DNA of 64,000 nt from Mycobacterium sp. DL440 (GTDB taxonomy: Bacteria; Actinomycetota; Actinomycetes; Mycobacteriales; Mycobacteriaceae), in NCBI RefSeq assembly GCF_011745145.1, contig NZ_CP050191.1, positions 4,847,433-4,911,432 on the forward strand, given 5' to 3'. Shown piece by piece: positions 1 through 64,000 of the stretch. The translations under genes were made by a program, and so were the position numbers. A model generated the notes under the pieces. That model was not told the DNA's origin, searched no databases, and saw nothing but the letters and a program-made list of their open reading frames with translations. Every line of letters begins with the position of its first letter. Position 1 is the stretch's first letter.

Positions 1-920
<920 letters not shown>

Positions 921-992
921 AAGGCGAGTGTAATACCCGCGCTGTCCCCCGCGTTTACGGGACCGGTTCGAGCGTCGGCTACGATTGCCGAC

Positions 993-1078
993 GGAGGATT
1001 CGCCTAGTGGCCTATGGCGCTCGCCTGGAACGCGGGTTGGGTTAACAGCCCTCAGGGGTTCAAATCCCCTATCCTCCG
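993..1078 (+). tRNA. serV: tRNA-Ser(GGA)
   Basis: An 86-nt class II tRNA with acceptor GGAGGAT pairing ATCCTCC, discriminator G at 1078, anticodon GGA inside CTGGAAC, a long variable arm and T-loop GGTTCAAATCC. CCA is not encoded. It lies between ffs and the Rv3723-like gene. Confidence 0.96.
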
Positions 1079-1087
1079 CGCTCGGGT

Positions 1088-1136
1088 CCGGGGTGCGACC
1101 TGCTGAATCAACCCTGATCAGCAGCTCGCACCCCGG
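1088..1136 (+). terminator. Hairpin after tRNA-Ser(GGA)
   Basis: An 11-bp inverted repeat CCGGGGTGCGA / TCGCACCCCGG encloses a second TGCTGA / TCAGCA stem. It starts ten bases after the tRNA, which suggests termination or 3'-end protection. There is no U-run, as is usual in mycobacteria. Confidence 0.55.
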
Positions 1137-1162
1137 CCCAATTTCAGTACCCGAGGAGGAGT

Positions 1163-1939
1163 ATGGGCCGCACCGTCGCGGTGATCTGGCACGTGTCGTT
1201 TTCGATCGTGGCCGCCGGCCTCTACTTCTTTTTCGTGCTCCCCCGCTGGCACGAACTCATGGGCGAGACCTCGCCGACGCTCGGGCTGATCCTGCGCATC
1301 GTCACGGGCGCGCTGATCGGTCTGGCCGCCCTGCCGGTGGTGTTCACGCTGCAACGGACCAAGCGTCCCGAGCTGTCCACCCCCGAGTTGGCGCTGCGAT
1401 TGCGGACCGCCTCGATCGCCCTGCACGTACTGGCAGCGGTGCTGATCGTCTGCACCGCCGTCTCCGAGATCTGGCTGTCGCTCGACAACTTCGGGCCGTG
1501 GCTGTTCGGGGTTTACGGCGCCGCCGCCGCGATTGCGCTGCTCGGCATCTTCGCCTTCTATCTGGCGTTCGTCGCCGAACTGCCACCCCCGCCGCCGAAG
1601 CCGGTCAAGACCCGGCAAAAGGCCGAGCGTCGCGGTCGCAAGAAGGCGGTCGCCGAGGCCGAAGAAGCTGCCGAGGTGGACGAGGCCGAGAAGTCGGACG
1701 AGCCCGAAGAGACCGAAGAGGTCGAAGAGACCGAAGAGGCCACTGACGTCGAGCCCGAGGCCGACGTGAAAGAGGCCGAGGACCAGGCCGAAGAGTCCGG
1801 CACCGAGGAACCTCAGTCCACGGCCGAGGAAGCCGAGGCGACCGAAGGCATCTCCCTGCGCAACCGGCGGCCGTCCAGCAAGAGCGGCACCAAGCGGCGG
1901 GGGCGGCGCACGCGCGGCGAAGTCGCCACCGAGGACTGA
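1163..1939 (+). CDS. Conserved four-helix membrane protein with acidic tail (Rv3723-like)
   Basis: A 258-residue protein with four hydrophobic segments near residues 4-28, 39-63, 76-105 and 112-140. It ends in a Glu/Asp/Ala-rich low-complexity tail (about 150-225) and a basic end (KSGTKRRGRRTRG). Topology predicts an integral membrane protein with a long charged, disordered cytoplasmic tail. GAGGAGGAG lies just before the ATG. Function is unknown; similarity to Rv3723 is inferred from position after ffs/serV and from topology. The tail could contact ribosomes, the SRP pathway or divisome partners, but the sequence does not show this. Confidence 0.85.
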   Translation: MGRTVAVIWHVSFSIVAAGLYFFFVLPRWHELMGETSPTLGLILRIVTGALIGLAALPVVFTLQRTKRPELSTPELALRLRTASIALHVLAAVLIVCTAVSEIWLSLDNFGPWLFGVYGAAAAIALLGIFAFYLAFVAELPPPPPKPVKTRQKAERRGRKKAVAEAEEAAEVDEAEKSDEPEETEEVEETEEATDVEPEADVKEAEDQAEESGTEEPQSTAEEAEATEGISLRNRRPSSKSGTKRRGRRTRGEVATED

Positions 1940-1989
1940 CGCACGCCAATCGCGTCGACATCGGCTACTTATCCAGCCAAGATGGGTAC

Positions 1990-3012
1990 ATGAGCAAAGT
2001 GAGCTCACATCCGTTCAGAACGATCGTCGCGGTGGCAGTGGCCGCCGCGACGGCCGTTATCGCCCCGATTGCACCTGCCGGCGCCGCACCCGGCGATCCG
2101 GAGACCGTGGCCGCCCAAGTCGAACCATCGGTGGCCCGCATCGACACCGTTGTGGATTACCAGCAGGCCTACGGCATCGGCACCGGCATCGTGCTGTCGC
2201 CGAACGGTGAGGTGCTGACCAACTATCACGTCGTCCAGGGGGCCAACTCGATCGGCGCCACGGTCGGCGGCCAGCGATTCCCCGCCGACCTGGTCGGCTA
2301 CGACCGGCAGAACGACATCGCGGTGCTGCAACTGCACGGTGCGAGCGGCCTCCCGCCGGCACCGATCGGCGATTCGGCCGCGCTGGCACCGGGCCACCCC
2401 GTCGTCGCACTCGGCAATGCCGGAGGCACCACCTCGCCTCTGACCCACGAGGTGGGCACCGTCAGCGCGTTCAACCGCACCGTCAACGCCGAAGATGAGC
2501 TGACCGGCACCAGCGACGAGATCAACGGCCTGTTCGAATTCGCCGCACCGGTGCGTGCCGGTGACTCCGGCGGTCCCGTGGTCAACGACGACGGGCAGGT
2601 CGTGGGTATGACGACCGCCGCGTCGGTGAACTTCCGGATGGGCCCCGGCGGCAAGGGGTTCGCGATCCCGATCAACGACGCGATGGCCATCGCCGGGCAG
2701 ATCCGCTCCCGGACCCCGTCGGGCTCGGTGCACATCGGGCCGCCGACCCTGCTGGGCGTCGGCGTCCGTACCGCGCAGCGCCAGAGCGGCGGGGTGATCG
2801 TCCAGGACGTCATCGCCGGCGGCCCCGCCGACGCGGCCGGCCTGATCCCGGGCGACGTGCTCACCAACATCGACACCACCCCGCTGGATTCGGCGCGCAC
2901 CCTGACGCTGGTCCTCGATCGGCACTACCCCGGCGACGTGATCGGCCTGACCTGGCTGGACCAGGGCGGCCAGCAGCACACCGGCAAGGCCACGCTGGCC
3001 GCCGGGCCGTAA
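1990..3012 (+). CDS. Secreted trypsin-like serine protease with PDZ domain (PepA-like)
   Basis: A 340-residue HtrA/DegP-type (S1C) protease. Residues 1-33 form a signal peptide ending in an Ala-rich PAGAAP cleavage region. The triad is visible: His80 in TNYHVV, Asp109 in QNDIAVL and Ser193 in GDSGGP. A single PDZ domain occupies about 255-335 and should bind peptide C-termini. The layout matches mycobacterial PepA (Rv0125) better than membrane-anchored HtrA or PepD, since there is no internal transmembrane anchor. Likely role: extracytoplasmic protein quality control or processing. The next gene starts 4 nt after its stop. Confidence 0.9.
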   Translation: MSKVSSHPFRTIVAVAVAAATAVIAPIAPAGAAPGDPETVAAQVEPSVARIDTVVDYQQAYGIGTGIVLSPNGEVLTNYHVVQGANSIGATVGGQRFPADLVGYDRQNDIAVLQLHGASGLPPAPIGDSAALAPGHPVVALGNAGGTTSPLTHEVGTVSAFNRTVNAEDELTGTSDEINGLFEFAAPVRAGDSGGPVVNDDGQVVGMTTAASVNFRMGPGGKGFAIPINDAMAIAGQIRSRTPSGSVHIGPPTLLGVGVRTAQRQSGGVIVQDVIAGGPADAAGLIPGDVLTNIDTTPLDSARTLTLVLDRHYPGDVIGLTWLDQGGQQHTGKATLAAGP

Positions 3013-3016
3013 TCCC

Positions 3017-4585
3017 GTGGTCACACTGGACCGCCTGATCAACGTCCTGGGCGGCTACGGAGTGCGCTTGCACACCCCGGCAAGCGGACCCTGCCCGGCG
3101 CCACGCTCGACCGAGCTGCGCAGCGTGGTGATGCACGAACCCGGGCAGGTCATCGGTGATGTCCTGTTGGCGGTCGGCGCCGGGTCGGTGTCCGAGGCGG
3201 TGCAGTGGGCGAAGGCAGCGCGCGCCGTGGTGGTCCTGGTCCGCGGCCCGCACAACCTCGCCGATGACGATGAACTGACGGACGGCGACCGCATCGCGGT
3301 GATGACGGTCGAACCCGAAGTCTCCTGGAGCGAGCTGGCAGCCGTGGTCTACGGTGTCGTGCTGGAGGGCCGGGAGACCGAATCCGGGCGCGGCCCAACC
3401 GATTTGTTCGCACTGGCCGACAGCCTCGCCGATGCCGTGGGTGGTGCGGTCACCATCGAGGACCGGCGTAGCGCGGTGCTGGCGTACTCGCGGCTGCAGC
3501 AGCACGCCGATCCGGCCCGCGCCGAGACGATCCTGAGCCGTGCGGCACCCGAACGGCTGCGCACCCTGTTCGAGGCCCGCGGGGTGTTCCGGCATCTGGC
3601 CGAATCGGACGAGCCGATGTTCGTCGACGGCGATGACGAGCTCGGCCTGACCGGGCGGATGGCGGTGGCTGCCCGGGCCGGTCGCGAAGTGCTCGGTTCG
3701 ATCTGGGTGGCATGTGCCGCTCCCCTGCCCGACGCGCGCCGGGCCGCGCTGGCCGACGGTGCCCGCATGGTTGCCCTGCATCTGCTGCGCTCCCGGGCCA
3801 GCGCCGATCTGGAACGCCAGGTGGAGTCGGAGCTCGTCATCCGTCTCCTCGAGGGCGCCGCCGATGCCACCACGGCGGCCAGCCGGCTCGGGTTGCCGCA
3901 GACGCCGCTGCGGGTGATCGCGTTGCGCGCCCGGACCGGGGACGAGCGGCACGCCGCGCTGCTGCTGGCGTTCGAGCGGGCGACCGCGGGCTTCGGCTGG
4001 TCACGTCCCGGGCGCAGCGCCCTGGCCGGCAACACCGTCTACACGGTGTTGCCCGGCGCCGAGGCCGAAGGCGCGAGCCGGTGGGTGGCGGGGCTGCGCG
4101 CCGCGTTGCCCGAGCCGGTGACCGTGCTGGCCGGCATCAGCGGCCCGGCTACCGCCGCTGAGCTGGCGTTGGCCCGCAGTGAGGCCGACGAGTGCCTGGC
4201 ACTGCACGAAGTCCTGCACGAGGTCCGGCACGAGGATGCCCGAGGCCTCGGCGACAGAGTGCCGGTCTACGACGAGGCGTGGGACGAGATCCTGCTGCAG
4301 CGCCTGCGTATCGCCGCCCGCGCCGGCCGTGCGCCGCAGCGCGGCCCCGTCGCCGAGCTACGGGCTCATGATCAGGCCAACGGCACGCAGTACGCGGCCA
4401 CGCTGCGGGCCTGGTTGGAGGCCCAGGGCGATCTGGCCGGGGCCGGGCGGACGCTCGGTGTGCACGAGAACACCGTGCGCTACCGGCTCCGCAAGATGGT
4501 CGAACTCACCCAGCTGGACCTGGCCGACGCGCACAAGCGACTGGCGATGATGATCGAGTTGGCGGCAACCGAAGAGTTGTCGTAA
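3017..4585 (+). CDS. PucR-family transcriptional regulator
   Basis: A 522-residue protein with an N-terminal PucR-type sensory domain (about 10-130), a middle GGDEF-like region (about 290-390) and a C-terminal PucR helix-turn-helix (about 455-515, core VHENTVRYRLRKM). This family controls purine, amino-acid or xenobiotic catabolism, usually of an adjacent gene. It starts with GTG, 4 nt after the protease, so the two may be co-transcribed. The D-amino-acid-oxidase-like gene follows 74 nt later across a set of TTGTCG half-sites, which suggests that flavoenzyme is its target. Confidence 0.87.
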   Translation: MVTLDRLINVLGGYGVRLHTPASGPCPAPRSTELRSVVMHEPGQVIGDVLLAVGAGSVSEAVQWAKAARAVVVLVRGPHNLADDDELTDGDRIAVMTVEPEVSWSELAAVVYGVVLEGRETESGRGPTDLFALADSLADAVGGAVTIEDRRSAVLAYSRLQQHADPARAETILSRAAPERLRTLFEARGVFRHLAESDEPMFVDGDDELGLTGRMAVAARAGREVLGSIWVACAAPLPDARRAALADGARMVALHLLRSRASADLERQVESELVIRLLEGAADATTAASRLGLPQTPLRVIALRARTGDERHAALLLAFERATAGFGWSRPGRSALAGNTVYTVLPGAEAEGASRWVAGLRAALPEPVTVLAGISGPATAAELALARSEADECLALHEVLHEVRHEDARGLGDRVPVYDEAWDEILLQRLRIAARAGRAPQRGPVAELRAHDQANGTQYAATLRAWLEAQGDLAGAGRTLGVHENTVRYRLRKMVELTQLDLADAHKRLAMMIELAATEELS

Positions 4586-4616
4586 CTCGACAATCGCTCC
4601 CCTTCTGTTTGTCGAG
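4577..4616. promoter_or_regulatory. Candidate operator: three TTGTCG half-sites
   Basis: TTGTCG (4577-4582), CGACAA (4588-4593) and TTGTCG (4609/4610-4614) alternate in orientation. The last two belong to an 8-bp inverted repeat, CTCGACAA / TTGTCGAG. They overlap the end of the PucR gene and precede the flavoenzyme gene. Assignment to PucR is inference. Confidence 0.45.
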
Positions 4617-4659
4617 ATAGCGCAAACACCGAGCGCGTGAGCGGCCTCACCATGGGAGC

Positions 4660-5910
4660 ATGTATGGGGTCGAGCGCATTGACGGTGCACCGCGGTCAGC
4701 GGTTGTCGTGGGTGCAGGCATCGTCGGCCTGTCTACCGCATGGTTTCTCCAGGAGCACGGGGTCAAGGTCACCGTGGTCGACCGCACCGGGGTCGCCGCA
4801 GGTGCGTCGTGGGGCAATGCCGGCTGGGTTTCGCCGACGCTGACCATCCCGCTCAACGATCCGGCAGTGCTGCGTTACGGCCTACGGTCGCTTTTCAACC
4901 CGGCCGCTCCACTCCACATCCCGCTGACCTCGGGCCCCCGGTTGCTGGCGTTCCTGGCCCGGTTCGCCATGAACTGCCGGCACTCGACCTGGACCAGGGT
5001 CGCCAAAGCCAACGTGCCACTCAACGAGGAGTGCCTCGAGGCCTACGACGTGCTGACTTCCAACGGGGTGTCGGTACCCACCACCGATGGGCCGATCACC
5101 GCGCTGTTCGAAAACTCCCGTCAGGCCGAACATCTGATGACCGAACTGCGCCGGATGGCCGCCGTCGGACAGACCGTGACGGTCACCGGCCTGTCCGGTG
5201 AGATGCTGCGCGACCACGTCCCGCTGGCGTCCTCGGCGATCACCGCGGGCATCAGTGTGGAAGGCCAGCGCTTCGTGGACCCGGGCCGGTTCGTCCAGGC
5301 GCTCGGCGATGCCGTCATCGCCAGGGGCGCAGAGCTGGTCATCGGCGAGGTCACCGACGTGCGGGCCATGGGTGCCGGCGTGAACGTGGACCTGACGGAC
5401 CGATCATTGAGCGCCGAGACCGCTGTGATCGCCACCGGGGCCTGGCTGTCGAAGCTGGCGAAACCCTGGGTCCGTACGCCCGTGCAGGCCGGTCGCGGTT
5501 ACTCGTTCACCGTGCCGGTGGACCGCCCGATTCTCGGGCCCATCTACCTGCCCGACGCCCGTGTCGCCTGCACGCCGTATCAAGGCGGGCTGCGGGTGGC
5601 CGGAACCATGGAGTTCCGCTCCCCCGACGATCCGCTGCAACCGCCGCGGGTCGAAGCGATCATCGCCGCGGCCGCGCCGCTGCTCGATGGGGTGGACTGG
5701 GATGCCCACACCGACATGTGGGTGGGCCCGCGGCCGGTCAGCTCGGACGGGCGCCCACTGATAGGCGAAGTGGCAGAAGGCATCTACGTGGCCGGCGGTC
5801 ACGGGATGTGGGGGCTGGCGCACGGCCCTGTCACCGGCCGACTGCTCGCCGAATACCTGACCACCGGAAAGCAACCCGAGGCGCTACGGGAATTCGATCC
5901 CCTGCGCTGA
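4660..5910 (+). CDS. FAD-dependent D-amino acid oxidase/dehydrogenase family protein (DadA-like)
   Basis: A 416-residue DAO-fold flavoprotein. The N-terminal Rossmann motif is VVVGAGIVGLSTAWFL followed by the acidic VVDRTG strand. Family features include GASWGNAGW, the RPVSSDGRPLIGE segment and a C-terminal GHGMWGLAHGP that closes over FAD. DadA-type enzymes oxidatively deaminate D-amino acids (or glycine or sarcosine) to 2-oxo acids in the cytoplasm. The preceding PucR gene suggests substrate-induced catabolism. The exact substrate cannot be read from the sequence. Confidence 0.85.
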   Translation: MYGVERIDGAPRSAVVVGAGIVGLSTAWFLQEHGVKVTVVDRTGVAAGASWGNAGWVSPTLTIPLNDPAVLRYGLRSLFNPAAPLHIPLTSGPRLLAFLARFAMNCRHSTWTRVAKANVPLNEECLEAYDVLTSNGVSVPTTDGPITALFENSRQAEHLMTELRRMAAVGQTVTVTGLSGEMLRDHVPLASSAITAGISVEGQRFVDPGRFVQALGDAVIARGAELVIGEVTDVRAMGAGVNVDLTDRSLSAETAVIATGAWLSKLAKPWVRTPVQAGRGYSFTVPVDRPILGPIYLPDARVACTPYQGGLRVAGTMEFRSPDDPLQPPRVEAIIAAAAPLLDGVDWDAHTDMWVGPRPVSSDGRPLIGEVAEGIYVAGGHGMWGLAHGPVTGRLLAEYLTTGKQPEALREFDPLR

Positions 5911-5925
5911 CGATTCACAACCTTG

Positions 5926-5978
5926 CCCTGACGGGCGCACAAGCCGTCAGGGGCGGTGCACGACCCGCCCCTGACGGC
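5926..5978 (+). promoter_or_regulatory. Strong hairpin with competing repeat (terminator or attenuator)
   Basis: GCCGTCAGGGGCGG (5943-5956) and its exact complement (5965-5978) form a 14-bp stem with an 8-nt loop. An upstream CCCTGACGG (5926-5934) could pair with the left arm instead, giving two exclusive structures. It lies between the flavoenzyme and the Gre-like gene. No U-tract follows. Confidence 0.5.
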
Positions 5979-6006
5979 AACTCCGCATCACCGGAAGGAA
6001 CCAACA

Positions 6007-6471
6007 ATGACTGTCAGCCAACGTATTTGGTTATCACCGCAGGCCTACGAGCGCCTACAGGTCGAGCTGTCGACGCTGCGTGACCTGATCGCCAGCGAAG
6101 CGGCATCCGACTCCGACGAGAACGAGGTGGCCATCCAGCGGGCCCGGCAGGCCCGCATCCAGCAGATCCACGACCTGCTGCTCAACGCCGTCGTCGGTGA
6201 GAACCCCCCGGACGACGGGGTGGCCGAGCCGGGCATGGTACTGACCGTGCGTTACGACCAGACCGGCGAGATCGAGACGTTCCTGTTGGGCGTCCGGGGT
6301 GCCGAATACGGCGACCTGGAGGTCTATTCGGTGAACTCACCGCTGGGCGAGGCAATTGTCGGCGCACGCCCCGGCGAGCACCGCAGCTACCCGGTGCCCA
6401 GCGGCGAGGCCGTGCCGGTCACCCTGATCAGCGCGGTGCCGTTCGGGATGCACCTGCCCACCGCGGGGTGA
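6007..6471 (+). CDS. GreA/GreB-domain elongation factor-like protein (Rv3788-like)
   Basis: A 154-residue protein. The N-terminal helical part (about 1-70, rich in Arg and Glu, RARQARIQQIHDLL) and the C-terminal Gre FKBP-like domain (about 75-150, ending PFGMHLPTAG) match small Gre-like factors that act at the RNA polymerase secondary channel. I start at the ATG at 6007, which has AAGGAA 6 nt upstream and gives MTVSQRIWLSPQAYERL. An earlier in-frame GTG at 5956 lies inside the upstream hairpin and is unlikely. Whether it stimulates transcript cleavage or only binds the channel is unknown. Confidence 0.8.
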   Translation: MTVSQRIWLSPQAYERLQVELSTLRDLIASEAASDSDENEVAIQRARQARIQQIHDLLLNAVVGENPPDDGVAEPGMVLTVRYDQTGEIETFLLGVRGAEYGDLEVYSVNSPLGEAIVGARPGEHRSYPVPSGEAVPVTLISAVPFGMHLPTAG

Positions 6472-7551
6472 TCACGCAAGTCCGGCGATCAGTTGAGCGG
6501 CCCGTCCGGCGGCGTCCGTTGCCCGGATCTCTGCACCGATGGCCGCCGCAGCGGCTGCCCACCTCGGTTCAACGAGCAAGGTGATGATCGAGCGTCGGAT
6601 GGACTCGACCGACGCCGACCTGCGCAGCGTCAATCCGGCTCCCGCAGCGGCGATCGAACGCCCGATCAATGGTTGGTCGGATAGACCGCTGGCCGGCATG
6701 ATCAGCGTCGGGATGCCGTGGGCCAGTGCCCGGAACGTCGTAGCATGTCCGCCGTGCCCGACGAGCAGCGAACATGTCGGCAGCAGTTCGCCGTGGTCGG
6801 CATATCCCCGGACATCCACATTCGGTGCACTGGGCAGCACGCCTGGTTCGATCACGCCGCCGGTCGTCACCACCGCATTCACCGGCAGCGTCGCCAACGC
6901 CTCGATAACCCGTGCCAAGGTACGGCGCTGACCCCGAAAACCGTTGGTGGACATGCTGACAAGCACGCGCGCAGGAACCTCCGGCCGGTCGGGTTCGCGC
7001 GCATCGACTACCGCACCAACCCACCGCACATTGTGCGGCTGCGGCCGCAGGGATTCCGGATCGAGACGCCGCACCGTGACGACGATATTGAGGTCCGCGG
7101 AGTTCCACAGTCTGCTCACCCGATATCCGTAGAACCACGCCGCTGCGCCGGCCCCGAGCCGGTGCGGGCCGTTCAGGTAGTCACGAAACGTGTGGCTGAA
7201 CACCGCATGTGGAACGGCGGCGTCCTGCACAGCCCGTAACGCCGGAAGCAGCATGCAGTCGACAACGGCGACGTCCGGCCTGTCCCGTTCACACAGCTGC
7301 CGAACATCGGCACCGATGTTGGCGTCGTTGAACATCGGCACCCACCGGAGCGGGCTTTGCTCGCGACACGAGTCCCAGGGCCTCGCAGTCGGGTAGGCCC
7401 AAAACGCGAGCCCGACACTCTCGACTTCGCGCCGCAGGCACTCATGTCCGATGACGCGAACCCGATCGCCTCGGTCTGCGACGGCCCGGGCCACACCGAG
7501 CATCGGCGGCACATTGCCCCCGCCGTCCATTGTCACGAACAGAACGTTCAT
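6472..7551 (-). CDS. UGT/MGT-type glycosyltransferase
   Basis: A 359-residue GT-B fold protein. The N-terminal domain starts MNVLFVTMDGGGNVPPM with the glycine-rich acceptor loop. The C-terminal domain has the nucleotide-sugar signature GHGGHATTFRALAHGIPTLIMP (about 265-287). Such enzymes glycosylate small lipophilic acceptors such as macrolides or glycolipid precursors. It is convergent with the Gre-like gene (no gap) and divergent from a TetR regulator only 40 bp away, which probably controls it. The acceptor is unknown. Confidence 0.82.
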   Translation of the reverse strand: MNVLFVTMDGGGNVPPMLGVARAVADRGDRVRVIGHECLRREVESVGLAFWAYPTARPWDSCREQSPLRWVPMFNDANIGADVRQLCERDRPDVAVVDCMLLPALRAVQDAAVPHAVFSHTFRDYLNGPHRLGAGAAAWFYGYRVSRLWNSADLNIVVTVRRLDPESLRPQPHNVRWVGAVVDAREPDRPEVPARVLVSMSTNGFRGQRRTLARVIEALATLPVNAVVTTGGVIEPGVLPSAPNVDVRGYADHGELLPTCSLLVGHGGHATTFRALAHGIPTLIMPASGLSDQPLIGRSIAAAGAGLTLRRSASVESIRRSIITLLVEPRWAAAAAAIGAEIRATDAAGRAAQLIAGLA

Positions 7552-7591
7552 CGCGTCACGTCGCCCCTGAGCCGCAACTTACTCTGTTCGG

Positions 7592-8158
7592 ATGGTAGGC
7601 GAACGCAAGGGCACGCCCGGCAGCTTGACCGCCGATGACTGGGTGCAGGCCGGGTACGCCCTGCTGGCCTCCGACGGCATGCGGGCCCTGAAGATCGAAC
7701 GCCTCTGCGAGCAGATCGGCGCCACCCGGGGCAGCTTCTACTGGCATTTCACCGATATGAAGGGCTATCGGGCTGCCCTGGTCGCGTCGTGGAATGCGTT
7801 CCTGGAGCAGGACCGCCGCTCACTGGCCGAACTCGAGGACCTGCCGCCGCGCGAGCGGCTGTCGGGGATGATGAAAGATCTGCTGTCCCCGCGCCACTGG
7901 ACGCTGGAACGCGCGATGCGGGAGTGGGCCAGATCCGACGACGTCGCCGCGGCCAACGTGCGCGCGGCAGACCATCGCGTTCTGGTCGCCGTCACCAAGG
8001 CCTACCTCGACTACGGGTTCAGCCCCGAGGACTCCGCGCTGCGCGGTCAGGCCACCTTCGCCACGGGCATCGGGGCACTACATCTGATGGACTCAGCCGA
8101 CGCCCTGACCACAGCCGACCGCTACGAGCGTTTTCTGGACCTGATGTTGGGTACGTGA
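7592..8158 (+). CDS. TetR/AcrR-family transcriptional regulator
   Basis: A 188-residue protein. The N-terminal helix-turn-helix spans about 12-60 (ALKIERLCEQIGATRGSFYWHF), and the helical C-terminal ligand domain follows. It is divergent from the glycosyltransferase with a 40-bp shared promoter region, the standard arrangement for a local repressor. I see no clear palindrome in the gap. Confidence 0.85.
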   Translation: MVGERKGTPGSLTADDWVQAGYALLASDGMRALKIERLCEQIGATRGSFYWHFTDMKGYRAALVASWNAFLEQDRRSLAELEDLPPRERLSGMMKDLLSPRHWTLERAMREWARSDDVAAANVRAADHRVLVAVTKAYLDYGFSPEDSALRGQATFATGIGALHLMDSADALTTADRYERFLDLMLGT

Positions 8159-8231
8159 GCTACCCCGAGTGCGACGCAGACATCGTGCTCAGCCCGCTGC
8201 AACGACGTTTGCGTCACTTTCGATAGGTTCG

Positions 8232-9275
8232 CTACTTCGGGTTACCGTCCTCATCCCAGTTCTCGGCGACCTTCTTGCTGGGCTGCACCCGCGGCGGCTC
8301 GCCCGGCATCTTGGGGTAGCTCGGCGGGTACGGCAGGTCACCGAGACCGCGTTCCTCATCGGCCGCCACCAGATCCAGCAGCGGCTGCAGGGACTGCTTC
8401 TTCGAATCGATGCCGGCCCATGGATCCTCCCGTCCGGCAAGGAAATCCGGCACGGTGGCGATCGTGTAGTCGTCGGGGTTGGCGGTGCGCAGTTCGTCCC
8501 AGGACAACGGCGTCGACACCGTCGCGATCGGGGTCTTGCGGGCCGAATAGGGCGAGGCGAACGTGCGATCGCGGGCGTTCTGGTTGTAGTCGATGAACAG
8601 CCGCTCGCCGCGCTCTTCCTTCCACCACGAGGTGGTCACCGCTTCGGGTGCACGGCGTTCCACTTCGCGGGCCAGCGCGATCCCGGCCCGGCGGACCGCG
8701 ATGAAATCCCAGTCGGTCCTGATCCGCAGGAAGATGTGCACACCGCGGCCGCCCGAGGTTTTGGGATAGCCGACCAGGCCGAGCTCGTCGAGCAGCGGCT
8801 TGAGCACGTCGCAGGCCACCGCGGCAGCCTCGGCGAAGCCGGTGCCCGGTTGCGGGTCCAGGTCGATCCGCAGCTCGTCGGGATGTTCGGTGTCGGGGCA
8901 GCGAACCTGCCAGGGATGCAACGTGATGGTGCCCATCTGCGCGGCCCACGCGATCGCCGCCGGATGAGTCACCTTCAGCGCGTCGGCGGTACGCCCGGAC
9001 GGGAAGGTGACGACGCAGGTCTCCAGGTAGTCGGGATGCTTCTGCGGCACCCGCTTCTGGTAGATCTCCTCACCCTCGATGCCGTCGGGGAAGCGCTGCA
9101 GATGCGTGGGCCGGTCTTTCAACAGCGTGACCATACGGTCGGCGACGCTGAGGTAGTACTCCATCAGCTTGCCCTTGGTGCCGGCCGAGCCGAGCTTCGG
9201 GTAGTACACCTTGTCCGGGCTGGTGAACCGGACCTTGATCCCGTCGACGTCGAGTTCGGTTGCCGCTGTTGCCAT
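8232..9275 (-). CDS. LigD-type DNA primase-polymerase (Prim-PolC)
   Basis: A 347-residue stand-alone archaeo-eukaryotic primase domain of the LigD polymerase family. The metal-binding motif DLD is at Asp138/Asp140 (RIDLDPQPG), the SGGRGVH motif at about 174-180, and FASPYSARKTPIATVSTPLSW near the end completes the active site. Prim-PolC (Rv3730c) inserts ribonucleotides and does gap-filling repair synthesis with LigC. The ligase gene ends one base upstream on the same strand, so the pair is almost surely one transcript. The C-terminal basic tail (PSKKVAENWDED) is probably flexible. Confidence 0.92.
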   Translation of the reverse strand: MATAATELDVDGIKVRFTSPDKVYYPKLGSAGTKGKLMEYYLSVADRMVTLLKDRPTHLQRFPDGIEGEEIYQKRVPQKHPDYLETCVVTFPSGRTADALKVTHPAAIAWAAQMGTITLHPWQVRCPDTEHPDELRIDLDPQPGTGFAEAAAVACDVLKPLLDELGLVGYPKTSGGRGVHIFLRIRTDWDFIAVRRAGIALAREVERRAPEAVTTSWWKEERGERLFIDYNQNARDRTFASPYSARKTPIATVSTPLSWDELRTANPDDYTIATVPDFLAGREDPWAGIDSKKQSLQPLLDLVAADEERGLGDLPYPPSYPKMPGEPPRVQPSKKVAENWDEDGNPK

Positions 9276-9276
9276 A

Positions 9277-10365
9277 TCAGCTCTCCCCCGCGAGGACGTC
9301 GTACAGGTCGTAGTTCAGCGGCACGTCGAGCTGGTCGAACGTGCAGCTCGACGGTTCTCGGTCCGGGCGCCAGCGCATGAACTTCACCGCATGCCGGAAG
9401 CGCCGACCGTGACCTGATGTCGCCGGCAGCCCGGCTCCGTGAACCGTGTTGCCCTCCATCTGGTCATACGCCACCTCACACACGAGCTCCGGGCGCACCG
9501 GGATCCAGCGCTTGTCGGCGGCAGAGTTCCAGCGGCTGGGGTCACCCTCACGGATTTCGTCGCCCTCCCGCAGCGGCTCCAGGTCGGCCAGCAGTTTGAG
9601 CCGGTCCTTGGCGCTGAACGAGGCTGCGCCACCGACCATCTGCAGCTCGCCGCCGGGCCGGTAGAGGCCGAGCAGGATCGAGCCAACACCCTCCCCGCTC
9701 TTGTGGATGCGGTAACCGATGGCCACGCAGTCAGCGTCGCGGTGATGCTTGACCTTGACCATCTCCCGCTTGCCCGGCAGGTACGGGCCGTCGAGCTTCT
9801 TGGCGATCACCCCGTCGAGGCCGGCCCCCTCGAAGGTCTGCAACCACTGGGCACCGAGTTCTGGATCGGTGGTGGTCCGCGTGACATGGCACCACTGCTT
9901 GGCCTCGACGGCCTCGATCAGTGCCTCCCGGCGCACCCGGAACGGCTCGGCGAGCAACGACTGGTCACCGGTGGCCAGCGCATCGAATCCGATGAAATGT
10001 GCCGGCGTCTGTTCGGCGAGCATCCGCACCCGCGACGCGGCGGGATGGATGCGCTGCGACAACGACTCCCAGTCCAGACGTACCCGGCCGTCTACCTCGC
10101 GGGGCACCACCACTTCACCATCGAGGACGCAGCGGTCGGCGAGTTCGTCACGCAGCGCGTCGATCAGTTCGGGGAAGTAACGCCCGAGTTCCTTTCCGCT
10201 GCGGGACTGCAGCACCACCTCATCGCCGTCCCGGAAGGCCAGCGCCCGGAAGCCGTCCCATTTCGGCTCGTAGGACCACACCCTTGCCTCGTCGGGCACT
10301 TTCACCTGGGCTTTGGCGAGCATCGGTTCGATCGGCGGCACTACGGGTAGGTCCACGGGCTCCAT
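9277..10365 (-). CDS. ligC: ATP-dependent DNA ligase, LigC type (copy 1)
   Basis: A 362-residue two-domain ATP ligase. The nucleotidyltransferase motif I is EPKWDGFRAL with the AMP-accepting Lys35. Motif III-like IGFDALA, motif IV LDGVIAKKLDG and motif V VKVKHHRDADCVAIGY follow, then an OB domain (about 225-340) ending RWRPDREPSSC. It lacks the polymerase and nuclease domains of LigD. LigC seals nicks in non-replicative repair. It is the first gene of the ligC-primPolC pair and is divergent from a second ligC (127-bp gap). Confidence 0.93.
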   Translation of the reverse strand: MEPVDLPVVPPIEPMLAKAQVKVPDEARVWSYEPKWDGFRALAFRDGDEVVLQSRSGKELGRYFPELIDALRDELADRCVLDGEVVVPREVDGRVRLDWESLSQRIHPAASRVRMLAEQTPAHFIGFDALATGDQSLLAEPFRVRREALIEAVEAKQWCHVTRTTTDPELGAQWLQTFEGAGLDGVIAKKLDGPYLPGKREMVKVKHHRDADCVAIGYRIHKSGEGVGSILLGLYRPGGELQMVGGAASFSAKDRLKLLADLEPLREGDEIREGDPSRWNSAADKRWIPVRPELVCEVAYDQMEGNTVHGAGLPATSGHGRRFRHAVKFMRWRPDREPSSCTFDQLDVPLNYDLYDVLAGES

Positions 10366-10492
10366 CCTGGTTCATGGGGGCGTCACGGATCTAGACCACC
10401 GCGCCGCCGCGAACTCATCGCGCCGACACCGGCACTGTGTCGCGCATACTGGGTAGCCACAAACTGCCCAGTCCACGCTCAGATCCGGATCC

Positions 10493-11566
10493 ATGCTGCT
10501 ACCTGTCATGCCGCCCGTCTCGCCGATGCTGGCCAAGCCTGCGACGGTGATCCCACCGGACGCGTCCTACGAGCCGAAATGGGACGGCTTCCGGGCGCTG
10601 GTGTTCCGCGACGGTGGCGAAGTCGAGTTGGGCAGCCGCAACGAACGACCGATGACCCGGTATTTCCCCGAAATCGTCGAGGCAGCCAAGGCCGAGCTCC
10701 CTCCGCGGTGCGTCATCGACGGCGAGATCGTCCTGCCGACCGAGAACGGTCTGGATTTCGAGGCGCTGCAACTACGCCTGCACCCCGCGGCATCCCGGGT
10801 GCGCCTGCTGGCTGAACAGACCCCGGCCTGCTTCATCGCCTTCGACCTGCTCGCGCTCGAGGACGACGACCTCGCGGGGCGCCCGTTCAGTGAACGTCGC
10901 GCCGCCCTGGTCGACGCACTGGGGGCCGGTCCCTCGTTTCATGTCACCCCGGCCACCACCGATCTGCCGACCGCGCGGCGCTGGTTCGACGAATTCGAGG
11001 GGGCCGGGCTCGACGGGCTCATCGCCAAACCGCTCACGCTGACCTATCAGCCCGACAAACGGGTGATGGTGAAGATCAAGCATCAGCGGACCGCCGACTG
11101 CGTGGTCGCCGGCTATCGGCTCCACAAGTCGGGCCCGGACGCAATCGGGTCGCTGCTGCTGGGGCTCTACACCGATGACGGCGAGCTGGCGTCCGTCGGC
11201 GTGATCGGCGCCTTTCCGATGGAACGACGCCGGGACCTGTTCACCGAATTGCAGCCGCTCGTCACCAGTTTCGACAACCACCCCTGGAATTGGGCGGCCC
11301 AGGTTGCCGCCGACCCGGACCTCGCCCGTCGATACGGCGGCGGCTCACGCTGGAACGCGGGCAAGGACCTGTCCTTCGTGCCGTTGCGCCCCGAGCGCGT
11401 TGTCGAAGTTCGCTACGACCACATGGAAGGTCGACGTTTCCGACACACCGCCCAGTTCAATCGATGGCGGCCCGACCGCGACCCCGGGTCCTGCACGTAC
11501 GACCAGCTCGAGCAGCCAGTTACGTTCCGGCTCAATGATATTGTTCCGGGTCTGCTTCCCGGCTAG
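10493..11566 (+). CDS. ATP-dependent DNA ligase, LigC type (copy 2)
   Basis: A 357-residue paralogue of the divergent ligase. Motif I is YEPKWDGFRAL with Lys29, motif IV LDGLIAKPL, motif V VKIKHQRTADCVVAGY, and the C-terminal OB domain ends NRWRPDRDPGSC. All catalytic lysines look intact. It differs from copy 1 by an insertion in the OB domain (about 255-295, DNHPWNWAAQVAADPDLARRY region). M. smegmatis is known to carry adjacent LigC1 and LigC2. Its 3' end overlaps the convergent downstream gene by 3 bases. Confidence 0.92.
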   Translation: MLLPVMPPVSPMLAKPATVIPPDASYEPKWDGFRALVFRDGGEVELGSRNERPMTRYFPEIVEAAKAELPPRCVIDGEIVLPTENGLDFEALQLRLHPAASRVRLLAEQTPACFIAFDLLALEDDDLAGRPFSERRAALVDALGAGPSFHVTPATTDLPTARRWFDEFEGAGLDGLIAKPLTLTYQPDKRVMVKIKHQRTADCVVAGYRLHKSGPDAIGSLLLGLYTDDGELASVGVIGAFPMERRRDLFTELQPLVTSFDNHPWNWAAQVAADPDLARRYGGGSRWNAGKDLSFVPLRPERVVEVRYDHMEGRRFRHTAQFNRWRPDRDPGSCTYDQLEQPVTFRLNDIVPGLLPG

Positions 11567-12417
11567 TAGTGGTCCGCCGGCTGCAACCAGGTGGCGAGAT
11601 TGCGAACGTAATCCTTGAACACACCCAGACGGGATGGATCAGCCCCGATCTGCCAGCCGGGCCTATCGGTCACAAACGAAGGCGCCCCGTGTGGCAAATC
11701 CCAGTTGTAATCGGCGAAGTGGTGGAACGTCGACTCCGCCACGGCCCGCCCCATCAGTCCGCCCTCCGGCGTGCGCTCACCGTCGAGTGCCACCGCGAGA
11801 TTGAACTGTCGGCCGGTCGCGGCGCTGCGCCCCTGAGCCACCGCCGTCGCGAACGGTACCCGGGCCGAGACCGCACCCTCGTGAGGGTGCGCCGGGAACC
11901 ACTCGATGCGGCCGGTGGCGGTCCGGGAGGTACGCAGCAGCTGGTGCACCGGCTCCTCCATCAACACCGGCTGATAGTCACCGTTGGCGCCGGAATGATA
12001 GTTGGGCCACGAGATGCCCGGGTTGTCCTGGTCATCGCAGCGCGACACCGGGTCCAAGCTGGCGTCGTGGAACTCGTTGACCTGCCCCAACGAGCCCAGT
12101 CCCCGCAGGCAGCTGCCCAGGTCCTGATGATCACGGGCGGTGAGCACCCCGCCACCGAGGCCGCGGAACTTGCCGATCGCCGCGCACTCCTCGGGCGTCA
12201 GACCGTTGCCGACGTCGACGGCCATCAACCACAGCTGGTCGAACCCAAGCTCGTCGAGATGGCTGAGCACCGGATCCTGCGCACCGTGATCGGCCCGGTT
12301 GCGGGCCAGCACATCGTGGCCGTCGGCTCGCAGTTCAGCGGCCAGCATCGAGAATCGGCTGACATCCCAATCGTCGGGATTCTCGGTGATCGTGGTCTGC
12401 AACAGGATTGTCGCCAT
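11563..12417 (-). CDS. Conserved hypothetical protein, possible glutamine-amidotransferase-like/ThuA-like fold
   Basis: A 284-residue cytoplasmic-looking protein (no signal peptide or membrane segment). The pattern (MATILLQTTI start, DQLWLMAVD strand, EECAAIGKF helix, GGGVLTARDHQDLG turn) resembles class I amidotransferase/ThuA-like sandwiches, but no catalytic Cys-His pair is evident. I use the ATG at 12417 (GAAAGG 6 nt upstream) rather than the upstream extension to 12465. Function unknown; the fold call is tentative. Confidence 0.7.
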   Translation of the reverse strand: MATILLQTTITENPDDWDVSRFSMLAAELRADGHDVLARNRADHGAQDPVLSHLDELGFDQLWLMAVDVGNGLTPEECAAIGKFRGLGGGVLTARDHQDLGSCLRGLGSLGQVNEFHDASLDPVSRCDDQDNPGISWPNYHSGANGDYQPVLMEEPVHQLLRTSRTATGRIEWFPAHPHEGAVSARVPFATAVAQGRSAATGRQFNLAVALDGERTPEGGLMGRAVAESTFHHFADYNWDLPHGAPSFVTDRPGWQIGADPSRLGVFKDYVRNLATWLQPADHY

Positions 12418-12531
12418 TCGGACCGGCCTTTCGCATCGGGCTATGCGATTCAGCGTGGTCGCCACGGCGCCATTCAGGACCCTTGAAAACCCGTGGTCTG
12501 GAGTCGCCGAGATGTTAGGTGTCGCGCGACA

Positions 12532-15333
12532 CTAACTGCTCCACGAGACGGAGCGCAGCTGCCGGCGGGACCGCACACCGAGCTTGACGAAGACCTTGCG
12601 CAGGTGCCATTCGACGGTGTGGGTGCTGATGAACAACTGCGCACCGATCTCCTGATTGGTCAGGCCGTCGCGGGCCAGCTGCGCGATCTGCGCCTCCTGC
12701 GCGGTCAATTCGTCGCCCGAAGCCAGCGGTTGTTTGCGTACCTTCTCGCCGGTCGCCGTCAGCTCGCGGCGAGCCCGCTCGGCGAAGGTTTTTGCCCCCA
12801 TCTTGGTGAACATGTCGTAGGCGACATTGAGGTGCTCCCGCGCTTTGGTGCGCTGCTTCTGGCGACGCAACCATTCCCCGTACCGCAGATGCGTCCGGGC
12901 CAACTGCACCTGAGCCCGGCTGCGGCCCAGCCGCTCGATCGACTCCTTGAACAACACGTCGGCCTCGCTATCGTCGGCCAACAGGGCCCGCGCACCGGCG
13001 AATACGCCCAGCCCCCAATCGGTTCCGCTGGCCCCTGCTCCGGCCTCCAGTCGGCGTACGGCGTCCTCGGCGACTTCCCGCTCGCCGACGCGCACGGCGG
13101 CCTCGGTCAGCTCAAGCAGGGTCCAACCGTAGAACCCGAGATCGTGGTACTCGCAGGCTTTCCGGGCCGCGGCCAGTGCTTCGTCATAACGGCCCAGACC
13201 GTTGCAGAGCACTGCGGCGGCATACCCGGTGACCCCCAGCAGCCGGCCCTCACCCTTGGCGGTGCCCTCGGCCACGCCTGCCTCGATGAGGTCACCCGCC
13301 TCGGTGACATCTCCACGCAAAGCTGCCAGCTCCACCTTGTGGTACTTCATCGGGTGGTGACCGATGGCCTTCGAAATCGTATCGGCCTCTTCCATAAGCC
13401 TTGCCGCCGCCACGAATTCGCCTTCCAGCACGTGCGCACCGGCCTTGTAGGTGATAGCCGGAGCCAGGATCGCGAGGGCTCCTGCGGTTCGGGCGTAGTC
13501 CACCATGGTGGTGGCCAACTGATCGTTCGACTCGAAATCCCACATCTCACCGGCCACCGATTCGTGCATGATCGGGAACGCCAATGCCAACCAGTGCAGT
13601 GCCCTCCCGTCGTGGCTCCGCGCCTGCTCAGCCCACAACTCCAGTGCGGTACGCAGGTAATCGACCGCGGTGGGCAGGCCTTCGGTAACCAACTTCGCCA
13701 TGCCGATGAGCAGAAAATCGATGGCTCGCGTCGGCTCGGCGATCCCGGAAACCGCCGCTCGTGCGGCCTCTGCCGCGTTCACCAGGGCATCCGGCTGGCT
13801 GCGCGACGCATACATCGCGGCAGCCAACGCCTCGATGTAGGTCTCCCGGGCGAGCTCGTCGTCGAGGTTCTCCAACCGCTTCGCAGCGTCGAGCAACAAC
13901 GCGGCGGCATGGCGGACCGGCGGCGCGCCTGGTAGACCGCCCCGGCTGCGGGTGAATTCCATCTGCGCACGCAGCCGGCCTACCTGGGCCCGCTGCAGCT
14001 CGGTCAACGGATTCAGTTCGGCCAGAGAGAGCAGTTCGTAGGCAGCTTCGGGGGCCGCCGCCTCACGTTTGGCCGCCGCGGCCGCGATCGCCCGGGAGCT
14101 GCGCAGGGCCGGATCGGCCGACAGGATCGCCGCCCGCTCGAGGAAGGTCGCCGCGGCGGCGATTCCGCCTCGGCTCTGGGCACGCCATGCCGAGGCTTCC
14201 AGTTCCGCGGCCACCTCGTCGTCGGGACCGGTCGCGGCGTTCGCCGCATGCCAGGCCCGGCGGTCCGGATCGAGCTCGGGGTCGGTGGCAACGGCCAAGG
14301 CGCGGTGCACTTCCCGGCGGTCGGTTGCGTCGGCCGACCGGTAGGCAGCCGACCGGACCAGAGGGTGGTGAAAGCGAATGCGTGACCCGAACTCGATCAC
14401 CCCGGCGGCCTCGGCCGGTGCCAGCGCATCTATGCCGATCCCCAAATGCCCTGCGGCACGGGAGAACAGCATCGGATCGCCGAGCGGATCGGCCGCGGCG
14501 AGCAGCACCAGCCGCCGGGTGTCGTCAGGCAGCGACTGGATGCGGCGGACGAATCCTTCCTCCACATGACCTACCGACAAGTGCGCCGGGCTGAGCCAGA
14601 AACCACCGGCCAGCTCGGCAGCCGGCACGTTACGCGGAATCTCCAGCAGTGCCAGCGGGTTCCCGCGGGTTTCGGCGACGACACGGTCGCGGACCCGCGC
14701 GTCGAGCCGGCCCAGGAAGACCGAGTCCAGCAGATCCCTGGCATCGCTGTCCGACAGGCCCTCGACCCGTAGCTCGGGGAGACCGGGCAGCACATCGGTG
14801 GCACCGTCGTAGCCATCGCGCACCGCGAACACCAGCACCACCGGCTCGGCCAGCAGCCGCCGTGCAACAAAGCCCAGGGTCTGCACTGACACCTGATCGA
14901 GCCACTGCGCATCGTCGATCACACACAGCAGTGGCTTGTTGTCGGCCGCGGCGGCCAACAGACTGAGCACGGCCAGGCCGACCAGAAAACGATCCGGTAC
15001 CGGGCCGATGCCACGACCGAATGCCACTGAAAGCGCGTCGCGCTGCGGTTCGGGAATCTTGTCAAGTTTGTCCAGCAGCGGTGTGCACAGGTGATGCAAC
15101 CCGGCGAAGGCCAGTTCCATGTCGGACTCGACCCCGGCCACCTGAGTCACCCGGAACCCCGGCGCGTGTTCGACCACATAGTCCAGCAGCGCCGTCTTCC
15201 CGACGCCCGCCTCGCCACGAACCACCAGTACCGCGCTGCCGCCCGAACGGCCACCGGATACCAGTGTTCGAAGTGCCGCGCATTCGCTGGCGCGGCCGAG
15301 TAAAGACAGGCCTGCGCCCACAATCGCCATCAC
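12532..15333 (-). CDS. Large ATP-binding LuxR-family regulator (LAL/MalT-like)
   Basis: A 933-residue protein. An N-terminal P-loop ATPase (Walker A GEAGVGKT at 40-47; Walker B-like LLCVIDDAQWLD near 135-146) is followed by a long helical TPR-like region and a C-terminal LuxR helix-turn-helix (about 865-925; LTAQEAQIAQLARDGLTNQEIG). These STAND-type activators couple inducer and ATP binding to oligomerisation and transcription. The carboxylesterase gene lies upstream on the same strand with a 90-bp gap, and the target genes are not evident. Confidence 0.9.
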   Translation of the reverse strand: MMAIVGAGLSLLGRASECAALRTLVSGGRSGGSAVLVVRGEAGVGKTALLDYVVEHAPGFRVTQVAGVESDMELAFAGLHHLCTPLLDKLDKIPEPQRDALSVAFGRGIGPVPDRFLVGLAVLSLLAAAADNKPLLCVIDDAQWLDQVSVQTLGFVARRLLAEPVVLVFAVRDGYDGATDVLPGLPELRVEGLSDSDARDLLDSVFLGRLDARVRDRVVAETRGNPLALLEIPRNVPAAELAGGFWLSPAHLSVGHVEEGFVRRIQSLPDDTRRLVLLAAADPLGDPMLFSRAAGHLGIGIDALAPAEAAGVIEFGSRIRFHHPLVRSAAYRSADATDRREVHRALAVATDPELDPDRRAWHAANAATGPDDEVAAELEASAWRAQSRGGIAAAATFLERAAILSADPALRSSRAIAAAAAKREAAAPEAAYELLSLAELNPLTELQRAQVGRLRAQMEFTRSRGGLPGAPPVRHAAALLLDAAKRLENLDDELARETYIEALAAAMYASRSQPDALVNAAEAARAAVSGIAEPTRAIDFLLIGMAKLVTEGLPTAVDYLRTALELWAEQARSHDGRALHWLALAFPIMHESVAGEMWDFESNDQLATTMVDYARTAGALAILAPAITYKAGAHVLEGEFVAAARLMEEADTISKAIGHHPMKYHKVELAALRGDVTEAGDLIEAGVAEGTAKGEGRLLGVTGYAAAVLCNGLGRYDEALAAARKACEYHDLGFYGWTLLELTEAAVRVGEREVAEDAVRRLEAGAGASGTDWGLGVFAGARALLADDSEADVLFKESIERLGRSRAQVQLARTHLRYGEWLRRQKQRTKAREHLNVAYDMFTKMGAKTFAERARRELTATGEKVRKQPLASGDELTAQEAQIAQLARDGLTNQEIGAQLFISTHTVEWHLRKVFVKLGVRSRRQLRSVSWSS

Positions 15334-15423
15334 ACCACCGCGTCCGAATTTTGCCGAAACCTTATCAAGCGAGAGCAGGTTCGGCCTCCTCGGTAACGCG
15401 GCCCGATCCGGCCGACTACTGAT

Positions 15424-16725
15424 TCAGCCGAACCGTAGCGCCGGAGCGGGCAGCGATTCCACCCCGTGGTGAGCGAATTGCGCCCAGCGAGTGCGTATTT
15501 CGGTGGCGAGCTGGTTGTCGATTGTGCGCTGCGGGCCGAGCATCGGGGCGTCCGCCCAGGTCTGCGGTGAGCCGAACAGGAACGGCAACTCCATGCAATG
15601 GCAGGCGCCCAGCGGGGCGTTGACCGGTGTCCAGTCGAAACGATAGGTGCCCACCCGGCCACCCTGGGTTCGCCAGGCCTCGGCCAGGCGCTCCGCGGGG
15701 CCGGAGAACGCCTGTTTCGTGATGGCCGCCGAACCCGCCCGAACGGCGAGCCGGCCGAGAACAGGCACCCGGTTGAGCCTGGCCACCCGAGGATCCATCG
15801 CCACGAACGGTGCGGCGTCGTCCTTGGTGTAGCCGATGAGCAGCTCGATGCGGCTCGCGGCAGCGGCGATGGCGTCGGGTACGTCTGCGGGGGCCGGCAG
15901 CGGCGTCCGGCCGAGCCGCGGCGCGAACGCCAGGCCGCCCAGCAGACCGAAGCCCTGAACGGCGGCGACCGCGGCGCCTTCCGCGGCCAGCAGCTTTTCC
16001 ACGCTCGTCTCGGCCGGGTCGGCACCGGCCAGGGAGGTGGCCATCGCCGAGCCCATGGCCTGTGCCATGTCGTCCCGTCCGTCGTCCAACTCCAGCGGGG
16101 CGCTCTGCAGGATCGCGCGGTGGAACAGGCCCTCGGCCTCGCCGGACAACATCAGCGACCAGACGGAATGCGCACCCGCCGACTGGCCGAATGCGGTGAC
16201 GTTGGACGCGTCACCACCGAATGCGGCGATGTTGTCCTGCACCCAGCGCAGCGCCAGGATCTGATCGCGCAGGCCCAGGTTGTCCTCACCGGCGCCGGGT
16301 GGTGCCAGGTAACCGAAGATGCCGAGCCGGTAGCTCACATTGACCACCACCACGTGGCCGGCGCGGGCCAGCGAGCCGGCGTCGTACTTGGCCGACTCAC
16401 CGCTGCCCGCGACATACGCACCGCCGTGGAACCAGACCATGACCGGGAGCCGCTGCGCATCGGCCGGGGCAGTGACGGTCAGCACCAGACAGTTCTCGTT
16501 GGTGGACAAACCCTTCAGCGCGTCACCGGTGACCCACGCCAAACGCGACGGCCGCTGCGGGCAGGCCGGGCCCGGCTGTGTCGCATCCCGGACACCCGAC
16601 CAGGCTGCGGGCAACTCGGAAACCGCGAACCGTTTTGCGGTGCCGTAGCGCACGCCCCGCGCGTGCACCAGTCCGTCCTCATGTTCGACCTGGATCGTGC
16701 CTCCGGTGATGTGTCGCTCGCGCAC
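15424..16725 (-). CDS. Type B carboxylesterase/lipase
   Basis: A 433-residue alpha/beta hydrolase. The early NENCLVLTV motif (about 77-84), oxyanion-hole HGGAY (100-104) and nucleophile elbow GQSAG with Ser182 are diagnostic of the carboxylesterase type B family. It hydrolyses carboxylic esters; the substrate is not evident. The reading frame continues upstream to 17442, but that part is antisense to gluQRS. The GTG at 16725 (VRERHITGG) gives the family's N-terminus and leaves 36 bp to the divergent gluQRS. Confidence 0.88.
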   Translation of the reverse strand: MRERHITGGTIQVEHEDGLVHARGVRYGTAKRFAVSELPAAWSGVRDATQPGPACPQRPSRLAWVTGDALKGLSTNENCLVLTVTAPADAQRLPVMVWFHGGAYVAGSGESAKYDAGSLARAGHVVVVNVSYRLGIFGYLAPPGAGEDNLGLRDQILALRWVQDNIAAFGGDASNVTAFGQSAGAHSVWSLMLSGEAEGLFHRAILQSAPLELDDGRDDMAQAMGSAMATSLAGADPAETSVEKLLAAEGAAVAAVQGFGLLGGLAFAPRLGRTPLPAPADVPDAIAAAASRIELLIGYTKDDAAPFVAMDPRVARLNRVPVLGRLAVRAGSAAITKQAFSGPAERLAEAWRTQGGRVGTYRFDWTPVNAPLGACHCMELPFLFGSPQTWADAPMLGPQRTIDNQLATEIRTRWAQFAHHGVESLPAPALRFG

Positions 16726-16761
16726 GCGCCCAACGCTAGCGTTTACCGCTAGATTGCGGGC

Positions 16762-17643
16762 GTGAGCCTCACCCCCGCCGGGCGGTTCGCGCCGAGCCCG
16801 TCGGCCGACCTCCACATCGGCAACCTGCGCACCGCGGTGCTGGCCTGGTTGTTCGCCCGGTCCACCGGGCGGCGGTTCCTGCTGCGGGTCGAGGATCTCG
16901 ACGACCGCACGTTCGCCGAGATCGGTACGCGTCAAGTGGCCGACCTGGCCGCGATCGGATTGGCCTGGGACGAGCCGGCGGAATGGCAGACCGGCCACCA
17001 GGACCGCTACGACGCGGTGATCGGCGATTTGGCCGAGCGCGGAGCTGTGTACGAATGCTATTGCAGCCGAAAGGATATCGCCCAGGCCCCGCAGGCCCCG
17101 CACGCCCCCGAAGGCGCGTACCCGGGAACCTGCCGTGATCTCACCGAGGCCGAGCGCGACCAGCGTCGCGCTGAAACCGGCCGTCCGCCCGCGCTGCGGC
17201 TGCGCACCGACACGTTCGTCGGCACCGTGACCGACCTCCTGCACGGCAGCTACACCGGGATCATCGACGACTTCGTGGTGCGGCGCGGCGACGGCGTGCC
17301 CGCCTACAACCTGGCTGTGGTGGTCGATGACGCCGCCTCCGGCGTCGACCAGGTCGTGCGGGGCGACGATTTGTTGAGCTCGTCTCCGCGCCAGGCGTAT
17401 CTGGCCCGGCTGCTGGGCCACCCGGAACCCGCCTACGCCCACGTTCCGCTGGTGCTCAACGAAGACGGCGCCCGGCTGGCCAAACGTGACGGGGCGGTCA
17501 CCCTCGCCGAGATCGGCGTCGAACGTGCGCTCGAGCAGATCAGCGCGTCGCTGGGGTGGCCGGCACTGGATCTTGACGGCATGCTCGCCCGGTTCGACCC
17601 CGCGGCATTACCGCGACATCCGTGGATATACCGGTCGAGCTGA
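16762..17643 (+). CDS. gluQ: Glutamyl-Q tRNA(Asp) synthetase
   Basis: A 293-residue truncated glutamyl-tRNA synthetase paralogue with catalytic domain only. It has the HIGH-type motif HIGN (18-21), the second class I motif LAKRDG (KRDG at 241-244) and the Zn site typical of YadB (Cys99, Cys101, Tyr120, Cys124). It lacks the anticodon-binding domain, so it glutamylates queuosine-34 of tRNA-Asp instead of charging tRNA-Glu. A tgt gene lies 7 kb downstream, so a queuosine substrate is plausible. The GTG start at 16762 is set by the AGRFAPSPSADLH motif. Confidence 0.9.
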   Translation: MSLTPAGRFAPSPSADLHIGNLRTAVLAWLFARSTGRRFLLRVEDLDDRTFAEIGTRQVADLAAIGLAWDEPAEWQTGHQDRYDAVIGDLAERGAVYECYCSRKDIAQAPQAPHAPEGAYPGTCRDLTEAERDQRRAETGRPPALRLRTDTFVGTVTDLLHGSYTGIIDDFVVRRGDGVPAYNLAVVVDDAASGVDQVVRGDDLLSSSPRQAYLARLLGHPEPAYAHVPLVLNEDGARLAKRDGAVTLAEIGVERALEQISASLGWPALDLDGMLARFDPAALPRHPWIYRSS

Positions 17644-17687
17644 GCAGAACCCTGCACAACATCTCGCGCCCCTGTTAGCGTCCGGCA

Positions 17688-19157
17688 GTGCGCTCCCGAC
17701 GAATTCCACTGCTGGGGCTCCTGCTGATCGTCGCGGTACTGCTGGCCGCCTGCGGCGGGAAGGCCGGTAATACTGACGAACCGCTGAAGTCGGCCGGTGT
17801 GCTGCGGGTCGGCACCGAGGGCGTGTATTCCCCGTTCAGCTACCACGACCCCGCCACCGGTCAACTCGTCGGCTATGACGTCGACGTCGCCCGCGCGGTC
17901 GGCGACAAACTCGGCGTCAGAGTCGAATTCGTCGAAACACCGTGGGATTCGATCTTCGCCGCGCTCGAGGCCAACCGGTTCGACATGGTGGCCAACGAGG
18001 TCACGATCTCGCCCGAGCGGCAGGCCAAATACGATCTGTCCCAGCCGTACTCGGTCGGCGAGGGTGTGATCGTCACTCGGGCCGACGACAACTCCATCAA
18101 GACCGTCGCCGATCTGAAAGGCAAAGTCGCTGCGGAGAACGCCACCAGCAACTGGTCGGAGATCGCCCGCAAGGCCGGGGCCCGGGTGGAAGCGGTCGAG
18201 GGCTTCACCCAGGCCATCAAGCTTCTCAACCAGGGCCGGGTCGACGTCGTGGTCAACGACAGCATCGCCGTCTACGCCTATCTGGCCGAGACCAACGACA
18301 AGTCGGTCAAGATCGCCGGAAACGTCGGCGAAAAGAGCGAACAGGGCTTTGCGGCACGCAAGGACAGCGGCCTGCTGCCCGAACTCAACACCGCACTCGA
18401 CGAGTTACGGGCCGACGGCACCCTGGCCACCATCTCGCAGAAGTACCTCAAGGCCAACGCCTCCGGTGCGCCTGCCGAAGGTGCCCCGGCTGTCCGGTCG
18501 ACATGGCAACTCATCGCCGACAATCTGTGGCCCCTGGCCAAAGCCGCTCTGACCATGACCATTCCGTTGACGATCATCAGCTTCGTCATCGGTCTCGTCA
18601 TCGCGCTGGCCGTGGCGCTGGCCCGGCTGTCGTCGAATGCGGTGCTGAGCAACATCGCCCGGTTCTACATCTCGATCATCCGCGGGACACCGCTGCTGGT
18701 GCAGTTGTTCATCGTGTTCTTCGCGCTGCCCGAGTTCGGGGTGAGGATCGACCCGTTCCCCGCTGCGGTGATCGCGTTCAGCCTCAACGTCGGCGGCTAC
18801 GCGGCCGAGATCATCCGCTCGGCGATCCAGAGCATCCCGAAGGGACAATGGGAGGCCGCCGAGACGATCGGGCTGAACTACACCGGCACCCTGCGACGCA
18901 TCGTCCTGCCGCAGGCCGCGCGGGTGGCCGTGCCTCCGTTGTCGAACACGTTGATCTCGCTGGTGAAAGACACGTCCCTGGCGTCGACCATCCTGGTGAC
19001 CGAACTGCTGCGCCAAGCCCAGATCGTCGCGGCGCCGACGTTCGAGTTCTTCGCGCTCTACGGCACGGCCGCGATCTACTACTGGGTGATCTGTCTGGTG
19101 CTGTCGTTCGGCCAGAGTCGCCTGGAGCGCCGACTGGAAAGGCACGTTGCGCGATGA
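17688..19157 (+). CDS. Polar amino-acid ABC transporter: fused substrate-binding protein and permease
   Basis: A 489-residue fusion. Residues 1-22 are a lipoprotein signal (LLAAC, lipidated Cys22). About 30-265 is a family 3 solute-binding domain (GVYSPFSYHDP, GYDVDVARAVGDKLG). About 280-485 is a HisM/GlnP-type permease with the EAA loop EAAETIGLNYTGTLRR that docks on the ATPase. Fusion ties the binding protein to the membrane next to its channel. The GTG start is set by the lipoprotein signal. The ATG of the ATPase gene overlaps its stop (ATGA). Confidence 0.9.
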   Translation: MRSRRIPLLGLLLIVAVLLAACGGKAGNTDEPLKSAGVLRVGTEGVYSPFSYHDPATGQLVGYDVDVARAVGDKLGVRVEFVETPWDSIFAALEANRFDMVANEVTISPERQAKYDLSQPYSVGEGVIVTRADDNSIKTVADLKGKVAAENATSNWSEIARKAGARVEAVEGFTQAIKLLNQGRVDVVVNDSIAVYAYLAETNDKSVKIAGNVGEKSEQGFAARKDSGLLPELNTALDELRADGTLATISQKYLKANASGAPAEGAPAVRSTWQLIADNLWPLAKAALTMTIPLTIISFVIGLVIALAVALARLSSNAVLSNIARFYISIIRGTPLLVQLFIVFFALPEFGVRIDPFPAAVIAFSLNVGGYAAEIIRSAIQSIPKGQWEAAETIGLNYTGTLRRIVLPQAARVAVPPLSNTLISLVKDTSLASTILVTELLRQAQIVAAPTFEFFALYGTAAIYYWVICLVLSFGQSRLERRLERHVAR

Positions 19158-19918
19158 CCACAGAACGCGAAGACCGGATCGTCGCCACCGAAGTGCACAA
19201 GGCCTTCGGCCACTTCCAGGTGCTCAAGGGTGTGTCGTTCACCGTGCCGCGGGGTACCGCCACGACGGTCATCGGCCCGTCGGGTTCCGGAAAGACCACG
19301 CTGCTGCGCACGCTGAACGCGCTCGACGTCGCCGACTCCGGGGTGATCCGGGTCGGCGACACCGAACTCGACTTCGCCAAACCGGTGCCCAAGGACCAGC
19401 TGCGTCGGTACCGGGCGCAGAGCGGCTTTGTGTTCCAGTCCCACAACCTGTTTCCGCACAGGACTGTGCTGCAGAACGTCACCGAGGGCCCGCTCGTGGT
19501 GCAGAAGCGCCCACGTGAGGAGGTGTTGAGCGAGGCGGCCGAGCTACTGGGCCAGGTCGGGCTGTCGAACCAACAGGACAAATATCCGTACCAGCTCTCG
19601 GGCGGCCAGCAGCAGCGCGTCGGAATCGCCCGGGCACTGGCACTGAAACCGAAAGTGGTGCTGTTCGACGAGCCGACCTCGGCACTGGACCCGGAACTGG
19701 TCGGCGAGGTACTCGCGGTGATCCGGGATCTGGCCGTCGAAGGCTGGACGCTGGTGATCGTCACACACGAAATCCAGTTCGCCCGACAGGTTTCCGATCA
19801 AGTGCTGTTCACTGACCGCGGGGTAATCCTGGAGCAGGGCCCACCCGCGGCGGTGATCGGCGACCCGAAAGAAGAGCGCACCCGCCAGTTCCTGCAGCGG
19901 ATCCTCAACCCGCTGTAG
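19154..19918 (+). CDS. Polar amino-acid ABC transporter ATP-binding protein (GlnQ-like)
   Basis: A 254-residue ABC ATPase with Walker A GPSGSGKTT (41-49), Q-loop FVFQSHNLFPH, signature LSGGQQQRVGIARAL, Walker B VVLFDEPTSALDPE and H-loop VIVTHE. It pairs with the fused binding protein/permease upstream by a 4-base ATGA overlap. It likely energises import of glutamine, glutamate or another polar amino acid. Its 3' end overlaps the convergent TetR gene by 14 bases. Confidence 0.92.
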   Translation: MTTEREDRIVATEVHKAFGHFQVLKGVSFTVPRGTATTVIGPSGSGKTTLLRTLNALDVADSGVIRVGDTELDFAKPVPKDQLRRYRAQSGFVFQSHNLFPHRTVLQNVTEGPLVVQKRPREEVLSEAAELLGQVGLSNQQDKYPYQLSGGQQQRVGIARALALKPKVVLFDEPTSALDPELVGEVLAVIRDLAVEGWTLVIVTHEIQFARQVSDQVLFTDRGVILEQGPPAAVIGDPKEERTRQFLQRILNPL

Positions 19919-20501
19919 GTGTCTGCTCGCCGGAGAAGGTGAGCGCCCAGGCGACCAGCGAGCGCAGATGGCTCAGCACTTCCTCGTCGGGATGCCCCTG
20001 AGGGTCCTCCAGATGCAATCGGGCAAGTTCTTCTATGGCGGACAACAGGATTCGTACGGTTGTCCCGTCTGGGTCGATGTCCACGCCTGCCGCGCGGGAC
20101 AGCTGTTTGGCGCTGACCTTCCTGGCATAGCCGCGGCCCAGCTCGATGCGCTCCCGCACCTCGGCCGGCGCGCCGTCGGGCGGCCGCAGGGTGATGCGCC
20201 AGCTCGTCGGCGCCGCCTGCAGGTAGTCGAGAATGCCGCGGCCGAGCTGCTCGGGGCCGAGATCCGGTTGGTCCACCGTGCCCATACCGGCAAACGCGAT
20301 CGCCGACTCCCGGTCCAGTAGTGCGGTGGTCAACCCAGTCAGATCGGTGAACTGCTGGTACACCACGGTGCGGGTAACCTGCGCCTGAGTGGCGACGCGC
20401 TCGATGGTGAGCCCGGAGAATCCGTCGGCGGCGACGATATCGCGGGCGATATCGAGTAATTGGGCCCGGCGGTCAGCGCCGGACATGCGGCGCCGGGTCA
20501 T
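19905..20501 (-). CDS. TetR-family transcriptional regulator
   Basis: A 198-residue protein with an N-terminal helix-turn-helix (about 28-48, TIERVATQAQVTRTVVYQQF) and a helical ligand domain. It is the second gene of a two-gene operon: its ATG overlaps the stop of the upstream HpnE-like gene (20498-20501). A perfect 21-bp palindrome in front of that operon (21865-21885) is the probable autoregulatory site. Confidence 0.87.
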   Translation of the reverse strand: MTRRRMSGADRRAQLLDIARDIVAADGFSGLTIERVATQAQVTRTVVYQQFTDLTGLTTALLDRESAIAFAGMGTVDQPDLGPEQLGRGILDYLQAAPTSWRITLRPPDGAPAEVRERIELGRGYARKVSAKQLSRAAGVDIDPDGTTVRILLSAIEELARLHLEDPQGHPDEEVLSHLRSLVAWALTFSGEQTPTAG

Positions 20502-21844
20502 TTCCGGCCGAGCAACAGGTCCACGGCCCTGGCGGCGCTCTGTACCGCACTCTCCATGGTGGCTGACCAGTCGGTGGCGGTCCAGTCGCCGGCCAGCACC
20601 AGAGTGGGCACCGAGGTGCGTTGCGGTGGACGCAGTGCGTCGGTTCCCACCACCTGCGAGAAGGTCGCCTTGGGCATCTTGACCACCTGCGCCTGTACCA
20701 CCTGCGCCTCACATGCCGCCGGGTAGTACCGGCGCAGCAGCGCCAGCTGCTCGTCGACGATCTCGTCGTTGCTCTTGTGGATCTGCTCGTAGGCGCCGCT
20801 GGTCGTCAGGCAATACAGCCAGGCCCGTTCGGTGGTGCGGCCGTGCATGATCTGGCGGTCGAAGACCTCGTCGATCACCCCGGTGCCGCCGATGAGACCC
20901 TCGAAGGCGGATTCGGTACCGAGCGCCCGGTCCAGATACAGATTGGTGCTGACGATCGGCGTGTAGCCGAGTTTGTCTGCCGCGGCATAGATTTCGGAAT
21001 GTTCGGGGAGATCATCGAGCAGCCCGGCGATGTTCGAGTTGGGCACTGCACAGACCACGGCGTCGGCGGGGATCTGCGTGCCGTCGGACAAGGTAATGCC
21101 GGTAACCCTGCCGTTGTCGATCACAATCTTTCGGGCCACCGAGCGGTACCACACGTCGACACCGCGCTCCGCGAACACTTTCAACGCCCCGGCAATGTAC
21201 AGCGTGTCGAGGTCCACTGTGGGGTAGCCGATGGTGACCGGGGTGCGGTGCAAGACGGCGAGCCGGAAGCCGGTGGCCATCACGTTGGCGAACACCTTCG
21301 CCGATTCACGTGCCACCGGTTCGGCTGCGATCCCCAGGGCGAGCCAGTCCCACAACGCTTCTCGAGCCGGGGCAGGCATGCCCACCCGCTCGAACCACTG
21401 CTCGGTGCTCAGATCGGCCAGGTCGGCCGGCTGATGCAACGCCTGCCAACCCAACCGCAGCGTGGCGCGGGCCGCCCGCAGCCGGTCGGCGAGGCCGGCG
21501 TCGGGATGGACCCCGAAAAGCGTGCGGATCGCGCCAAGGCCGGTCGTCTGCATGGTGATGCTGCGCCCGTCGGGCCAGCGCAGCGTCGAACTCTTGGGAA
21601 ACTCGATGAACTGCCGGGTACCCACACTGGTGAGATAGCGCCACAGGTGCTCATATCCGCTGGCGACCACGTGCTGGCCGTTGTCAGGTGTGTCGTCGGC
21701 GATTTCGGCGCGCATCGCGTGGGTGCGCCCGCCGAGCTGACCCCGACGCTCCAACAGGGTGACATTCTTTCCGGCTTCGCTCAGCCACACCGCGGCGGCC
21801 AACCCCGCCAGCCCACCGCCGATCACCACGTAGCGCTCACCCAT
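20498..21844 (-). CDS. FAD-dependent desaturase-like oxidoreductase (HpnE / phytoene-desaturase family)
   Basis: A 448-residue flavoprotein. The N-terminal dinucleotide motif is VVIGGGLAGLAAAVWL, then ERRGQLGGRTHA typical of carotenoid and squalene-associated desaturases. NGQHVVASGYEHLWRYL and the C-terminal LVLAGDWTATDWSATMESAV segment match the HpnE (hydroxysqualene dehydroxylase) branch. The likely substrate is an isoprenoid, but no squalene, hopanoid or phytoene synthase lies nearby, so the reaction is uncertain. It is co-transcribed with the TetR gene. Confidence 0.8.
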   Translation of the reverse strand: MGERYVVIGGGLAGLAAAVWLSEAGKNVTLLERRGQLGGRTHAMRAEIADDTPDNGQHVVASGYEHLWRYLTSVGTRQFIEFPKSSTLRWPDGRSITMQTTGLGAIRTLFGVHPDAGLADRLRAARATLRLGWQALHQPADLADLSTEQWFERVGMPAPAREALWDWLALGIAAEPVARESAKVFANVMATGFRLAVLHRTPVTIGYPTVDLDTLYIAGALKVFAERGVDVWYRSVARKIVIDNGRVTGITLSDGTQIPADAVVCAVPNSNIAGLLDDLPEHSEIYAAADKLGYTPIVSTNLYLDRALGTESAFEGLIGGTGVIDEVFDRQIMHGRTTERAWLYCLTTSGAYEQIHKSNDEIVDEQLALLRRYYPAACEAQVVQAQVVKMPKATFSQVVGTDALRPPQRTSVPTLVLAGDWTATDWSATMESAVQSAARAVDLLLGRK

Positions 21845-21864
21845 ACTGCGGCCCCTCCGTCGAG

Positions 21865-21885
21865 TAACTTACAGATTGTAAGTTA
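21865..21885. promoter_or_regulatory. Perfect 21-bp palindrome, probable TetR operator
   Basis: TAACTTACA-GAT-TGTAAGTTA is a perfect 9-3-9 inverted repeat starting 21 bp upstream of the HpnE-like start codon. It is AT-rich against a GC-rich background, as expected for a repressor site covering a promoter. The TetR protein of the same operon is the obvious ligand. Confidence 0.75.
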
Positions 21886-21905
21886 TCTGGTGGGGCACGC
21901 GCGCG

Positions 21906-23219
21906 CTATTGGACAGGCGAACGCCCCTTCGACGCACGCTCGGCCGCGGCCAGCATTTCGTCGCGGAACCGCGGGTGTGTGATCGCGGCCAGCGCCTCAC
22001 CGCGCTCACGGACCGTCCGGCCCTCCAATTCGGCTGCGCCGTACTCGGTGACGATCACATCGACCTGATGCCGAGGCGTCGTGATCACGGCGCCGGGGCC
22101 GAACCACGGCACGATCCGCGACTGGATCACGCCGTCCTTCTCGAACGTCGAGGGCAGACAGATCAACGAGCGGTCCGATAGATCCAGTCCGGCGCCGGCC
22201 ACGAAGTCCTCGGCGCCGCCGACCCCACTGAACTGGTTGCCGGCGATGGTGTCGGCGACGACCTGGCCGTGGAGGTCGACCCCGAGCGCGCCGTTGATCG
22301 TGACCATGTCGTTGTTCGCGCCGATCACCTCCGGCGAGTTGACGATCTCGACCGGCAGGAACGCGACGTCGGAGTTGCCGTCGAGCCACGCGTAGAGCTC
22401 GGCCGACCCGAAGGCGAAAGTCGTCACGCTCACCCCGTCGTACAGACCTTTCCCGACGTTGGTGACCTTGCCCGCACGGTGCAACTGCATGCACCCATCG
22501 GTGAACATCTCGCTGTGCATGCCGTACCCACCCCCGTCGCCCTCGGCGAGCAGCGTGGCGATCTGGCTGGGAATCGAGCCGATGCCGGTCTGCAGTGTCG
22601 CGCCCGAGGGGATGTACTCGACGGCGTGTCTCGCGATCGCTCTGTCGACATCGGTGGGCGAGGCTGCGGGCAGCGCGAGCGGTGCGTCGGTGGAGTGCAC
22701 GAGGATGTCGATCTCGTCAACGTGCAGTGCGTGGCGGTAATCGTCGAGCCCGAACGTTCGCGGGTAGGCATCGGACGCCTCGACGACCAGCAATCGCTGC
22801 GGATCGGCACCGGTGCGGCGCAATTCGCCGACGGTCGCACCGGCATGCAGCGATAGCGAGCACCAACCGTCCGCGTCGGGCTGCGCGGCGACGGTCGTCA
22901 TCACCCGCGGCGCCTGGCGCTCGAGCAACGGGGCGAACCGACGGAAATCCGCCGGCGCGAATTCCACCTCGGCGCCCATATCCCGCAGCATCCGCTCGAA
23001 AGGACCGAAGAAACCGGACAGGTAATGGACACCGGGCCGGGTGAACAGTTCGGTGCCGACCCCGAGCAGCGCGCCATAGACGCGCAGGTCCGTCCAATCC
23101 GTGCGCTCGCCGAGTGCCCGCAGAAACGCCGGCGGCTGACCGGGCCCCAGCGGGATCCCGAGCGTGTCGGCGGTCGCCAGGCGCGCAGCGGCCTGTTCGG
23201 CGGTGAGCTCTTCCGGCAT
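21906..23219 (-). CDS. Acetyl-CoA hydrolase/transferase family protein
   Basis: A 437-residue class I CoA-transferase (acetyl-CoA hydrolase / 4-hydroxybutyrate CoA-transferase family). The GIGSIPSQIATLL stretch, NGALGVDLHGQV and the C-terminal TEYGAAELEGRTVRERGEALAAI block are typical. Members move CoA between carboxylic acids through a glutamyl-CoA intermediate. I use the ATG at 23219, with GGAGAG 7 nt upstream, rather than the earlier codon at 23237. It is divergent from the MFS gene. Confidence 0.85.
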   Translation of the reverse strand: MPEELTAEQAAARLATADTLGIPLGPGQPPAFLRALGERTDWTDLRVYGALLGVGTELFTRPGVHYLSGFFGPFERMLRDMGAEVEFAPADFRRFAPLLERQAPRVMTTVAAQPDADGWCSLSLHAGATVGELRRTGADPQRLLVVEASDAYPRTFGLDDYRHALHVDEIDILVHSTDAPLALPAASPTDVDRAIARHAVEYIPSGATLQTGIGSIPSQIATLLAEGDGGGYGMHSEMFTDGCMQLHRAGKVTNVGKGLYDGVSVTTFAFGSAELYAWLDGNSDVAFLPVEIVNSPEVIGANNDMVTINGALGVDLHGQVVADTIAGNQFSGVGGAEDFVAGAGLDLSDRSLICLPSTFEKDGVIQSRIVPWFGPGAVITTPRHQVDVIVTEYGAAELEGRTVRERGEALAAITHPRFRDEMLAAAERASKGRSPVQ

Positions 23220-23292
23220 GGCGTCACTCTCCCACACCGCATGGTCCGATTCCCGCCAGCATGCCGGCCTGGGCGCTCATAGCGTCATCAGC

Positions 23293-25766
<2,474 letters not shown>

Positions 25767-25835
25767 TCAACCGGATGCGCGTCCGATTTCCGTCATGGGG
25801 GCGGACGCAGCCATACTGCGGACGTGAATTTGGTC

Positions 25836-26273
25836 ATGAGCCGCCCCATTGTCATTGCCACCGGATTTGCTGTGTTTCTGGCTGCAGTCGCCGGATGCTC
25901 GTCGCAGGAATCGGGTTCTTCAGGGAAGTCCGGCCAGGGCCGCGTCACCTTCGGTCCTAACGACGCCGGTCCGGTCACCAGCGTCAGCTGTGAGACCAAG
26001 GACGGACTGACCACGATCGGCATCAAGGGCAAGATGCCGGCCTCTGTGATGCTGACCGACGGGGAGGCACCGGTGGTGCAGTCGGTGAACATCGGCGATG
26101 TGAACGGCGAGGGAGCTTCGCTGACCTACCTCTCCGGCTTGTCCGGCGCACCGGTCGTGGCCGCGCGCGACGGCAAGGGCTACACCATCACCGGCAACGG
26201 CATGGGCATCGATCCCAACGAACCCAGCGCACCGGTGGACATGCCGTTCGACATCGCAGTCAGCTGCCCCTGA
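25836..26273 (+). CDS. LpqH-family (19-kDa antigen-like) lipoprotein
   Basis: A 145-residue secreted lipoprotein. It has a hydrophobic signal (IVIATGFAVFLAAVAG) and lipobox VAGC. A Ser/Gly linker and a beta-rich LpqH domain follow, with two cysteines (SVSCETK and final VSCP) that probably form a disulfide. An in-frame GTG at 25824 lies about 7 nt after a CATACT -10-like element (25811-25816), so a leaderless mRNA with four more residues is possible. It is divergent from tgt, and its 3' end overlaps the convergent hydrolase by 14 bases. It is a shorter paralogue of the lpqH gene 1.4 kb downstream. Confidence 0.85.
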   Translation: MSRPIVIATGFAVFLAAVAGCSSQESGSSGKSGQGRVTFGPNDAGPVTSVSCETKDGLTTIGIKGKMPASVMLTDGEAPVVQSVNIGDVNGEGASLTYLSGLSGAPVVAARDGKGYTITGNGMGIDPNEPSAPVDMPFDIAVSCP

Positions 26274-27168
26274 GGAAGGTCACGATCGCCCCGGCGAGTT
26301 CGTCGCCGGCATCTTCCTGCAAAAAATGACCGGCGTTCGCGATCACCGGATGCTCGATACCCTGTGCGCCGCGCATGTCCCGCTGAAAGATGGACGCCAT
26401 GGCTCCGGTGATCGGGTCACCGTCGCTGAACGCCACCAGCATCGGGATTTCGCTGGCCGCCAACGTTTTCCAAGCTGACCGGTTGGCGGTGGCAGCCGGG
26501 TCGTCGGGCGTGGTGGGAACCAGACCGGGCATCGCGCGCGGACCCGCGCAAAAGGTGTCGTCGGGGAACGGGGCGTCGTAAGCCGCCCTGATCTCGTCGC
26601 TGACCGGGCGGCGGCACCCGGCCGCCACGAATCTGCCGACGTCGATCGTCGGCAGATTCTGGATGGCCGTGCGGAACTGCCACCAGATCTCCGGCATGGG
26701 AATGTCGCCGCTGGGCAGTCCCGTGTTGGCGACGACGATATTGGCGAACCGGTCGGGATTCTCGGCAGCCAGGCGCAGCCCGATCAGACCACCCCAGTCC
26801 TGACCGACGAGGGTCACCCTCCGCAAGTCCAGGACGTCGCAGGCCAGCGTCCGCATCCACTCGACGTGCCGGGCATACGTGTGATCCTCGACGCGCGTGG
26901 GTTTGTCCGACCTGCCGAAGCCGACCAGGTCGGGGCAGACGACGCGATGGCCCGCTGCGGCCAGGATCGGGATCATGCGGCGGTACAGAAACGACCAGGA
27001 TGGTTCCCCGTGCAACAACAGCACCGGGTCGGCGTCCGGCGGACCGGCCTGCACCCAGGCCACCCGCAATCGGCCACCGTCGTTGTCATCGATCTCGGAA
27101 TACTCTGGTAGATAAGCAAACTCAGGCAGATTACCGAACCGGTCGTCTGGAGTACGCAACGTCTGCAT
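26260..27168 (-). CDS. Haloalkane dehalogenase-like alpha/beta hydrolase (DhmA/Rv2296-like)
   Basis: A 302-residue alpha/beta hydrolase of haloalkane dehalogenase subfamily I. HGEPSW (53-58) carries the oxyanion segment, the nucleophile is Asp124 in GQDWGG with Trp125 next to it as halide ligand, and His281 (NAGHFL) completes the triad with an acid near FSDGDP. Known relatives hydrolyse haloalkanes to alcohols; native substrates in mycobacteria are unclear. It lies between two lpqH-family genes. Confidence 0.88.
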   Translation of the reverse strand: MQTLRTPDDRFGNLPEFAYLPEYSEIDDNDGGRLRVAWVQAGPPDADPVLLLHGEPSWSFLYRRMIPILAAAGHRVVCPDLVGFGRSDKPTRVEDHTYARHVEWMRTLACDVLDLRRVTLVGQDWGGLIGLRLAAENPDRFANIVVANTGLPSGDIPMPEIWWQFRTAIQNLPTIDVGRFVAAGCRRPVSDEIRAAYDAPFPDDTFCAGPRAMPGLVPTTPDDPAATANRSAWKTLAASEIPMLVAFSDGDPITGAMASIFQRDMRGAQGIEHPVIANAGHFLQEDAGDELAGAIVTFLRGS

Positions 27169-27306
27169 GATGCTGAACTTACGACCGCCCCGCGGCCGCT
27201 GCGAACAATTCGCCCAATCGCATGCCCACGACCTGCATCAACCCCAATACTTCTGCCTGACGGCCCGCCACTGACGACGGGCTGCACAACCGTGAGGAGA
27301 GCAGTG

Positions 27307-27807
27307 GTGAAGCGTGAGTTCCTGGTAGCCGTCGGCGGCGCCGCGATCGTCATCGCCGGCCTGTCCGGCTGTTCGTCGAGCGACAAGAAAGACAGCTCCA
27401 GCGACACGAAGGCGACGGCATCGGCGTCAGCCACGGCTTCGGTCGAGGCCGGCGATGCCAAGGCCACAACAGGTTCGGGCACCGCCCGGGTCAGCATCGA
27501 CGGCAAGGACCACAAGGTCGAGGGCACGGTCGTGTGCGCCACGGTCGCAGGCAATGTCACCCTGACCGTCGGGCAGGGCGTGTCCGGAGTCAGCGCCACT
27601 CTCGGCGAGGGCGACCAGCCGTCGGTGACCGCGGTGGCACTGGGCAACATCGACGGTGTCAGCCTCACCTACGCCCCAGGCATGCCCGGCGGCAGCGCCG
27701 AAGCCACCAAGGATGGCAACAAGTACACGGTCAAGGGTGACGCAACAGGCATGGACGGAATGAACCCGGTGACCAAGCCTTTCGAGCTCGAGGTCTCCTG
27801 CCCGTAG
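27307..27807 (+). CDS. lpqH: 19-kDa lipoprotein antigen LpqH
   Basis: A 166-residue lipoprotein with signal FLVAVGGAAIVIAG and lipobox LSGC. A long Ser/Ala/Thr/Lys linker (a probable glycosylation region) comes before the LpqH domain. DGKDHKVEGTVVCAT and GNIDGVSLTY match M. tuberculosis LpqH closely. Two domain cysteines (VVC and final SCP) are present. The GTG at 27307 has AGGAG 8 nt upstream and gives VKREFLVAVGG, like the known N-terminus. LpqH is a cell-envelope TLR2 ligand. A strong hairpin follows the gene. Confidence 0.92.
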   Translation: MKREFLVAVGGAAIVIAGLSGCSSSDKKDSSSDTKATASASATASVEAGDAKATTGSGTARVSIDGKDHKVEGTVVCATVAGNVTLTVGQGVSGVSATLGEGDQPSVTAVALGNIDGVSLTYAPGMPGGSAEATKDGNKYTVKGDATGMDGMNPVTKPFELEVSCP

Positions 27808-27842
27808 CGATCGAGCCACTTTTGGCAAACATCTGGCATAGT

Positions 27843-27869
27843 GTGGGCCCGGACTGATCCCGGGCCCAC
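27843..27869 (+). terminator. Intrinsic terminator after lpqH
   Basis: GTGGGCCCGG and CCGGGCCCAC form a perfect 10-bp stem with a 7-nt loop, followed by CTCTGTTCT and then GTTTTC. It separates lpqH from the PE-PPE hydrolase gene. Confidence 0.75.
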
Positions 27870-27914
27870 GCTCTGTTCTCAGTCGTTTTCACGTCGGACG
27901 ACCTGAGGAGCACC

Positions 27915-29252
27915 GTGGCCAGTCACCGGAAGCGCGCGCGTTCATCCGCTGCCGTGGTGGCCGGTGCCACCGCGAGCCTGACGGCAGTGCTCACCTTCGG
28001 ACATGTCGCCGACGCGCTGGCGGCCACCTTGCCGGGCAACTATGCCGTCATCGGAGTGGGCGGGGCGAACAATCCGACCAGCGACCGGATCCAGAACAAG
28101 TTCCAGCGCAACTACGTGCCGTACAGCGGCGGGTACGCCGGACCGGCCGACGGTCGCTTCTACGGCGTCAACTATCCGGCCACGTTGCCGATCGATACGA
28201 GTGTGGCCGAGGGCCGCCAACCGTTGATCGACAAAGTCGCGGAGGCTCGAACGCAGGTCGGCTCGGACGGCACGGTCTACATCGTCAGTTACTCCGAGGG
28301 AACCATCGTCGCCGAGAAGTACAAGCGCGAACTCGACGGCCAGGGTGGCCACGACGCCGACACGCTGAAGTTCGTCTACATCGCGGCGCCCACGGTTCCC
28401 AACGGGGGCATTTACGCCCGCTTCCCGGATCTGGGACCGCTCGGGCTGCTCGGATTCACCAGCACCGGCTCGGCCGAACAGTCGCCGTACGACGAAACCT
28501 TCATCACCATCGAGTACGACCCCGTCGGCGACTTCCCGGCCTACGCCAACCCGCTCGCTGTGGCCAACGCCGCGGCCGGGTTCGTCTATCTGCACGGCGA
28601 CCCGACACCCGACGCCACCGATCTCAACGATCCGGACGCGGTCATCGTGAAGACCGTCAACACGCCGGGTGGCGGAAATGACACCTACATCCTGGTCAAG
28701 ACCGAGCATCTGCCTTTGCTGCAGCCCATCCGCGACGTGTCGACCGCCCTCAACACCACGGCATTCACCGAGCCGGTGCTCGGGGCGATCGAGCCGACGC
28801 TCAAGCTCGCCGTCGACATGGGCTACACCGATCGCGACTACTCCGATCCCGCGACACCGATCCGGTTCTCGTTGATCACGCCACCGAAGCGGATTGTCGA
28901 GACCCTGAATCAGCTGCCCGACGCCCTGCAACAGGGTGCGGACAACTTCAGTGGCGGATTGCCTTCGACGACTCCGCCTTCTATTTCACCTTCGACGACT
29001 CCGGCACCCACCGACCGCGTCGCGGCAAAGAAGATGGCCCCCAAGGCCATCAACAAGAACGACACCGATGACGAGGCCGAGACCCCGAAGAAGCCGGTCA
29101 AGCGCACCCCGCCGCACCGGCGCGATGACGTACACACCGCCGTCTCGGACGTCGCGAAGAACGTCAGGGACAGTTTCAAGCAGAAGCCCCAGTCGGAGCC
29201 CAAACACCGGGCCAAGCCGCAACGCGCGTCGGACGCGGACAAGGCCGCTTAG
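27915..29252 (+). CDS. Secreted PE-PPE-domain serine hydrolase
   Basis: A 445-residue exported protein. Residues 1-38 are a signal peptide (basic start, hydrophobic core, ALAA). About 40-330 is the PE-PPE alpha/beta-hydrolase domain: YAVIGVGG strand, FYGVNYPA, and nucleophile motif YSEG with Ser127 in place of the classic GxSxG. It has neither a PE nor a PPE domain. The tail (about 335-445) is Pro/Ser/Thr-rich then very basic (KKPVKRTPPHRR), so it may bind polyanionic envelope polymers. The family shows esterase activity. It begins at GTG after GAGGAG. Confidence 0.86.
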   Translation: MASHRKRARSSAAVVAGATASLTAVLTFGHVADALAATLPGNYAVIGVGGANNPTSDRIQNKFQRNYVPYSGGYAGPADGRFYGVNYPATLPIDTSVAEGRQPLIDKVAEARTQVGSDGTVYIVSYSEGTIVAEKYKRELDGQGGHDADTLKFVYIAAPTVPNGGIYARFPDLGPLGLLGFTSTGSAEQSPYDETFITIEYDPVGDFPAYANPLAVANAAAGFVYLHGDPTPDATDLNDPDAVIVKTVNTPGGGNDTYILVKTEHLPLLQPIRDVSTALNTTAFTEPVLGAIEPTLKLAVDMGYTDRDYSDPATPIRFSLITPPKRIVETLNQLPDALQQGADNFSGGLPSTTPPSISPSTTPAPTDRVAAKKMAPKAINKNDTDDEAETPKKPVKRTPPHRRDDVHTAVSDVAKNVRDSFKQKPQSEPKHRAKPQRASDADKAA

Positions 29253-29274
29253 GCTCTGATGTCATGCTGGGGGC

Positions 29275-31047
29275 ATGACTCGACGGCACCGCAGCGCCAT
29301 CGTCTGGTTCCTGCTACTCGCGCTGTTCCTCCCGCTCGCGGGTTGCTCGTCGGCCCCGGACCCGGCTGACCGATTCGCCGCCTTCGCCGATGCCCTGCAA
29401 CGCAAGGACGCCCACGGAGCGGCCGCACAGACCTCAGACCCCGCAGCCGCCGAGCCGGCAATCACCTCGATGTTCGACGGCATGGGCGATGCCGCCTCGG
29501 TCAAGGTCACCGCTGAACCCGATGATCAGGCCGGCGCGACCCTGAAGTATCAGTGGACCTGGGGCGAAGGTCACGATTTCGGCTACGACACCGCCGGCAC
29601 CGCGGCCAAGGCCGGTGACGACTGGCTCATTACCTGGGCGCCGACGCTGTTGCACCGAGATCTGCGGGACGGCTTGCGATTTCAATACAGCACCGACAGC
29701 GACCTGCAGACCCCGGTGCTCGACCGGACCGGCCAGCCGTTGATGACGTGGCAGACCGTGGGCGTGATCTCGCTGGACCGCGCCCATCTCGATTCCGCCG
29801 CGCCGCTGGCCGCACTGCTGACCCCCTTCGACGCCAGCACCACCGCGGAATCCATCGGCGCGCAATTCACGTCGAACACCGACGATCGTGTGACGGTGAT
29901 GAAACTGCGCGAGGACGACCTCGCGCAGGTACGCGACCAACTGGCCCAGATTCCAGGCGTCACCGTGGCCGAGCAGGGCGAGCTGCTGACCACTGACCGC
30001 CAACTGTCCTCACCGGCGATCGGCGGACTGGCCCAGTTGTGGCACGACCGGATCACCAAAGCCGCCGGATGGTCGGTCTATCTGGTGGACGACAACGGGG
30101 CGCCCGCTCAGAAGTTGGCCTCGACCCCACCCGCACCGACCGACCCGATGCACACCACCCTGGACCTGCGGCTGCAACTGCTCGCCCAGCAGGCCGTCGC
30201 CCAGGAGACCCGGCCTGCGGTGCTGGTCGCGATCTCCGGTACGACTGGGGGCATCTTGGCTGCCGCGCAGAACTCCGCTGCGGATCCCCAAGGTGCCATT
30301 GCCTTTTCGGGGCTGTATCCGCCGGGGTCGACGTTCAAGACCATCACCACCGCGGCCGCACTGGAAGCCAACCTGGCCACCCCGGAAACCCCGGTGGCCT
30401 GCCCGGGACGGTTGACCATCGAGAACCGCACCATTCCCAACGACGACGACTTCGACCTCGGGACAGTGCCCTTGGCGTCAGCGTTCTCCCATTCGTGCAA
30501 CACCAGCATGGCGGCGCTGTCGGACAAACTGCCCGCCGATGCGCTGACCAAGATGGCCCGCGCGTTCGGCATCGGGGTCGACTTCGCCATTCCCGGGCTC
30601 ACCACGGTGACCGGTCGGGTGCCCAACGCCGACACCGCCGCCCAGCGGGTGGAAAACGGCATCGGCCAGGGCACCGTAACCGTCAGCCCATTCGGTCTCG
30701 CGGTCGCCGAGGCCAGCCTGGCGCACGGCTCGACCATCCTGCCCAGCCTGGTCGACGGCGAGAAAGTGACCGCCGACAGCCCTTCCGAAACACTGCCGGC
30801 CGGCGTCACCGCGGCGCTGCGGGACATGATGCGCAAGACCGTGACCGAAGGCACGGCAAGCCAATTGAGCGACATCCCCGATCTCGGCGGCAAGACAGGT
30901 ACAGCGGAATTCGGCGACAACACGCACTCGCATGGGTGGTTCGCCGGGATTGCCGGGGACATCGCGTTCGCGACTCTGGTGGTGGGCGGAGACTCGTCGA
31001 CGCCCGCGGTGAAGATCTCGGGAGACTTCCTGCGGGCTACCCGCTAG
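29275..31047 (+). CDS. Penicillin-binding lipoprotein (Rv2864c-like transpeptidase)
   Basis: A 590-residue class B-type PBP anchored as a lipoprotein: signal with LAGC (Cys24), an NTF2-like MecA_N domain (about 30-130), a dimerisation domain (about 140-270) and a transpeptidase domain (about 310-585). Catalytic motifs are intact: STFK (Ser352, Lys355), SCN (407-409) and KTG (540-542). It would cross-link peptidoglycan outside the membrane. It starts 22 nt after the PE-PPE hydrolase and may share its transcript. Its 3' end overlaps the convergent desaturase by 11 bases. It is a relative of Rv2864c, perhaps a second copy. Confidence 0.9.
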   Translation: MTRRHRSAIVWFLLLALFLPLAGCSSAPDPADRFAAFADALQRKDAHGAAAQTSDPAAAEPAITSMFDGMGDAASVKVTAEPDDQAGATLKYQWTWGEGHDFGYDTAGTAAKAGDDWLITWAPTLLHRDLRDGLRFQYSTDSDLQTPVLDRTGQPLMTWQTVGVISLDRAHLDSAAPLAALLTPFDASTTAESIGAQFTSNTDDRVTVMKLREDDLAQVRDQLAQIPGVTVAEQGELLTTDRQLSSPAIGGLAQLWHDRITKAAGWSVYLVDDNGAPAQKLASTPPAPTDPMHTTLDLRLQLLAQQAVAQETRPAVLVAISGTTGGILAAAQNSAADPQGAIAFSGLYPPGSTFKTITTAAALEANLATPETPVACPGRLTIENRTIPNDDDFDLGTVPLASAFSHSCNTSMAALSDKLPADALTKMARAFGIGVDFAIPGLTTVTGRVPNADTAAQRVENGIGQGTVTVSPFGLAVAEASLAHGSTILPSLVDGEKVTADSPSETLPAGVTAALRDMMRKTVTEGTASQLSDIPDLGGKTGTAEFGDNTHSHGWFAGIAGDIAFATLVVGGDSSTPAVKISGDFLRATR

Positions 31048-32188
31048 CCCCGGCCGTGCTCGCCGACAAGTTGGCTGATCGTCTGCACCGCCTCCCCGAT
31101 GACGGGCGAGCTGGCTCGCAGTTCGGATCCGGGAGCGCGAGCTTGAAAACCGTTCTCAGGGTGAGCAGGTACTGGCGTGCGAGCGGACCGGTGGTGTACG
31201 GCAGGTCAAAGCGGGCGCATATGGCCCGAACCTGTGGAGCGATCTGCGCGTAGCGGTTGCTCGGGAGATCTGGAAAGAGGTGGTGCTCAATCTGGTAGCA
31301 GAGGTTTCCACTGAGGAACGCCAACACCCGCCCGGCACGGAAGTTCGCGGTGCCAAGCATTTGTCGTAGATACCATTCGGATTTGGACTCATCGTCCAGT
31401 GCCGCGGGTGCGAATTTCTGCGTATCCTCGCCGAGGTGTCCGCAGCAGATCACCACGTAGGACCACACATTTCGGAGCAGGTTGGCGGCCACGTTTGCGG
31501 TGAGCGTGCGGCGCCATCGTCGAAGACTCAGCGCGGGAAAGATCAAATAGTCCTTGGCGAGCTGCCGCGCCACTTTGCGGACCAAGGCGCGGGTGAGGAC
31601 GGTTTTCTCGGCGCGAGTCGCCGCGTGCTTCTTCTGCGACTCCCACCCCTGCAGGGCGATGCCCCATTCGAACATGATGGCCAGCAAGATGCTTCGTACC
31701 GGCTGCAATAGATTGCTGGGCTGCCACTGCTGGTCGCGGGTGACCCGCATGATGCCGTATCCGAGATCGTCGTCCACGCCGATGACGTTCGTGAATACGT
31801 GGTGACGGTAGTTGTGGGCGTACCGCCACTGTGAGGAGACGCCGGCCATGTCCCACTCCCAGGTGCTGGAGTGGATTTCCGGATCGTTCATCCAATCCCA
31901 TTGACCGTGACAGATGTTGTGACCAAGTTCCATGTTCTCGATGCTTTTCGCGGTGGCCAGCGCTGCGGTTCCCAGCGCCCAGCCGGGCCTGCTTCTGCCG
32001 GCGGCGATCGCGAGTCGCGCGGTGACCTCCAGACCGCGCTGAAACATGATGGCGCGGTGGATGTACAGCCGGTCTGATTCACCAAGCGAATTCTCGATGT
32101 CACAACGGATCGCCTCGAGTTCGAGGCCGAGCGCCTTGAGATCGGCCTCGCAAAGGTGGGCGTATTCGGCTACGTCGGTGACTGCCAT
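31037..32188 (-). CDS. Membrane fatty-acid desaturase (DesA3-like)
   Basis: A 383-residue integral membrane desaturase with the three histidine boxes: HNICH (His90, His94), HNYRHH (125-130) and QIEHH near residue 315, which bind the di-iron centre. Members introduce double bonds into acyl-CoA or acyl-lipid chains using O2. I use the ATG at 32188, with GGA about 10 nt upstream; a GTG at 32197 is the alternative. The adjacent upstream TetR gene (30 bp away, same strand) probably controls it, as in the DesA3 system. Confidence 0.87.
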   Translation of the reverse strand: MAVTDVAEYAHLCEADLKALGLELEAIRCDIENSLGESDRLYIHRAIMFQRGLEVTARLAIAAGRSRPGWALGTAALATAKSIENMELGHNICHGQWDWMNDPEIHSSTWEWDMAGVSSQWRYAHNYRHHVFTNVIGVDDDLGYGIMRVTRDQQWQPSNLLQPVRSILLAIMFEWGIALQGWESQKKHAATRAEKTVLTRALVRKVARQLAKDYLIFPALSLRRWRRTLTANVAANLLRNVWSYVVICCGHLGEDTQKFAPAALDDESKSEWYLRQMLGTANFRAGRVLAFLSGNLCYQIEHHLFPDLPSNRYAQIAPQVRAICARFDLPYTTGPLARQYLLTLRTVFKLALPDPNCEPARPSSGRRCRRSANLSASTAGASG

Positions 32189-32218
32189 CGCGATCACGTC
32201 CGTTCGTGGTGGTGCTGG

Positions 32219-32980
32219 TTACGAGAACCCGGGTATAGGCGCGGGCGCGCCGCCGGGCAGGTCGAGGCGGCTGGCCAGTCCGCTGAGCAGAATGTCGAGT
32301 CCGCGGTCGAGTTCGGCCAGCCCGTCGTAGGCGGCCCAGGTTGGCGCGAGCTCACGCAGGTGCGGGAATTCGCCGATCGGCAAACGATGCAGCCCCAGCC
32401 GCAACACATGGTCGGTTTCCTCGGGGCGTTCGACGATTTCCTGCAGTTCGGTCAGCACGTGCCCGTACAGAAATCCGAACAACGCCCGGTAGACGTGTAG
32501 TGCGTCGCCACCGGCGACTCCAGCCCCTGTGAGCAGGGCGAGGACATCTTCGAGGTGTCGCAGGATTCCTGGTGACCGCATCCCGAGTGGTGTCGCCAGC
32601 GGCCGGGTGACCAACAACGGCACCACGTTGGGGTGTGCTCGCGCCAGATCGCGAAAGTCGTGGCCGAGCTTGCGCAATGCGATAGCCCACTCCGGCGCGG
32701 TGGTGTCCAGCGAAAGCTGTTCGAAGACCAACTCGACGACCCCGTCAAGAACCGCGGCCTTGTTCGGCACATGCCGATATAAAGCCATCGGGTCGCGTCC
32801 GACCGCCTCGCCGAGCCGCCGCATCGACAGCGCGTCGACCCCCTCACGGTCGATGATGGCCAGTGCACTGGCCAGCACTGCCGAGCGGGTGATCGGCCTA
32901 CCGTCGCCGTCCGCCTCCGTGGAGTCGGTCGCCTCGGCGGCATGTCCAGAATCTGGCTGTCCCGTTGGCGGCTGGGTCAT
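32219..32980 (-). CDS. TetR-family regulator with TetR_C domain
   Basis: A 253-residue protein. After a disordered N-terminus (about 1-30) comes the helix-turn-helix (about 45-70, MRRLGEAVGRDPMALYRHV), then a TetR_C-type ligand domain. The ATG at 32980 is chosen; the frame runs upstream to 33097 but that stretch holds the repeat-rich promoter region. It is on the same strand and just upstream of the desaturase, and probably represses that operon. Confidence 0.83.
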   Translation of the reverse strand: MTQPPTGQPDSGHAAEATDSTEADGDGRPITRSAVLASALAIIDREGVDALSMRRLGEAVGRDPMALYRHVPNKAAVLDGVVELVFEQLSLDTTAPEWAIALRKLGHDFRDLARAHPNVVPLLVTRPLATPLGMRSPGILRHLEDVLALLTGAGVAGGDALHVYRALFGFLYGHVLTELQEIVERPEETDHVLRLGLHRLPIGEFPHLRELAPTWAAYDGLAELDRGLDILLSGLASRLDLPGGAPAPIPGFS

Positions 32981-33027
32981 GAGGGTCGAGCACCACCTTC
33001 CAGTGCATCTTTGATGTATATCTTCAC

Positions 33028-33154
33028 CGTAGACATACATCGTAGATGTCGCAACACTCCACAGGTGGAACAGGCAGCGTCGGGCACACCTCGACACCTT
33101 AGATCTATGGCGTAGATGTACGTCGTTGACATACTGGCCAAAGGGGCGTGTACT
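33028..33154. promoter_or_regulatory. Divergent promoter region with CGTAGATGT repeats and a TTGACA promoter
   Basis: CGTAGACAT (33028-33036), CGTAGATGT (33041-33049) and CGTAGATGT (33111-33119) are near-identical repeats; GACATACATCGTAGATGTC is a partial dyad. TTGACA (33126-33131), 17 bp and TGTACT (33149-33154) form a good sigma-A-like promoter reading toward the small-protein cluster. Binding by the neighbouring TetR is inferred. Confidence 0.5.
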
Positions 33155-33184
33155 GGACTTCTAGCACCGGATTGAGGCGACGCC

Positions 33185-33676
33185 ATGATCGTCATCGTTG
33201 GATTGGCCGTTCTGTTTGTCGCGGCGGCCGTGGGGTTCGCAGGAGTACTGGCCAATGCGGGACCCGCTCATTCGTTGACCGACGGTTTCTCGGTATTCGG
33301 CTATCACGTCACCGGGTCGACCGGCACGCTGTTCCTCTTCGGGATCATGGTCGGCGCGGCTGCGATGCTGGGCCTGAGTGTGCTGCTGGCAGGTGCTCGG
33401 CGCACCGCGGGACGCGGGCGAGACGCCCGGAATGCACTCGCCAGATCTCAACGCGAGGCGGCGTTTCTGAACCAGGAGCGCGAGCAGCGGCTCGAACACC
33501 AGCAGGACGGCGCATCCTCGGGCCCGACCGTGAGCACCGGCCCCGAGAGAGATTCCCTGTTCAGCCGTTGGTCGCGCGGTCGGCAACCGACGCCCACAGC
33601 CCGAATCGATACCTTCAGCCCGCGCTCGCGGGCCATGAACACCGAAAACCAAGGAGTCCGCAATGAGCATCGGTAA
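33185..33676 (+). CDS. Small membrane protein with charged cytoplasmic tail, unknown function
   Basis: A 163-residue protein with two predicted membrane helices (about 2-24 and 46-70). A long, Arg/Gln/Glu-rich, probably disordered tail follows (QREAAFLNQEREQR, then Ser/Pro-rich). I do not recognise a family. It is the first gene of a five-gene cluster of tiny proteins and overlaps the CsbD-like gene by 14 bases, so the two are translationally coupled. Confidence 0.75.
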   Translation: MIVIVGLAVLFVAAAVGFAGVLANAGPAHSLTDGFSVFGYHVTGSTGTLFLFGIMVGAAAMLGLSVLLAGARRTAGRGRDARNALARSQREAAFLNQEREQRLEHQQDGASSGPTVSTGPERDSLFSRWSRGRQPTPTARIDTFSPRSRAMNTENQGVRNEHR

Positions 33677-33836
33677 AAAGATCGCCCACAAGGCCGAAGC
33701 CTCCAAGGGCAGCCTGAAGAAGTTCTTCGGACGCGCCACCGGCAACACGCGCCTGCGCATGGAGGGACGCGCCGACCAGGCCACGGGCAACACCAAACAG
33801 GCAGGGGCCAAGTTGAAAGACGCGTTCAAACACTGA
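33663..33836 (+). CDS. CsbD-like small stress protein
   Basis: A 57-residue hydrophilic, Lys/Gly/Ala-rich protein with CsbD-type repeats: KGSLKKFFGRATGNTRLRMEGRADQ and the ATGNTKQAGAKLKDAF end. AAGGAG lies 6 nt upstream of the ATG. In Bacillus, CsbD is a general-stress (SigB) protein; its molecular role is unknown. It overlaps the upstream membrane-protein gene, and a tandem 16-bp repeat follows it. Confidence 0.82.
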   Translation: MSIGKKIAHKAEASKGSLKKFFGRATGNTRLRMEGRADQATGNTKQAGAKLKDAFKH

Positions 33837-33856
33837 CCAGGGCAACCCTGCCCAAA

Positions 33857-33888
33857 CCATCTACACCGAAATCCATCTACACCGAAAT
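33857..33888 (+). repeat. Tandem 16-bp direct duplication
   Basis: CCATCTACACCGAAAT occurs twice without gap (33857-33872, 33873-33888) in the space between the CsbD-like gene and the next small gene. It looks like a recent slippage duplication and ends just before the ribosome-binding region (CAGGTAAACACC). Confidence 0.9.
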
Positions 33889-33900
33889 CAGGTAAACACC

Positions 33901-34080
33901 ATGATCGTCCTCGGAATCATCATGATCGTTCTGGGACTGCTGCTCCCCAGCCTCGTCCCCACATTCGCTTTCGCCCACGTTGTATTGGTCATCGGGGTCA
34001 TCCTGCTGGTCGTCGGCCTGCTCATGATGCTGATGGGACGAACGGGTCACGCCATCGGCGGCCGCCGCCATTACTACTGA
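33901..34080 (+). CDS. Tiny two-helix membrane protein (DUF6131-like)
   Basis: A 59-residue protein that is almost all hydrophobic: helix 1 about 2-22 (VLGIIMIVLGLLL), helix 2 about 26-47 (VVLVIGVILLVVGLLMML), and the conserved-looking C-terminal GRTGHAIGGRRHYY. The end matches the DUF6131 family of small actinobacterial membrane proteins as I recall it. No function is known. Confidence 0.8.
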   Translation: MIVLGIIMIVLGLLLPSLVPTFAFAHVVLVIGVILLVVGLLMMLMGRTGHAIGGRRHYY

Positions 34081-34152
34081 CCCGCTCTCAGTCAAACGTC
34101 GACGACACGACTCGACGGCCATGATCGCACCCAGTATCCAAGGAGATTCCTC

Positions 34153-34386
34153 ATGCGACTTTTAGGACTACTGGTGGTCATCTGGCTGGTCGTGGGCGCT
34201 GTCGCGGCCTACCAGCGAGGCTATTTCACCAACGCCAGCCAAAACTGTTCCAGCGCTGGGACGATCGCGCTGACCGTGATCGCCGGGCCACTCAACTATG
34301 CGGGTGTCAATCCCAAAGTGGAGAAATGCAATGTGCCCCAACCCAGTGCCTCACCTACGTCGCAAGGGGCATCGATAAGCCTCTGA
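34153..34386 (+). CDS. Small single-helix envelope protein, unknown function
   Basis: A 77-residue protein with one N-terminal hydrophobic helix (about 3-20, signal anchor). The extracytoplasmic part of about 55 residues has two cysteines (QNCSS and EKCNV) that could form a disulfide, and a Ser/Pro-rich tail. AAGGAG lies just before the ATG. No family is recognised. It is the fourth member of the small-protein cluster. Confidence 0.7.
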   Translation: MRLLGLLVVIWLVVGAVAAYQRGYFTNASQNCSSAGTIALTVIAGPLNYAGVNPKVEKCNVPQPSASPTSQGASISL

Positions 34387-34426
34387 TGCCAGAAATTCCA
34401 CGTTCGACAAATCCAAAGGAGCCGAC

Positions 34427-34828
34427 ATGGCTACTAGCAGTATCGTTTTGATCATCCTCGTCGTACTTGCGGCAGCTTTGCTGATCGCCGCACTCGCGTG
34501 GGTGGCACGCAACAAACGCAACCAACATCGCCACGTGGCAGCTGAAGAGATTCGTGAGGCCGCCAACGACGAAACGCGGGAAGTCCGGCAGCGCGAAGCA
34601 CGGGCCGATGAAACTGCCGCCCGGGCCCGTGCTGCTCAGGCCGAGTCCGACGTCAAAGCAGCCCAAGCCGCCGGTCTGCAGCAGCAGGCCGCCACCCACC
34701 GCAGCGAGGCGGCGACCTCCCGTCACGAGCTCAACGAGCAGTGGGACCGCGCGGACACCATGGATCCCGCCTCGGAGACACCCGAAGCGCCCAGGACCGC
34801 CGATCGCAAGGAACACCAGGACCATTGA
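34427..34828 (+). CDS. Membrane-anchored coiled-coil protein, unknown function
   Basis: A 133-residue protein with one N-terminal membrane helix (about 5-26, IVLIILVVLAAALLIAAL). A long Ala/Glu/Arg heptad-like helix (about 37-108) suggests a coiled coil, then a polar tail. AAAGGAG precedes the ATG. It is the last gene of the small-protein cluster. Similar membrane-plus-coiled-coil proteins often act as scaffolds or stress factors, but nothing specific is visible. Confidence 0.72.
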   Translation: MATSSIVLIILVVLAAALLIAALAWVARNKRNQHRHVAAEEIREAANDETREVRQREARADETAARARAAQAESDVKAAQAAGLQQQAATHRSEAATSRHELNEQWDRADTMDPASETPEAPRTADRKEHQDH

Positions 34829-34881
34829 GATCTCCAACCAAATCCTGTAGCGGGCCCACACACGTAGGCTCACGACGCCCT

Positions 34882-36588
34882 TCAGCTCCGCGGAGCGGTG
34901 GCACACATATGCACCAGCCCTGACGCCACCGCAAACCGCGGACCGTGCACCCCGTCGATGTTGGCTCGCCCCACCACAACTCCCATGCTGCGCAGGGATT
35001 CGCCGACCGTGCGCAGCAGCTCGTCGTCGAGAGCGCCGCCACCGGCCAACACCAACGCGTTCGGGGGTTTCTCGAAGGAAGCCAGGCAACGAGCGATATT
35101 GGCTGCCACGGTCTCCTGTTTGATCGCCAGACGTAGGCTGCGCCATTCCTCGGCAGCCAGTTTGGTCGAGAACGGCACCAACCCGGCCGAGCCGCGGGTG
35201 CACAACCTGCCGATCGCATCAGCCGGGGCCGGAGCGTCGAGGAACAGCCGCCGCCCGTCCTCCTCGTGCGCCACGTGCGGTCCCTCGACCCGGATCGCCG
35301 GAGTGCGCTTGACCCGTTCGGCCAGTGCCCGGGGGATGTTGAGCATCCGTGCCACCGCCACCGTGATGGTCTCCCCCGCACCCGCGGCCGTCACCGTGCG
35401 ATCGACACCGATCAGATCGATGGTGCCACCGCCGATATCGCACACCACCGAATCCGGCGGAAGGCCCGGCGTGGTGCGGGCACCCCGCGCGGCGGCCTCC
35501 GGCTCGGTCGTGATCGTGCGGGCTGGACGCCCGGTCAGCTCGGCAAGCGTCGTCGCGGCGTCCTCCACATGATCGGCGGCCAGCAGCGCCACAACGGTGC
35601 CCCGGGCGTCGGCTACGCCGCGGCGCAGCCACGTTCCGCTGTCGAGGGCGGCGAGGTCGGTGAAAAAGGCGTCGTCGACGGCGATCTCGTGATCGACAGT
35701 CGAGATGGAGCGCAACCGGATCCGCACCACGCTCCCCGGCGGTTCGCGGCGCAGGATGGCGTGGGCCTGCGCCGGGGAGTAGCGGGTCAGGCCACCGTTG
35801 ATCCTGAACTCGATGTAGTCGTCGTCCACCGCCGGTGGTTCCGGCGGCTCGGTCCGCGCCGTCACGGCGATAGCCGGGGAGTCCGAGAGCTCCCTGGTGA
35901 ATTCGGCGACATCGTGAATCTGGTCGTGACCGAGGTCCAATGCCGCACACAGCGCGATCGGATCTGCCAGAGCCCGGTAGGCGCGACCCTCGGCCACCAC
36001 CTCCACCGCGACGAGAGCTCCGGTCGCCAATCCGTCGAGGATCACCTCGTCGACCACCGGGACGTCGAGCGGAATCCGGTTGCGGATCAACACCGCATCG
36101 TCCTGGGCGGCCAGCACCCCGGCGATGGTCCAACCCCGGGACACCGCGTCGGTAATCGCTTCTGCGGCGACCTCGAAATCGGTGTCGCCGTCCACCGAGA
36201 CGATCACCGGGCCGGGTTGCGGTTCAGAAGCCAGTTCGCCCAGCGGCGTGTGCCGGCCCACCGCGTAACCCGTACCGGCCGGGGTACTGGCATCGGGCCG
36301 GCGCAGGCTGCGCACCGGTGAGCGCGGCGACGGCGCCGGGGCCAGCGGGGCGGTTTCGGTGTCGACCGGCCGGATCGCCGAGAGCACGAGCTCATCGGCA
36401 CGAACCTTGGCGTCGACCTCGATTCGCTGCAGTAGCGCGGCCGCCCCGTCCAGCGAATCCCGGGATCCCTTGCGGCCCCGGGTCGGCGCTTGCCCGTGGC
36501 TCAGCGGTTGCACCGCGCCGTTATCCACGCGGGCCAGGACGATCTCGGTGGTGTGATTGCCGATGTCGATCCCGGCGATGACCCTCAC
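34882..36588 (-). CDS. Diol/glycerol dehydratase reactivase, large subunit (DdrA/PduG-like)
   Basis: A 568-residue Hsp70/actin-fold ATPase chaperone. It has the N-terminal phosphate loop GIDIGNHTTEIVLA, a second ATPase motif SVVCDIGGGTIDLIG near residue 395, and the C-terminal LVLAGGGALDDELL. It exchanges damaged B12 out of inactivated diol dehydratase. It overlaps the small-subunit gene by 4 bases. No gene for the small reactivase subunit (DdrB/PduH) is present; this could be supplied elsewhere or be dispensable. Confidence 0.9.
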   Translation of the reverse strand: MRVIAGIDIGNHTTEIVLARVDNGAVQPLSHGQAPTRGRKGSRDSLDGAAALLQRIEVDAKVRADELVLSAIRPVDTETAPLAPAPSPRSPVRSLRRPDASTPAGTGYAVGRHTPLGELASEPQPGPVIVSVDGDTDFEVAAEAITDAVSRGWTIAGVLAAQDDAVLIRNRIPLDVPVVDEVILDGLATGALVAVEVVAEGRAYRALADPIALCAALDLGHDQIHDVAEFTRELSDSPAIAVTARTEPPEPPAVDDDYIEFRINGGLTRYSPAQAHAILRREPPGSVVRIRLRSISTVDHEIAVDDAFFTDLAALDSGTWLRRGVADARGTVVALLAADHVEDAATTLAELTGRPARTITTEPEAAARGARTTPGLPPDSVVCDIGGGTIDLIGVDRTVTAAGAGETITVAVARMLNIPRALAERVKRTPAIRVEGPHVAHEEDGRRLFLDAPAPADAIGRLCTRGSAGLVPFSTKLAAEEWRSLRLAIKQETVAANIARCLASFEKPPNALVLAGGGALDDELLRTVGESLRSMGVVVGRANIDGVHGPRFAVASGLVHMCATAPRS

Positions 36589-36929
36589 CGCAACAGACCC
36601 CGCCGGGCATAGACCGCGGCGGCCTGCCGCACCAGTTCCGCGCAGCGCGCGGCACCGCGGGTTTCCAGCGATGCCTGCAACGCGTCGAGTTCGGCGGCGG
36701 TGGAGCGGTGCGGGCGCAGCGCCTCGTACAGGCCCATCACCTCTTCATCGTCGATGACCGCCAATTCCGCTGCACGCAGGAAGTTCTCGGCCAGCTGGGG
36801 GTTGCCGCTCTCCTCGGCGACGACGGCCTGGTGCGCCAGCGCCGCCGGGTCCATCCGCAGATCCGACAGATCCAGCTTGCCGTCGACGGCGGCCTGCACT
36901 GAAAAAGTCCGGGCGAACTTGTCCGTCAT
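36585..36929 (-). CDS. Diol dehydratase small subunit (PduE/DhaB3-like), short form
   Basis: A 114-residue helical protein containing the family core: LRMDPAALAHQAVVAEESGNPQLAENF, then a conserved ELAVIDDEEVMGLYEALRPHRST stretch. Typical PduE is about 170 residues, so this version lacks most of the N-terminal extension (which in enterics aids shell targeting and solubility). It overlaps both neighbours by 4 bases (ATGA type), indicating coupled translation with the fused large/medium subunit and the reactivase. Confidence 0.87.
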   Translation of the reverse strand: MTDKFARTFSVQAAVDGKLDLSDLRMDPAALAHQAVVAEESGNPQLAENFLRAAELAVIDDEEVMGLYEALRPHRSTAAELDALQASLETRGAARCAELVRQAAAVYARRGLLR

Positions 36930-39187
36930 TTCCGCCTCACCTCCACCGTGACGGGCGCCTGGCCCGGCTCGCTGGCCTCCCGCTCCAACGCGACCAGCGC
37001 CACCGCGCGGGCGTGGTAGCGCGCCGAGATTGATTCGTCGGTACCGCCGGTGAGGATCGGCACCGGCGCCATGCCCTTGGCGTGACGGGCGGCATTGCGG
37101 CCCAGTTCCCGGTAATTCCTGGCGGTCAGCAGAGGTGCCACACTAAACAGCTCGAGGTTCGCCAGCGGCGCCAGGTCCCGACGGTGGATGAGCGCGGTCC
37201 CCTTGCCCTGCAACCCGATTCCAATGCCCGACCCGGACAGCTTGGCGGCGGTCAGACCGATCAGCCCGACATCGATGGTCGAGCGCACCCGCACGAACCG
37301 TGGCACACAGCCCTCTTCTTCGAGGCCGGCGCAGAGTTGACGGATCACCTCGCCGATCGGCAGGCCGCACAGGCTCAGCCACACACTGCGGCCCAGCGCG
37401 GGTGACAACCCGATGACCACCTCGCGCGGATCGTTGCCCTGCCGGGCAGGTTCGAGGTCGGTGACGCTGATGTGGCCGGCATGCTCGGCCTGGTCGGCGG
37501 TGAGCTCGGTGCCGCTGCGCTGCTGGCGGATGTTGTCGATCTCGGCCCGGCGCGCCTCGGTCAGGGTGTAACCCGTTCCGGGCCCGCTGTAATCGTTCGG
37601 ATCGGTGATCTTGGACAGCACCCGGAACTGCTCGTCGAAGATCGCCGAGGTCTGCAACTGGTCGCCGCGCAGACGTTCGGATGTCAGCCGCATGATGGCC
37701 TCGGCCTCCTCGTCGTAGCCGGTGCGCTTCAGGGAGGCCACCACGTCGAACACCGTGAGCTGCTTGGCCTCGATGGCACTGGCCGCTTCCGCGACGGCCT
37801 TTGGATCCCCCGGCGGCAGATCGCGCGACCCGTTGGCGATCACCACCTCCTCGATGTGGCCGTCGTCGAAGTCCGCCAGCCCCAGGTCGCGGTACACCGC
37901 CTGCACGGCCGTCGCCGCCCTTCGGCGTACTGCGGCCAGGTGTTCGGCCGACACCGTGCGCAAACCGCCGTCCGCCCCCCAATCCCGTTGCAGCACAAGG
38001 AAATCATCCATGTCGTCGGAGTTGAAGTTGGACAGCGCGAACGCATTGTCGTAGCGCGGGATCGACCCGAACCCGGAGAAGATGAAATCAGCGCCGGCCA
38101 GCAACACGGGCAGAGTGTGCGCGCTGCGGCGAATATCGGATTCGGAGATCAGGTTGTCGTTGCCCGCACACGACTCCAGATCCCGCATCATCACCATAAG
38201 GTTCTCGGCGAGCAGCTCCTTCATGCCCTCGGGCACCGAGGCCACTACACCGACCCCGTCGATGCCGCCGTTCTGCACGCCCTGGGATCCCAGCGCCCGG
38301 GCCAGCGACACGCAGCGCGATTCCAGGTAGAGGATGGAGCACTTCTCGGCCGCACCCATCAGCACCTCGGCCCCGCCGCCGCTGGTGACCCGCATCTTGA
38401 GGCCGCGCGACGCGTAAGCGCTCGTCAGGATCGCCTTGGAGAACGGGGTGTCGTCGCCGTCGACGAACACCTGCTCGGTGCCGTAGATGGAAATGGTCTC
38501 GGCGTAGCTGGTCAATCCGCGCATACCGAGGCGTAGTTCCAGCGCCTCCTCGATCGCGCACTGCGCCATCGCGCCCGGTGTTCCCACCTGCGAACCGATC
38601 AGCAGCGCAACGGCATTCGAGGCCGCATCCCCGAGCACCGGCACCGTCGTCTCGACCTCGCGGAACCCGTAGGCCACCGCGCTGGCGGCGTCGGCGGCGA
38701 TCAGCATCGGATCGTCCAGCTGGTTGGTGACGTGAGCCTGATTGCTCGGGGTGCGCCGGGCCCGCATCTTGGCCATCGCCATCTGTATCTCGACCGGCGT
38801 CAGTACCGCGATGACGTGCGCGAGTTTAGCCGGCGTCGTACCGCCGATGAGCCGGACCACCTCGGCCCGGGGCACGTTGGGATCCACCGTCTTGCGGGCC
38901 AGTTCGACATCGGAGCACGCCATGGCCTCGGCCGCGACGTCGAGATCCAGGCCGTAGTGGGCGATGAACTCGTCGATCACATCGAAGTCGGCGGCGACCT
39001 TGCCGTCCATCTCGACGACCCGACCGTCGCGCAACACCAGCGACGGTTCCGGATCGTGCGGGCTGCGCATCGCGACCAGCCCCAGATCCGGATTGGTCAC
39101 GCTGAACCCGTCGAGGTTCACCGGCTTCCCGTCGAGAATCCGCATCCTGCCCAGGTAGGCACCGCCGTCGTCCGTCACGCCGACCAT
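36926..39187 (-). CDS. B12-dependent diol dehydratase, fused large and medium subunits
   Basis: A 753-residue fusion. About 1-560 is the PduC-type TIM-barrel large subunit with conserved catalytic residues: His152 (QAHVTNQ), Glu179 (EVETTV) and Glu230 (SYAETISIYGTE), matching Klebsiella His143, Glu170 and Glu221. About 590-753 is the PduD-type medium subunit (VVIGLSPALGRSVW, GSGIGIGLQGKG). It converts 1,2-diols or glycerol to aldehydes with adenosylcobalamin. Separate subunits are usual. It lies 46 bp after the acyltransferase gene, possibly on one transcript. Confidence 0.92.
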   Translation of the reverse strand: MVGVTDDGGAYLGRMRILDGKPVNLDGFSVTNPDLGLVAMRSPHDPEPSLVLRDGRVVEMDGKVAADFDVIDEFIAHYGLDLDVAAEAMACSDVELARKTVDPNVPRAEVVRLIGGTTPAKLAHVIAVLTPVEIQMAMAKMRARRTPSNQAHVTNQLDDPMLIAADAASAVAYGFREVETTVPVLGDAASNAVALLIGSQVGTPGAMAQCAIEEALELRLGMRGLTSYAETISIYGTEQVFVDGDDTPFSKAILTSAYASRGLKMRVTSGGGAEVLMGAAEKCSILYLESRCVSLARALGSQGVQNGGIDGVGVVASVPEGMKELLAENLMVMMRDLESCAGNDNLISESDIRRSAHTLPVLLAGADFIFSGFGSIPRYDNAFALSNFNSDDMDDFLVLQRDWGADGGLRTVSAEHLAAVRRRAATAVQAVYRDLGLADFDDGHIEEVVIANGSRDLPPGDPKAVAEAASAIEAKQLTVFDVVASLKRTGYDEEAEAIMRLTSERLRGDQLQTSAIFDEQFRVLSKITDPNDYSGPGTGYTLTEARRAEIDNIRQQRSGTELTADQAEHAGHISVTDLEPARQGNDPREVVIGLSPALGRSVWLSLCGLPIGEVIRQLCAGLEEEGCVPRFVRVRSTIDVGLIGLTAAKLSGSGIGIGLQGKGTALIHRRDLAPLANLELFSVAPLLTARNYRELGRNAARHAKGMAPVPILTGGTDESISARYHARAVALVALEREASEPGQAPVTVEVRRK

Positions 39188-39233
39188 TTTGCGTGACGAA
39201 CGCTATTTGGTCTACCCATTACTCCTTTTGGTG

Positions 39234-40589
39234 TCAGGCGCCGGACGCGACCTCCAGTGCCTTGAGCGAGTCCTCCAGATGGCTGAGCATCCGCTGCAGA
39301 TGCGGCACACTGCGCCGGCAGCCGACCAGCCCGAAATCCAGGTTGTCGGCGTTGTTGGCCAAGGTGATGTTCATCGCCTGCCCGTCCAGCGCGATCGACA
39401 ACGGGTAGTTGCCGTCCAGCCGAGCTCCCTTCCAGTACAACGGATGTCGTGGCCCGGGCACGTTGGAGATGACCAGATTGAATGGCGGCGAGGTGGCCCC
39501 GACGAAACCGGGCACAGCAGCCAGGCCGAGCGGCGCGATCATCATCGCCGACAGGGCCAGAGCCTGCACCCGCGGCAGGTCGGAGAACACCTTCTTGTTG
39601 CCCCGCATCGACTCAGCGACCGCGTTGAGCCGATCGGCCGGATCCTCCAGATCGGTACCCAGATTGCACAGCACGGAGCCGACCAGATTGCCTCCTGAGT
39701 CGGCCTCGTGCTCGGCGCGCAGGCTCACCGGCACCATCGCGATCAGCGGCCGATCCGGCAGCGCGTCCTGTTCCAACAGATAGGCGCGCAAGGCGCCGGC
39801 ACACACCGCCAGCACCACATCGTTGATCGTGAATCCGGCCGCCCGCGAAATCCGCTTGAACCGCTCCAGCGGCCAGGACTGCGCCGCGACGCGGCGGGCG
39901 CCACCGATCTTCACGTTGAACATGGTCTTGGGAGCCGCGAACGGCAGCGTCAGTTGTTGTTCCAGCAGCGCCGAGCGGGCCAGCCGCAGAGTCGACGGCG
40001 CCAGCCCCGCGACCGCGCCGACCGCATCGGAGGCGGTTCGTAGCAGCGACGAACTCTGGTGCGCCCGCTTCTTGCGCGGCATCGCCCACGGCACCCGCAC
40101 GTCGATGTCATCGGGATCTTCCGACAGCGTGCGCATCAACAACTTTAGTGCCGAGACCCCGTCGATCAGCGAATGGTGCATCTTTGTGTAGACCGCGAAC
40201 CGACCGTCCGCCAGCCCCTCGATCAGGTGTGCCTCCCACAGCGGACGATGCCGGTCGAGCAGACTGCCGTGCAGCCGTGACGTCAGCTCCAGTAGATCCC
40301 GCACCCGACCCGGGGACGGCAGCGCCGAGCGGCGCACGTGATAGTCGAGGTCCACGTCGTTGTCGAAGGTCCAGCCGATGTTGGCGAAGCCACCCAGGAC
40401 CGTGGCCGGGCGTTTGCGGAATACCGGTTCGATGTCGGTGTGGCTGAGCAACTCCTCGTGGAACTCACGCATGAATTCCAGGCCCACACCTGCCGGAGGC
40501 TCGTAGAGCGCGAGGCCGCCGACGTGGAACGGGTGCTCCCGTGTCTCGGCGATCAGAAACATCGAATCGGTTGGCGACATCAGCTCCAT
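39234..40589 (-). CDS. tgs2: Wax ester synthase/diacylglycerol acyltransferase (Tgs2-like)
   Basis: A 451-residue WS/DGAT. The catalytic HHxxxDG motif is HHSLIDG (His138, His139, Asp143). The N-terminal MSPTDSMFL and C-terminal NVPGPRHPLYWKGARL (the PLW-like block) are standard. It makes triacylglycerol or wax esters from acyl-CoA at the inner membrane. The position near ligC fits Rv3734c/tgs2 by gene order. I use the ATG at 40589; TTG at 40601 is a longer alternative. It is divergent from the peroxidase operon with about 120 bp between. Confidence 0.88.
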   Translation of the reverse strand: MELMSPTDSMFLIAETREHPFHVGGLALYEPPAGVGLEFMREFHEELLSHTDIEPVFRKRPATVLGGFANIGWTFDNDVDLDYHVRRSALPSPGRVRDLLELTSRLHGSLLDRHRPLWEAHLIEGLADGRFAVYTKMHHSLIDGVSALKLLMRTLSEDPDDIDVRVPWAMPRKKRAHQSSSLLRTASDAVGAVAGLAPSTLRLARSALLEQQLTLPFAAPKTMFNVKIGGARRVAAQSWPLERFKRISRAAGFTINDVVLAVCAGALRAYLLEQDALPDRPLIAMVPVSLRAEHEADSGGNLVGSVLCNLGTDLEDPADRLNAVAESMRGNKKVFSDLPRVQALALSAMMIAPLGLAAVPGFVGATSPPFNLVISNVPGPRHPLYWKGARLDGNYPLSIALDGQAMNITLANNADNLDFGLVGCRRSVPHLQRMLSHLEDSLKALEVASGA

Positions 40590-40711
40590 GGACACATTCA
40601 ACGCGGATCCGCACGAGGCCGTGCGAAAACAGGTAGCCGACTACGCGTTCGCCCGCCCTGAACAAGCCGCACGATCTAACCACAGCCGACTCGTCGAATG
40701 GAGGTGTCAGG

Positions 40712-41122
40712 ATGCTGATCCCAACGGCAGCGCGCAAAACCTTGGCAGTGATCCGAATCCTCAACGGCGCGATGGGATTGCTCGCCCCCGAAAAGCTGCT
40801 GGGCCGCCTCGGCGTCGACACGGCTCAGGATCGGTCCGGCGCCTATCCCTTCCGGATGTTCGGCATCCGCACCGTTCTCATCGGCCTTGATCTGTTGCTG
40901 CTCCGTGGAGCCGAACTGCGTCGGGCCGAAAAACTCGCGGTGCTCATCCACGCGGCCGACACCGTCTCTGCCACCGTCACCGCCGCCCGCGGTGACCTGC
41001 CCCGCAAACAGGGCCTGATGGCCGTCGTCATCTCCGCGATCAACACCACACTTGCCGTCACCGCATGGAAAGGAGGCCAGGATGCCGTCACTGCTCACGA
41101 GGTGGTTCCTCAAAGCCACTGA
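40712..41122 (+). CDS. Small multi-helix membrane protein, first gene of peroxidase operon
   Basis: A 136-residue protein with about three hydrophobic segments (about 13-30, 50-66 and 100-117) separated by charged loops. GGAGGTG lies 5 nt before the ATG. It resembles small DUF4267-like membrane proteins of actinobacteria but I do not claim a family. The downstream peroxidase gene starts inside its 3' end (41-base overlap), so the two are co-translated and probably work together. Confidence 0.72.
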   Translation: MLIPTAARKTLAVIRILNGAMGLLAPEKLLGRLGVDTAQDRSGAYPFRMFGIRTVLIGLDLLLLRGAELRRAEKLAVLIHAADTVSATVTAARGDLPRKQGLMAVVISAINTTLAVTAWKGGQDAVTAHEVVPQSH

Positions 41123-42872
41123 GGTCGTCGACCGCCGGATCGGGTGGGACAAACTCCCACCCTGGCTCGGACTCAGCGTCCTGTTGGGGGTTCGCGACGC
41201 ACTGCGCGAACACAACCTCTACGACACGTACCGGGGCAACCCCCCGGCGGCGCCGAGCCACACCCCGGCCGAATACCTCACCGTCCGGACGGTCGACGGC
41301 TCCTACAACGACCTGTCCGCCCCTTCGATGGGTATGGCCAAGACCCGGTTCGGCCGCAACGTTCCGCTCGACAAGGGGCAGGCCGAGACGCCACCGCACC
41401 TGATGGACCCCAACCCGCGCACCATCAGCAACGAGTTGTTGCGCCGCGACACGTTCAAGCCGGCCGCCACGCTCAACATCCTGGCGGCGGCCTGGCTGCA
41501 GTTCGAGACCCGCGACTGGTTCAGCCACGACACCGACCCCAGCCGGATGATCGAGATCCCGGTGCCCGAGGGCGACGACTGGGACGAGACCACCATCCGG
41601 ATTCCGTCCACGCCAGCCGACCCGAACCCAACACCCGGCGAGACGACCTTCCTCAACACGGAGACCCATTGGTGGGATGCGTCGCAGATCTATGGCAGCA
41701 ACCAGCTGTTCCAGGACGCGATCCGTACGCAGAACACGGACGACGGCAAGGTACGCATCGACGCCGACGGTTTCATCGACCTGGATCCGTCGATGCTCGG
41801 CGCCTCCGGAGGTGCCGACGGCTGGTGGCTCGGCCTGGAGCTCATGGGCACGATCTTCCTGCGGGAACACAACGCCATCTGCGACCGGCTGAAGGCCGCC
41901 TACCCGACCTGGACCGGCGACCAGATCTTCAACAAGGCGCGCATGATCAACGCCGCACTGATCGCCAAGATCCACACCATCGAGTGGACCCCGGCGATCC
42001 TCGGCCACCCGACGCTGCAGATCGGTATGCGGGCCAACTGGTTCGGGCTCGCCGGCGAACGCGTCAAGCAGCTGTTCGGACGGATCAGCCCCAGCGAGGC
42101 GATCAGCGGCGTCGTCGGATCGGCCACCGATCACCACACCGCGCCGTACTCCATCACCGAGGACTTCGTCACCGTCTATCGCATGCACCCACTGGTGCCC
42201 GACGACTACGAGTTCCTCAACCTCGCCGGAAATGCCGAGCCGCAGCAGCTTTCGTTCGACAGCATCCACGGCGGCGCCAACTCGCGCGGCGTGCTCAAGA
42301 GCGTGGGGCTCTCGAACTGCATCTACTCGCTGGGCGTCGCACACCCCGGCGCGGTCACCCTGCACAACAGTCCCAACTTCATGCGCCGCTTCGACCGCAC
42401 CGACGGCCACGTCATCGACATGATCTCGACCGACATCATCCGCTCCCGCGAGCGGGGAGTGCCGCGCTACAACGAGTTCCGCCGCCAGCTGCGGTTGAAT
42501 CCGGCGACATCGTTCGATGAGATCAGCGGCGGGGACCGCGACACTGCCCTCAAGATGAACAAGATCTACGGCGGTGACATCGAGAAGGTCGACGCCATGG
42601 TCGGCATGTTAGGCGAGAAACTCCCGAAGGGTTTCGGGTTCAGCGACACGGCGTTCCGCATCTTCGTCCTGATGGCGACCCGACGGCTCAAGAGTGACCG
42701 GTTCTTCACGGTCGACTTCACGCCGCGGGTCTACACACCGGAGGGCATCGCCTGGATCGCCGACAACGACATGTGCTCGGTGCTCATCCGGCACTATCCC
42801 GAGCTCGAACCGGTGCTGCGCGAACAGCGCAACGCATTCGCACCGTGGCCGCGCCTGAGTCAGGAACGATGA
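41082..42872 (+). CDS. Animal-type haem peroxidase, alpha-dioxygenase/cyclooxygenase-like
   Basis: A 596-residue protein of the peroxidase-cyclooxygenase superfamily. The catalytic Tyr and proximal haem His are Tyr366 and His369 in VYRMHPL, as in COX (YHWH) and plant alpha-dioxygenase. HWWDASQIYGSNQ (196-208) matches the alpha-dioxygenase substrate region. The distal segment reads WLQFETRDW: Gln140 is kept, but the distal-His position appears to be Arg144. Likely reaction is oxygenation of fatty acids to hydroperoxides. The ATG at 41082 has AAAGGAGG upstream. Confidence 0.87.
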   Translation: MPSLLTRWFLKATEVVDRRIGWDKLPPWLGLSVLLGVRDALREHNLYDTYRGNPPAAPSHTPAEYLTVRTVDGSYNDLSAPSMGMAKTRFGRNVPLDKGQAETPPHLMDPNPRTISNELLRRDTFKPAATLNILAAAWLQFETRDWFSHDTDPSRMIEIPVPEGDDWDETTIRIPSTPADPNPTPGETTFLNTETHWWDASQIYGSNQLFQDAIRTQNTDDGKVRIDADGFIDLDPSMLGASGGADGWWLGLELMGTIFLREHNAICDRLKAAYPTWTGDQIFNKARMINAALIAKIHTIEWTPAILGHPTLQIGMRANWFGLAGERVKQLFGRISPSEAISGVVGSATDHHTAPYSITEDFVTVYRMHPLVPDDYEFLNLAGNAEPQQLSFDSIHGGANSRGVLKSVGLSNCIYSLGVAHPGAVTLHNSPNFMRRFDRTDGHVIDMISTDIIRSRERGVPRYNEFRRQLRLNPATSFDEISGGDRDTALKMNKIYGGDIEKVDAMVGMLGEKLPKGFGFSDTAFRIFVLMATRRLKSDRFFTVDFTPRVYTPEGIAWIADNDMCSVLIRHYPELEPVLREQRNAFAPWPRLSQER

Positions 42873-43342
42873 TGACGCGCCCCGAGCCGGAGCTGAGCCG
42901 AGGGGCAGCGCTCGACGAGTCGCTGTTGCTCGGCTACCCCAACAGCGCGTTGGACCTGCTGTTCCGGCAGTCGGAGGCCGGGCCCATCCCCGACGGGGAC
43001 ACCCGGGGCACGCTGCTGGCCTGGCCCGGGACCTGGCTGGCCAAGCCACTTGCCCTGCTGGTCCGCGTGATCATCTGGCAGGGCAAGGTGCTCGACCGTC
43101 GCGAGGGGGTGCTGCGCAACAAAGTCACCCCGTTTGGTCTGCGGCTTGTCAAGGCCCGGCTCTCGATCGCATCGAGCTGGGTAGACAGCGGTGACTGCGT
43201 GCTCATCGACTACTCAAAGACGTCGTTCCTGGCCCGCATGGTCCGCGACGAGATCCGCCAGGTCGGTCCCGGCTTCTACCTCGGGGTCGTATGGCTGTGG
43301 CGGAAACGCGTCGGGTGGTTCACCATTCGCTCGACCGGGTGA
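42869..43342 (+). CDS. Unrecognised protein of the peroxidase operon
   Basis: A 157-residue protein. Its ATG overlaps the stop of the haem peroxidase (42869-42872). Features: Pro/Glu-rich start, central GTWLAKPLALLVRVIIWQGKV and a C-terminal half with DCVLIDYSKTSFLARMVRDEI and GPGFYLGVVWL. The pattern is vaguely like lipocalin-fold GXWXG/DUF4334 proteins, one of which starts at 63770 in this window, so binding of a lipid or other hydrophobic ligand is possible. No catalytic motif is seen. Confidence 0.68.
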   Translation: MMTRPEPELSRGAALDESLLLGYPNSALDLLFRQSEAGPIPDGDTRGTLLAWPGTWLAKPLALLVRVIIWQGKVLDRREGVLRNKVTPFGLRLVKARLSIASSWVDSGDCVLIDYSKTSFLARMVRDEIRQVGPGFYLGVVWLWRKRVGWFTIRSTG

Positions 43343-43347
43343 TCGCG

Positions 43348-44709
43348 ATGCCACACCAGGAAGCGTTCACGGTGCTCGCCGAGGTCAGCGCAGATCGGCT
43401 GGCCTCGCTACGGGACCTGCTCGGACGCATCCCCGACCACGTCGAGCGGTGGGACGTGCTGCCGTTCGAGCAGTTGAGTGGTCTGCACTTCGCCAGGCTC
43501 GTACTCTTCGACCCGGCCCAGGATCTCGACGGGCGCCCGGTGCCCGCCCAGCTGGGGTTGTTGACCGACGTCGACGCCCCACTGCGCGGACATCTCGACG
43601 AACTCACGACGATCGGCGGCGACGGGATCGACGCGGTGTTCTCCCACTGCGTCGGCTATCCGGACGTGCCTTCGGCACCTATGCGGCAGGCGTTTCTGCA
43701 GGAACACCAAGTGAAAGCCGCTGCGGCACATATCAACCGGAGAGGTCGCTCGGTCAGCCAGATCCGGCAGGAGGATCTGCTGCAGCGCGAGATCAACCGG
43801 TTCCTGGACTCCGGCGACTTGGGTTCGCTCGACACCGGGAAGATCAAGTGCGCGATCGTCGACTTCGTGCGCGACCGCGACGACCTGGCCTGGGCGCTGA
43901 AACAGGCGGAGGGGCCGTCCCTGTCGTGGCGGGCCAAAGAGGCTTTCCACCAGTACTTCTGGATCGCCACACTGGCGGTGATGACGGTGCTGTTCTTCCC
44001 GTTGGTGCTGCTGGGGCTCGGACTGTTCGTCCTTGCGCTGCGCCACCACGAGAAGCGCGATATCCCCGACACCCGTGGGGCCGCACCCGAGGTGGTTCGG
44101 GCCTATCGCGACGACGAGGACTACTGGGTGCACAACCAGATCGTGGCCATCGGATTCCTCAAACCCGGGCCGTTCCGCCGGCTGACCACGACCGCGATCC
44201 TGTTCCTCACCGACTACGCGACCCGCCACATCTACAACCGCGGAACCCTGTCGGGGCTCAACACAATTCATTTCGCCCGATGGGTGCGGATGAACGAGGG
44301 CCGCGGCCTGTTCTTCTCCAGCAACTACGACGGCAGCCTGGAGAGCTACATGAACGACTTCATCGACAAGGCGTTCTGGGGGCTCAACGCCATCTTCAGC
44401 AATGGCGACGGTTTCCCGCGCACACGATTCCTGTTCTTCGGCGGCATCACCGACGAGAAGGCGTACAAGAAGCTGCTGCCTACCCGTCAAGCCCCGAGCA
44501 ATGTCTGGTACAGCGCCTACCCGCACCTGACCACCAAGAACATCGCCAACAACGAAGCCATCCGGCGGGGCCTCTCGACCAAGATGGACGAAGCCCAGAC
44601 GCGGCGTTGGCTGCGCCGATTCGGTTCCGGCAACGATCTTCCCGAATCCAACTGGGCGGCCCGCAAACTGGACAGCATCCCCTGGGACCGGCTATGGCTC
44701 TCCAACTAG
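43348..44709 (+). CDS. Unrecognised two-lobed protein with central membrane helix, linked to DyP peroxidase
   Basis: A 453-residue protein. An N-terminal lobe (about 5-190) and C-terminal lobe (about 245-440) flank one strong membrane segment (203-231). Both lobes carry a similar strand-helix pattern: GLHFARLVLFD...LLTDVDAPLRGHLDEL and TIHFARWVRM...FFSSNYDGSLESYMNDF, suggesting ferredoxin-like folds. No haem-ligand motif of DyP enzymes is evident. I start at ATG 43348 (GGTGAT upstream); ATG 43291 overlaps the previous gene by 52 bases. Its end overlaps the DyP gene by 16 bases. Confidence 0.75.
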   Translation: MPHQEAFTVLAEVSADRLASLRDLLGRIPDHVERWDVLPFEQLSGLHFARLVLFDPAQDLDGRPVPAQLGLLTDVDAPLRGHLDELTTIGGDGIDAVFSHCVGYPDVPSAPMRQAFLQEHQVKAAAAHINRRGRSVSQIRQEDLLQREINRFLDSGDLGSLDTGKIKCAIVDFVRDRDDLAWALKQAEGPSLSWRAKEAFHQYFWIATLAVMTVLFFPLVLLGLGLFVLALRHHEKRDIPDTRGAAPEVVRAYRDDEDYWVHNQIVAIGFLKPGPFRRLTTTAILFLTDYATRHIYNRGTLSGLNTIHFARWVRMNEGRGLFFSSNYDGSLESYMNDFIDKAFWGLNAIFSNGDGFPRTRFLFFGGITDEKAYKKLLPTRQAPSNVWYSAYPHLTTKNIANNEAIRRGLSTKMDEAQTRRWLRRFGSGNDLPESNWAARKLDSIPWDRLWLSN

Positions 44710-46109
44710 ACGACATCCAGGGCGTGATCCTGCATGGCTACGGCGCACTGGACGACGCGGCGTTCCTACTGCTGACGATCGACGACGTCGCGGCGGCCAA
44801 GCGATGGCTGTCAGGCTTGGAGTTGCGCGACAGCACAATCCGGCCCGAAGGTACCGATACCTGCACCAACATCGCCTTCACGCCGTCAGGTCTGGCGCGG
44901 CTGGGGCTGCCACCCGAACACCTGGCAATGCTGGCAGGCGAGTTTCGTGAAGGTATGACCGGCACCGAGCATCGCCGCCGCATCCTCGGCGATCACGGTG
45001 ACAGCTGCCCGTCGGGCTGGCGCTGGGACGGCGAGGACATTCACGCGCTGCTACTGCTCTACGGGCACGACTCCGCCGCCGTCGCCGAACTGGAGAACAG
45101 TCACGACCTGCCCGGCTCCGGACTGCACATCGTCCAGCGACTCGATTCGCTGACGCTGCCAGGACGCAAGGAGCACTTCGGTTTTCGTGACGGTATCTCG
45201 CAACCGCTGATCGACGGCTACGACGAGGGCGGTCCGGTGGGCAACACCGTGGCGGCGGGCGAGTTCGTGCTCGGCTATCCGAACGCCTACGGGCAGTACA
45301 CCGACCGGCCGCTGGTGGACCCGACCGCCGACACTCGGGGACTGTTGCCCGCGGCGGCCGATGCACCGGCACTGCGCGACCTCGGCAAGGACGGCAGCTA
45401 CCTCGTCTTCCGCCAACTCAAACAGGACGTGGCGGCGTTCTGGAACAGCCTGGCCGAGCGGTCCGGCGATGTGCTCGACCGCGTGCCGGCCTGTGTCGGG
45501 CTGGCGGCCAAGATGGTGGGCCGATGGCCCAGCGGTGCACCGCTGGTGAAAGCACCGACCATCGACGATCCTGCACTCGCCGACGACAACGACTTCATGT
45601 ACTTCCGCTCCGAGGATCCCGACGGCCTGAAATGCCCGATTGGCTCACACCTGCGGCGGTCCAATCCGCGTGATGCGCTCGATCCCGTTCCCGGATCCGA
45701 CCGGTCTATCGACGTGGGCAAGCGTCACCGAATCATCCGTCGCGGCAGGGCCTACGGGCCGCCGTTGGCGCCGTCGATGGACGCCGCCGACATGATCGGC
45801 GCAGCTGACGACGGCATCGAGCGCGGTCTGCATTTCATCTGTTTCAACACCCAACTCGGGCGGCAGTTCGAGTTCATCCAGCACACCTGGGTCAACAGCA
45901 CCAAGTTCGACGGCGGGTACGCCGAGGACGATCCGATCACCGGCGCCCGCGGCAATGGAAACGGAACCGGGAACGGGACTTTCACGGTCCAGCAGGAACC
46001 GATTCGCCGACGCGTCACCGGGCTGCCCCGCTTCGTCCACACCGTCGGCGGCGCCTACTTCTTCATGCCCGGTGTGGCCGCCACGCGCTACCTCGCAGCG
46101 CTGCCATGA
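44694..46109 (+). CDS. DyP-type haem peroxidase
   Basis: A 471-residue dye-decolourising peroxidase with two ferredoxin-like domains. The distal GXXDG motif is GFRDG with catalytic Asp166. The proximal haem ligand is His319 in GSHLRRSNPRD. The length and the large insert (about 170-300) suit the longer DyP classes rather than the short encapsulin-cargo type. It lacks a Tat signal, so it is cytoplasmic unless carried by a partner. The start overlaps the upstream two-lobed protein by 16 bases, and its stop overlaps the DoxX-like remnant. Confidence 0.9.
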   Translation: MALQLDDIQGVILHGYGALDDAAFLLLTIDDVAAAKRWLSGLELRDSTIRPEGTDTCTNIAFTPSGLARLGLPPEHLAMLAGEFREGMTGTEHRRRILGDHGDSCPSGWRWDGEDIHALLLLYGHDSAAVAELENSHDLPGSGLHIVQRLDSLTLPGRKEHFGFRDGISQPLIDGYDEGGPVGNTVAAGEFVLGYPNAYGQYTDRPLVDPTADTRGLLPAAADAPALRDLGKDGSYLVFRQLKQDVAAFWNSLAERSGDVLDRVPACVGLAAKMVGRWPSGAPLVKAPTIDDPALADDNDFMYFRSEDPDGLKCPIGSHLRRSNPRDALDPVPGSDRSIDVGKRHRIIRRGRAYGPPLAPSMDAADMIGAADDGIERGLHFICFNTQLGRQFEFIQHTWVNSTKFDGGYAEDDPITGARGNGNGTGNGTFTVQQEPIRRRVTGLPRFVHTVGGAYFFMPGVAATRYLAALP

Positions 46110-46350
46110 GCGCCTGGCGGGAGTGGGCTCCGCTGCCTCTGCGGCTGTTCCTCGGCGGCGGGCTCATCCTGCACGGAGGGATCAAACTGTTCGCGACCGG
46201 CGGGCACGCCAACATCGCCTACCTCGTGGGTCAGCTCGGGGTGTTCTTCCGGCTCGCGACGGTGGTCAACGCGCTCAACGTCGCCGGTCTCTTGGTGCTC
46301 GGGTGGGCCGCGCACCATCCCGGTGCTGCGGTTGTCGCCCGAGCCGCGGA
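46106..46350 (+). pseudogene. Decayed DoxX-like membrane protein gene
   Basis: The frame starts ATGAGC overlapping the DyP stop and encodes a DoxX-like first helix (LPLRLFLGGGLILHGGIKLFATGG), then AYLVGQLGV. It then jumps to FFRLATVVNALNVAGLLVLGW without the usual second helix and Glu-containing segment, consistent with an internal in-frame deletion. Beyond about 46330 the frame runs antisense through the TetR gene to 46726 with no DoxX features. I read it as an inactive remnant; a functional short protein is possible. Confidence 0.55.
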
Positions 46351-46351
46351 C

Positions 46352-46909
46352 CTAGCGGCTGCGCTGGTAGATGTCTGTGGCGATCGCGATGGCGGTCTCG
46401 TTGCACTGCTCATCGGTGAGCGGCAGATCGCCCATCATGGCCACGCTCCACGAGATGGTCAACAGCGCCTGCCGGGCGTGATAGACCGCAACCGGATCGT
46501 GGTCGGGCGCGGTCATGGCGTCGGCCACGGTGCGGAACTGGTAGCGCAGGTCAGCTCCTACCCCCAGCCGGTTGAACGCCGCATAGTTCTCGTGCATGAA
46601 CCGCGTCATGGCCCGACCGGTGCCGTGGAGGACAGTGCCGTACCGTCGCAGCACCTCGCGTCCGGTGTCCTTGCCCGGCGGCTGACCGGCGGCCCAGCGC
46701 AGGATCTCGTCCACACCGGTGCGTAGGTCGTCGGCGAGACTCGCCACGATGTCTTCTTTTGCCGGGAAGTGGTAGTAGACAGCGGCTTTTGTGATCCCGA
46801 GGCGCTCGGCGATCTGCCTGATCGAGGTCTGGTCGTAGCCATGGACGGAGAACAGTTCGAGCGCCACGGCACGGATCTTGTCGCGGGTATCGGTCCGTCG
46901 CCCTGCCAT
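46352..46909 (-). CDS. TetR-family transcriptional regulator
   Basis: A 185-residue protein with an N-terminal helix-turn-helix (about 27-50, SIRQIAERLGITKAAVYYHFPAKEDIV). The ATG at 46909 has GGAAGGGG 5 nt upstream; the frame extends to 46936 but would run into the operator. It is divergent from a methyltransferase gene across a 106-bp gap holding CATTACTT palindromes. It is probably an autorepressor that also controls the methyltransferase. Confidence 0.86.
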   Translation of the reverse strand: MAGRRTDTRDKIRAVALELFSVHGYDQTSIRQIAERLGITKAAVYYHFPAKEDIVASLADDLRTGVDEILRWAAGQPPGKDTGREVLRRYGTVLHGTGRAMTRFMHENYAAFNRLGVGADLRYQFRTVADAMTAPDHDPVAVYHARQALLTISWSVAMMGDLPLTDEQCNETAIAIATDIYQRSR

Positions 46910-46921
46910 CGACACCCCTTC

Positions 46922-46992
46922 CATTACTTGACGCACGGCAAGGGATGAGCTTAGCGTGGGTCACACCATTACTTACCGGCCGTCAAGTAATG
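46922..46992. promoter_or_regulatory. Operator palindromes between TetR and methyltransferase genes
   Basis: A 26-bp near-palindrome CATTACTT-N10-AAGTAATG lies at 46967-46992, with extended arms approximating CATTACTTGACGG. A third half-site, CATTACTTGACG, is at 46922-46933 just before the TetR start. Two sites flanking both start codons suit dual repression. Confidence 0.7.
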
Positions 46993-47015
46993 AATACGCC
47001 ACATCGGGGGGATCA

Positions 47016-47879
47016 ATGAACAGATCACAGCTGACCACAACCCTGACCGGGCCGCCGCTCACCGCCGTCGGGGTCGCCGTCATCCGGGCCCGAGAAACCG
47101 CACGAGATGACCGGCTCTACGCCGATCCGTACGCCGCCCGCTTCGTCGCAGCAGCACAGGAGGCTTACCTCGACCCCACCGCACCCGAGGGCGCCGCCAA
47201 CACCTGGGCAACGGTGATGCAGTTGGCCGAAGTGATGTACGAAACCCGCACGATCGGCGTCCGCATCGTCGACGACGCCCTCACCGAAGCCGCAGCGGCC
47301 GGGCGCCCGCAGATCGCGTTGATCGGTGCCGGGCTGGACACCCACGCGTTTCGGCTGACCTGGCCTGGACCCGTCAACCTTTTCGAGATCGACCTGCCCC
47401 AGCTGTTCGCATTCAAGGAACCACTCCTGCGCGACGCCGTCGCGACGTGCGAACGTCACGTCATCGAAGCCGACCTCGCCGCCGGCGACTGGCCGGACGC
47501 GCTGGTGGCCAACGGGTTTGATCCCGCGATCCCCACGCACTGGGTCGACCACGCACTGATGACACTGCCGACGGCTGCGGCTCGCGCCGGGGTCGAGTCG
47601 ATCACGCGGCTGTCCGCGCCCGGCAGTCGGTACGGATATCCCACGATGGGCAGCCAGAGCTTCAGCACCACCCTGAAATCGGTGACCGGTGCCGCGGACC
47701 TGTATCGGAGCATGTCCAACGTCGACCGCGGGCTCGGTGACGACGCCCGGCAATGGATCGAAACCCTGGGATGGTCAACGTCTTTCACCAGCTTCGCCGA
47801 ACTTGCCGCGAGCTATCCCCGCACCATCGGCGCAGAGACCGGCAGCGGAACCGTCACGGCCACGCGTTTGGAGGCCTAG
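47016..47879 (+). CDS. SAM-dependent methyltransferase, mycobacterial PF04072 family
   Basis: A 287-residue class I methyltransferase of the large mycobacterial family related to leucine carboxyl methyltransferases. The SAM-binding glycine motif is IALIGAGLDTHAFRL (about 105-119) with the following acidic LFEIDLPQLFAFK. The family EGLLMYL block is degenerate here (WVDHALMTLP), so activity or substrate may differ. The ATG at 47016 follows GGGGGA; the frame upstream covers the operator. Members methylate polyketide- or lipid-type acids, mostly uncharacterised. Confidence 0.85.
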   Translation: MNRSQLTTTLTGPPLTAVGVAVIRARETARDDRLYADPYAARFVAAAQEAYLDPTAPEGAANTWATVMQLAEVMYETRTIGVRIVDDALTEAAAAGRPQIALIGAGLDTHAFRLTWPGPVNLFEIDLPQLFAFKEPLLRDAVATCERHVIEADLAAGDWPDALVANGFDPAIPTHWVDHALMTLPTAAARAGVESITRLSAPGSRYGYPTMGSQSFSTTLKSVTGAADLYRSMSNVDRGLGDDARQWIETLGWSTSFTSFAELAASYPRTIGAETGSGTVTATRLEA

Positions 47880-47894
47880 GTGCGGTGCAAAAAG

Positions 47895-47928
47895 GCCCGC
47901 TACCTGCGATTGCAGGAAGCGGGCTTTT
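47895..47928. terminator. Bidirectional intrinsic terminator
   Basis: GCCCGC (47895-47900) pairs with GCGGGC (47919-47924), enclosing CCTGC-GATT-GCAGG. CTTTTAT follows on the plus strand and AAAAA precedes it, so it can end both the methyltransferase mRNA and the minus-strand tRNA-Ser. Confidence 0.8.
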
Positions 47929-47932
47929 ATGG

Positions 47933-48020
47933 CGGTGGCGGAGGGATTTGAACCCTCGGACGGGGGTTACCCGTCACACGCTTTCGAGGCGTGCTCCTTA
48001 GGCCGCTCGGACACGCCACC
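47933..48020 (-). tRNA. tRNA-Ser(CGA)
   Basis: Class II tRNA: acceptor GGTGGCG with CGCCACC, discriminator G, anticodon CGA (in CTCGAAA), long variable arm and T-loop GGTTCAAATCC. CCA is encoded at 47930-47932. Confidence 0.96.
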
Positions 48021-48090
48021 GTGTGGCAGCTTACCGGGCGAGCGCCGCAGGCCCTAATCGCGATCGGCGCGGGTGCCGCAACGCACACGC

Positions 48091-48543
48091 TCACCGCTGG
48101 GCGGCGAAGAACTCCTCGAGCAAGCCCGCGCACTCGTCGGCCAGGACCCCGCCGACGACCTCGGGTCGGTGATTGAGCCGGCGATCGCGGACCACATCCC
48201 ACAGCGAGCCGACCGCCCCGGTCTTGGGTTCCCACGCCCCGAACACCACCCGCGCCACCCGGGCCAGCACCAGCGCACCCGCGCACATCGTGCACGGCTC
48301 GACCGTCACGGCCAGCGTCGCACCTTCCAGCCGCCACCCGTCCCCGAGCACCCGGGCGGCCTCGCGCATCGCGACGATCTCGGCATGCCCGGCGGGATCC
48401 CCGGTGGCCTCGCGGACATTGGCGGCCCGGGCCAGTTCGGTGCCGTCGGCGGCGAACACCACCGCGCCGATGGGCACGTCACGCGGACCAGCCGTCCGGG
48501 CAGCCTCCAGCGCGGCGCGGATCAGGGCTTCGTCAGAAGTCAC
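48091..48543 (-). CDS. tadA: tRNA-specific adenosine deaminase TadA
   Basis: A 150-residue cytidine-deaminase-fold enzyme that converts A34 to inosine in tRNA-Arg(ACG). Zn ligands and the general base are in HAEI (His53, Glu55) and PCTMC (Cys84, Cys87). A tRNA-Arg with ACG anticodon, its expected substrate, is encoded at 62392-62464. The start overlaps the stop of the upstream gene by 4 bases, so the two are translationally coupled. Confidence 0.94.
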   Translation of the reverse strand: MTSDEALIRAALEAARTAGPRDVPIGAVVFAADGTELARAANVREATGDPAGHAEIVAMREAARVLGDGWRLEGATLAVTVEPCTMCAGALVLARVARVVFGAWEPKTGAVGSLWDVVRDRRLNHRPEVVGGVLADECAGLLEEFFAAQR

Positions 48544-49046
48544 CGACCGAGCCGGTCGAGCACCGCCGACAGCTCGTCGGCGAAGCCCATCTCGCGGGCG
48601 ATGCGCCCGATCTGCTCGTCGGCGTACAGATCGGTCTCCGACAGGATCACGCCGAGCACGTCCTCGTGTAGTCCGATGTCGGACAGCACCGACAGGTCGC
48701 CCTCCTCGAACGGGTCCGCGTCCTCAAGGTCCTCTTCTTCGAGGTCAGCGTCCAGATTCTCCAGCGCCTCGGCGGCGATGTCGTAGTCCAGCGCCGCAGT
48801 GGCGTCCGACAGCAGCAACCGGGTTCCCGCCGGCGCGGGCCGCACGATCACGAAAAATTCGTCGTCCACATCGAGCAGCCCGAAGACCGCCCCGGCACTG
48901 CGCAGCTCACGAAGCTCGGTCTCGGCCGCGGTCAAACTCTTCAACGAGGACGACCGCATGGGGGCGCACCGCCACTTGCCGTCCTCCCGGACAACGGCCA
49001 CCCCGAAACCATCGGGCAGGTCTGCCGCTGCACGCTGTGCCTCCAT
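48540..49046 (-). CDS. tRNA adenosine deaminase-associated protein (Rv3753c-like)
   Basis: A 168-residue acidic protein coupled to tadA by a 4-base overlap. The N-terminal half is a mixed alpha/beta region (GFGVAVVREDGKWRC, FFVIVRPA). The C-terminal half is strongly acidic (ENLDADLEEEDLEDADPFEEGD), ending ADELSAVLDRLGR. The family is named only for this conserved gene pairing; its role is unknown and could be as a TadA partner. Confidence 0.85.
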   Translation of the reverse strand: MEAQRAAADLPDGFGVAVVREDGKWRCAPMRSSSLKSLTAAETELRELRSAGAVFGLLDVDDEFFVIVRPAPAGTRLLLSDATAALDYDIAAEALENLDADLEEEDLEDADPFEEGDLSVLSDIGLHEDVLGVILSETDLYADEQIGRIAREMGFADELSAVLDRLGR

Positions 49047-49129
49047 GCCCGCCTACGGTAGTCGCCGACCAGCAATTTTGACAGGGATCACCCTCGGCCC
49101 CGGCGCGGTCGGTATGCCAATCTTGAACC

Positions 49130-50089
49130 GTGACGAACACACCGGTGTGCGTGGTGGGCCTCGGCCTGATCGGTGGCTCGCTGATGCGTGCCGCCGCCGG
49201 GGCCGGCCGTGAGGTCTTCGGCTACAACCGGTCGCTGGAGGCCGTCGCGGCCGCCAAGTTCGACGGGTTCGATGCCACGGAGAACCTCGACGAGGCGCTG
49301 CGCCGAGCCGCCGACCGCAACGCGCTGATCGTGCTGGCGGTGCCGATGCCGGCTCTGCCGCAGATGCTCGACCACATCCGCAACACCGCACCGCTGTGCC
49401 CGTTGACCGACGTGACCAGTGTCAAGGGCGCGGTGCTCACCGAAGTGGCGCGAGTCGGTCTGTTGGAAAACTTCGTCGGCGGGCATCCGATGGCCGGGAC
49501 CGCACACTCCGGCTGGTCGGCCGGGGACGCCGCCCTGTTCACCGGCGCCGCGTGGGTGGTCAGCGTGGACGACCACGTCGACGCCCGCATCTGGTCTCAG
49601 GTGGCTCAACTGGCACTGGACTGCCATGCCGTCGTGGTTCCGGCCCGCTCCGATGAGCACGACGCGGCTGCCGCCACGATCTCGCACCTGCCGCACCTGT
49701 TCGCCGAAACCCTGGCCGTGATCGCCGGCGAGGTGCCGCTGGCGTTCGCCCTGGCGGCCGGATCGTTCCGCGACGGCACCCGGGTGGCGGCCACCGCACC
49801 GGACCTGGTGCGGGCCATGTGTGAGGCCAACGCCGAGCAACTGCTGCCCGCACTCGAGCACGGCATCGAGCTGCTGACCCGTGCCAAGAACACACTGGCG
49901 GCCACCGGGTCGGTGGCCGAACTGGTCGACACCGGCCATGCCGCGCGGATGCGCTACGACAGCTTCGGCCGCCCCGAGATCATCACCACGGTGGTGGGCA
50001 CCGACAACTGGCGGGCCGAGCTCGCGGCTGCCGGACGGGCCGGCGGGGTGATCAGATCCGCTCTGCCAGTCCTGGGTAATCAAGGATGA
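49130..50089 (+). CDS. tyrA: Prephenate dehydrogenase
   Basis: A 319-residue NAD(P)-dependent enzyme that turns prephenate into 4-hydroxyphenylpyruvate for tyrosine synthesis. The N-terminal Rossmann motif is GLGLIGGS (10-17), followed by [19 protein letters not shown] (about 120-131) is the conserved substrate loop, and a helical dimer domain follows. There is no ACT domain, so tyrosine feedback would need another mechanism. It starts with GTG and overlaps the convergent glycolipid-binding gene by 38 bases. Gene order fits Rv3754. Confidence 0.92.
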
Positions 50090-50639
50090 AGCCGTCGGAA
50101 TCCACCGTGATGGTGGTGTCGGCGACGGGCGAGCGCAGCTTGACGGCAGCGCCGGGCCCGGTACTGCTGTAGCTGATGTTCGCGGTCTCCACCGACAGGT
50201 CCGGCAACCGCACGTAGACGACGGGCAGGGTCACCGACTCGGCGCGCTGATGCAGGCCGGTCCGGCGGATCGGCAGCGCGTTGAAGAACGGGCTGAACAC
50301 GAGGTCGACATCGAGTGCGCCGCCGAAGTCCGAGCGTTTGGTCTGAGCGTGATCCTGCACCAGCCACATGTTCTCCTCATCGCGGGCGATGGAGAGCTGG
50401 CGTTCCCGTTCGGCCAGTGTGACGGTGAGCGACAGCCGCTTGGTGGCGCCGGTCTCGTCGGTGACCAGGTCATAGGAGGCCGAGAAGGCCGGGTGGGACT
50501 CGGTGCTGGCGGCCACGATCCGGCCGTAGGCCTTGATCCGGTTGCCCGACAGCTGAACCCGAGCAGACTCCATCCGGGGTTCGTCGTGCGCCCGCCACGT
50601 CAACACCGCTGGCCAGGCAAGGTCCTTCTGGTCACTCAC
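50052..50639 (-). CDS. Putative glycolipid-binding domain protein (Rv3755c-like)
   Basis: A 195-residue beta-rich protein of the PF06475 glycolipid-binding family: [15 protein letters not shown] start, [18 protein letters not shown] and [14 protein letters not shown] [11 protein letters not shown]. No signal peptide is visible. It follows proZ's upstream side (4-base overlap with the proZ stop), so it is the last gene of the proXVWZ transcript. Its ligand and role are unknown. Confidence 0.8.
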
Positions 50640-51418
50640 CCGTCTACCGTATGCGACGAGACTCGGCCTTCGTAGCCGAGTCCAGAACTCCCCGCCGAGC
50701 GTGACTCGAGCGCCACCTCGTCACCGAGCAACGGCTGCGGAATCCGACGCCGACCTCCCAAGCGGCCACTCCCGGGCACCGATAACCACACCGCGAACGC
50801 CAGCGCGGCGTCGAGGATCAGGGCCAACGCCGTGACCATGAGCGCACCCACCAACGCGATGTGAAACTGGCGCACCTTGATGCCGTCGATCAGATACCGG
50901 CCCAGCCCACCGAGGCTCGCGTAGGCGGCCACCGTCGCCGTCGCCACGATCTGCAGCGTCGCGGTGCGCAGGCCGCCCACGATCAACGGCAGCGCGTTGG
51001 GCACCTCAACCCCGAACAGCACCCGCCGTTCGGTCATGCCCATCGACCGGGCCGCGTCCACCACGGCACGATCCACGTTCGCAATTCCGGCGTAGGTCCC
51101 GGCCAACAGTGGCGGGATGCCCAGCAGCATGAGGGCGACCGTCGGCGGCACCAGACCCAGCCCCCACAACAGCACCCCGAGCAGCAGCACGCCGAGCGTG
51201 GGCAGGGCACGCAACGCGTTGACCCCGGTGACGACGAGAAAGGTGCCTCGCCCGGTATGCCCGATCAGCAGTCCGATCGGGATCGCGATCACCGCGGAGG
51301 CCACCACCGCGATGATGGTGTACTGCAGGTGCTCGACGATGCGGGCGGTCAGGCCGGCGGGCCCGGCCCAGTTCGCGGCGGTGAAGATGAAGTCCAGTGC
51401 CTGCTGCAGGAAATTCAT
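50636..51418 (-). CDS. proZ: Glycine betaine/osmoprotectant ABC transporter permease ProZ
   Basis: A 260-residue permease with about six membrane helices and an EAA-type coupling loop (DAARSMGMTERRVLFGVEVP). It pairs with the adjacent ProW permease (4-base overlap), ProV and ProX to import quaternary-amine osmoprotectants. The C-terminal 45 residues after the last helix form a polar extension that may be partly untranslated or disordered. Confidence 0.9.
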   Translation of the reverse strand: MNFLQQALDFIFTAANWAGPAGLTARIVEHLQYTIIAVVASAVIAIPIGLLIGHTGRGTFLVVTGVNALRALPTLGVLLLGVLLWGLGLVPPTVALMLLGIPPLLAGTYAGIANVDRAVVDAARSMGMTERRVLFGVEVPNALPLIVGGLRTATLQIVATATVAAYASLGGLGRYLIDGIKVRQFHIALVGALMVTALALILDAALAFAVWLSVPGSGRLGGRRRIPQPLLGDEVALESRSAGSSGLGYEGRVSSHTVDG

Positions 51419-52095
51419 GCGGCCGCCTTGATGCGATGTGCCCGGGGCATGCGGGACACCCGCGGCGTGCGATTCCAGGGCGTGATGGCCCTGCCGGCCA
51501 ACATGATCAGGGTGTCGATGACGACAGCGAGCACGAAGATTGCGATGATCCCAGCGATGATCTGGTCGCTCTTGTTGGACTGATAACCCTCGGTGAACCA
51601 GGTGCCCAGGCCACCGATACCGATCACCGAACCCACCGACACCATCGAGATGTTGGTGACCGCGACGACCCGCAGGCCGGCCACCAACACCGGGATGGCC
51701 AGCGGAAGTTCCACCTTGAGCATCCGCACCAGCGGCCGGTATCCGATCGCCGTCGCCGCGTCACGCACGTGCTCGGGCACCGCATCGAGCGCCTCGGGCA
51801 CCGCCCGCACCAACAGGGCCGTGGTGTAAAGCGTCAGCGCCACAATGACATTGGCCTCGTCCAGGATGCGGGTCGGGATGACCAGCGGCAGCACCACGAA
51901 CAGCGCCAGCGACGGGATGGTGAAGATGATGCTCGCGGTCAGGGTGGTCAGGCGCCGCAGCGAGGTGGTGCGCTGAACCGCGGCACCCAGCGGGACGGCG
52001 ATCAGCAGCCCGAGCACGATCGGCACCAGCGACAACCGCAGGTGCACGACAGTCAGCACCCACAGGTCGTCGAGGTGGTTCAGCAGATACCGCAT
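51415..52095 (-). CDS. proW: Osmoprotectant ABC transporter permease ProW
   Basis: A 226-residue permease with about five to six helices. It has the coupling-loop pattern DAATAIGYRPLVRMLKVELP and the conserved GGLGTWFTEGYQ. It is translationally coupled to proZ downstream (ATGA overlap) and lies 3 nt after proV. Together with ProZ it forms the membrane channel. Confidence 0.9.
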   Translation of the reverse strand: MRYLLNHLDDLWVLTVVHLRLSLVPIVLGLLIAVPLGAAVQRTTSLRRLTTLTASIIFTIPSLALFVVLPLVIPTRILDEANVIVALTLYTTALLVRAVPEALDAVPEHVRDAATAIGYRPLVRMLKVELPLAIPVLVAGLRVVAVTNISMVSVGSVIGIGGLGTWFTEGYQSNKSDQIIAGIIAIFVLAVVIDTLIMLAGRAITPWNRTPRVSRMPRAHRIKAAA

Positions 52096-52098
52096 GAG

Positions 52099-53205
52099 CT
52101 ACCCCAGCTCCGGGACGCGGCGCTGTTCCTTGAGTGCATCGAGCACGTCGTCGGCGCGAACACCCCCGAGCAGCCTGCCCGCCTCGTCGACCGCCACGCC
52201 GAGCCCGCTCGGCGAGGACAGCGCGGAATCGAGCGCCTGCCGCAGGTTGCCGTCGGGCGGAAAGAAGGACCCACCCCCGATGGTGCTGTCGTAGAGCGCA
52301 TTGCCCTTGCGATGCACCTCGACACCTTCGGCGTTGATCCACGCGAACGGGGTGCCGGATTTGATGACCAGCCGCCACTCCCCCGGGCTCAGGTTCAGCC
52401 CGTCGATGTCGTCCTCGTCGGCGTATTCGATCTCGTGCAGGGGCAGGCCGCTGGCGTGAAGGAACTGCAGGCCGCGGTAACCGCGGTCCGCCCCGACAAA
52501 TCCCGACACGAGCTCGTTGGCCGGATTCGACAAGACAAACGAGGGATCGGCATATTGCAGTAGCGCCCCGCCGCGGCCGAATACCGCGACCTTGTCCCCG
52601 AGTTTGACCGCCTCGTCGATGTCGTGCGTGACGAAGACGATGGTCTTGTGCAATTCGCTTTGCAATCGCAGGATTTCGGCCTGCAGGTCTTCACGTACCA
52701 CCGGGTCGACCGCGCTGAACGGCTCATCCATCAACAGGATCGGCGGGTCGGCGGCCAACGCGCGGGCCACCCCGACACGCTGCTGTTGCCCGCCGGACAG
52801 TTGTGCCGGATAACGGTCGGCCAGTTTCGGGTCGAGCCCCACCCGTTCCATCACCCCGATGGCGGCCTTGCGGGCACTGCGCCGGGACTCGCCCCGCAGC
52901 ACCGGCACCGTCGCGACGTTGTCGACCACCCGCAGATGCGGCATCAGCCCGGCACTCTGGATGACGTAGCCGATGCCCAGCCGCAGCTTGACCGGGTCGA
53001 CCGTGCTGATGTCCTCCCCGTTGACCGTGAGGGTGCCCGAGGTGGGATCGATCATCCGGTTGATCATCCGCATCGAGGTGGTCTTGCCGCAGCCCGAGGG
53101 ACCGACGAACACCGTCAGCGTGCCCTGTGGCACTTCCAGATTGAGATTGTCGACGGCGACCGTGCCGTCCGGATACTGCTTGGTGACGTTCTCGAAAGTG
53201 ATCAC
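52099..53205 (-). CDS. proV: Osmoprotectant ABC transporter ATP-binding protein ProV
   Basis: A 368-residue ABC ATPase with Walker A VGPSGCGKTT, signature LSGGQQQRVGVARAL and Walker B PILLMDEPFSAVDP, followed by a CBS-type region (about 240-365, YDSTIGGGSFF...GVAVDEAGRLLGGV) that in OpuA-type systems senses ionic strength. I use the GTG at 53205 (VITFENVTKQYPDG, AGAGGG upstream); the longer frame would start with TTG at 53229. Confidence 0.91.
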   Translation of the reverse strand: MITFENVTKQYPDGTVAVDNLNLEVPQGTLTVFVGPSGCGKTTSMRMINRMIDPTSGTLTVNGEDISTVDPVKLRLGIGYVIQSAGLMPHLRVVDNVATVPVLRGESRRSARKAAIGVMERVGLDPKLADRYPAQLSGGQQQRVGVARALAADPPILLMDEPFSAVDPVVREDLQAEILRLQSELHKTIVFVTHDIDEAVKLGDKVAVFGRGGALLQYADPSFVLSNPANELVSGFVGADRGYRGLQFLHASGLPLHEIEYADEDDIDGLNLSPGEWRLVIKSGTPFAWINAEGVEVHRKGNALYDSTIGGGSFFPPDGNLRQALDSALSSPSGLGVAVDEAGRLLGGVRADDVLDALKEQRRVPELG

Positions 53206-53236
53206 TTGGGCCCTCTGCCCTTCCCGCAAGCGTTCA

Positions 53237-54178
53237 TCACTTGGTCACCGGCTTGTCGAATCCGTTGTCCCTGATCCACTTTTCGGCCGCCTCGTCGGGG
53301 TCGACCCCGGCGTTGCCCTCCACCGCGGTGTTCAACTCGATCAGGGCTTCGGTGGTGAGCTTGGCCGACACCGCATCGAGCACGGTCTTGAGTTCGTTCG
53401 ACATCTTCTGCGAGGCCACCAACGGAACGACATTGGCGGCCAGGAAGGCGTTCTTGGGGTCCTCCAGAGGCACCAGGTGGTGCTGCCCGATCGCCGGTGA
53501 GGTGCTGAAGATGTTCGCGGCCGTGACGGCACCGCTGTTGAGCGCCGCAACGGTGGCCGGCCCACCGCCGTCGCTGATCGCGACGAAGTTGACCGGTGCG
53601 ATGTCCAGCCCGTAGCGGGACTTCAGGCCGACCAGCCCCGTCTGGCGGGTCTGAAACTCCGATGGTGCACCGACTTTCACCTCGGCCGAATGCGTGGCCA
53701 GATCCGCGATGGTCTTCAGGTTCCAGCGCTGGGCGGTCTCGGCGGTGACGGCGAGGGTGTCCTTGTCCTCAGCCGGTGAGGGATACAGAATCGACAAGTC
53801 CCCGGGGAGGGCCTTGAACAGCGCGATCAGTACCTCATCCGAGGTGGTGGCAGTGGTCTCCTTGTCGAAGTACTGCAGGAGGTTTCCGGTGTACTCGGGG
53901 ATCAGATCGATCGAATGATCCTGCACTGCAGGAACATACGTCTCGCGGCTGCCGATACCGAACTGCCTTCTGATCTGAAAGTCATTGGCCTCCAGAGCCT
54001 GGGCATAGATCTCGGCGATGATCTTGGACTCCGGGAAGTCAGCCGAGCCGACGGTGATCGATTTCAGGTCACCCGAGATTTCTCCGCCGCCCAGAGGATT
54101 GGAGCTTCCGCAGGCCACCGCGAGCGGCACGATCAGGGCGAGCAGGGTCATCGCGATTGCCAGGGGTCTGCGCAGCAC
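53237..54178 (-). CDS. proX: Osmoprotectant-binding lipoprotein ProX
   Basis: A 313-residue OpuAC-type substrate-binding lipoprotein with lipobox AVAC (Cys23). The SBP domain runs from about 35 (ITVGSADFPESKIIAEIYAQALE) to the end, with DLIPEYTGNLLQYF matching choline/betaine binders. GTG start with GAAAGGA upstream. It is the first gene of proXVWZ; a 128-bp divergent region separates it from the LapA-domain gene. Confidence 0.91.
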   Translation of the reverse strand: MLRRPLAIAMTLLALIVPLAVACGSSNPLGGGEISGDLKSITVGSADFPESKIIAEIYAQALEANDFQIRRQFGIGSRETYVPAVQDHSIDLIPEYTGNLLQYFDKETTATTSDEVLIALFKALPGDLSILYPSPAEDKDTLAVTAETAQRWNLKTIADLATHSAEVKVGAPSEFQTRQTGLVGLKSRYGLDIAPVNFVAISDGGGPATVAALNSGAVTAANIFSTSPAIGQHHLVPLEDPKNAFLAANVVPLVASQKMSNELKTVLDAVSAKLTTEALIELNTAVEGNAGVDPDEAAEKWIRDNGFDKPVTK

Positions 54179-54306
54179 AGGCGCGTCCTTTCGGCGACGG
54201 CGGCCGGACTTTCAGCCTCTGAAGACCCTAACGGCACACCCGACATGCCGCCGCGCTTTAACCCACGGTGGTTTGCTTTGACGCCTCGACGGGCAAAGAT
54301 GTCAGT

Positions 54307-54702
54307 ATGACCAGCGATCCGTCTGCATCGCCCGATCTGCCTGAGCCCACAGGGGCCATACCGGACCCGGCGGCGCCCGACCCAGGCAAAGCCCCCGAGC
54401 CCGGCAAGGCCCCAGCCAAACCAGGCAAGGCAACCGAGCCCAAACTCACCCGCGCCGGAGCGCTCTGGTCAGCCCTCATCCTGGGCTTCCTGGTGCTGAT
54501 CGTGCTGTTGATCTTCATCACCCAGAACACCGAGCCGGTCCCGATGACGTTCCTGGGCTGGCACTGGTCATTGCCGACGGGCGTGGCGATCCTGGGCGCC
54601 GCGGTGGCCGGTGGCCTGCTGACAGTCGCCGCCGGAACCGCGAGGATCTTCCAGTTGCGCCGTGCGGCCAAGAAGAACTTCAAGGCCGCCCAGCGCGACT
54701 GA
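54307..54702 (+). CDS. LapA-domain membrane protein (Rv3760-like)
   Basis: A 131-residue protein. A Pro/Lys/Ala-rich disordered N-terminus (about 1-50, repeated PGKAPEPGKAPAKPGK) is followed by two membrane helices (about 57-79 and 91-113) with the LapA/DUF1049 signature FITQNTEPVPMTFLGWHWSLP. A short basic end follows. I start at ATG 54307. It is divergent from proX. Function unknown, perhaps an osmotic or envelope role given the context. Confidence 0.82.
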   Translation: MTSDPSASPDLPEPTGAIPDPAAPDPGKAPEPGKAPAKPGKATEPKLTRAGALWSALILGFLVLIVLLIFITQNTEPVPMTFLGWHWSLPTGVAILGAAVAGGLLTVAAGTARIFQLRRAAKKNFKAAQRD

Positions 54703-54707
54703 CAGCG

Positions 54708-55745
54708 TCAGCTGATGGCGCGCAGGCCCGACGCGATCGCCGGTGCCACCGCCTCGCCGACGCTGGAACCACCCGGCGCCTCAGAACCCTGCCGGGCGCG
54801 GAAGTCGATACCCGCGGCGATGATCGCTGCCTTGAAATAGGCCAGCGCCATGTAGAAGTCCCAGTGCGCCAGGTCCTGGCCGGACTGCACCGAATAGCGG
54901 TTGGCCAACTCGTCGGCCGACGGCATCTGCGGTGAACTCCACGCGGCTTCCATGCTCAGGATCAGATTGAACATCGGATCGCGGTAGACGCACATCAGCG
55001 CGGCGTCGCTCAGCGGGTCACCCAACGTCGAGAGTTCCCAGTCCAGCACCGCAAGGACCTTCGTCGGGTCCTGCACGTCCAGGATGGTGTTGTCGATGCG
55101 GTAGTCGCCGTGGACGATCGAGTTGCGGCTCTGCGCCGGAACAGAATCGGCCAGGGCCTGATGCAGACGCTTGACGTCGTCGTCGCGGGGATCGTCGGGC
55201 AGGCGGACCAGGTCCCACTGCGAACCCCACCGGCGCACCTGACGTTCCAGATAACCCGCGGGCTTGCCGAAATCGCCCAGACCGACCGCCTCGGGGTCCA
55301 CCGCGTGCAGGTCGGCCAGCACCCGGATCAGCGCGTCGACGCTGTCGCTGATGGTTCCAGGGCCGCCGAGCGCTTCGAGCGCCTCAAGCTCCGCGGCGCT
55401 GCGGACCACCTGGCCCGCGACGTTCTCGACCATCTGGAACGGAGCACCCAACACGGAGTCGTCGTTGCTCATCGTCACCGCACGGGCCACCGGAACTGCG
55501 GTACCGGCCAGCCCGGCCACCACCTTGTACTCGCGGGCCATATCGTGCGCGGACGGGGTCAGACCGTGCAGCGGCGGGCGGCGGAGTACCCACGCCGACG
55601 CGTCGTCGCACACCCGGAAGGTCAGGTTGGAGCGGCCGCCGGCGATCAGTTCGGCGCGGAGATCACCGCTGCGGGCGATGCCCTCCGAACGCAGATGCCG
55701 GTCCAGGGCGGTCAGGTCGAGACCCTCCAGATTTGTCACCGTCAC
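54708..55745 (-). CDS. Aminoglycoside-phosphotransferase-fold kinase (Rv3761c / FadE36-like)
   Basis: A 345-residue APH/choline-kinase fold protein. The catalytic loop is IVHGDYRIDN (about 210-219) and the metal motif VLDWELSTLGDP (about 228-239). The N-lobe has SNLTFRV and AWVLRRPP. The M. tuberculosis relative carries the misleading name FadE36 (acyl-CoA dehydrogenase), but the fold is a kinase, in the group that often pairs with acyl-CoA dehydrogenases (ACAD10-like). The substrate is unknown. A histidine-phosphatase gene lies 3 bp upstream on the same strand. Confidence 0.87.
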   Translation of the reverse strand: MTVTNLEGLDLTALDRHLRSEGIARSGDLRAELIAGGRSNLTFRVCDDASAWVLRRPPLHGLTPSAHDMAREYKVVAGLAGTAVPVARAVTMSNDDSVLGAPFQMVENVAGQVVRSAAELEALEALGGPGTISDSVDALIRVLADLHAVDPEAVGLGDFGKPAGYLERQVRRWGSQWDLVRLPDDPRDDDVKRLHQALADSVPAQSRNSIVHGDYRIDNTILDVQDPTKVLAVLDWELSTLGDPLSDAALMCVYRDPMFNLILSMEAAWSSPQMPSADELANRYSVQSGQDLAHWDFYMALAYFKAAIIAAGIDFRARQGSEAPGGSSVGEAVAPAIASGLRAIS

Positions 55746-55748
55746 TGT

Positions 55749-56357
55749 TTACCACCGGACATTTCGCGGCAGCAGATCCCATACGTGTTCTGTGCCGTTG
55801 ACCGAGGCGACGGCCAGCTTGCCCGAGCGCGATGACAGCAGCCGGGTGACCGAGGCGTAGTCGACGTGGAAGGACAGCAGCCGCTCGGTGGCCAGGATCT
55901 GGTGCAGCAGCACGTTGATCACGCCACCGTGACTGAACACCGCGACGGTGCCGTCATGGTCACCGGCCGCCACCAGGTCCTCGACCGCGGCGCCGATCCG
56001 TGCCATGAACGCGCCCTCGTCCACGCTGCTGGGCAGGTGACCGCTCACCAGCCGGGCCAGCTCCTCGGGGTTCTCCTTGGCGATCTCCTCGATCGGCACG
56101 TAGTGCGACATGTCGCGGTCGTACTCGGCGAGCCGGTCGTCGACCTCGACCTGCAGGCCCAGCTCGTTGGCGAGCGGTCCCGCTGTCTGGATCGCGCGCC
56201 GCTGTGGGCTGCTGACCAGCCGGCTGACGGGGAAGCGGGCCAGGGCGGCGGGCAGGCGTTCGGCCTGGGCGATGCCCTCTGCGGACAGATCGGGATCAGA
56301 CCCTTGACCTGGCTCGCTGCGCAGCGGTAAAGCATGTCGGACCAGAAGCAGTTGCAC
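55749..56357 (-). CDS. Histidine phosphatase family protein (phosphoglycerate-mutase-like)
   Basis: A 202-residue protein. The catalytic RHG-type motif is LVRHALP with nucleophile His, then SPQRRAIQTA and the second histidine in FSHGGVINV. Family members are phosphatases or mutases of small phosphorylated metabolites. I use the GTG at 56357 (VQLLLVRH); a longer frame begins at 56405, directly against the divergent SDR start. It is co-directional with the kinase gene 3 bp downstream, suggesting a kinase-phosphatase pair. Confidence 0.83.
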   Translation of the reverse strand: MQLLLVRHALPLRSEPGQGSDPDLSAEGIAQAERLPAALARFPVSRLVSSPQRRAIQTAGPLANELGLQVEVDDRLAEYDRDMSHYVPIEEIAKENPEELARLVSGHLPSSVDEGAFMARIGAAVEDLVAAGDHDGTVAVFSHGGVINVLLHQILATERLLSFHVDYASVTRLLSSRSGKLAVASVNGTEHVWDLLPRNVRW

Positions 56358-56407
56358 CGTGCCACCATAGGGCCGCGGCGCAGGACGGCCGGAGAGGGCC
56401 ATCACAC

Positions 56408-57163
56408 ATGGGATATGCCGACGAGTTGTTCGACCTCACCGACCGGGTGGTGCTGGTCACCGGCGGCAGCCGCGGACTGGGCCGTGAGATCGCGGTGGGA
56501 GCCGCGCGTTGCGGTGCCGACGTGGTGATCGCGAGCCGCAACCTGGATTCCTGCGTGGCCGCGGCCGAGGAGATCACCGCGGCCACCGGTCGCGCCGCCC
56601 TCCCCTATCAGGTGCACGTGGGCCGGTGGGATCAACTCGACGGTCTGGCCGAGGCCGCCTACGACCGCTTCGGCAAGGTCGATGTGCTGGTCAACAACGC
56701 CGGCATGTCACCGCTGTACGAATCGCTGGGCTCGGTCACCGAGAAACTCTTCGACTCGGTGTTCAACCTGAACCTCAAAGGGCCGTTCCGGCTTTCGGCC
56801 CTGCTCGGTGAGCGCATGGTGGCCGACGGCGGTGGCGCGATCATCAACGTCAGCTCATCCGGCTCGTTGCGGCCAGACCAGTACATGCTTCCCTACGCCG
56901 CGGCCAAGGCTGGGCTGAACGCCATGACCGAAGGCCTGGCCAAGGCGTTCGGCCCGACCGTGCGGGTCAACACCCTGATGGCCGGGCCGTTTCTCACCGA
57001 TGTCAGCAAGGCCTGGGACATGGCCGGTGACCCGTTCGGCCACCTCGCCCTGCAGCGGGCCGGCAACCCTGCCGAGATCGTCGGCGCCGCACTGTTTCTG
57101 ATGTCGGATGCGTCCAGCTTCACCACCGGATCCATCCTGCGGGCGGATGGCGGATTGCCTTAG
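56408..57163 (+). CDS. Short-chain dehydrogenase/reductase
   Basis: A 251-residue classical SDR. Cofactor motif TGGSRGLG (18-25), NNAG (95-98), active-site Ser149 or 150, Tyr162 and Lys166 (YAAAK), and the C-terminal FTTGSILRADGGLP. The Ser/Arg after the glycine motif suggests NADP(H). It reduces a ketone or oxidises an alcohol of unknown identity. Its stop overlaps the convergent alkylsulfatase gene by 4 bases. Confidence 0.9.
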   Translation: MGYADELFDLTDRVVLVTGGSRGLGREIAVGAARCGADVVIASRNLDSCVAAAEEITAATGRAALPYQVHVGRWDQLDGLAEAAYDRFGKVDVLVNNAGMSPLYESLGSVTEKLFDSVFNLNLKGPFRLSALLGERMVADGGGAIINVSSSGSLRPDQYMLPYAAAKAGLNAMTEGLAKAFGPTVRVNTLMAGPFLTDVSKAWDMAGDPFGHLALQRAGNPAEIVGAALFLMSDASSFTTGSILRADGGLP

Positions 57164-59037
57164 GGCGTGACGATGTCGAAGTTCGGATCAGGCCGGTCCA
57201 GTGCCGCCAACAACGACGGCAGCGCATCGGTGTCGCCGGTGACCTCCACCCCCGGTGAACTGGTGTCACCCGCCGCGAAGGCCAACAGCCGCAGCTTGTT
57301 CGCAAGCTTCACCGTGGCGCGCGCACTGGCCTCGTCGGCACCGGCCTTGCGGTGGACCAGCACCCCGTTGCGCAACGTCAGGCGATAATTGTCCCCGGTG
57401 TCGGCGAACGTGACGTCGATGGCCAGATCGAGATCCCACGCCCGCGGACCATTCACATTGATCGCGAAGGTGTCGAAGATCTGCTCGGGCGTGAGCTGCC
57501 CCAACAGCGACGGCGACGCCGCAGTGGTCGGAGTACCGAAGTTGCCCTCCCGCAGTTCGGTGGCGCCGCTCAGGAAAAAATTGCGCCACGTGGCGTTCTC
57601 CGCGCCATAGGCCAACTGTTCAAGCACGTCGGCGTAGAGGTCGCGGGCTCGCCCATGGTTTTCATCGGTGAAGATCACATGATCGAGAAGTGTTGCCGCC
57701 CAGCGGTAATCACCTTCATCGAACGACTTTCCGGCCAGCTCGACCACCCGGTCGACGCCCCCCATCGCCTCGACGTAGCGGGGGCCGAGCGCCTCGGGCG
57801 GGTGCGGCCACAACCGGGCCGGGTTGCCGTCGAACCAGCCCATGTAGCGCTGGTAGACCGCCTTGACGTTGTGGCTCACCGAACCGTAGTAGCCGTGGGC
57901 ATGCCAGGCTTTCTCCAGGGCCGGAGGCAGCTGGAAGGTCTCCGCGATCTCGACCCCGGTATAGCCCTGGTTGAGCTGACGCAACGTCTGGTCATGCAGG
58001 TAGGCGTACAGATCCCGTTGCAGCGAAAGGAATTCGACTATCCGCTCGCGACCCCAGGTGGGCCAGTGGTGCGAGGCGAACACCACATCGGCGCGGTCGG
58101 AGAAGGTGTCGATGGCCTCGGTGAGATAGCCCGCCCAACCATGTGGATCACGTACCAACGCACCGCGCAGGGTCAGCAGGTTGTGCAGATTGTGGGTGGC
58201 GTTCTCGGCCATGCACAGCGCCCGGAGTTTCGGGAAGTAGATGTGCATCTCGGCGGGCGCCTCGGTGCCCGGCGCCATCTGGAATTCGATCTCGACACCG
58301 TCGATGGTGTGGGTCTCCCCGGTTTCGCGAATGTCGAGGGTCGGCACGATCAGCGCCACCTCGCCCGTCGAGCCAACCTGCCCCAGCCCGCAGCCGACCT
58401 GGCCCTGCGGGCCACGGTCCAGCGCCGCGCCGTACATGTAACCGGCGCGGCGCGCCATCGCGGTGCCGGCATAGACGTTCTCCTGCACGGCGTGCTCGGT
58501 GAAATGTTCCGGCGCGATGACGGCGACCTTGCCCGCGTCGACGTCGGCCTGGGTCGTCACCCCCAGCACGCCGCCGAAATGGTCGGCGTGGCTGTGGGTA
58601 TAAATGACTGCGCTGACGGCACGATCCCCCCGGTGCGCCCGGTACAGAGCCAGCGCGGCGGCCGCGGTCTCGGTGGATATCAGCGGATCGATGACGATGA
58701 CGCCGGTATCGCCTTCGATGAAGCTGACATTCGACAGGTCCAGGCCGCGTACCTGATAGATACCCTCGACCACCTCATAGAGGCCCTGTTTGGCGCACAG
58801 TTGCGACTGGCGCCACAAGCTGGGATGCACCGATGCCGGCGCGTCGCCTTCGAGAAAGGCGTAGGCGTCGTTGTCCCACACCACTCTTCCGTCAGCGGCC
58901 TTGACCACACAGGGTTCCATGGCCCCGAGGAAACCCCGATCAGCATCCTGAAAATCTCGAGTGTCCCCGAACGGCAGCGTCGCCAGATGCGCACGGTGGG
59001 CGGCCTCGATGACGGCGGCGGGTGGCTTCTGTTCCAT
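57160..59037 (-). CDS. Alkyl/aryl sulfatase, metallo-beta-lactamase fold (SdsA1-like, Rv3762c-like)
   Basis: A 625-residue type III alkylsulfatase. The Zn-binding THSHADHFGG has His148, His150, Asp152 and His153. A dimerisation helix region (about 385-480) and a C-terminal SCP2-like hydrophobic pocket (about 505-625) follow. Relatives hydrolyse SDS-like primary alkyl sulfates to alcohols. No signal peptide is visible, so it is probably intracellular. Gene order fits Rv3762c. Confidence 0.9.
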   Translation of the reverse strand: MEQKPPAAVIEAAHRAHLATLPFGDTRDFQDADRGFLGAMEPCVVKAADGRVVWDNDAYAFLEGDAPASVHPSLWRQSQLCAKQGLYEVVEGIYQVRGLDLSNVSFIEGDTGVIVIDPLISTETAAAALALYRAHRGDRAVSAVIYTHSHADHFGGVLGVTTQADVDAGKVAVIAPEHFTEHAVQENVYAGTAMARRAGYMYGAALDRGPQGQVGCGLGQVGSTGEVALIVPTLDIRETGETHTIDGVEIEFQMAPGTEAPAEMHIYFPKLRALCMAENATHNLHNLLTLRGALVRDPHGWAGYLTEAIDTFSDRADVVFASHHWPTWGRERIVEFLSLQRDLYAYLHDQTLRQLNQGYTGVEIAETFQLPPALEKAWHAHGYYGSVSHNVKAVYQRYMGWFDGNPARLWPHPPEALGPRYVEAMGGVDRVVELAGKSFDEGDYRWAATLLDHVIFTDENHGRARDLYADVLEQLAYGAENATWRNFFLSGATELREGNFGTPTTAASPSLLGQLTPEQIFDTFAINVNGPRAWDLDLAIDVTFADTGDNYRLTLRNGVLVHRKAGADEASARATVKLANKLRLLAFAAGDTSSPGVEVTGDTDALPSLLAALDRPDPNFDIVTP

Positions 59038-59057
59038 ACCGTTGAGCGTGCCACCTC

Positions 59058-59483
59058 AGAGTGACGGCACGGTCACGCTTGCCGGAATGATCCGACTGAT
59101 CTCATCGGCCCCGTGCCCGGCGGCCACCGCCGCATCCACGTAGCCACGAAACGCATCCAGCGCACCCGCATCAAAGCCCGCTGAGTGTGACGCCGAGATC
59201 AAGTGCCGCACCGAGGCGGCGACCGACGACACCGAGGCGCGTCACCCGCCGCGGTCAGCACCGCATCCGCGGCCGCCTGATCGACCACGTTGACCAGGAT
59301 GAGGTTGCTGGCCGCAGCTGCCTCTGCGGGCGTATCAGCCCACAACGCACCGCGGGCACGCAACGCGTCAGCCTTGGCAGCCGTCCGATTCCCCACGGTG
59401 GTGGGGTAATTCGCATCCAGCAGTGCCCCGGCGAGTGCCTGTCCCATCGGCCCGAGGCCGAGGACGCTGACCGTAGTGGTCAT
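59058..59483 (-). pseudogene. Decayed imine-reductase/6PGDH-like paralogue
   Basis: The ATG at 59483 overlaps the stop of the intact paralogue (59480). The first ~78 residues are a good Rossmann domain (VSVLGLGPMGQALAGALL, VGNRTAAKADAL), then the frame changes and stops at 59199. In another frame, the C-terminus of the same family (GFDAGALDAFRGYVDAAVAAGHGADE) runs to a stop at 59056-59058. The middle ~165 residues present in the neighbour are missing. A deletion plus frameshift inactivated a tandem duplicate. Confidence 0.8.
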
Positions 59484-60355
59484 GCCGCGGCCCCCTTCTT
59501 GATGCTCTCGATGACGCGCGCGAAGCCGTCGGTACCGTGGCCCGCGTCGATCTGCCGGTGGATCAGCCGTTGGACGACGTCGACGACTTCCGTGCCGATC
59601 CCCTGGTCCCGGCTGGCGGTGACGATGTCGCTGATATCGGAGAAGAGCAGGCTCTGCTGGCCAGGGACGGCGTAGTCCCCGCCGTCGATGACCGCGGCGT
59701 ATTCGGCGATCGAGGGCATCAGTGCCGGCAGCCACGCGGCGGTGCGGGCGGCGAACTCCTTCGCGGGCACCCCGGCCGCCCCTACCATCGCAGCGCCGTG
59801 GAAGAAGCCGGCGAACATCACGTACATGGCCGACAGGAGCGCCAGGTCGTACAGCGATGCCATGCCGGCATCGTCGCCGAAGTACTCAGCACCACCCCAG
59901 ATTTCGAACAACGTCCCATGGTCCTCGAACAACGTTGCCGAGCCGCTGTAGAGGATCGCCGACTGCGGCGTCGCGATCATCTCCGGCGTCGCCATGATGC
60001 CGCCGTCGAGATACTCGGCCCCGTGGCCCGCCGCCCACCGGGCCAGCTCCCGTGCCCCCTCCGGTGACGTCGTGGTCAGATTCACCAGCCGGCGCCCGGC
60101 CAGCAGCTGCGCCACCGGGTCGAGGACCTCGTGCACCGACGCCTGGTCGAACAGGCACACCACGACGAGATCCGCGTCGAGAGCCTCGGCCGCATCGGCC
60201 GCTGCGGTGGCGCCCTCGTCGACGAGCGCGGCGGCCCGGGCGGCGGTGCGGTTCCAGACGATGGTCGGGTGCCCCGCTCTGAGGGCTGTGCGGGCCAGCA
60301 CCGAACCCATCTCGCCCAGACCGAGAAAACTGATCGAATGGCGTGTGGTTGTCAT
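59480..60355 (-). CDS. Imine-reductase-like NAD(P)-dependent oxidoreductase
   Basis: A 291-residue beta-hydroxyacid-dehydrogenase/IRED-type protein. N-terminal cofactor motif FLGLGEMGSVLA (about 9-20) with WNRT suggesting NADPH. The YLDGGIMATP segment (about 115-124) and the helical C-terminal domain (YDLALLSAMYVMFAGFFHGAAMV) are typical of imine reductases; the GHGTDGFARVI end contributes the dimer site. It probably reduces a cyclic imine or related carbonyl. Divergent HxlR regulator 104 bp away with an operator in between. Confidence 0.86.
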   Translation of the reverse strand: MTTTRHSISFLGLGEMGSVLARTALRAGHPTIVWNRTAARAAALVDEGATAAADAAEALDADLVVVCLFDQASVHEVLDPVAQLLAGRRLVNLTTTSPEGARELARWAAGHGAEYLDGGIMATPEMIATPQSAILYSGSATLFEDHGTLFEIWGGAEYFGDDAGMASLYDLALLSAMYVMFAGFFHGAAMVGAAGVPAKEFAARTAAWLPALMPSIAEYAAVIDGGDYAVPGQQSLLFSDISDIVTASRDQGIGTEVVDVVQRLIHRQIDAGHGTDGFARVIESIKKGAAA

Positions 60356-60389
60356 GCCACCATCGTTGGAGAGACACTGACTGCAGGAC

Positions 60390-60416
60390 AAGTACCCACT
60401 AAAAAGTGGGATACTT
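60390..60416. promoter_or_regulatory. Operator palindrome for HxlR-type regulator
   Basis: AAGTACCCACT-AAAA-AGTGGGATACTT is a near-perfect dyad centred between the divergent imine-reductase and HxlR genes. It resembles the GTAC/CACT-type sites of HxlR/QorR regulators. It overlaps the likely -10/-35 regions of both promoters. Confidence 0.7.
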
Positions 60417-60458
60417 ACTCTTTTGAAACTATTGGCCCTGAACTGCAAGGATCCTGCC

Positions 60459-60797
60459 ATGAGCCAGCTGGGCAAGTACACCTGCGGACTCGATGCGGCG
60501 TTCGCCGTGGTCGACGGAAAGTGGAAACCGCTCATCCTCTGGGAGCTTCAGGCCGGACCGAAGCGCTTCAACGCACTGCACCGCAGCCTGTCCGGGGTGT
60601 CCCAGAAGATGCTGACCCAGCACCTCAAGGAACTCCAGCGTCATGGCGTGGTGCACCGGGAGAGCTATCACGAGGTGCCGCCTCGGGTGGAGTACTCCAT
60701 GACTCCCGCGGGTCAGGAGCTACTCGAATCCCTTGAACCGCTGGGTGATTGGGCCACCAAGCACATCGGACTGATATGCCAGGAGGAACCCGGCTAG
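60459..60797 (+). CDS. HxlR-family transcriptional regulator
   Basis: A 112-residue winged helix protein. It has the HxlR helix-turn-helix (GPKRFNALHRSLSGVSQKMLTQHLKELQRHGVV, about 36-67) and wing, plus an N-terminal Cys (YTCGLDAAF), the redox or electrophile-sensing residue in QorR-type members. ATG at 60459 with AAGGAT 8 nt upstream; a TTG at 60423 is a longer alternative. It probably regulates the divergent imine-reductase gene and itself. Its 3' end overlaps the convergent phosphoesterase by 4 bases. Confidence 0.87.
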   Translation: MSQLGKYTCGLDAAFAVVDGKWKPLILWELQAGPKRFNALHRSLSGVSQKMLTQHLKELQRHGVVHRESYHEVPPRVEYSMTPAGQELLESLEPLGDWATKHIGLICQEEPG

Positions 60798-61291
60798 CCG
60801 TCGAGGGTGTGCAGACTGACGTCGGACAACACTCCGGCGGCGATCCGGGCCGTCATGTAGGTGCAGTACGGCTGGCGGCGTCGGTCGGTCGGCGACCCCG
60901 GATTCAACAGGCGCAGACCGGTTTTCGCGGTCGTGTCCCACGGGATGTGGCTGTGTCCGAAGACCAGGACGTCGGTTCCGGGGTATTCCCTGGCCATCCG
61001 GGCCTCCCGCCCGGTGGCCGCACCGGTCTCGTGCACGACGGTGAATCGCAGACCGTCCAGTGTCACGTCGGCGCGCTCGGGCAGTCGCCTGCGCAGTTCA
61101 GCCCCGTCGTTGTTGCCCCAGCAGCCGATCAGGCGCGCCGCACGGGAGCTGAGCGCATCGAGCAGTGCGGGGTCGACCCAATCACCGGCGTGGACAACGG
61201 CATCCGCCTGGTCTATCTCGTCCCACACCTGAGCCGGGAGGTCCTTGGCGCGCTTGGGTACGTGGGTATCGGCGATCAGCAGCAGCCGCAT
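60794..61291 (-). CDS. Metallophosphoesterase (YfcE/MJ0936-like)
   Basis: A 165-residue calcineurin-like phosphoesterase. Metal motifs: ADTH (Asp8, His10), AGDW, GNND, VHE and GHSH. It hydrolyses phosphodiesters or pyrophosphates; the substrate is unknown. It is a short, single-domain member with no membrane signal. Confidence 0.88.
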   Translation of the reverse strand: MRLLLIADTHVPKRAKDLPAQVWDEIDQADAVVHAGDWVDPALLDALSSRAARLIGCWGNNDGAELRRRLPERADVTLDGLRFTVVHETGAATGREARMAREYPGTDVLVFGHSHIPWDTTAKTGLRLLNPGSPTDRRRQPYCTYMTARIAAGVLSDVSLHTLDG

Positions 61292-61353
61292 CCAGCCGAG
61301 CCTAGTTGACCGATGCCGATGAGCCCGAGATCTCGTGCCGCTACACTCCGAGC

Positions 61354-61710
61354 ATGGAACTACTACGCAACGTAGTTGTATATGCGCATCTGCTCGGTTT
61401 CGCAGTGATGGTCGGCGCCTGGATCGCCGAGGCCACGGCCCGACGCTTTCTGATCACCCCAGTGATGACCTACGGCATGACGCTGTCGCTCATCACCGGC
61501 CTGGCCCTGGCCGCACCGTGGCCTGCCGGCATCGTGCTGAACTACCCCAAGCTCGGCACCAAGCTCGTCATCCTGGTGGCGCTCGGCGCAGTGCTGGGCG
61601 TCGGCACCGCGCGGCAGCGTCGCGCGGGTGGCCAACCGGTCATGCCGCTGTTCATCGCCGCCGGCGTGTTGCCCCTGCTCGCGTCGGCGATCGCGGTGCT
61701 CTGGAACTGA
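61354..61710 (+). CDS. Small four-helix membrane protein, unknown function
   Basis: A 118-residue protein with four hydrophobic helices (about 7-25, 31-52, 66-86 and 95-116) and short loops, one with NYPKLGTKLVI. The ATG at 61354 is chosen because the frame upstream to 61306 is antisense-biased. The size and topology suit a CopD-like or DUF-type membrane protein but I do not assign a family. It is divergent from the phosphoesterase. Confidence 0.75.
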   Translation: MELLRNVVVYAHLLGFAVMVGAWIAEATARRFLITPVMTYGMTLSLITGLALAAPWPAGIVLNYPKLGTKLVILVALGAVLGVGTARQRRAGGQPVMPLFIAAGVLPLLASAIAVLWN

Positions 61711-61743
61711 GGCCCCGGCCCCGAATCTGAGCTGAACCTGAGA

Positions 61744-61795
61744 CGTTCCCGTAAAGTTAACTGGCAAACAACCTTTGTCGGCAGATACGGGAACG
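61744..61795 (+). promoter_or_regulatory. Ten-bp inverted repeat masking a start codon
   Basis: CGTTCCCGTA (61744-61753) and TACGGGAACG (61786-61795) are exact complements 32 nt apart. The right arm abuts the ATG at 61796 and contains its only ribosome-binding-like GGGAA. The folded RNA would hide the start, suggesting translational control, or the repeat is a protein-binding dyad. Confidence 0.5.
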
Positions 61796-62227
61796 ATGGG
61801 TCACAGACACGCCATGGCAACCGCCAGGGTCATGCGCACGGCGGCATTCACCGGATGCGATTCACCGCACGGTGACGTCCGCGTCCGGGCGAGGACGCGT
61901 GCCGCGGAGTCCGCACGTCAAGCGCATCACGGCGTGTTTGAACGGCTGCGGCAACGTCGCTACATCGGCCAGCTGAAGGCCTCGACATCGATGGTCGCCG
62001 GCCGGTCACCGTGGATGAACGATCGCGTCACCGTGCTGCGCGGCTTCCTCGCCGATCTGCACGGCCTGCACCTCCCGCCGGAGCTGGCCCGGGTTCAGGT
62101 GGCCGGTCACATCGACCTCCTGGTCTCCGTGCTGCGACTGGACCGTCAGGCCGCGCGTCAGTTCGTCACCGACGACGTCTTACGCGAGATGGCCGTCGAC
62201 ATCGCCACCGCTGTCGCCTCCGAGTAG
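61796..62227 (+). CDS. Small basic protein, unknown function
   Basis: A 143-residue Arg/His-rich protein. The N-terminal half is basic (VRVRARTRAAESARQAHHGVFERLRQRRY); the C-terminal half (about 80-143, NDRVTVLRGFLADLHGLHLPPELARVQVAGHIDLLVSVLRL) looks helical. No membrane segment and no recognised family. The start at 61796 is supported by the inverted repeat that ends exactly there; 61775 is a longer alternative. Confidence 0.6.
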   Translation: MGHRHAMATARVMRTAAFTGCDSPHGDVRVRARTRAAESARQAHHGVFERLRQRRYIGQLKASTSMVAGRSPWMNDRVTVLRGFLADLHGLHLPPELARVQVAGHIDLLVSVLRLDRQAARQFVTDDVLREMAVDIATAVASE

Positions 62228-62254
62228 CTTTCCCCACGGCTTAGCCGCCGACGC

Positions 62255-62311
62255 CGAGATCGACACCAGGGTTGTTGCTTCGCAGGAATCACAGCCCTGG
62301 TGTCGATCTCG
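62255..62311. repeat. Long perfect inverted repeat (17-bp arms)
   Basis: CGAGATCGACACCAGGG (62255-62271) and its exact complement (62295-62311) flank a 23-nt loop. It follows the unknown gene with no U-tract, so it may be a factor-dependent terminator, an mRNA-stabilising hairpin or a copy of a dispersed palindromic element. Confidence 0.65.
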
Positions 62312-62348
62312 ATGCACCAGGGCCCGCCCGAAACAATCCGCCAGAAAC

Positions 62349-62384
62349 AAATCGAGGCGCAGTCCGCAGACCGCGCCTCGATTT
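62349..62384 (-). terminator. Intrinsic terminator of tRNA-Arg transcript
   Basis: AAATCGAGGCGC and GCGCCTCGATTT form a perfect 12-bp stem. On the minus strand, TTTGTTTC follows the hairpin just after the tRNA-Arg, fitting a classic terminator. It can also act on the plus strand. Confidence 0.8.
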
Positions 62385-62391
62385 CTATGCG

Positions 62392-62464
62392 TGCGCCCGA
62401 AGGGATTCGAACCCCTAACCTTCTGATCCGTAGTCAGATGCTCTATCCGTTGAGCTACGGGCGC
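62392..62464 (-). tRNA. argV: tRNA-Arg(ACG)
   Basis: A 73-nt tRNA: acceptor GCGCCCG with CGGGCGC, discriminator A, D-arm AGCTCAACGGATAGAGC, anticodon ACG (GACTACGGATC) and T-loop GGTTCGAATCC. A34 is the substrate of TadA, encoded at 48091-48543. Confidence 0.97.
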
Positions 62465-62504
62465 CTAGCGTTATTCAGTTGTGCGGCTGACAAGTCAACC
62501 GTGG

Positions 62505-62593
62505 CGGAGGCGAGAGGATTTGAACCTCCGGTCCCCTTTAAGGGGGACAACTCATTAGCAGTGAGTCCCATTCGGCCGCTCTGGCACGCCTCC
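62505..62593 (-). tRNA. tRNA-Ser(GCT)
   Basis: Class II tRNA: acceptor GGAGGCG with CGCCTCC, discriminator G, anticodon GCT (CACTGCTAATG), long variable arm with a CCCCCTTAAAGGGGA hairpin and T-loop GGTTCAAATCC. CCA is encoded at 62502-62504. Confidence 0.96.
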
Positions 62594-62681
62594 TTTGAAC
62601 TTCTGTGAGGGTACCGGACTCCGTCCTGTCGCCCGAAACCGCCGAGGGCACACAGTACACAGCCTCCCCTATTCTGGCCAA

Positions 62682-63773
62682 GTGAGTATCCGTCTGCGCC
62701 CCGAAATGGCCGACCTCCCGGCGTACGCACCAGGCAAAACAGTTCCAGGCGCAATCAAGATCGCGAGCAACGAAACCGTGCATCCGCCGCTTCCCAGCGT
62801 GCGCGAGGCGATCCTCAAAGCCACCGAGAACATCAACCGCTATCCCGACAACGGATACCTTGACCTGCGCGAACACCTGGCCAAACACTTGCAGGGCGGA
62901 GCCTTCGCAGCCGAAAATATTTCCGTGGGCTGCGGTTCGGTGAGCTTGTGCCAGCAGTTGATACAAATCACATCCACGGTCGGCGACGAAGTCGTGTTCG
63001 GGTGGCGCAGTTTCGAGATCTATCCGCTGCAGATCCGCACCGCCGGCGCGACGGGCGTCCCGGTGCCGTTGCGTGACGAGACTCACGATCTCGACGCCAT
63101 GCTCGCGGCCATCACCGACCGCACCCGGCTGATCTTCGTCTGCAACCCGAACAACCCGACCAGCACCGTGGTCGAACCCGAGGCGCTGGCCCGGTTCGTG
63201 GCGGCGGTGCCCGACGACATCCTGATCGTGCTCGACGAGGCCTACGTGGAGTACATCCGCGACGGGCTGCTGCCCGACAGCCTCGGCCTGGTCCGGTCGC
63301 ACCGCAACGTGGTTGTTCTGCGCACCTTCTCGAAGGCCTACGGACTGGCCGGCCTGCGGGTCGGGTACGCCGTGGCCGATCCTGAGATCGTGACCGCGCT
63401 GGGCAAGGTCTACGTGCCGTTCAGTGCGACGAGCCTGTCCCAGGTCGCGGCCATCGCCTGCCTGGATGCCGCCGACGAACTCCTGGCCCGCACCGACGCC
63501 GTCGTCGCCGAGCGCATCCGCGTCAGCGCGGCCCTGCGTGACGCGGGATTCGAGCTCCCGCCCTCACAGGCCAACTTCGTCTGGTTGCCGTTGGCCGAAC
63601 GCACGTTGGACTTCGTGGCCAGGGCCGCCGACAACCGCATCATCGTGCGCCCGTACGGTGAGGACGGCGTGCGGGTCACCATCGGGGCCCCACACGAGAA
63701 CGACGCCTTTCTGGAGTTCGCCCGGGGCTGGATCGCGGGTGACGCCGGGACTCGGACAGGAGAGACCAAGTGA
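62682..63773 (+). CDS. Histidinol-phosphate/aromatic aminotransferase (HisC2/Pat-type)
   Basis: A 363-residue fold-type I aminotransferase. Conserved IASNETVHPPLPSV (the NE/NP anchor), NPNNPT (155-160), DEAYVEY (185-191), the PLP lysine Lys218 in TFSKAYGLAG and RVGYA. This subgroup (Rv3772, hisC2/pat) transfers amino groups to phenylpyruvate or hydroxyphenylpyruvate as well as histidinol phosphate. The GTG at 62682 follows TATTCT (62670-62675) by 7 nt, so the mRNA may be leaderless. Its stop overlaps the next GTG. Confidence 0.9.
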   Translation: MSIRLRPEMADLPAYAPGKTVPGAIKIASNETVHPPLPSVREAILKATENINRYPDNGYLDLREHLAKHLQGGAFAAENISVGCGSVSLCQQLIQITSTVGDEVVFGWRSFEIYPLQIRTAGATGVPVPLRDETHDLDAMLAAITDRTRLIFVCNPNNPTSTVVEPEALARFVAAVPDDILIVLDEAYVEYIRDGLLPDSLGLVRSHRNVVVLRTFSKAYGLAGLRVGYAVADPEIVTALGKVYVPFSATSLSQVAAIACLDAADELLARTDAVVAERIRVSAALRDAGFELPPSQANFVWLPLAERTLDFVARAADNRIIVRPYGEDGVRVTIGAPHENDAFLEFARGWIAGDAGTRTGETK

Positions 63774-64000
63774 GCGACGCACGCGGCACGTTCGACGGAT
63801 TCGTCAGCCGCGAGGGGCAGATCCCCGACGCCGAACTCGACGCGTTCTGGGCGCTGCTACGGCCCGCCGGTGTCGACTTCATGCTCGGCGAGTGGAAGGG
63901 CGGCGAGTTCCAGACCGGGCACAAGGCCAACGGATTCATGAACCGGCTCAACTGGTTCGGTAAGACATTCCGCTCGGCCGCCGAGGCCCAGCCGCTCGTC
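63770..64000 (+). CDS. GXWXG / DUF4334-family protein (partial, cut by window end)
   Basis: The visible 77 residues contain DAFWALLRPAGVDFMLGEWKGGEF, where GEWKGGEF is the GXWXG motif, then GHKANGFMNRLNWFGKTFRSAAEAQPLV, typical of the DUF4334 lipocalin-like family. GTG start overlaps the aminotransferase stop with AGGAGA upstream, so they are co-expressed. Function is unknown. Confidence 0.8.
   Translation, partial: MSDARGTFDGFVSREGQIPDAELDAFWALLRPAGVDFMLGEWKGGEFQTGHKANGFMNRLNWFGKTFRSAAEAQPLV

Follow-up and report, generated by a model that had tools for sequence, protein, structure and literature searches.

The described systems closest to this locus are the alpha-dioxygenases of plants and cyanobacteria (rice, 4kvj; Arabidopsis, 4hhr; CalDOX and LepDOX). 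Within this family the distal haem histidine is only partly conserved, as stated in an excerpt of PMC8720084; the excerpt does not mention partners corresponding to the C-D-E proteins discussed below, and the word "operon" is absent from the main text. In Nostoc punctiforme, a hydroperoxide lyase of the catalase-related type acts on the product of 10S-DOX (PMC13049297, in excerpt), and in corals a catalase-related enzyme is fused to a lipoxygenase (PMC5617202, in excerpt). The Nostoc system and the loci described here both pair a dioxygenase of the cyclooxygenase superfamily with a catalase-related enzyme; in Nostoc, however, C10 is oxygenated by another dioxygenase, according to the same excerpt of PMC13049297, while here the core consists of a DyP-type peroxidase, a tandem-ABM protein and a barrel protein.

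Gene organization and predicted folds

The window, a stretch of 64,000 nucleotides from Mycobacterium sp. DL440 (NZ_CP050191.1, positions 4,847,433 to 4,911,432), contains six forward-strand genes, A to F, which touch or overlap at every junction, exactly as the first-pass annotation had described. A (40712..41122) and B (41082..42872, with its ATG at 41082) overlap by 41 bases, B and C (42869..43342) by ATGA, C and D (43348..44709, with its ATG at 43348) are separated by 5 nt, D and E (44694..46109) overlap by 16 bases, and E and F (46106..46351) again by ATGA. A encodes a small hydrophobic protein with a weak DUF4267-like match (PF14087, 23.9 bits, below the Pfam cut-off of 27.8), B a haem protein of the alpha-dioxygenase type (An_peroxidase family) and E a DyP-type peroxidase. 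C and D gave no family match against Pfam and NCBIfam at E 0.1.

The D protein is made up of two homologous halves flanking a long membrane segment, and its fold is predicted to be a tandem ABM (dimeric alpha+beta barrel). The membrane segment between the halves and the lack of a Pfam or NCBIfam match set it apart from ABM-fold proteins such as WhiE-ORFI (9lmn) and 3mcs. For C, a calycin-like beta barrel is predicted; plant allene oxide cyclase is absent among the 50 VIA-align matches listed for it, an absence that excludes nothing. Two membrane proteins and one protein without a known family had been expected beside the peroxidases. D is clearly a membrane protein (hydropathy peak of 2.66, scan window from residue 211), but A, at 1.61 (from residue 101), is a marginal case, and the hydropathy scan of C gave no peak.

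The last gene, F, had been read as a decayed DoxX-like gene, and comparison with relatives bears this out. F of the window has no Pfam DoxX match, while the intact F of locus L006 (149 amino acids) scores 41.9 bits against a cut-off of 23.6; relative to it, an internal stretch of 25 residues and the carboxy-terminus are missing. In six relatives the protein is 145–154 amino acids long.

Conservation and origin of the cassette

Loci containing D were found by two conserved motifs, and the best 80 of the 92 were analysed, among which near-identical Streptomyces loci are not independent. The 80 loci span eight phyla. E lies next downstream of D on the same strand in all of them, the spacing of the profile-matched parts ranging from −15 to 270 nt, and C is directly upstream of D in 63 of the 75 loci that have at least 600 bases there. 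Flanks of at least 4 kb upstream and at least 5 kb downstream are available for 53 loci. Of these, 36 have B, 42 have a catalase-related haem protein encoded outside the window, X, and 47 have either B or, in its stead, a diheme c-type protein. B is missing from 30 of the 80 loci, and 16 of the 21 such genomes searched gave no match to it anywhere, so the alpha-dioxygenase is not obligatory. Where B accompanies D, the arrangement of the locus varies and B itself comes in two very different types; its presence on the D tree implies at least seven gains or losses. The complete order A-B-C-D-E-F was found only in Mycolicibacterium (the window, L003 to L006 and L138). The search for gene order in other genomes, on which the proposed grouping had been made to depend, leaves that grouping standing: the core is kept across phyla, in other orders. 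Streptomyces netropsis (L025), for example, has C-D-E-X-A-B.

A-B pairs without C-D-E-F were found in relatives; in one of these, L134, the stretch 42855..46313 has no counterpart and 282 other bases take its place. In the D tree, the protein of the window groups with mainly proteobacterial loci, an affinity outside the actinobacteria. Together, these two observations are most simply explained if C-D-E-F entered this lineage and landed immediately after an A-B pair that was already there, rather than being lost by the relatives. As to viral carriers, 29 stretches of the viral_contigs set fitted a pattern, and there were no relatives among them.

The divergent neighbour W (39234..40601, reverse strand) encodes the wax ester/TAG synthase that the first-pass annotation had pointed out. 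It does adjoin the operon, but it accompanies A-B also where C-D-E-F are missing (in three of the four fetched relatives of this kind), and it is present in only four of the 80 D loci, L003 to L006. The convergent neighbour T (46352..46936, reverse strand), a TetR-family regulator, is also found in L134, which is without C-D-E-F. Within the window, TTACTTGACG has exact copies at two places only, 46924 and 46981. This motif was considered as a TetR operator upstream of A, but no copy was found at 40602–40711 with up to two mismatches, and control of the operon by T is therefore not supported.

Haem proteins of the window and of related loci

B resembles plant alpha-dioxygenases over its full length (381 bits over residues 15–590 of 596), whereas the best cyclooxygenase match amounts to 66 bits and covers part of the protein only. 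By these comparisons B is an alpha-dioxygenase (aDOX) homologue and not a cyclooxygenase; of its earlier description as a COX/alpha-dioxygenase-like peroxidase, the second half holds, and the likeness to cyclooxygenases is only distant. In an alignment with an offset of three, which fits H157, H311, H382 and R559 of the rice enzyme, B keeps the catalytic tyrosine and proximal histidine (YRMH) and the equivalents of His311 and Arg559. Homology and these kept residues make C2 the most likely position at which B would oxygenate a fatty acid. The distal haem histidine, H157 in rice, is replaced by arginine in the window. Among 49 B sequences (47 from the 50 loci with B, the window and its paralogue, with three short pieces excluded), this position is Arg in 30, His in 17 and Lys in two. 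The distal histidine was not used as a defining criterion for B, as it is published to be only partly conserved. A was rejected as a regular partner of B: no more than 27 of the 50 loci with B have an A relative immediately before it, in a count that excludes the A matches in the HMM matrix that overlap X.

Natural substrates of DyP-type peroxidases are largely unknown. That E is one of them, as had been proposed, is confirmed by a TIGR01413 score of 110.2 bits, above the curated cut-off of 100.5, and by the presence of D166, H319 and R346. These correspond to the functional residues of the DyP motifs: the aspartate of GxxDG (78 of 78 sequences), the proximal histidine (78 of 78) and the distal arginine (77 of 78). 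E aligns with 8re3, 7anv and 4au9, which are of class C/D, and all three residues are kept.

The X profile gave three weak PDB matches (30–25 bits): two to the coral allene oxide synthase/hydroperoxide lyase (1u5u and 3dy5) and one to 3e4w. In 30 of the 39 genomes of the genus that have X at E<1e-10, an aDOX gene is found no more than 400 nt away from it (divergently in six of the 30), and in ten genomes X and aDOX share one open frame (distances and fusions were counted by hand); both domains were confirmed in all six fusions fetched. The coral enzyme is fused to a lipoxygenase, the mycobacterial X to an alpha-dioxygenase. In the genome of the window, X belongs to a separate, second locus, where its neighbour is another alpha-dioxygenase, the His-type paralogue B2; the two genes overlap by ATGA if the ATG at 10932 of L088 is the start of X. 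The proximal tyrosine is present in 54 of 54 long forms, nine of nine readable short forms and seven of seven own or fused forms. At the distal position, where cAOS has His67 (PMC5617202, in excerpt), Asn or Gln is found in X when linked to C-D-E: all 54 long forms read Gly-Asn, and nine of 11 shorter ones Asn-Gln, the other two being truncated long forms with Gly-Asn. Own or fused forms have Ala-His in seven of seven. Since the Thr66-His67 pair of the coral enzyme is absent from all X forms examined, we call X catalase-related and not an allene oxide synthase.

The diheme protein, a candidate fatty-acid dioxygenase that may be related to RoxA and to FadCcp of P. aeruginosa, has two CxxCH motifs, invariant in nine of nine sequences, a weak match to NF040606 (29.9 bits against a cut-off of 150) and no PDB match at 0.001. 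It never occurs together with B in the 53 well-flanked loci (Fisher p 1.6e-7). With correction for the tree, at most four informative pairs remain (median p 0.25), and L070, outside the 53 because of its short flank, carries both, so mutual exclusivity is a hint only.

Possible functions of the cluster

An oxylipin pathway or a lipid-peroxide control circuit had been suggested, based on a fatty-acid-oxygenating enzyme next to peroxide-using haem enzymes. This juxtaposition is supported, B being aDOX-like and X, a weak match to catalase-related allene oxide synthases, being adjacent or fused to aDOX in many genomes of the genus. The interpretation as a whole is partly supported; the oxygenase is not obligatory. 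On balance we favour, with moderate confidence, a membrane-associated pathway that would make and process fatty-acid hydroperoxides, by oxylipin or alpha-oxidation chemistry. B would add O2 to the fatty acid, probably at C2, and the barrel of C, judging from its predicted fold, may hold the hydroperoxide or a derived aldehyde or 2-hydroxy acid. E and the membrane-anchored D would oxidise or reduce the product further, E possibly consuming the hydroperoxide made by B. At most other loci, X with its distal asparagine may act on the hydroperoxide. C-D-E would be a mobile core with an exchangeable oxygenase.

A bolder version of this pathway, which we put forward tentatively and think unlikely in full, makes C-D-E an undescribed, horizontally mobile lipid-oxidation core in eight phyla, served by exchangeable hydroperoxide-forming enzymes (short or long alpha-dioxygenases, or the diheme c-type protein) whose product is turned into a defined oxylipin. 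B and X, in which the distal histidine has given way to Arg (in many actinobacterial B proteins) and to Asn or Gln (in X), would isomerise rather than reduce peroxides, and the barrel and tandem ABM would be a binder or cyclase; bacteria would then have an analogue of jasmonate synthesis with its succession of oxygenase, allene oxide synthase and cyclase.

Alternatively, the cluster may serve to destroy membrane lipids that have been peroxidised; the DyP and X would then be the scavengers, and B would play a minor part. The recurrence of haem peroxidase and catalase-like genes, the membrane anchor of D and the B-less loci and genomes fit such a defence, but we regard it as improbable: it would be odd for pure defence to have an enzyme that likely forms hydroperoxides at its side in 36 of 53 loci, the distal asparagine in long linked X is unlike catalase, and full-length D is rare (three of 198 genomes of the genus and, in the phylum sample, one of 396, the window's own, with few candidates scored per genome). 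Another reading is a specialised metabolite pathway in which an oxygenated precursor, either a fatty acid or a polyketide-like compound, would be passed to C and D for cyclisation or tailoring; the ABM fold that D would share with WhiE-ORFI suggests it. We find this equally doubtful, as ABM folds serve many functions and no PKS, NRPS or carrier protein is among the annotated recurring partner families, which cover part of the ORF families. Chance or loosely co-regulated neighbours without a common function, to which the restriction of the six-gene order to Mycolicibacterium might point, are rejected as very unlikely, given the 80 of 80 adjacency of D and E and the repeated association with B.

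Returning to the favoured pathway of hydroperoxide formation and processing, the presence of its core in eight bacterial phyla suggests a bacterial route for making and processing oxidised fatty acids. D has at least 2892 relatives in the database, yet is without a Pfam or NCBIfam name, and its constant pairing with E offers a physiological setting for DyP-type peroxidases. If our reading is right, many bacteria have a pathway dedicated to the production of oxidised fatty acids, and the natural alpha-dioxygenase fusions and the exchangeable oxygenases make the question directly testable.

Gene layout and conservation of D loci

The first-pass annotation had described a tightly coupled operon, and its genes and all five junctions were confirmed by their coordinates on the window sequence: A (small hydrophobic protein, 40712-41122), B (alpha-dioxygenase-type haem protein, 41082-42872), C (predicted calycin-like barrel, 42869-43342), D (predicted tandem ABM fold with a membrane segment, 43348-44709), E (DyP peroxidase, 44694-46109) and F (damaged DoxX-like gene, from 46106), all on the forward strand. 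An alternative upstream start for D is possible at 43291; conservation among homologues begins at 43348. The genome carrying the window is one contig of 6.38 Mb. On the reverse strand, at 36926-39187, a single 753-residue frame contains the large and medium subunits of a propanediol/glycerol dehydratase. Palindromic TTACTTGACG repeats at 46921-46993, between the gene for the TetR-family regulator T and a methyltransferase gene, are likely the operator of T itself.

A search of genome contigs for D found 92 relatives, and the 80 best of these form the set analysed here; in that set, the closest loci from named species are those of Mycolicibacterium setense, M. septicum and M. wolinskyi. The 80 loci are from Actinomycetota, Pseudomonadota, Acidobacteriota, Chloroflexota and Cyanobacteriota, with one each in Myxococcota, Thermodesulfobacteriota and Dormiibacterota. 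Alpha-dioxygenase sequences are reported from five bacterial phyla by Kim et al. (PMC8720084). The next same-strand match 3' of D is E in all 80 loci, the matched parts being separated by -15 to 270 nt. Where at least 600 bases were available 5' of D, C immediately precedes it in 63 of 75 loci and is present somewhere in 71. In the 53 well-flanked loci, those with 4 kb or more upstream and 5 kb or more downstream, the catalase-related haem protein X occurs in 42, B in 36 and a diheme c-type protein in 11; 47 contain B or the diheme protein and none contains both, a hint of an exchangeable oxygenase beside C-D-E. The corresponding counts for all 80 are 59, 50 and 15.

Gene order varies, being C-D-E-X-A-B in many Streptomyces, often with a weakly patatin-like gene, B-C-D-E-X in Amycolatopsis, and long B, short X, C-D-E, X in Sedimenticola, where the amino-terminus of the long B appears signal-like by eye. 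Several Acidobacteriota have a GMC gene, C-D-E and the diheme gene, X being present in some of them and absent from others. The diheme proteins, of around 820 residues, adjoin C-D-E in L061, L062, L073, L082 and other loci, mostly where the alpha-dioxygenase is absent and often with GMC oxidoreductases alongside. Genomes were searched for 21 of the 30 D loci without B, and no B was found in 16 of them, including three Marinobacter, Hahella and Rhizobium; no X was found in 6 of the 11 genomes searched for well-flanked loci without X. The constant part is therefore D-E only, usually with C. Among the matches listed from the open-licence PMC literature, which mostly excludes subscription papers, there was no account of this cluster.

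The catalase-related partner X

X is the commonest additional partner of D loci and is absent from the window. Only three PDB entries match its profile, each of them weakly, with E between 2.8e-6 and 9.5e-5. Two, 1u5u and 3dy5, are coral allene oxide synthase; the third, 3e4w, is labelled a putative uncharacterised protein and is taken to be a mycobacterial catalase-related protein. Of two forms of X compared with Pfam, one matches catalase (32 bits, cut-off 25) and the other has no match. The proximal tyrosine is retained in every readable sequence. The distal residue of the coral enzyme is named His67 (PMC5617202); by alignment, the long linked X have Asn at this position (54 of 54), the nine true short ones have Gln, and 7 of 7 others have His, namely the X of the window's own genome and six fused X.

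That genome has one X, found as two matching pieces in a single frame and adjoining a second, His-type alpha-dioxygenase; if the ATG at 10932 of this locus (L088) is taken as its start, the two genes share an ATGA overlap. At 9016-14795 of L088 (G000:C1:2743000-2762000) the two stand side by side, followed by an 898-residue protein that by eye resembles a LuxR-type ATPase regulator. In a genus sample of 198 genomes, evenly drawn from a larger group, X occurs in 43 (39 at E<1e-10) and B in 55. By hand count, B lies less than 400 nt from X in 30 of these 39, six of them divergent; eight have no B within 400 nt and one (G021) has B and X on separate contigs. A single open frame of 961-1138 residues spans B and X in ten of the 30 close pairs, and six out of six fetched fusions contain both domains, a more direct tie between X and the alpha-dioxygenase than gene order provides. 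These six (L140-L145, from G073, G022, G060, G067, G061 and G131) are single frames of 970-1130 residues in which a His-type alpha-dioxygenase is fused with a catalase-related domain. No description of such fusions was among the matches listed from the open-licence PMC literature, subscription papers being mostly outside it. Two other mycobacterial alpha-dioxygenase relatives (L146 and L147) have Gly at the distal position, and their match to B starts only at residues 154 and 362 of the frame.

History of the cassette

In six genus genomes that lack full-length D, a close B (76-79%) is present. The four fetched (L134-L137) have A-B alone, with the wax ester/TAG synthase W as neighbour in three and T in one within the fetched stretch. 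Window positions 39044-42854 and 46314-47198 align with L134; 42855-46313 has no counterpart, 282 other bases being present instead, so C-D-E-F sits exactly behind B. In G049 and G124, which lack full-length D, close relatives of B (76-77%) have one TAG stop inside the match, possibly a sign of decay.

In quick trees, the Mycolicibacterium D falls with loci from Gammaproteobacteria, Acidobacteriota and Cyanobacteriota at 100% SH-aLRT support, and E too has its nearest rows beyond the genus among such loci. A single actinobacterial D clade was rejected (AU p 5.2e-7), the outlying actinobacterial rows L024 and L055 being outside the tested group. B, in contrast, clusters with short alpha-dioxygenases, apart from the long type accompanying D in L007 and L009; on this grouping, an alpha-dioxygenase joined C-D-E more than once. 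Given the relatives without the cassette and the affinities of D and E as against those of B, gain of C-D-E-F in this lineage is the simpler reading.

Full-length D is rare, occurring in three of the 198 genus genomes (the window's, that of L003 and one more; up to eight candidates scored per genome) and, of 396 genomes in a phylum sample, only in the window's own (up to four scored). The remaining matches listed are weak single-domain or partial ones. Weak matches of about 20-34 bits to the amino-terminal part of D alone occur at G000:C1:2568198 and 3904480 (L084 and L085), and similar ones in 44 genus genomes without full-length D; these may be single-domain relatives.

A putative hydroperoxide pathway

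In Kim et al., the distal histidine of alpha-dioxygenases is described as partially conserved (PMC8720084). Its replacement in B need not abolish dioxygenation, by analogy with 8R-DOX, in which H203Q only lowered catalysis; a distal-face Asn is predicted in some P450 partners, by analogy with other enzymes (both PMC13049297). The favoured reading is that the operon encodes a fatty-acid hydroperoxide pathway, in which B would add O2 to a fatty acid, most likely at C2, as in plant and cyanobacterial alpha-dioxygenases (PMC13049297). C2 oxygenation is reported to lead to hydroxy acids and to aldehydes shortened by one carbon (PMC9305512). The product of B would then be processed by E, D and C, plus X where present.
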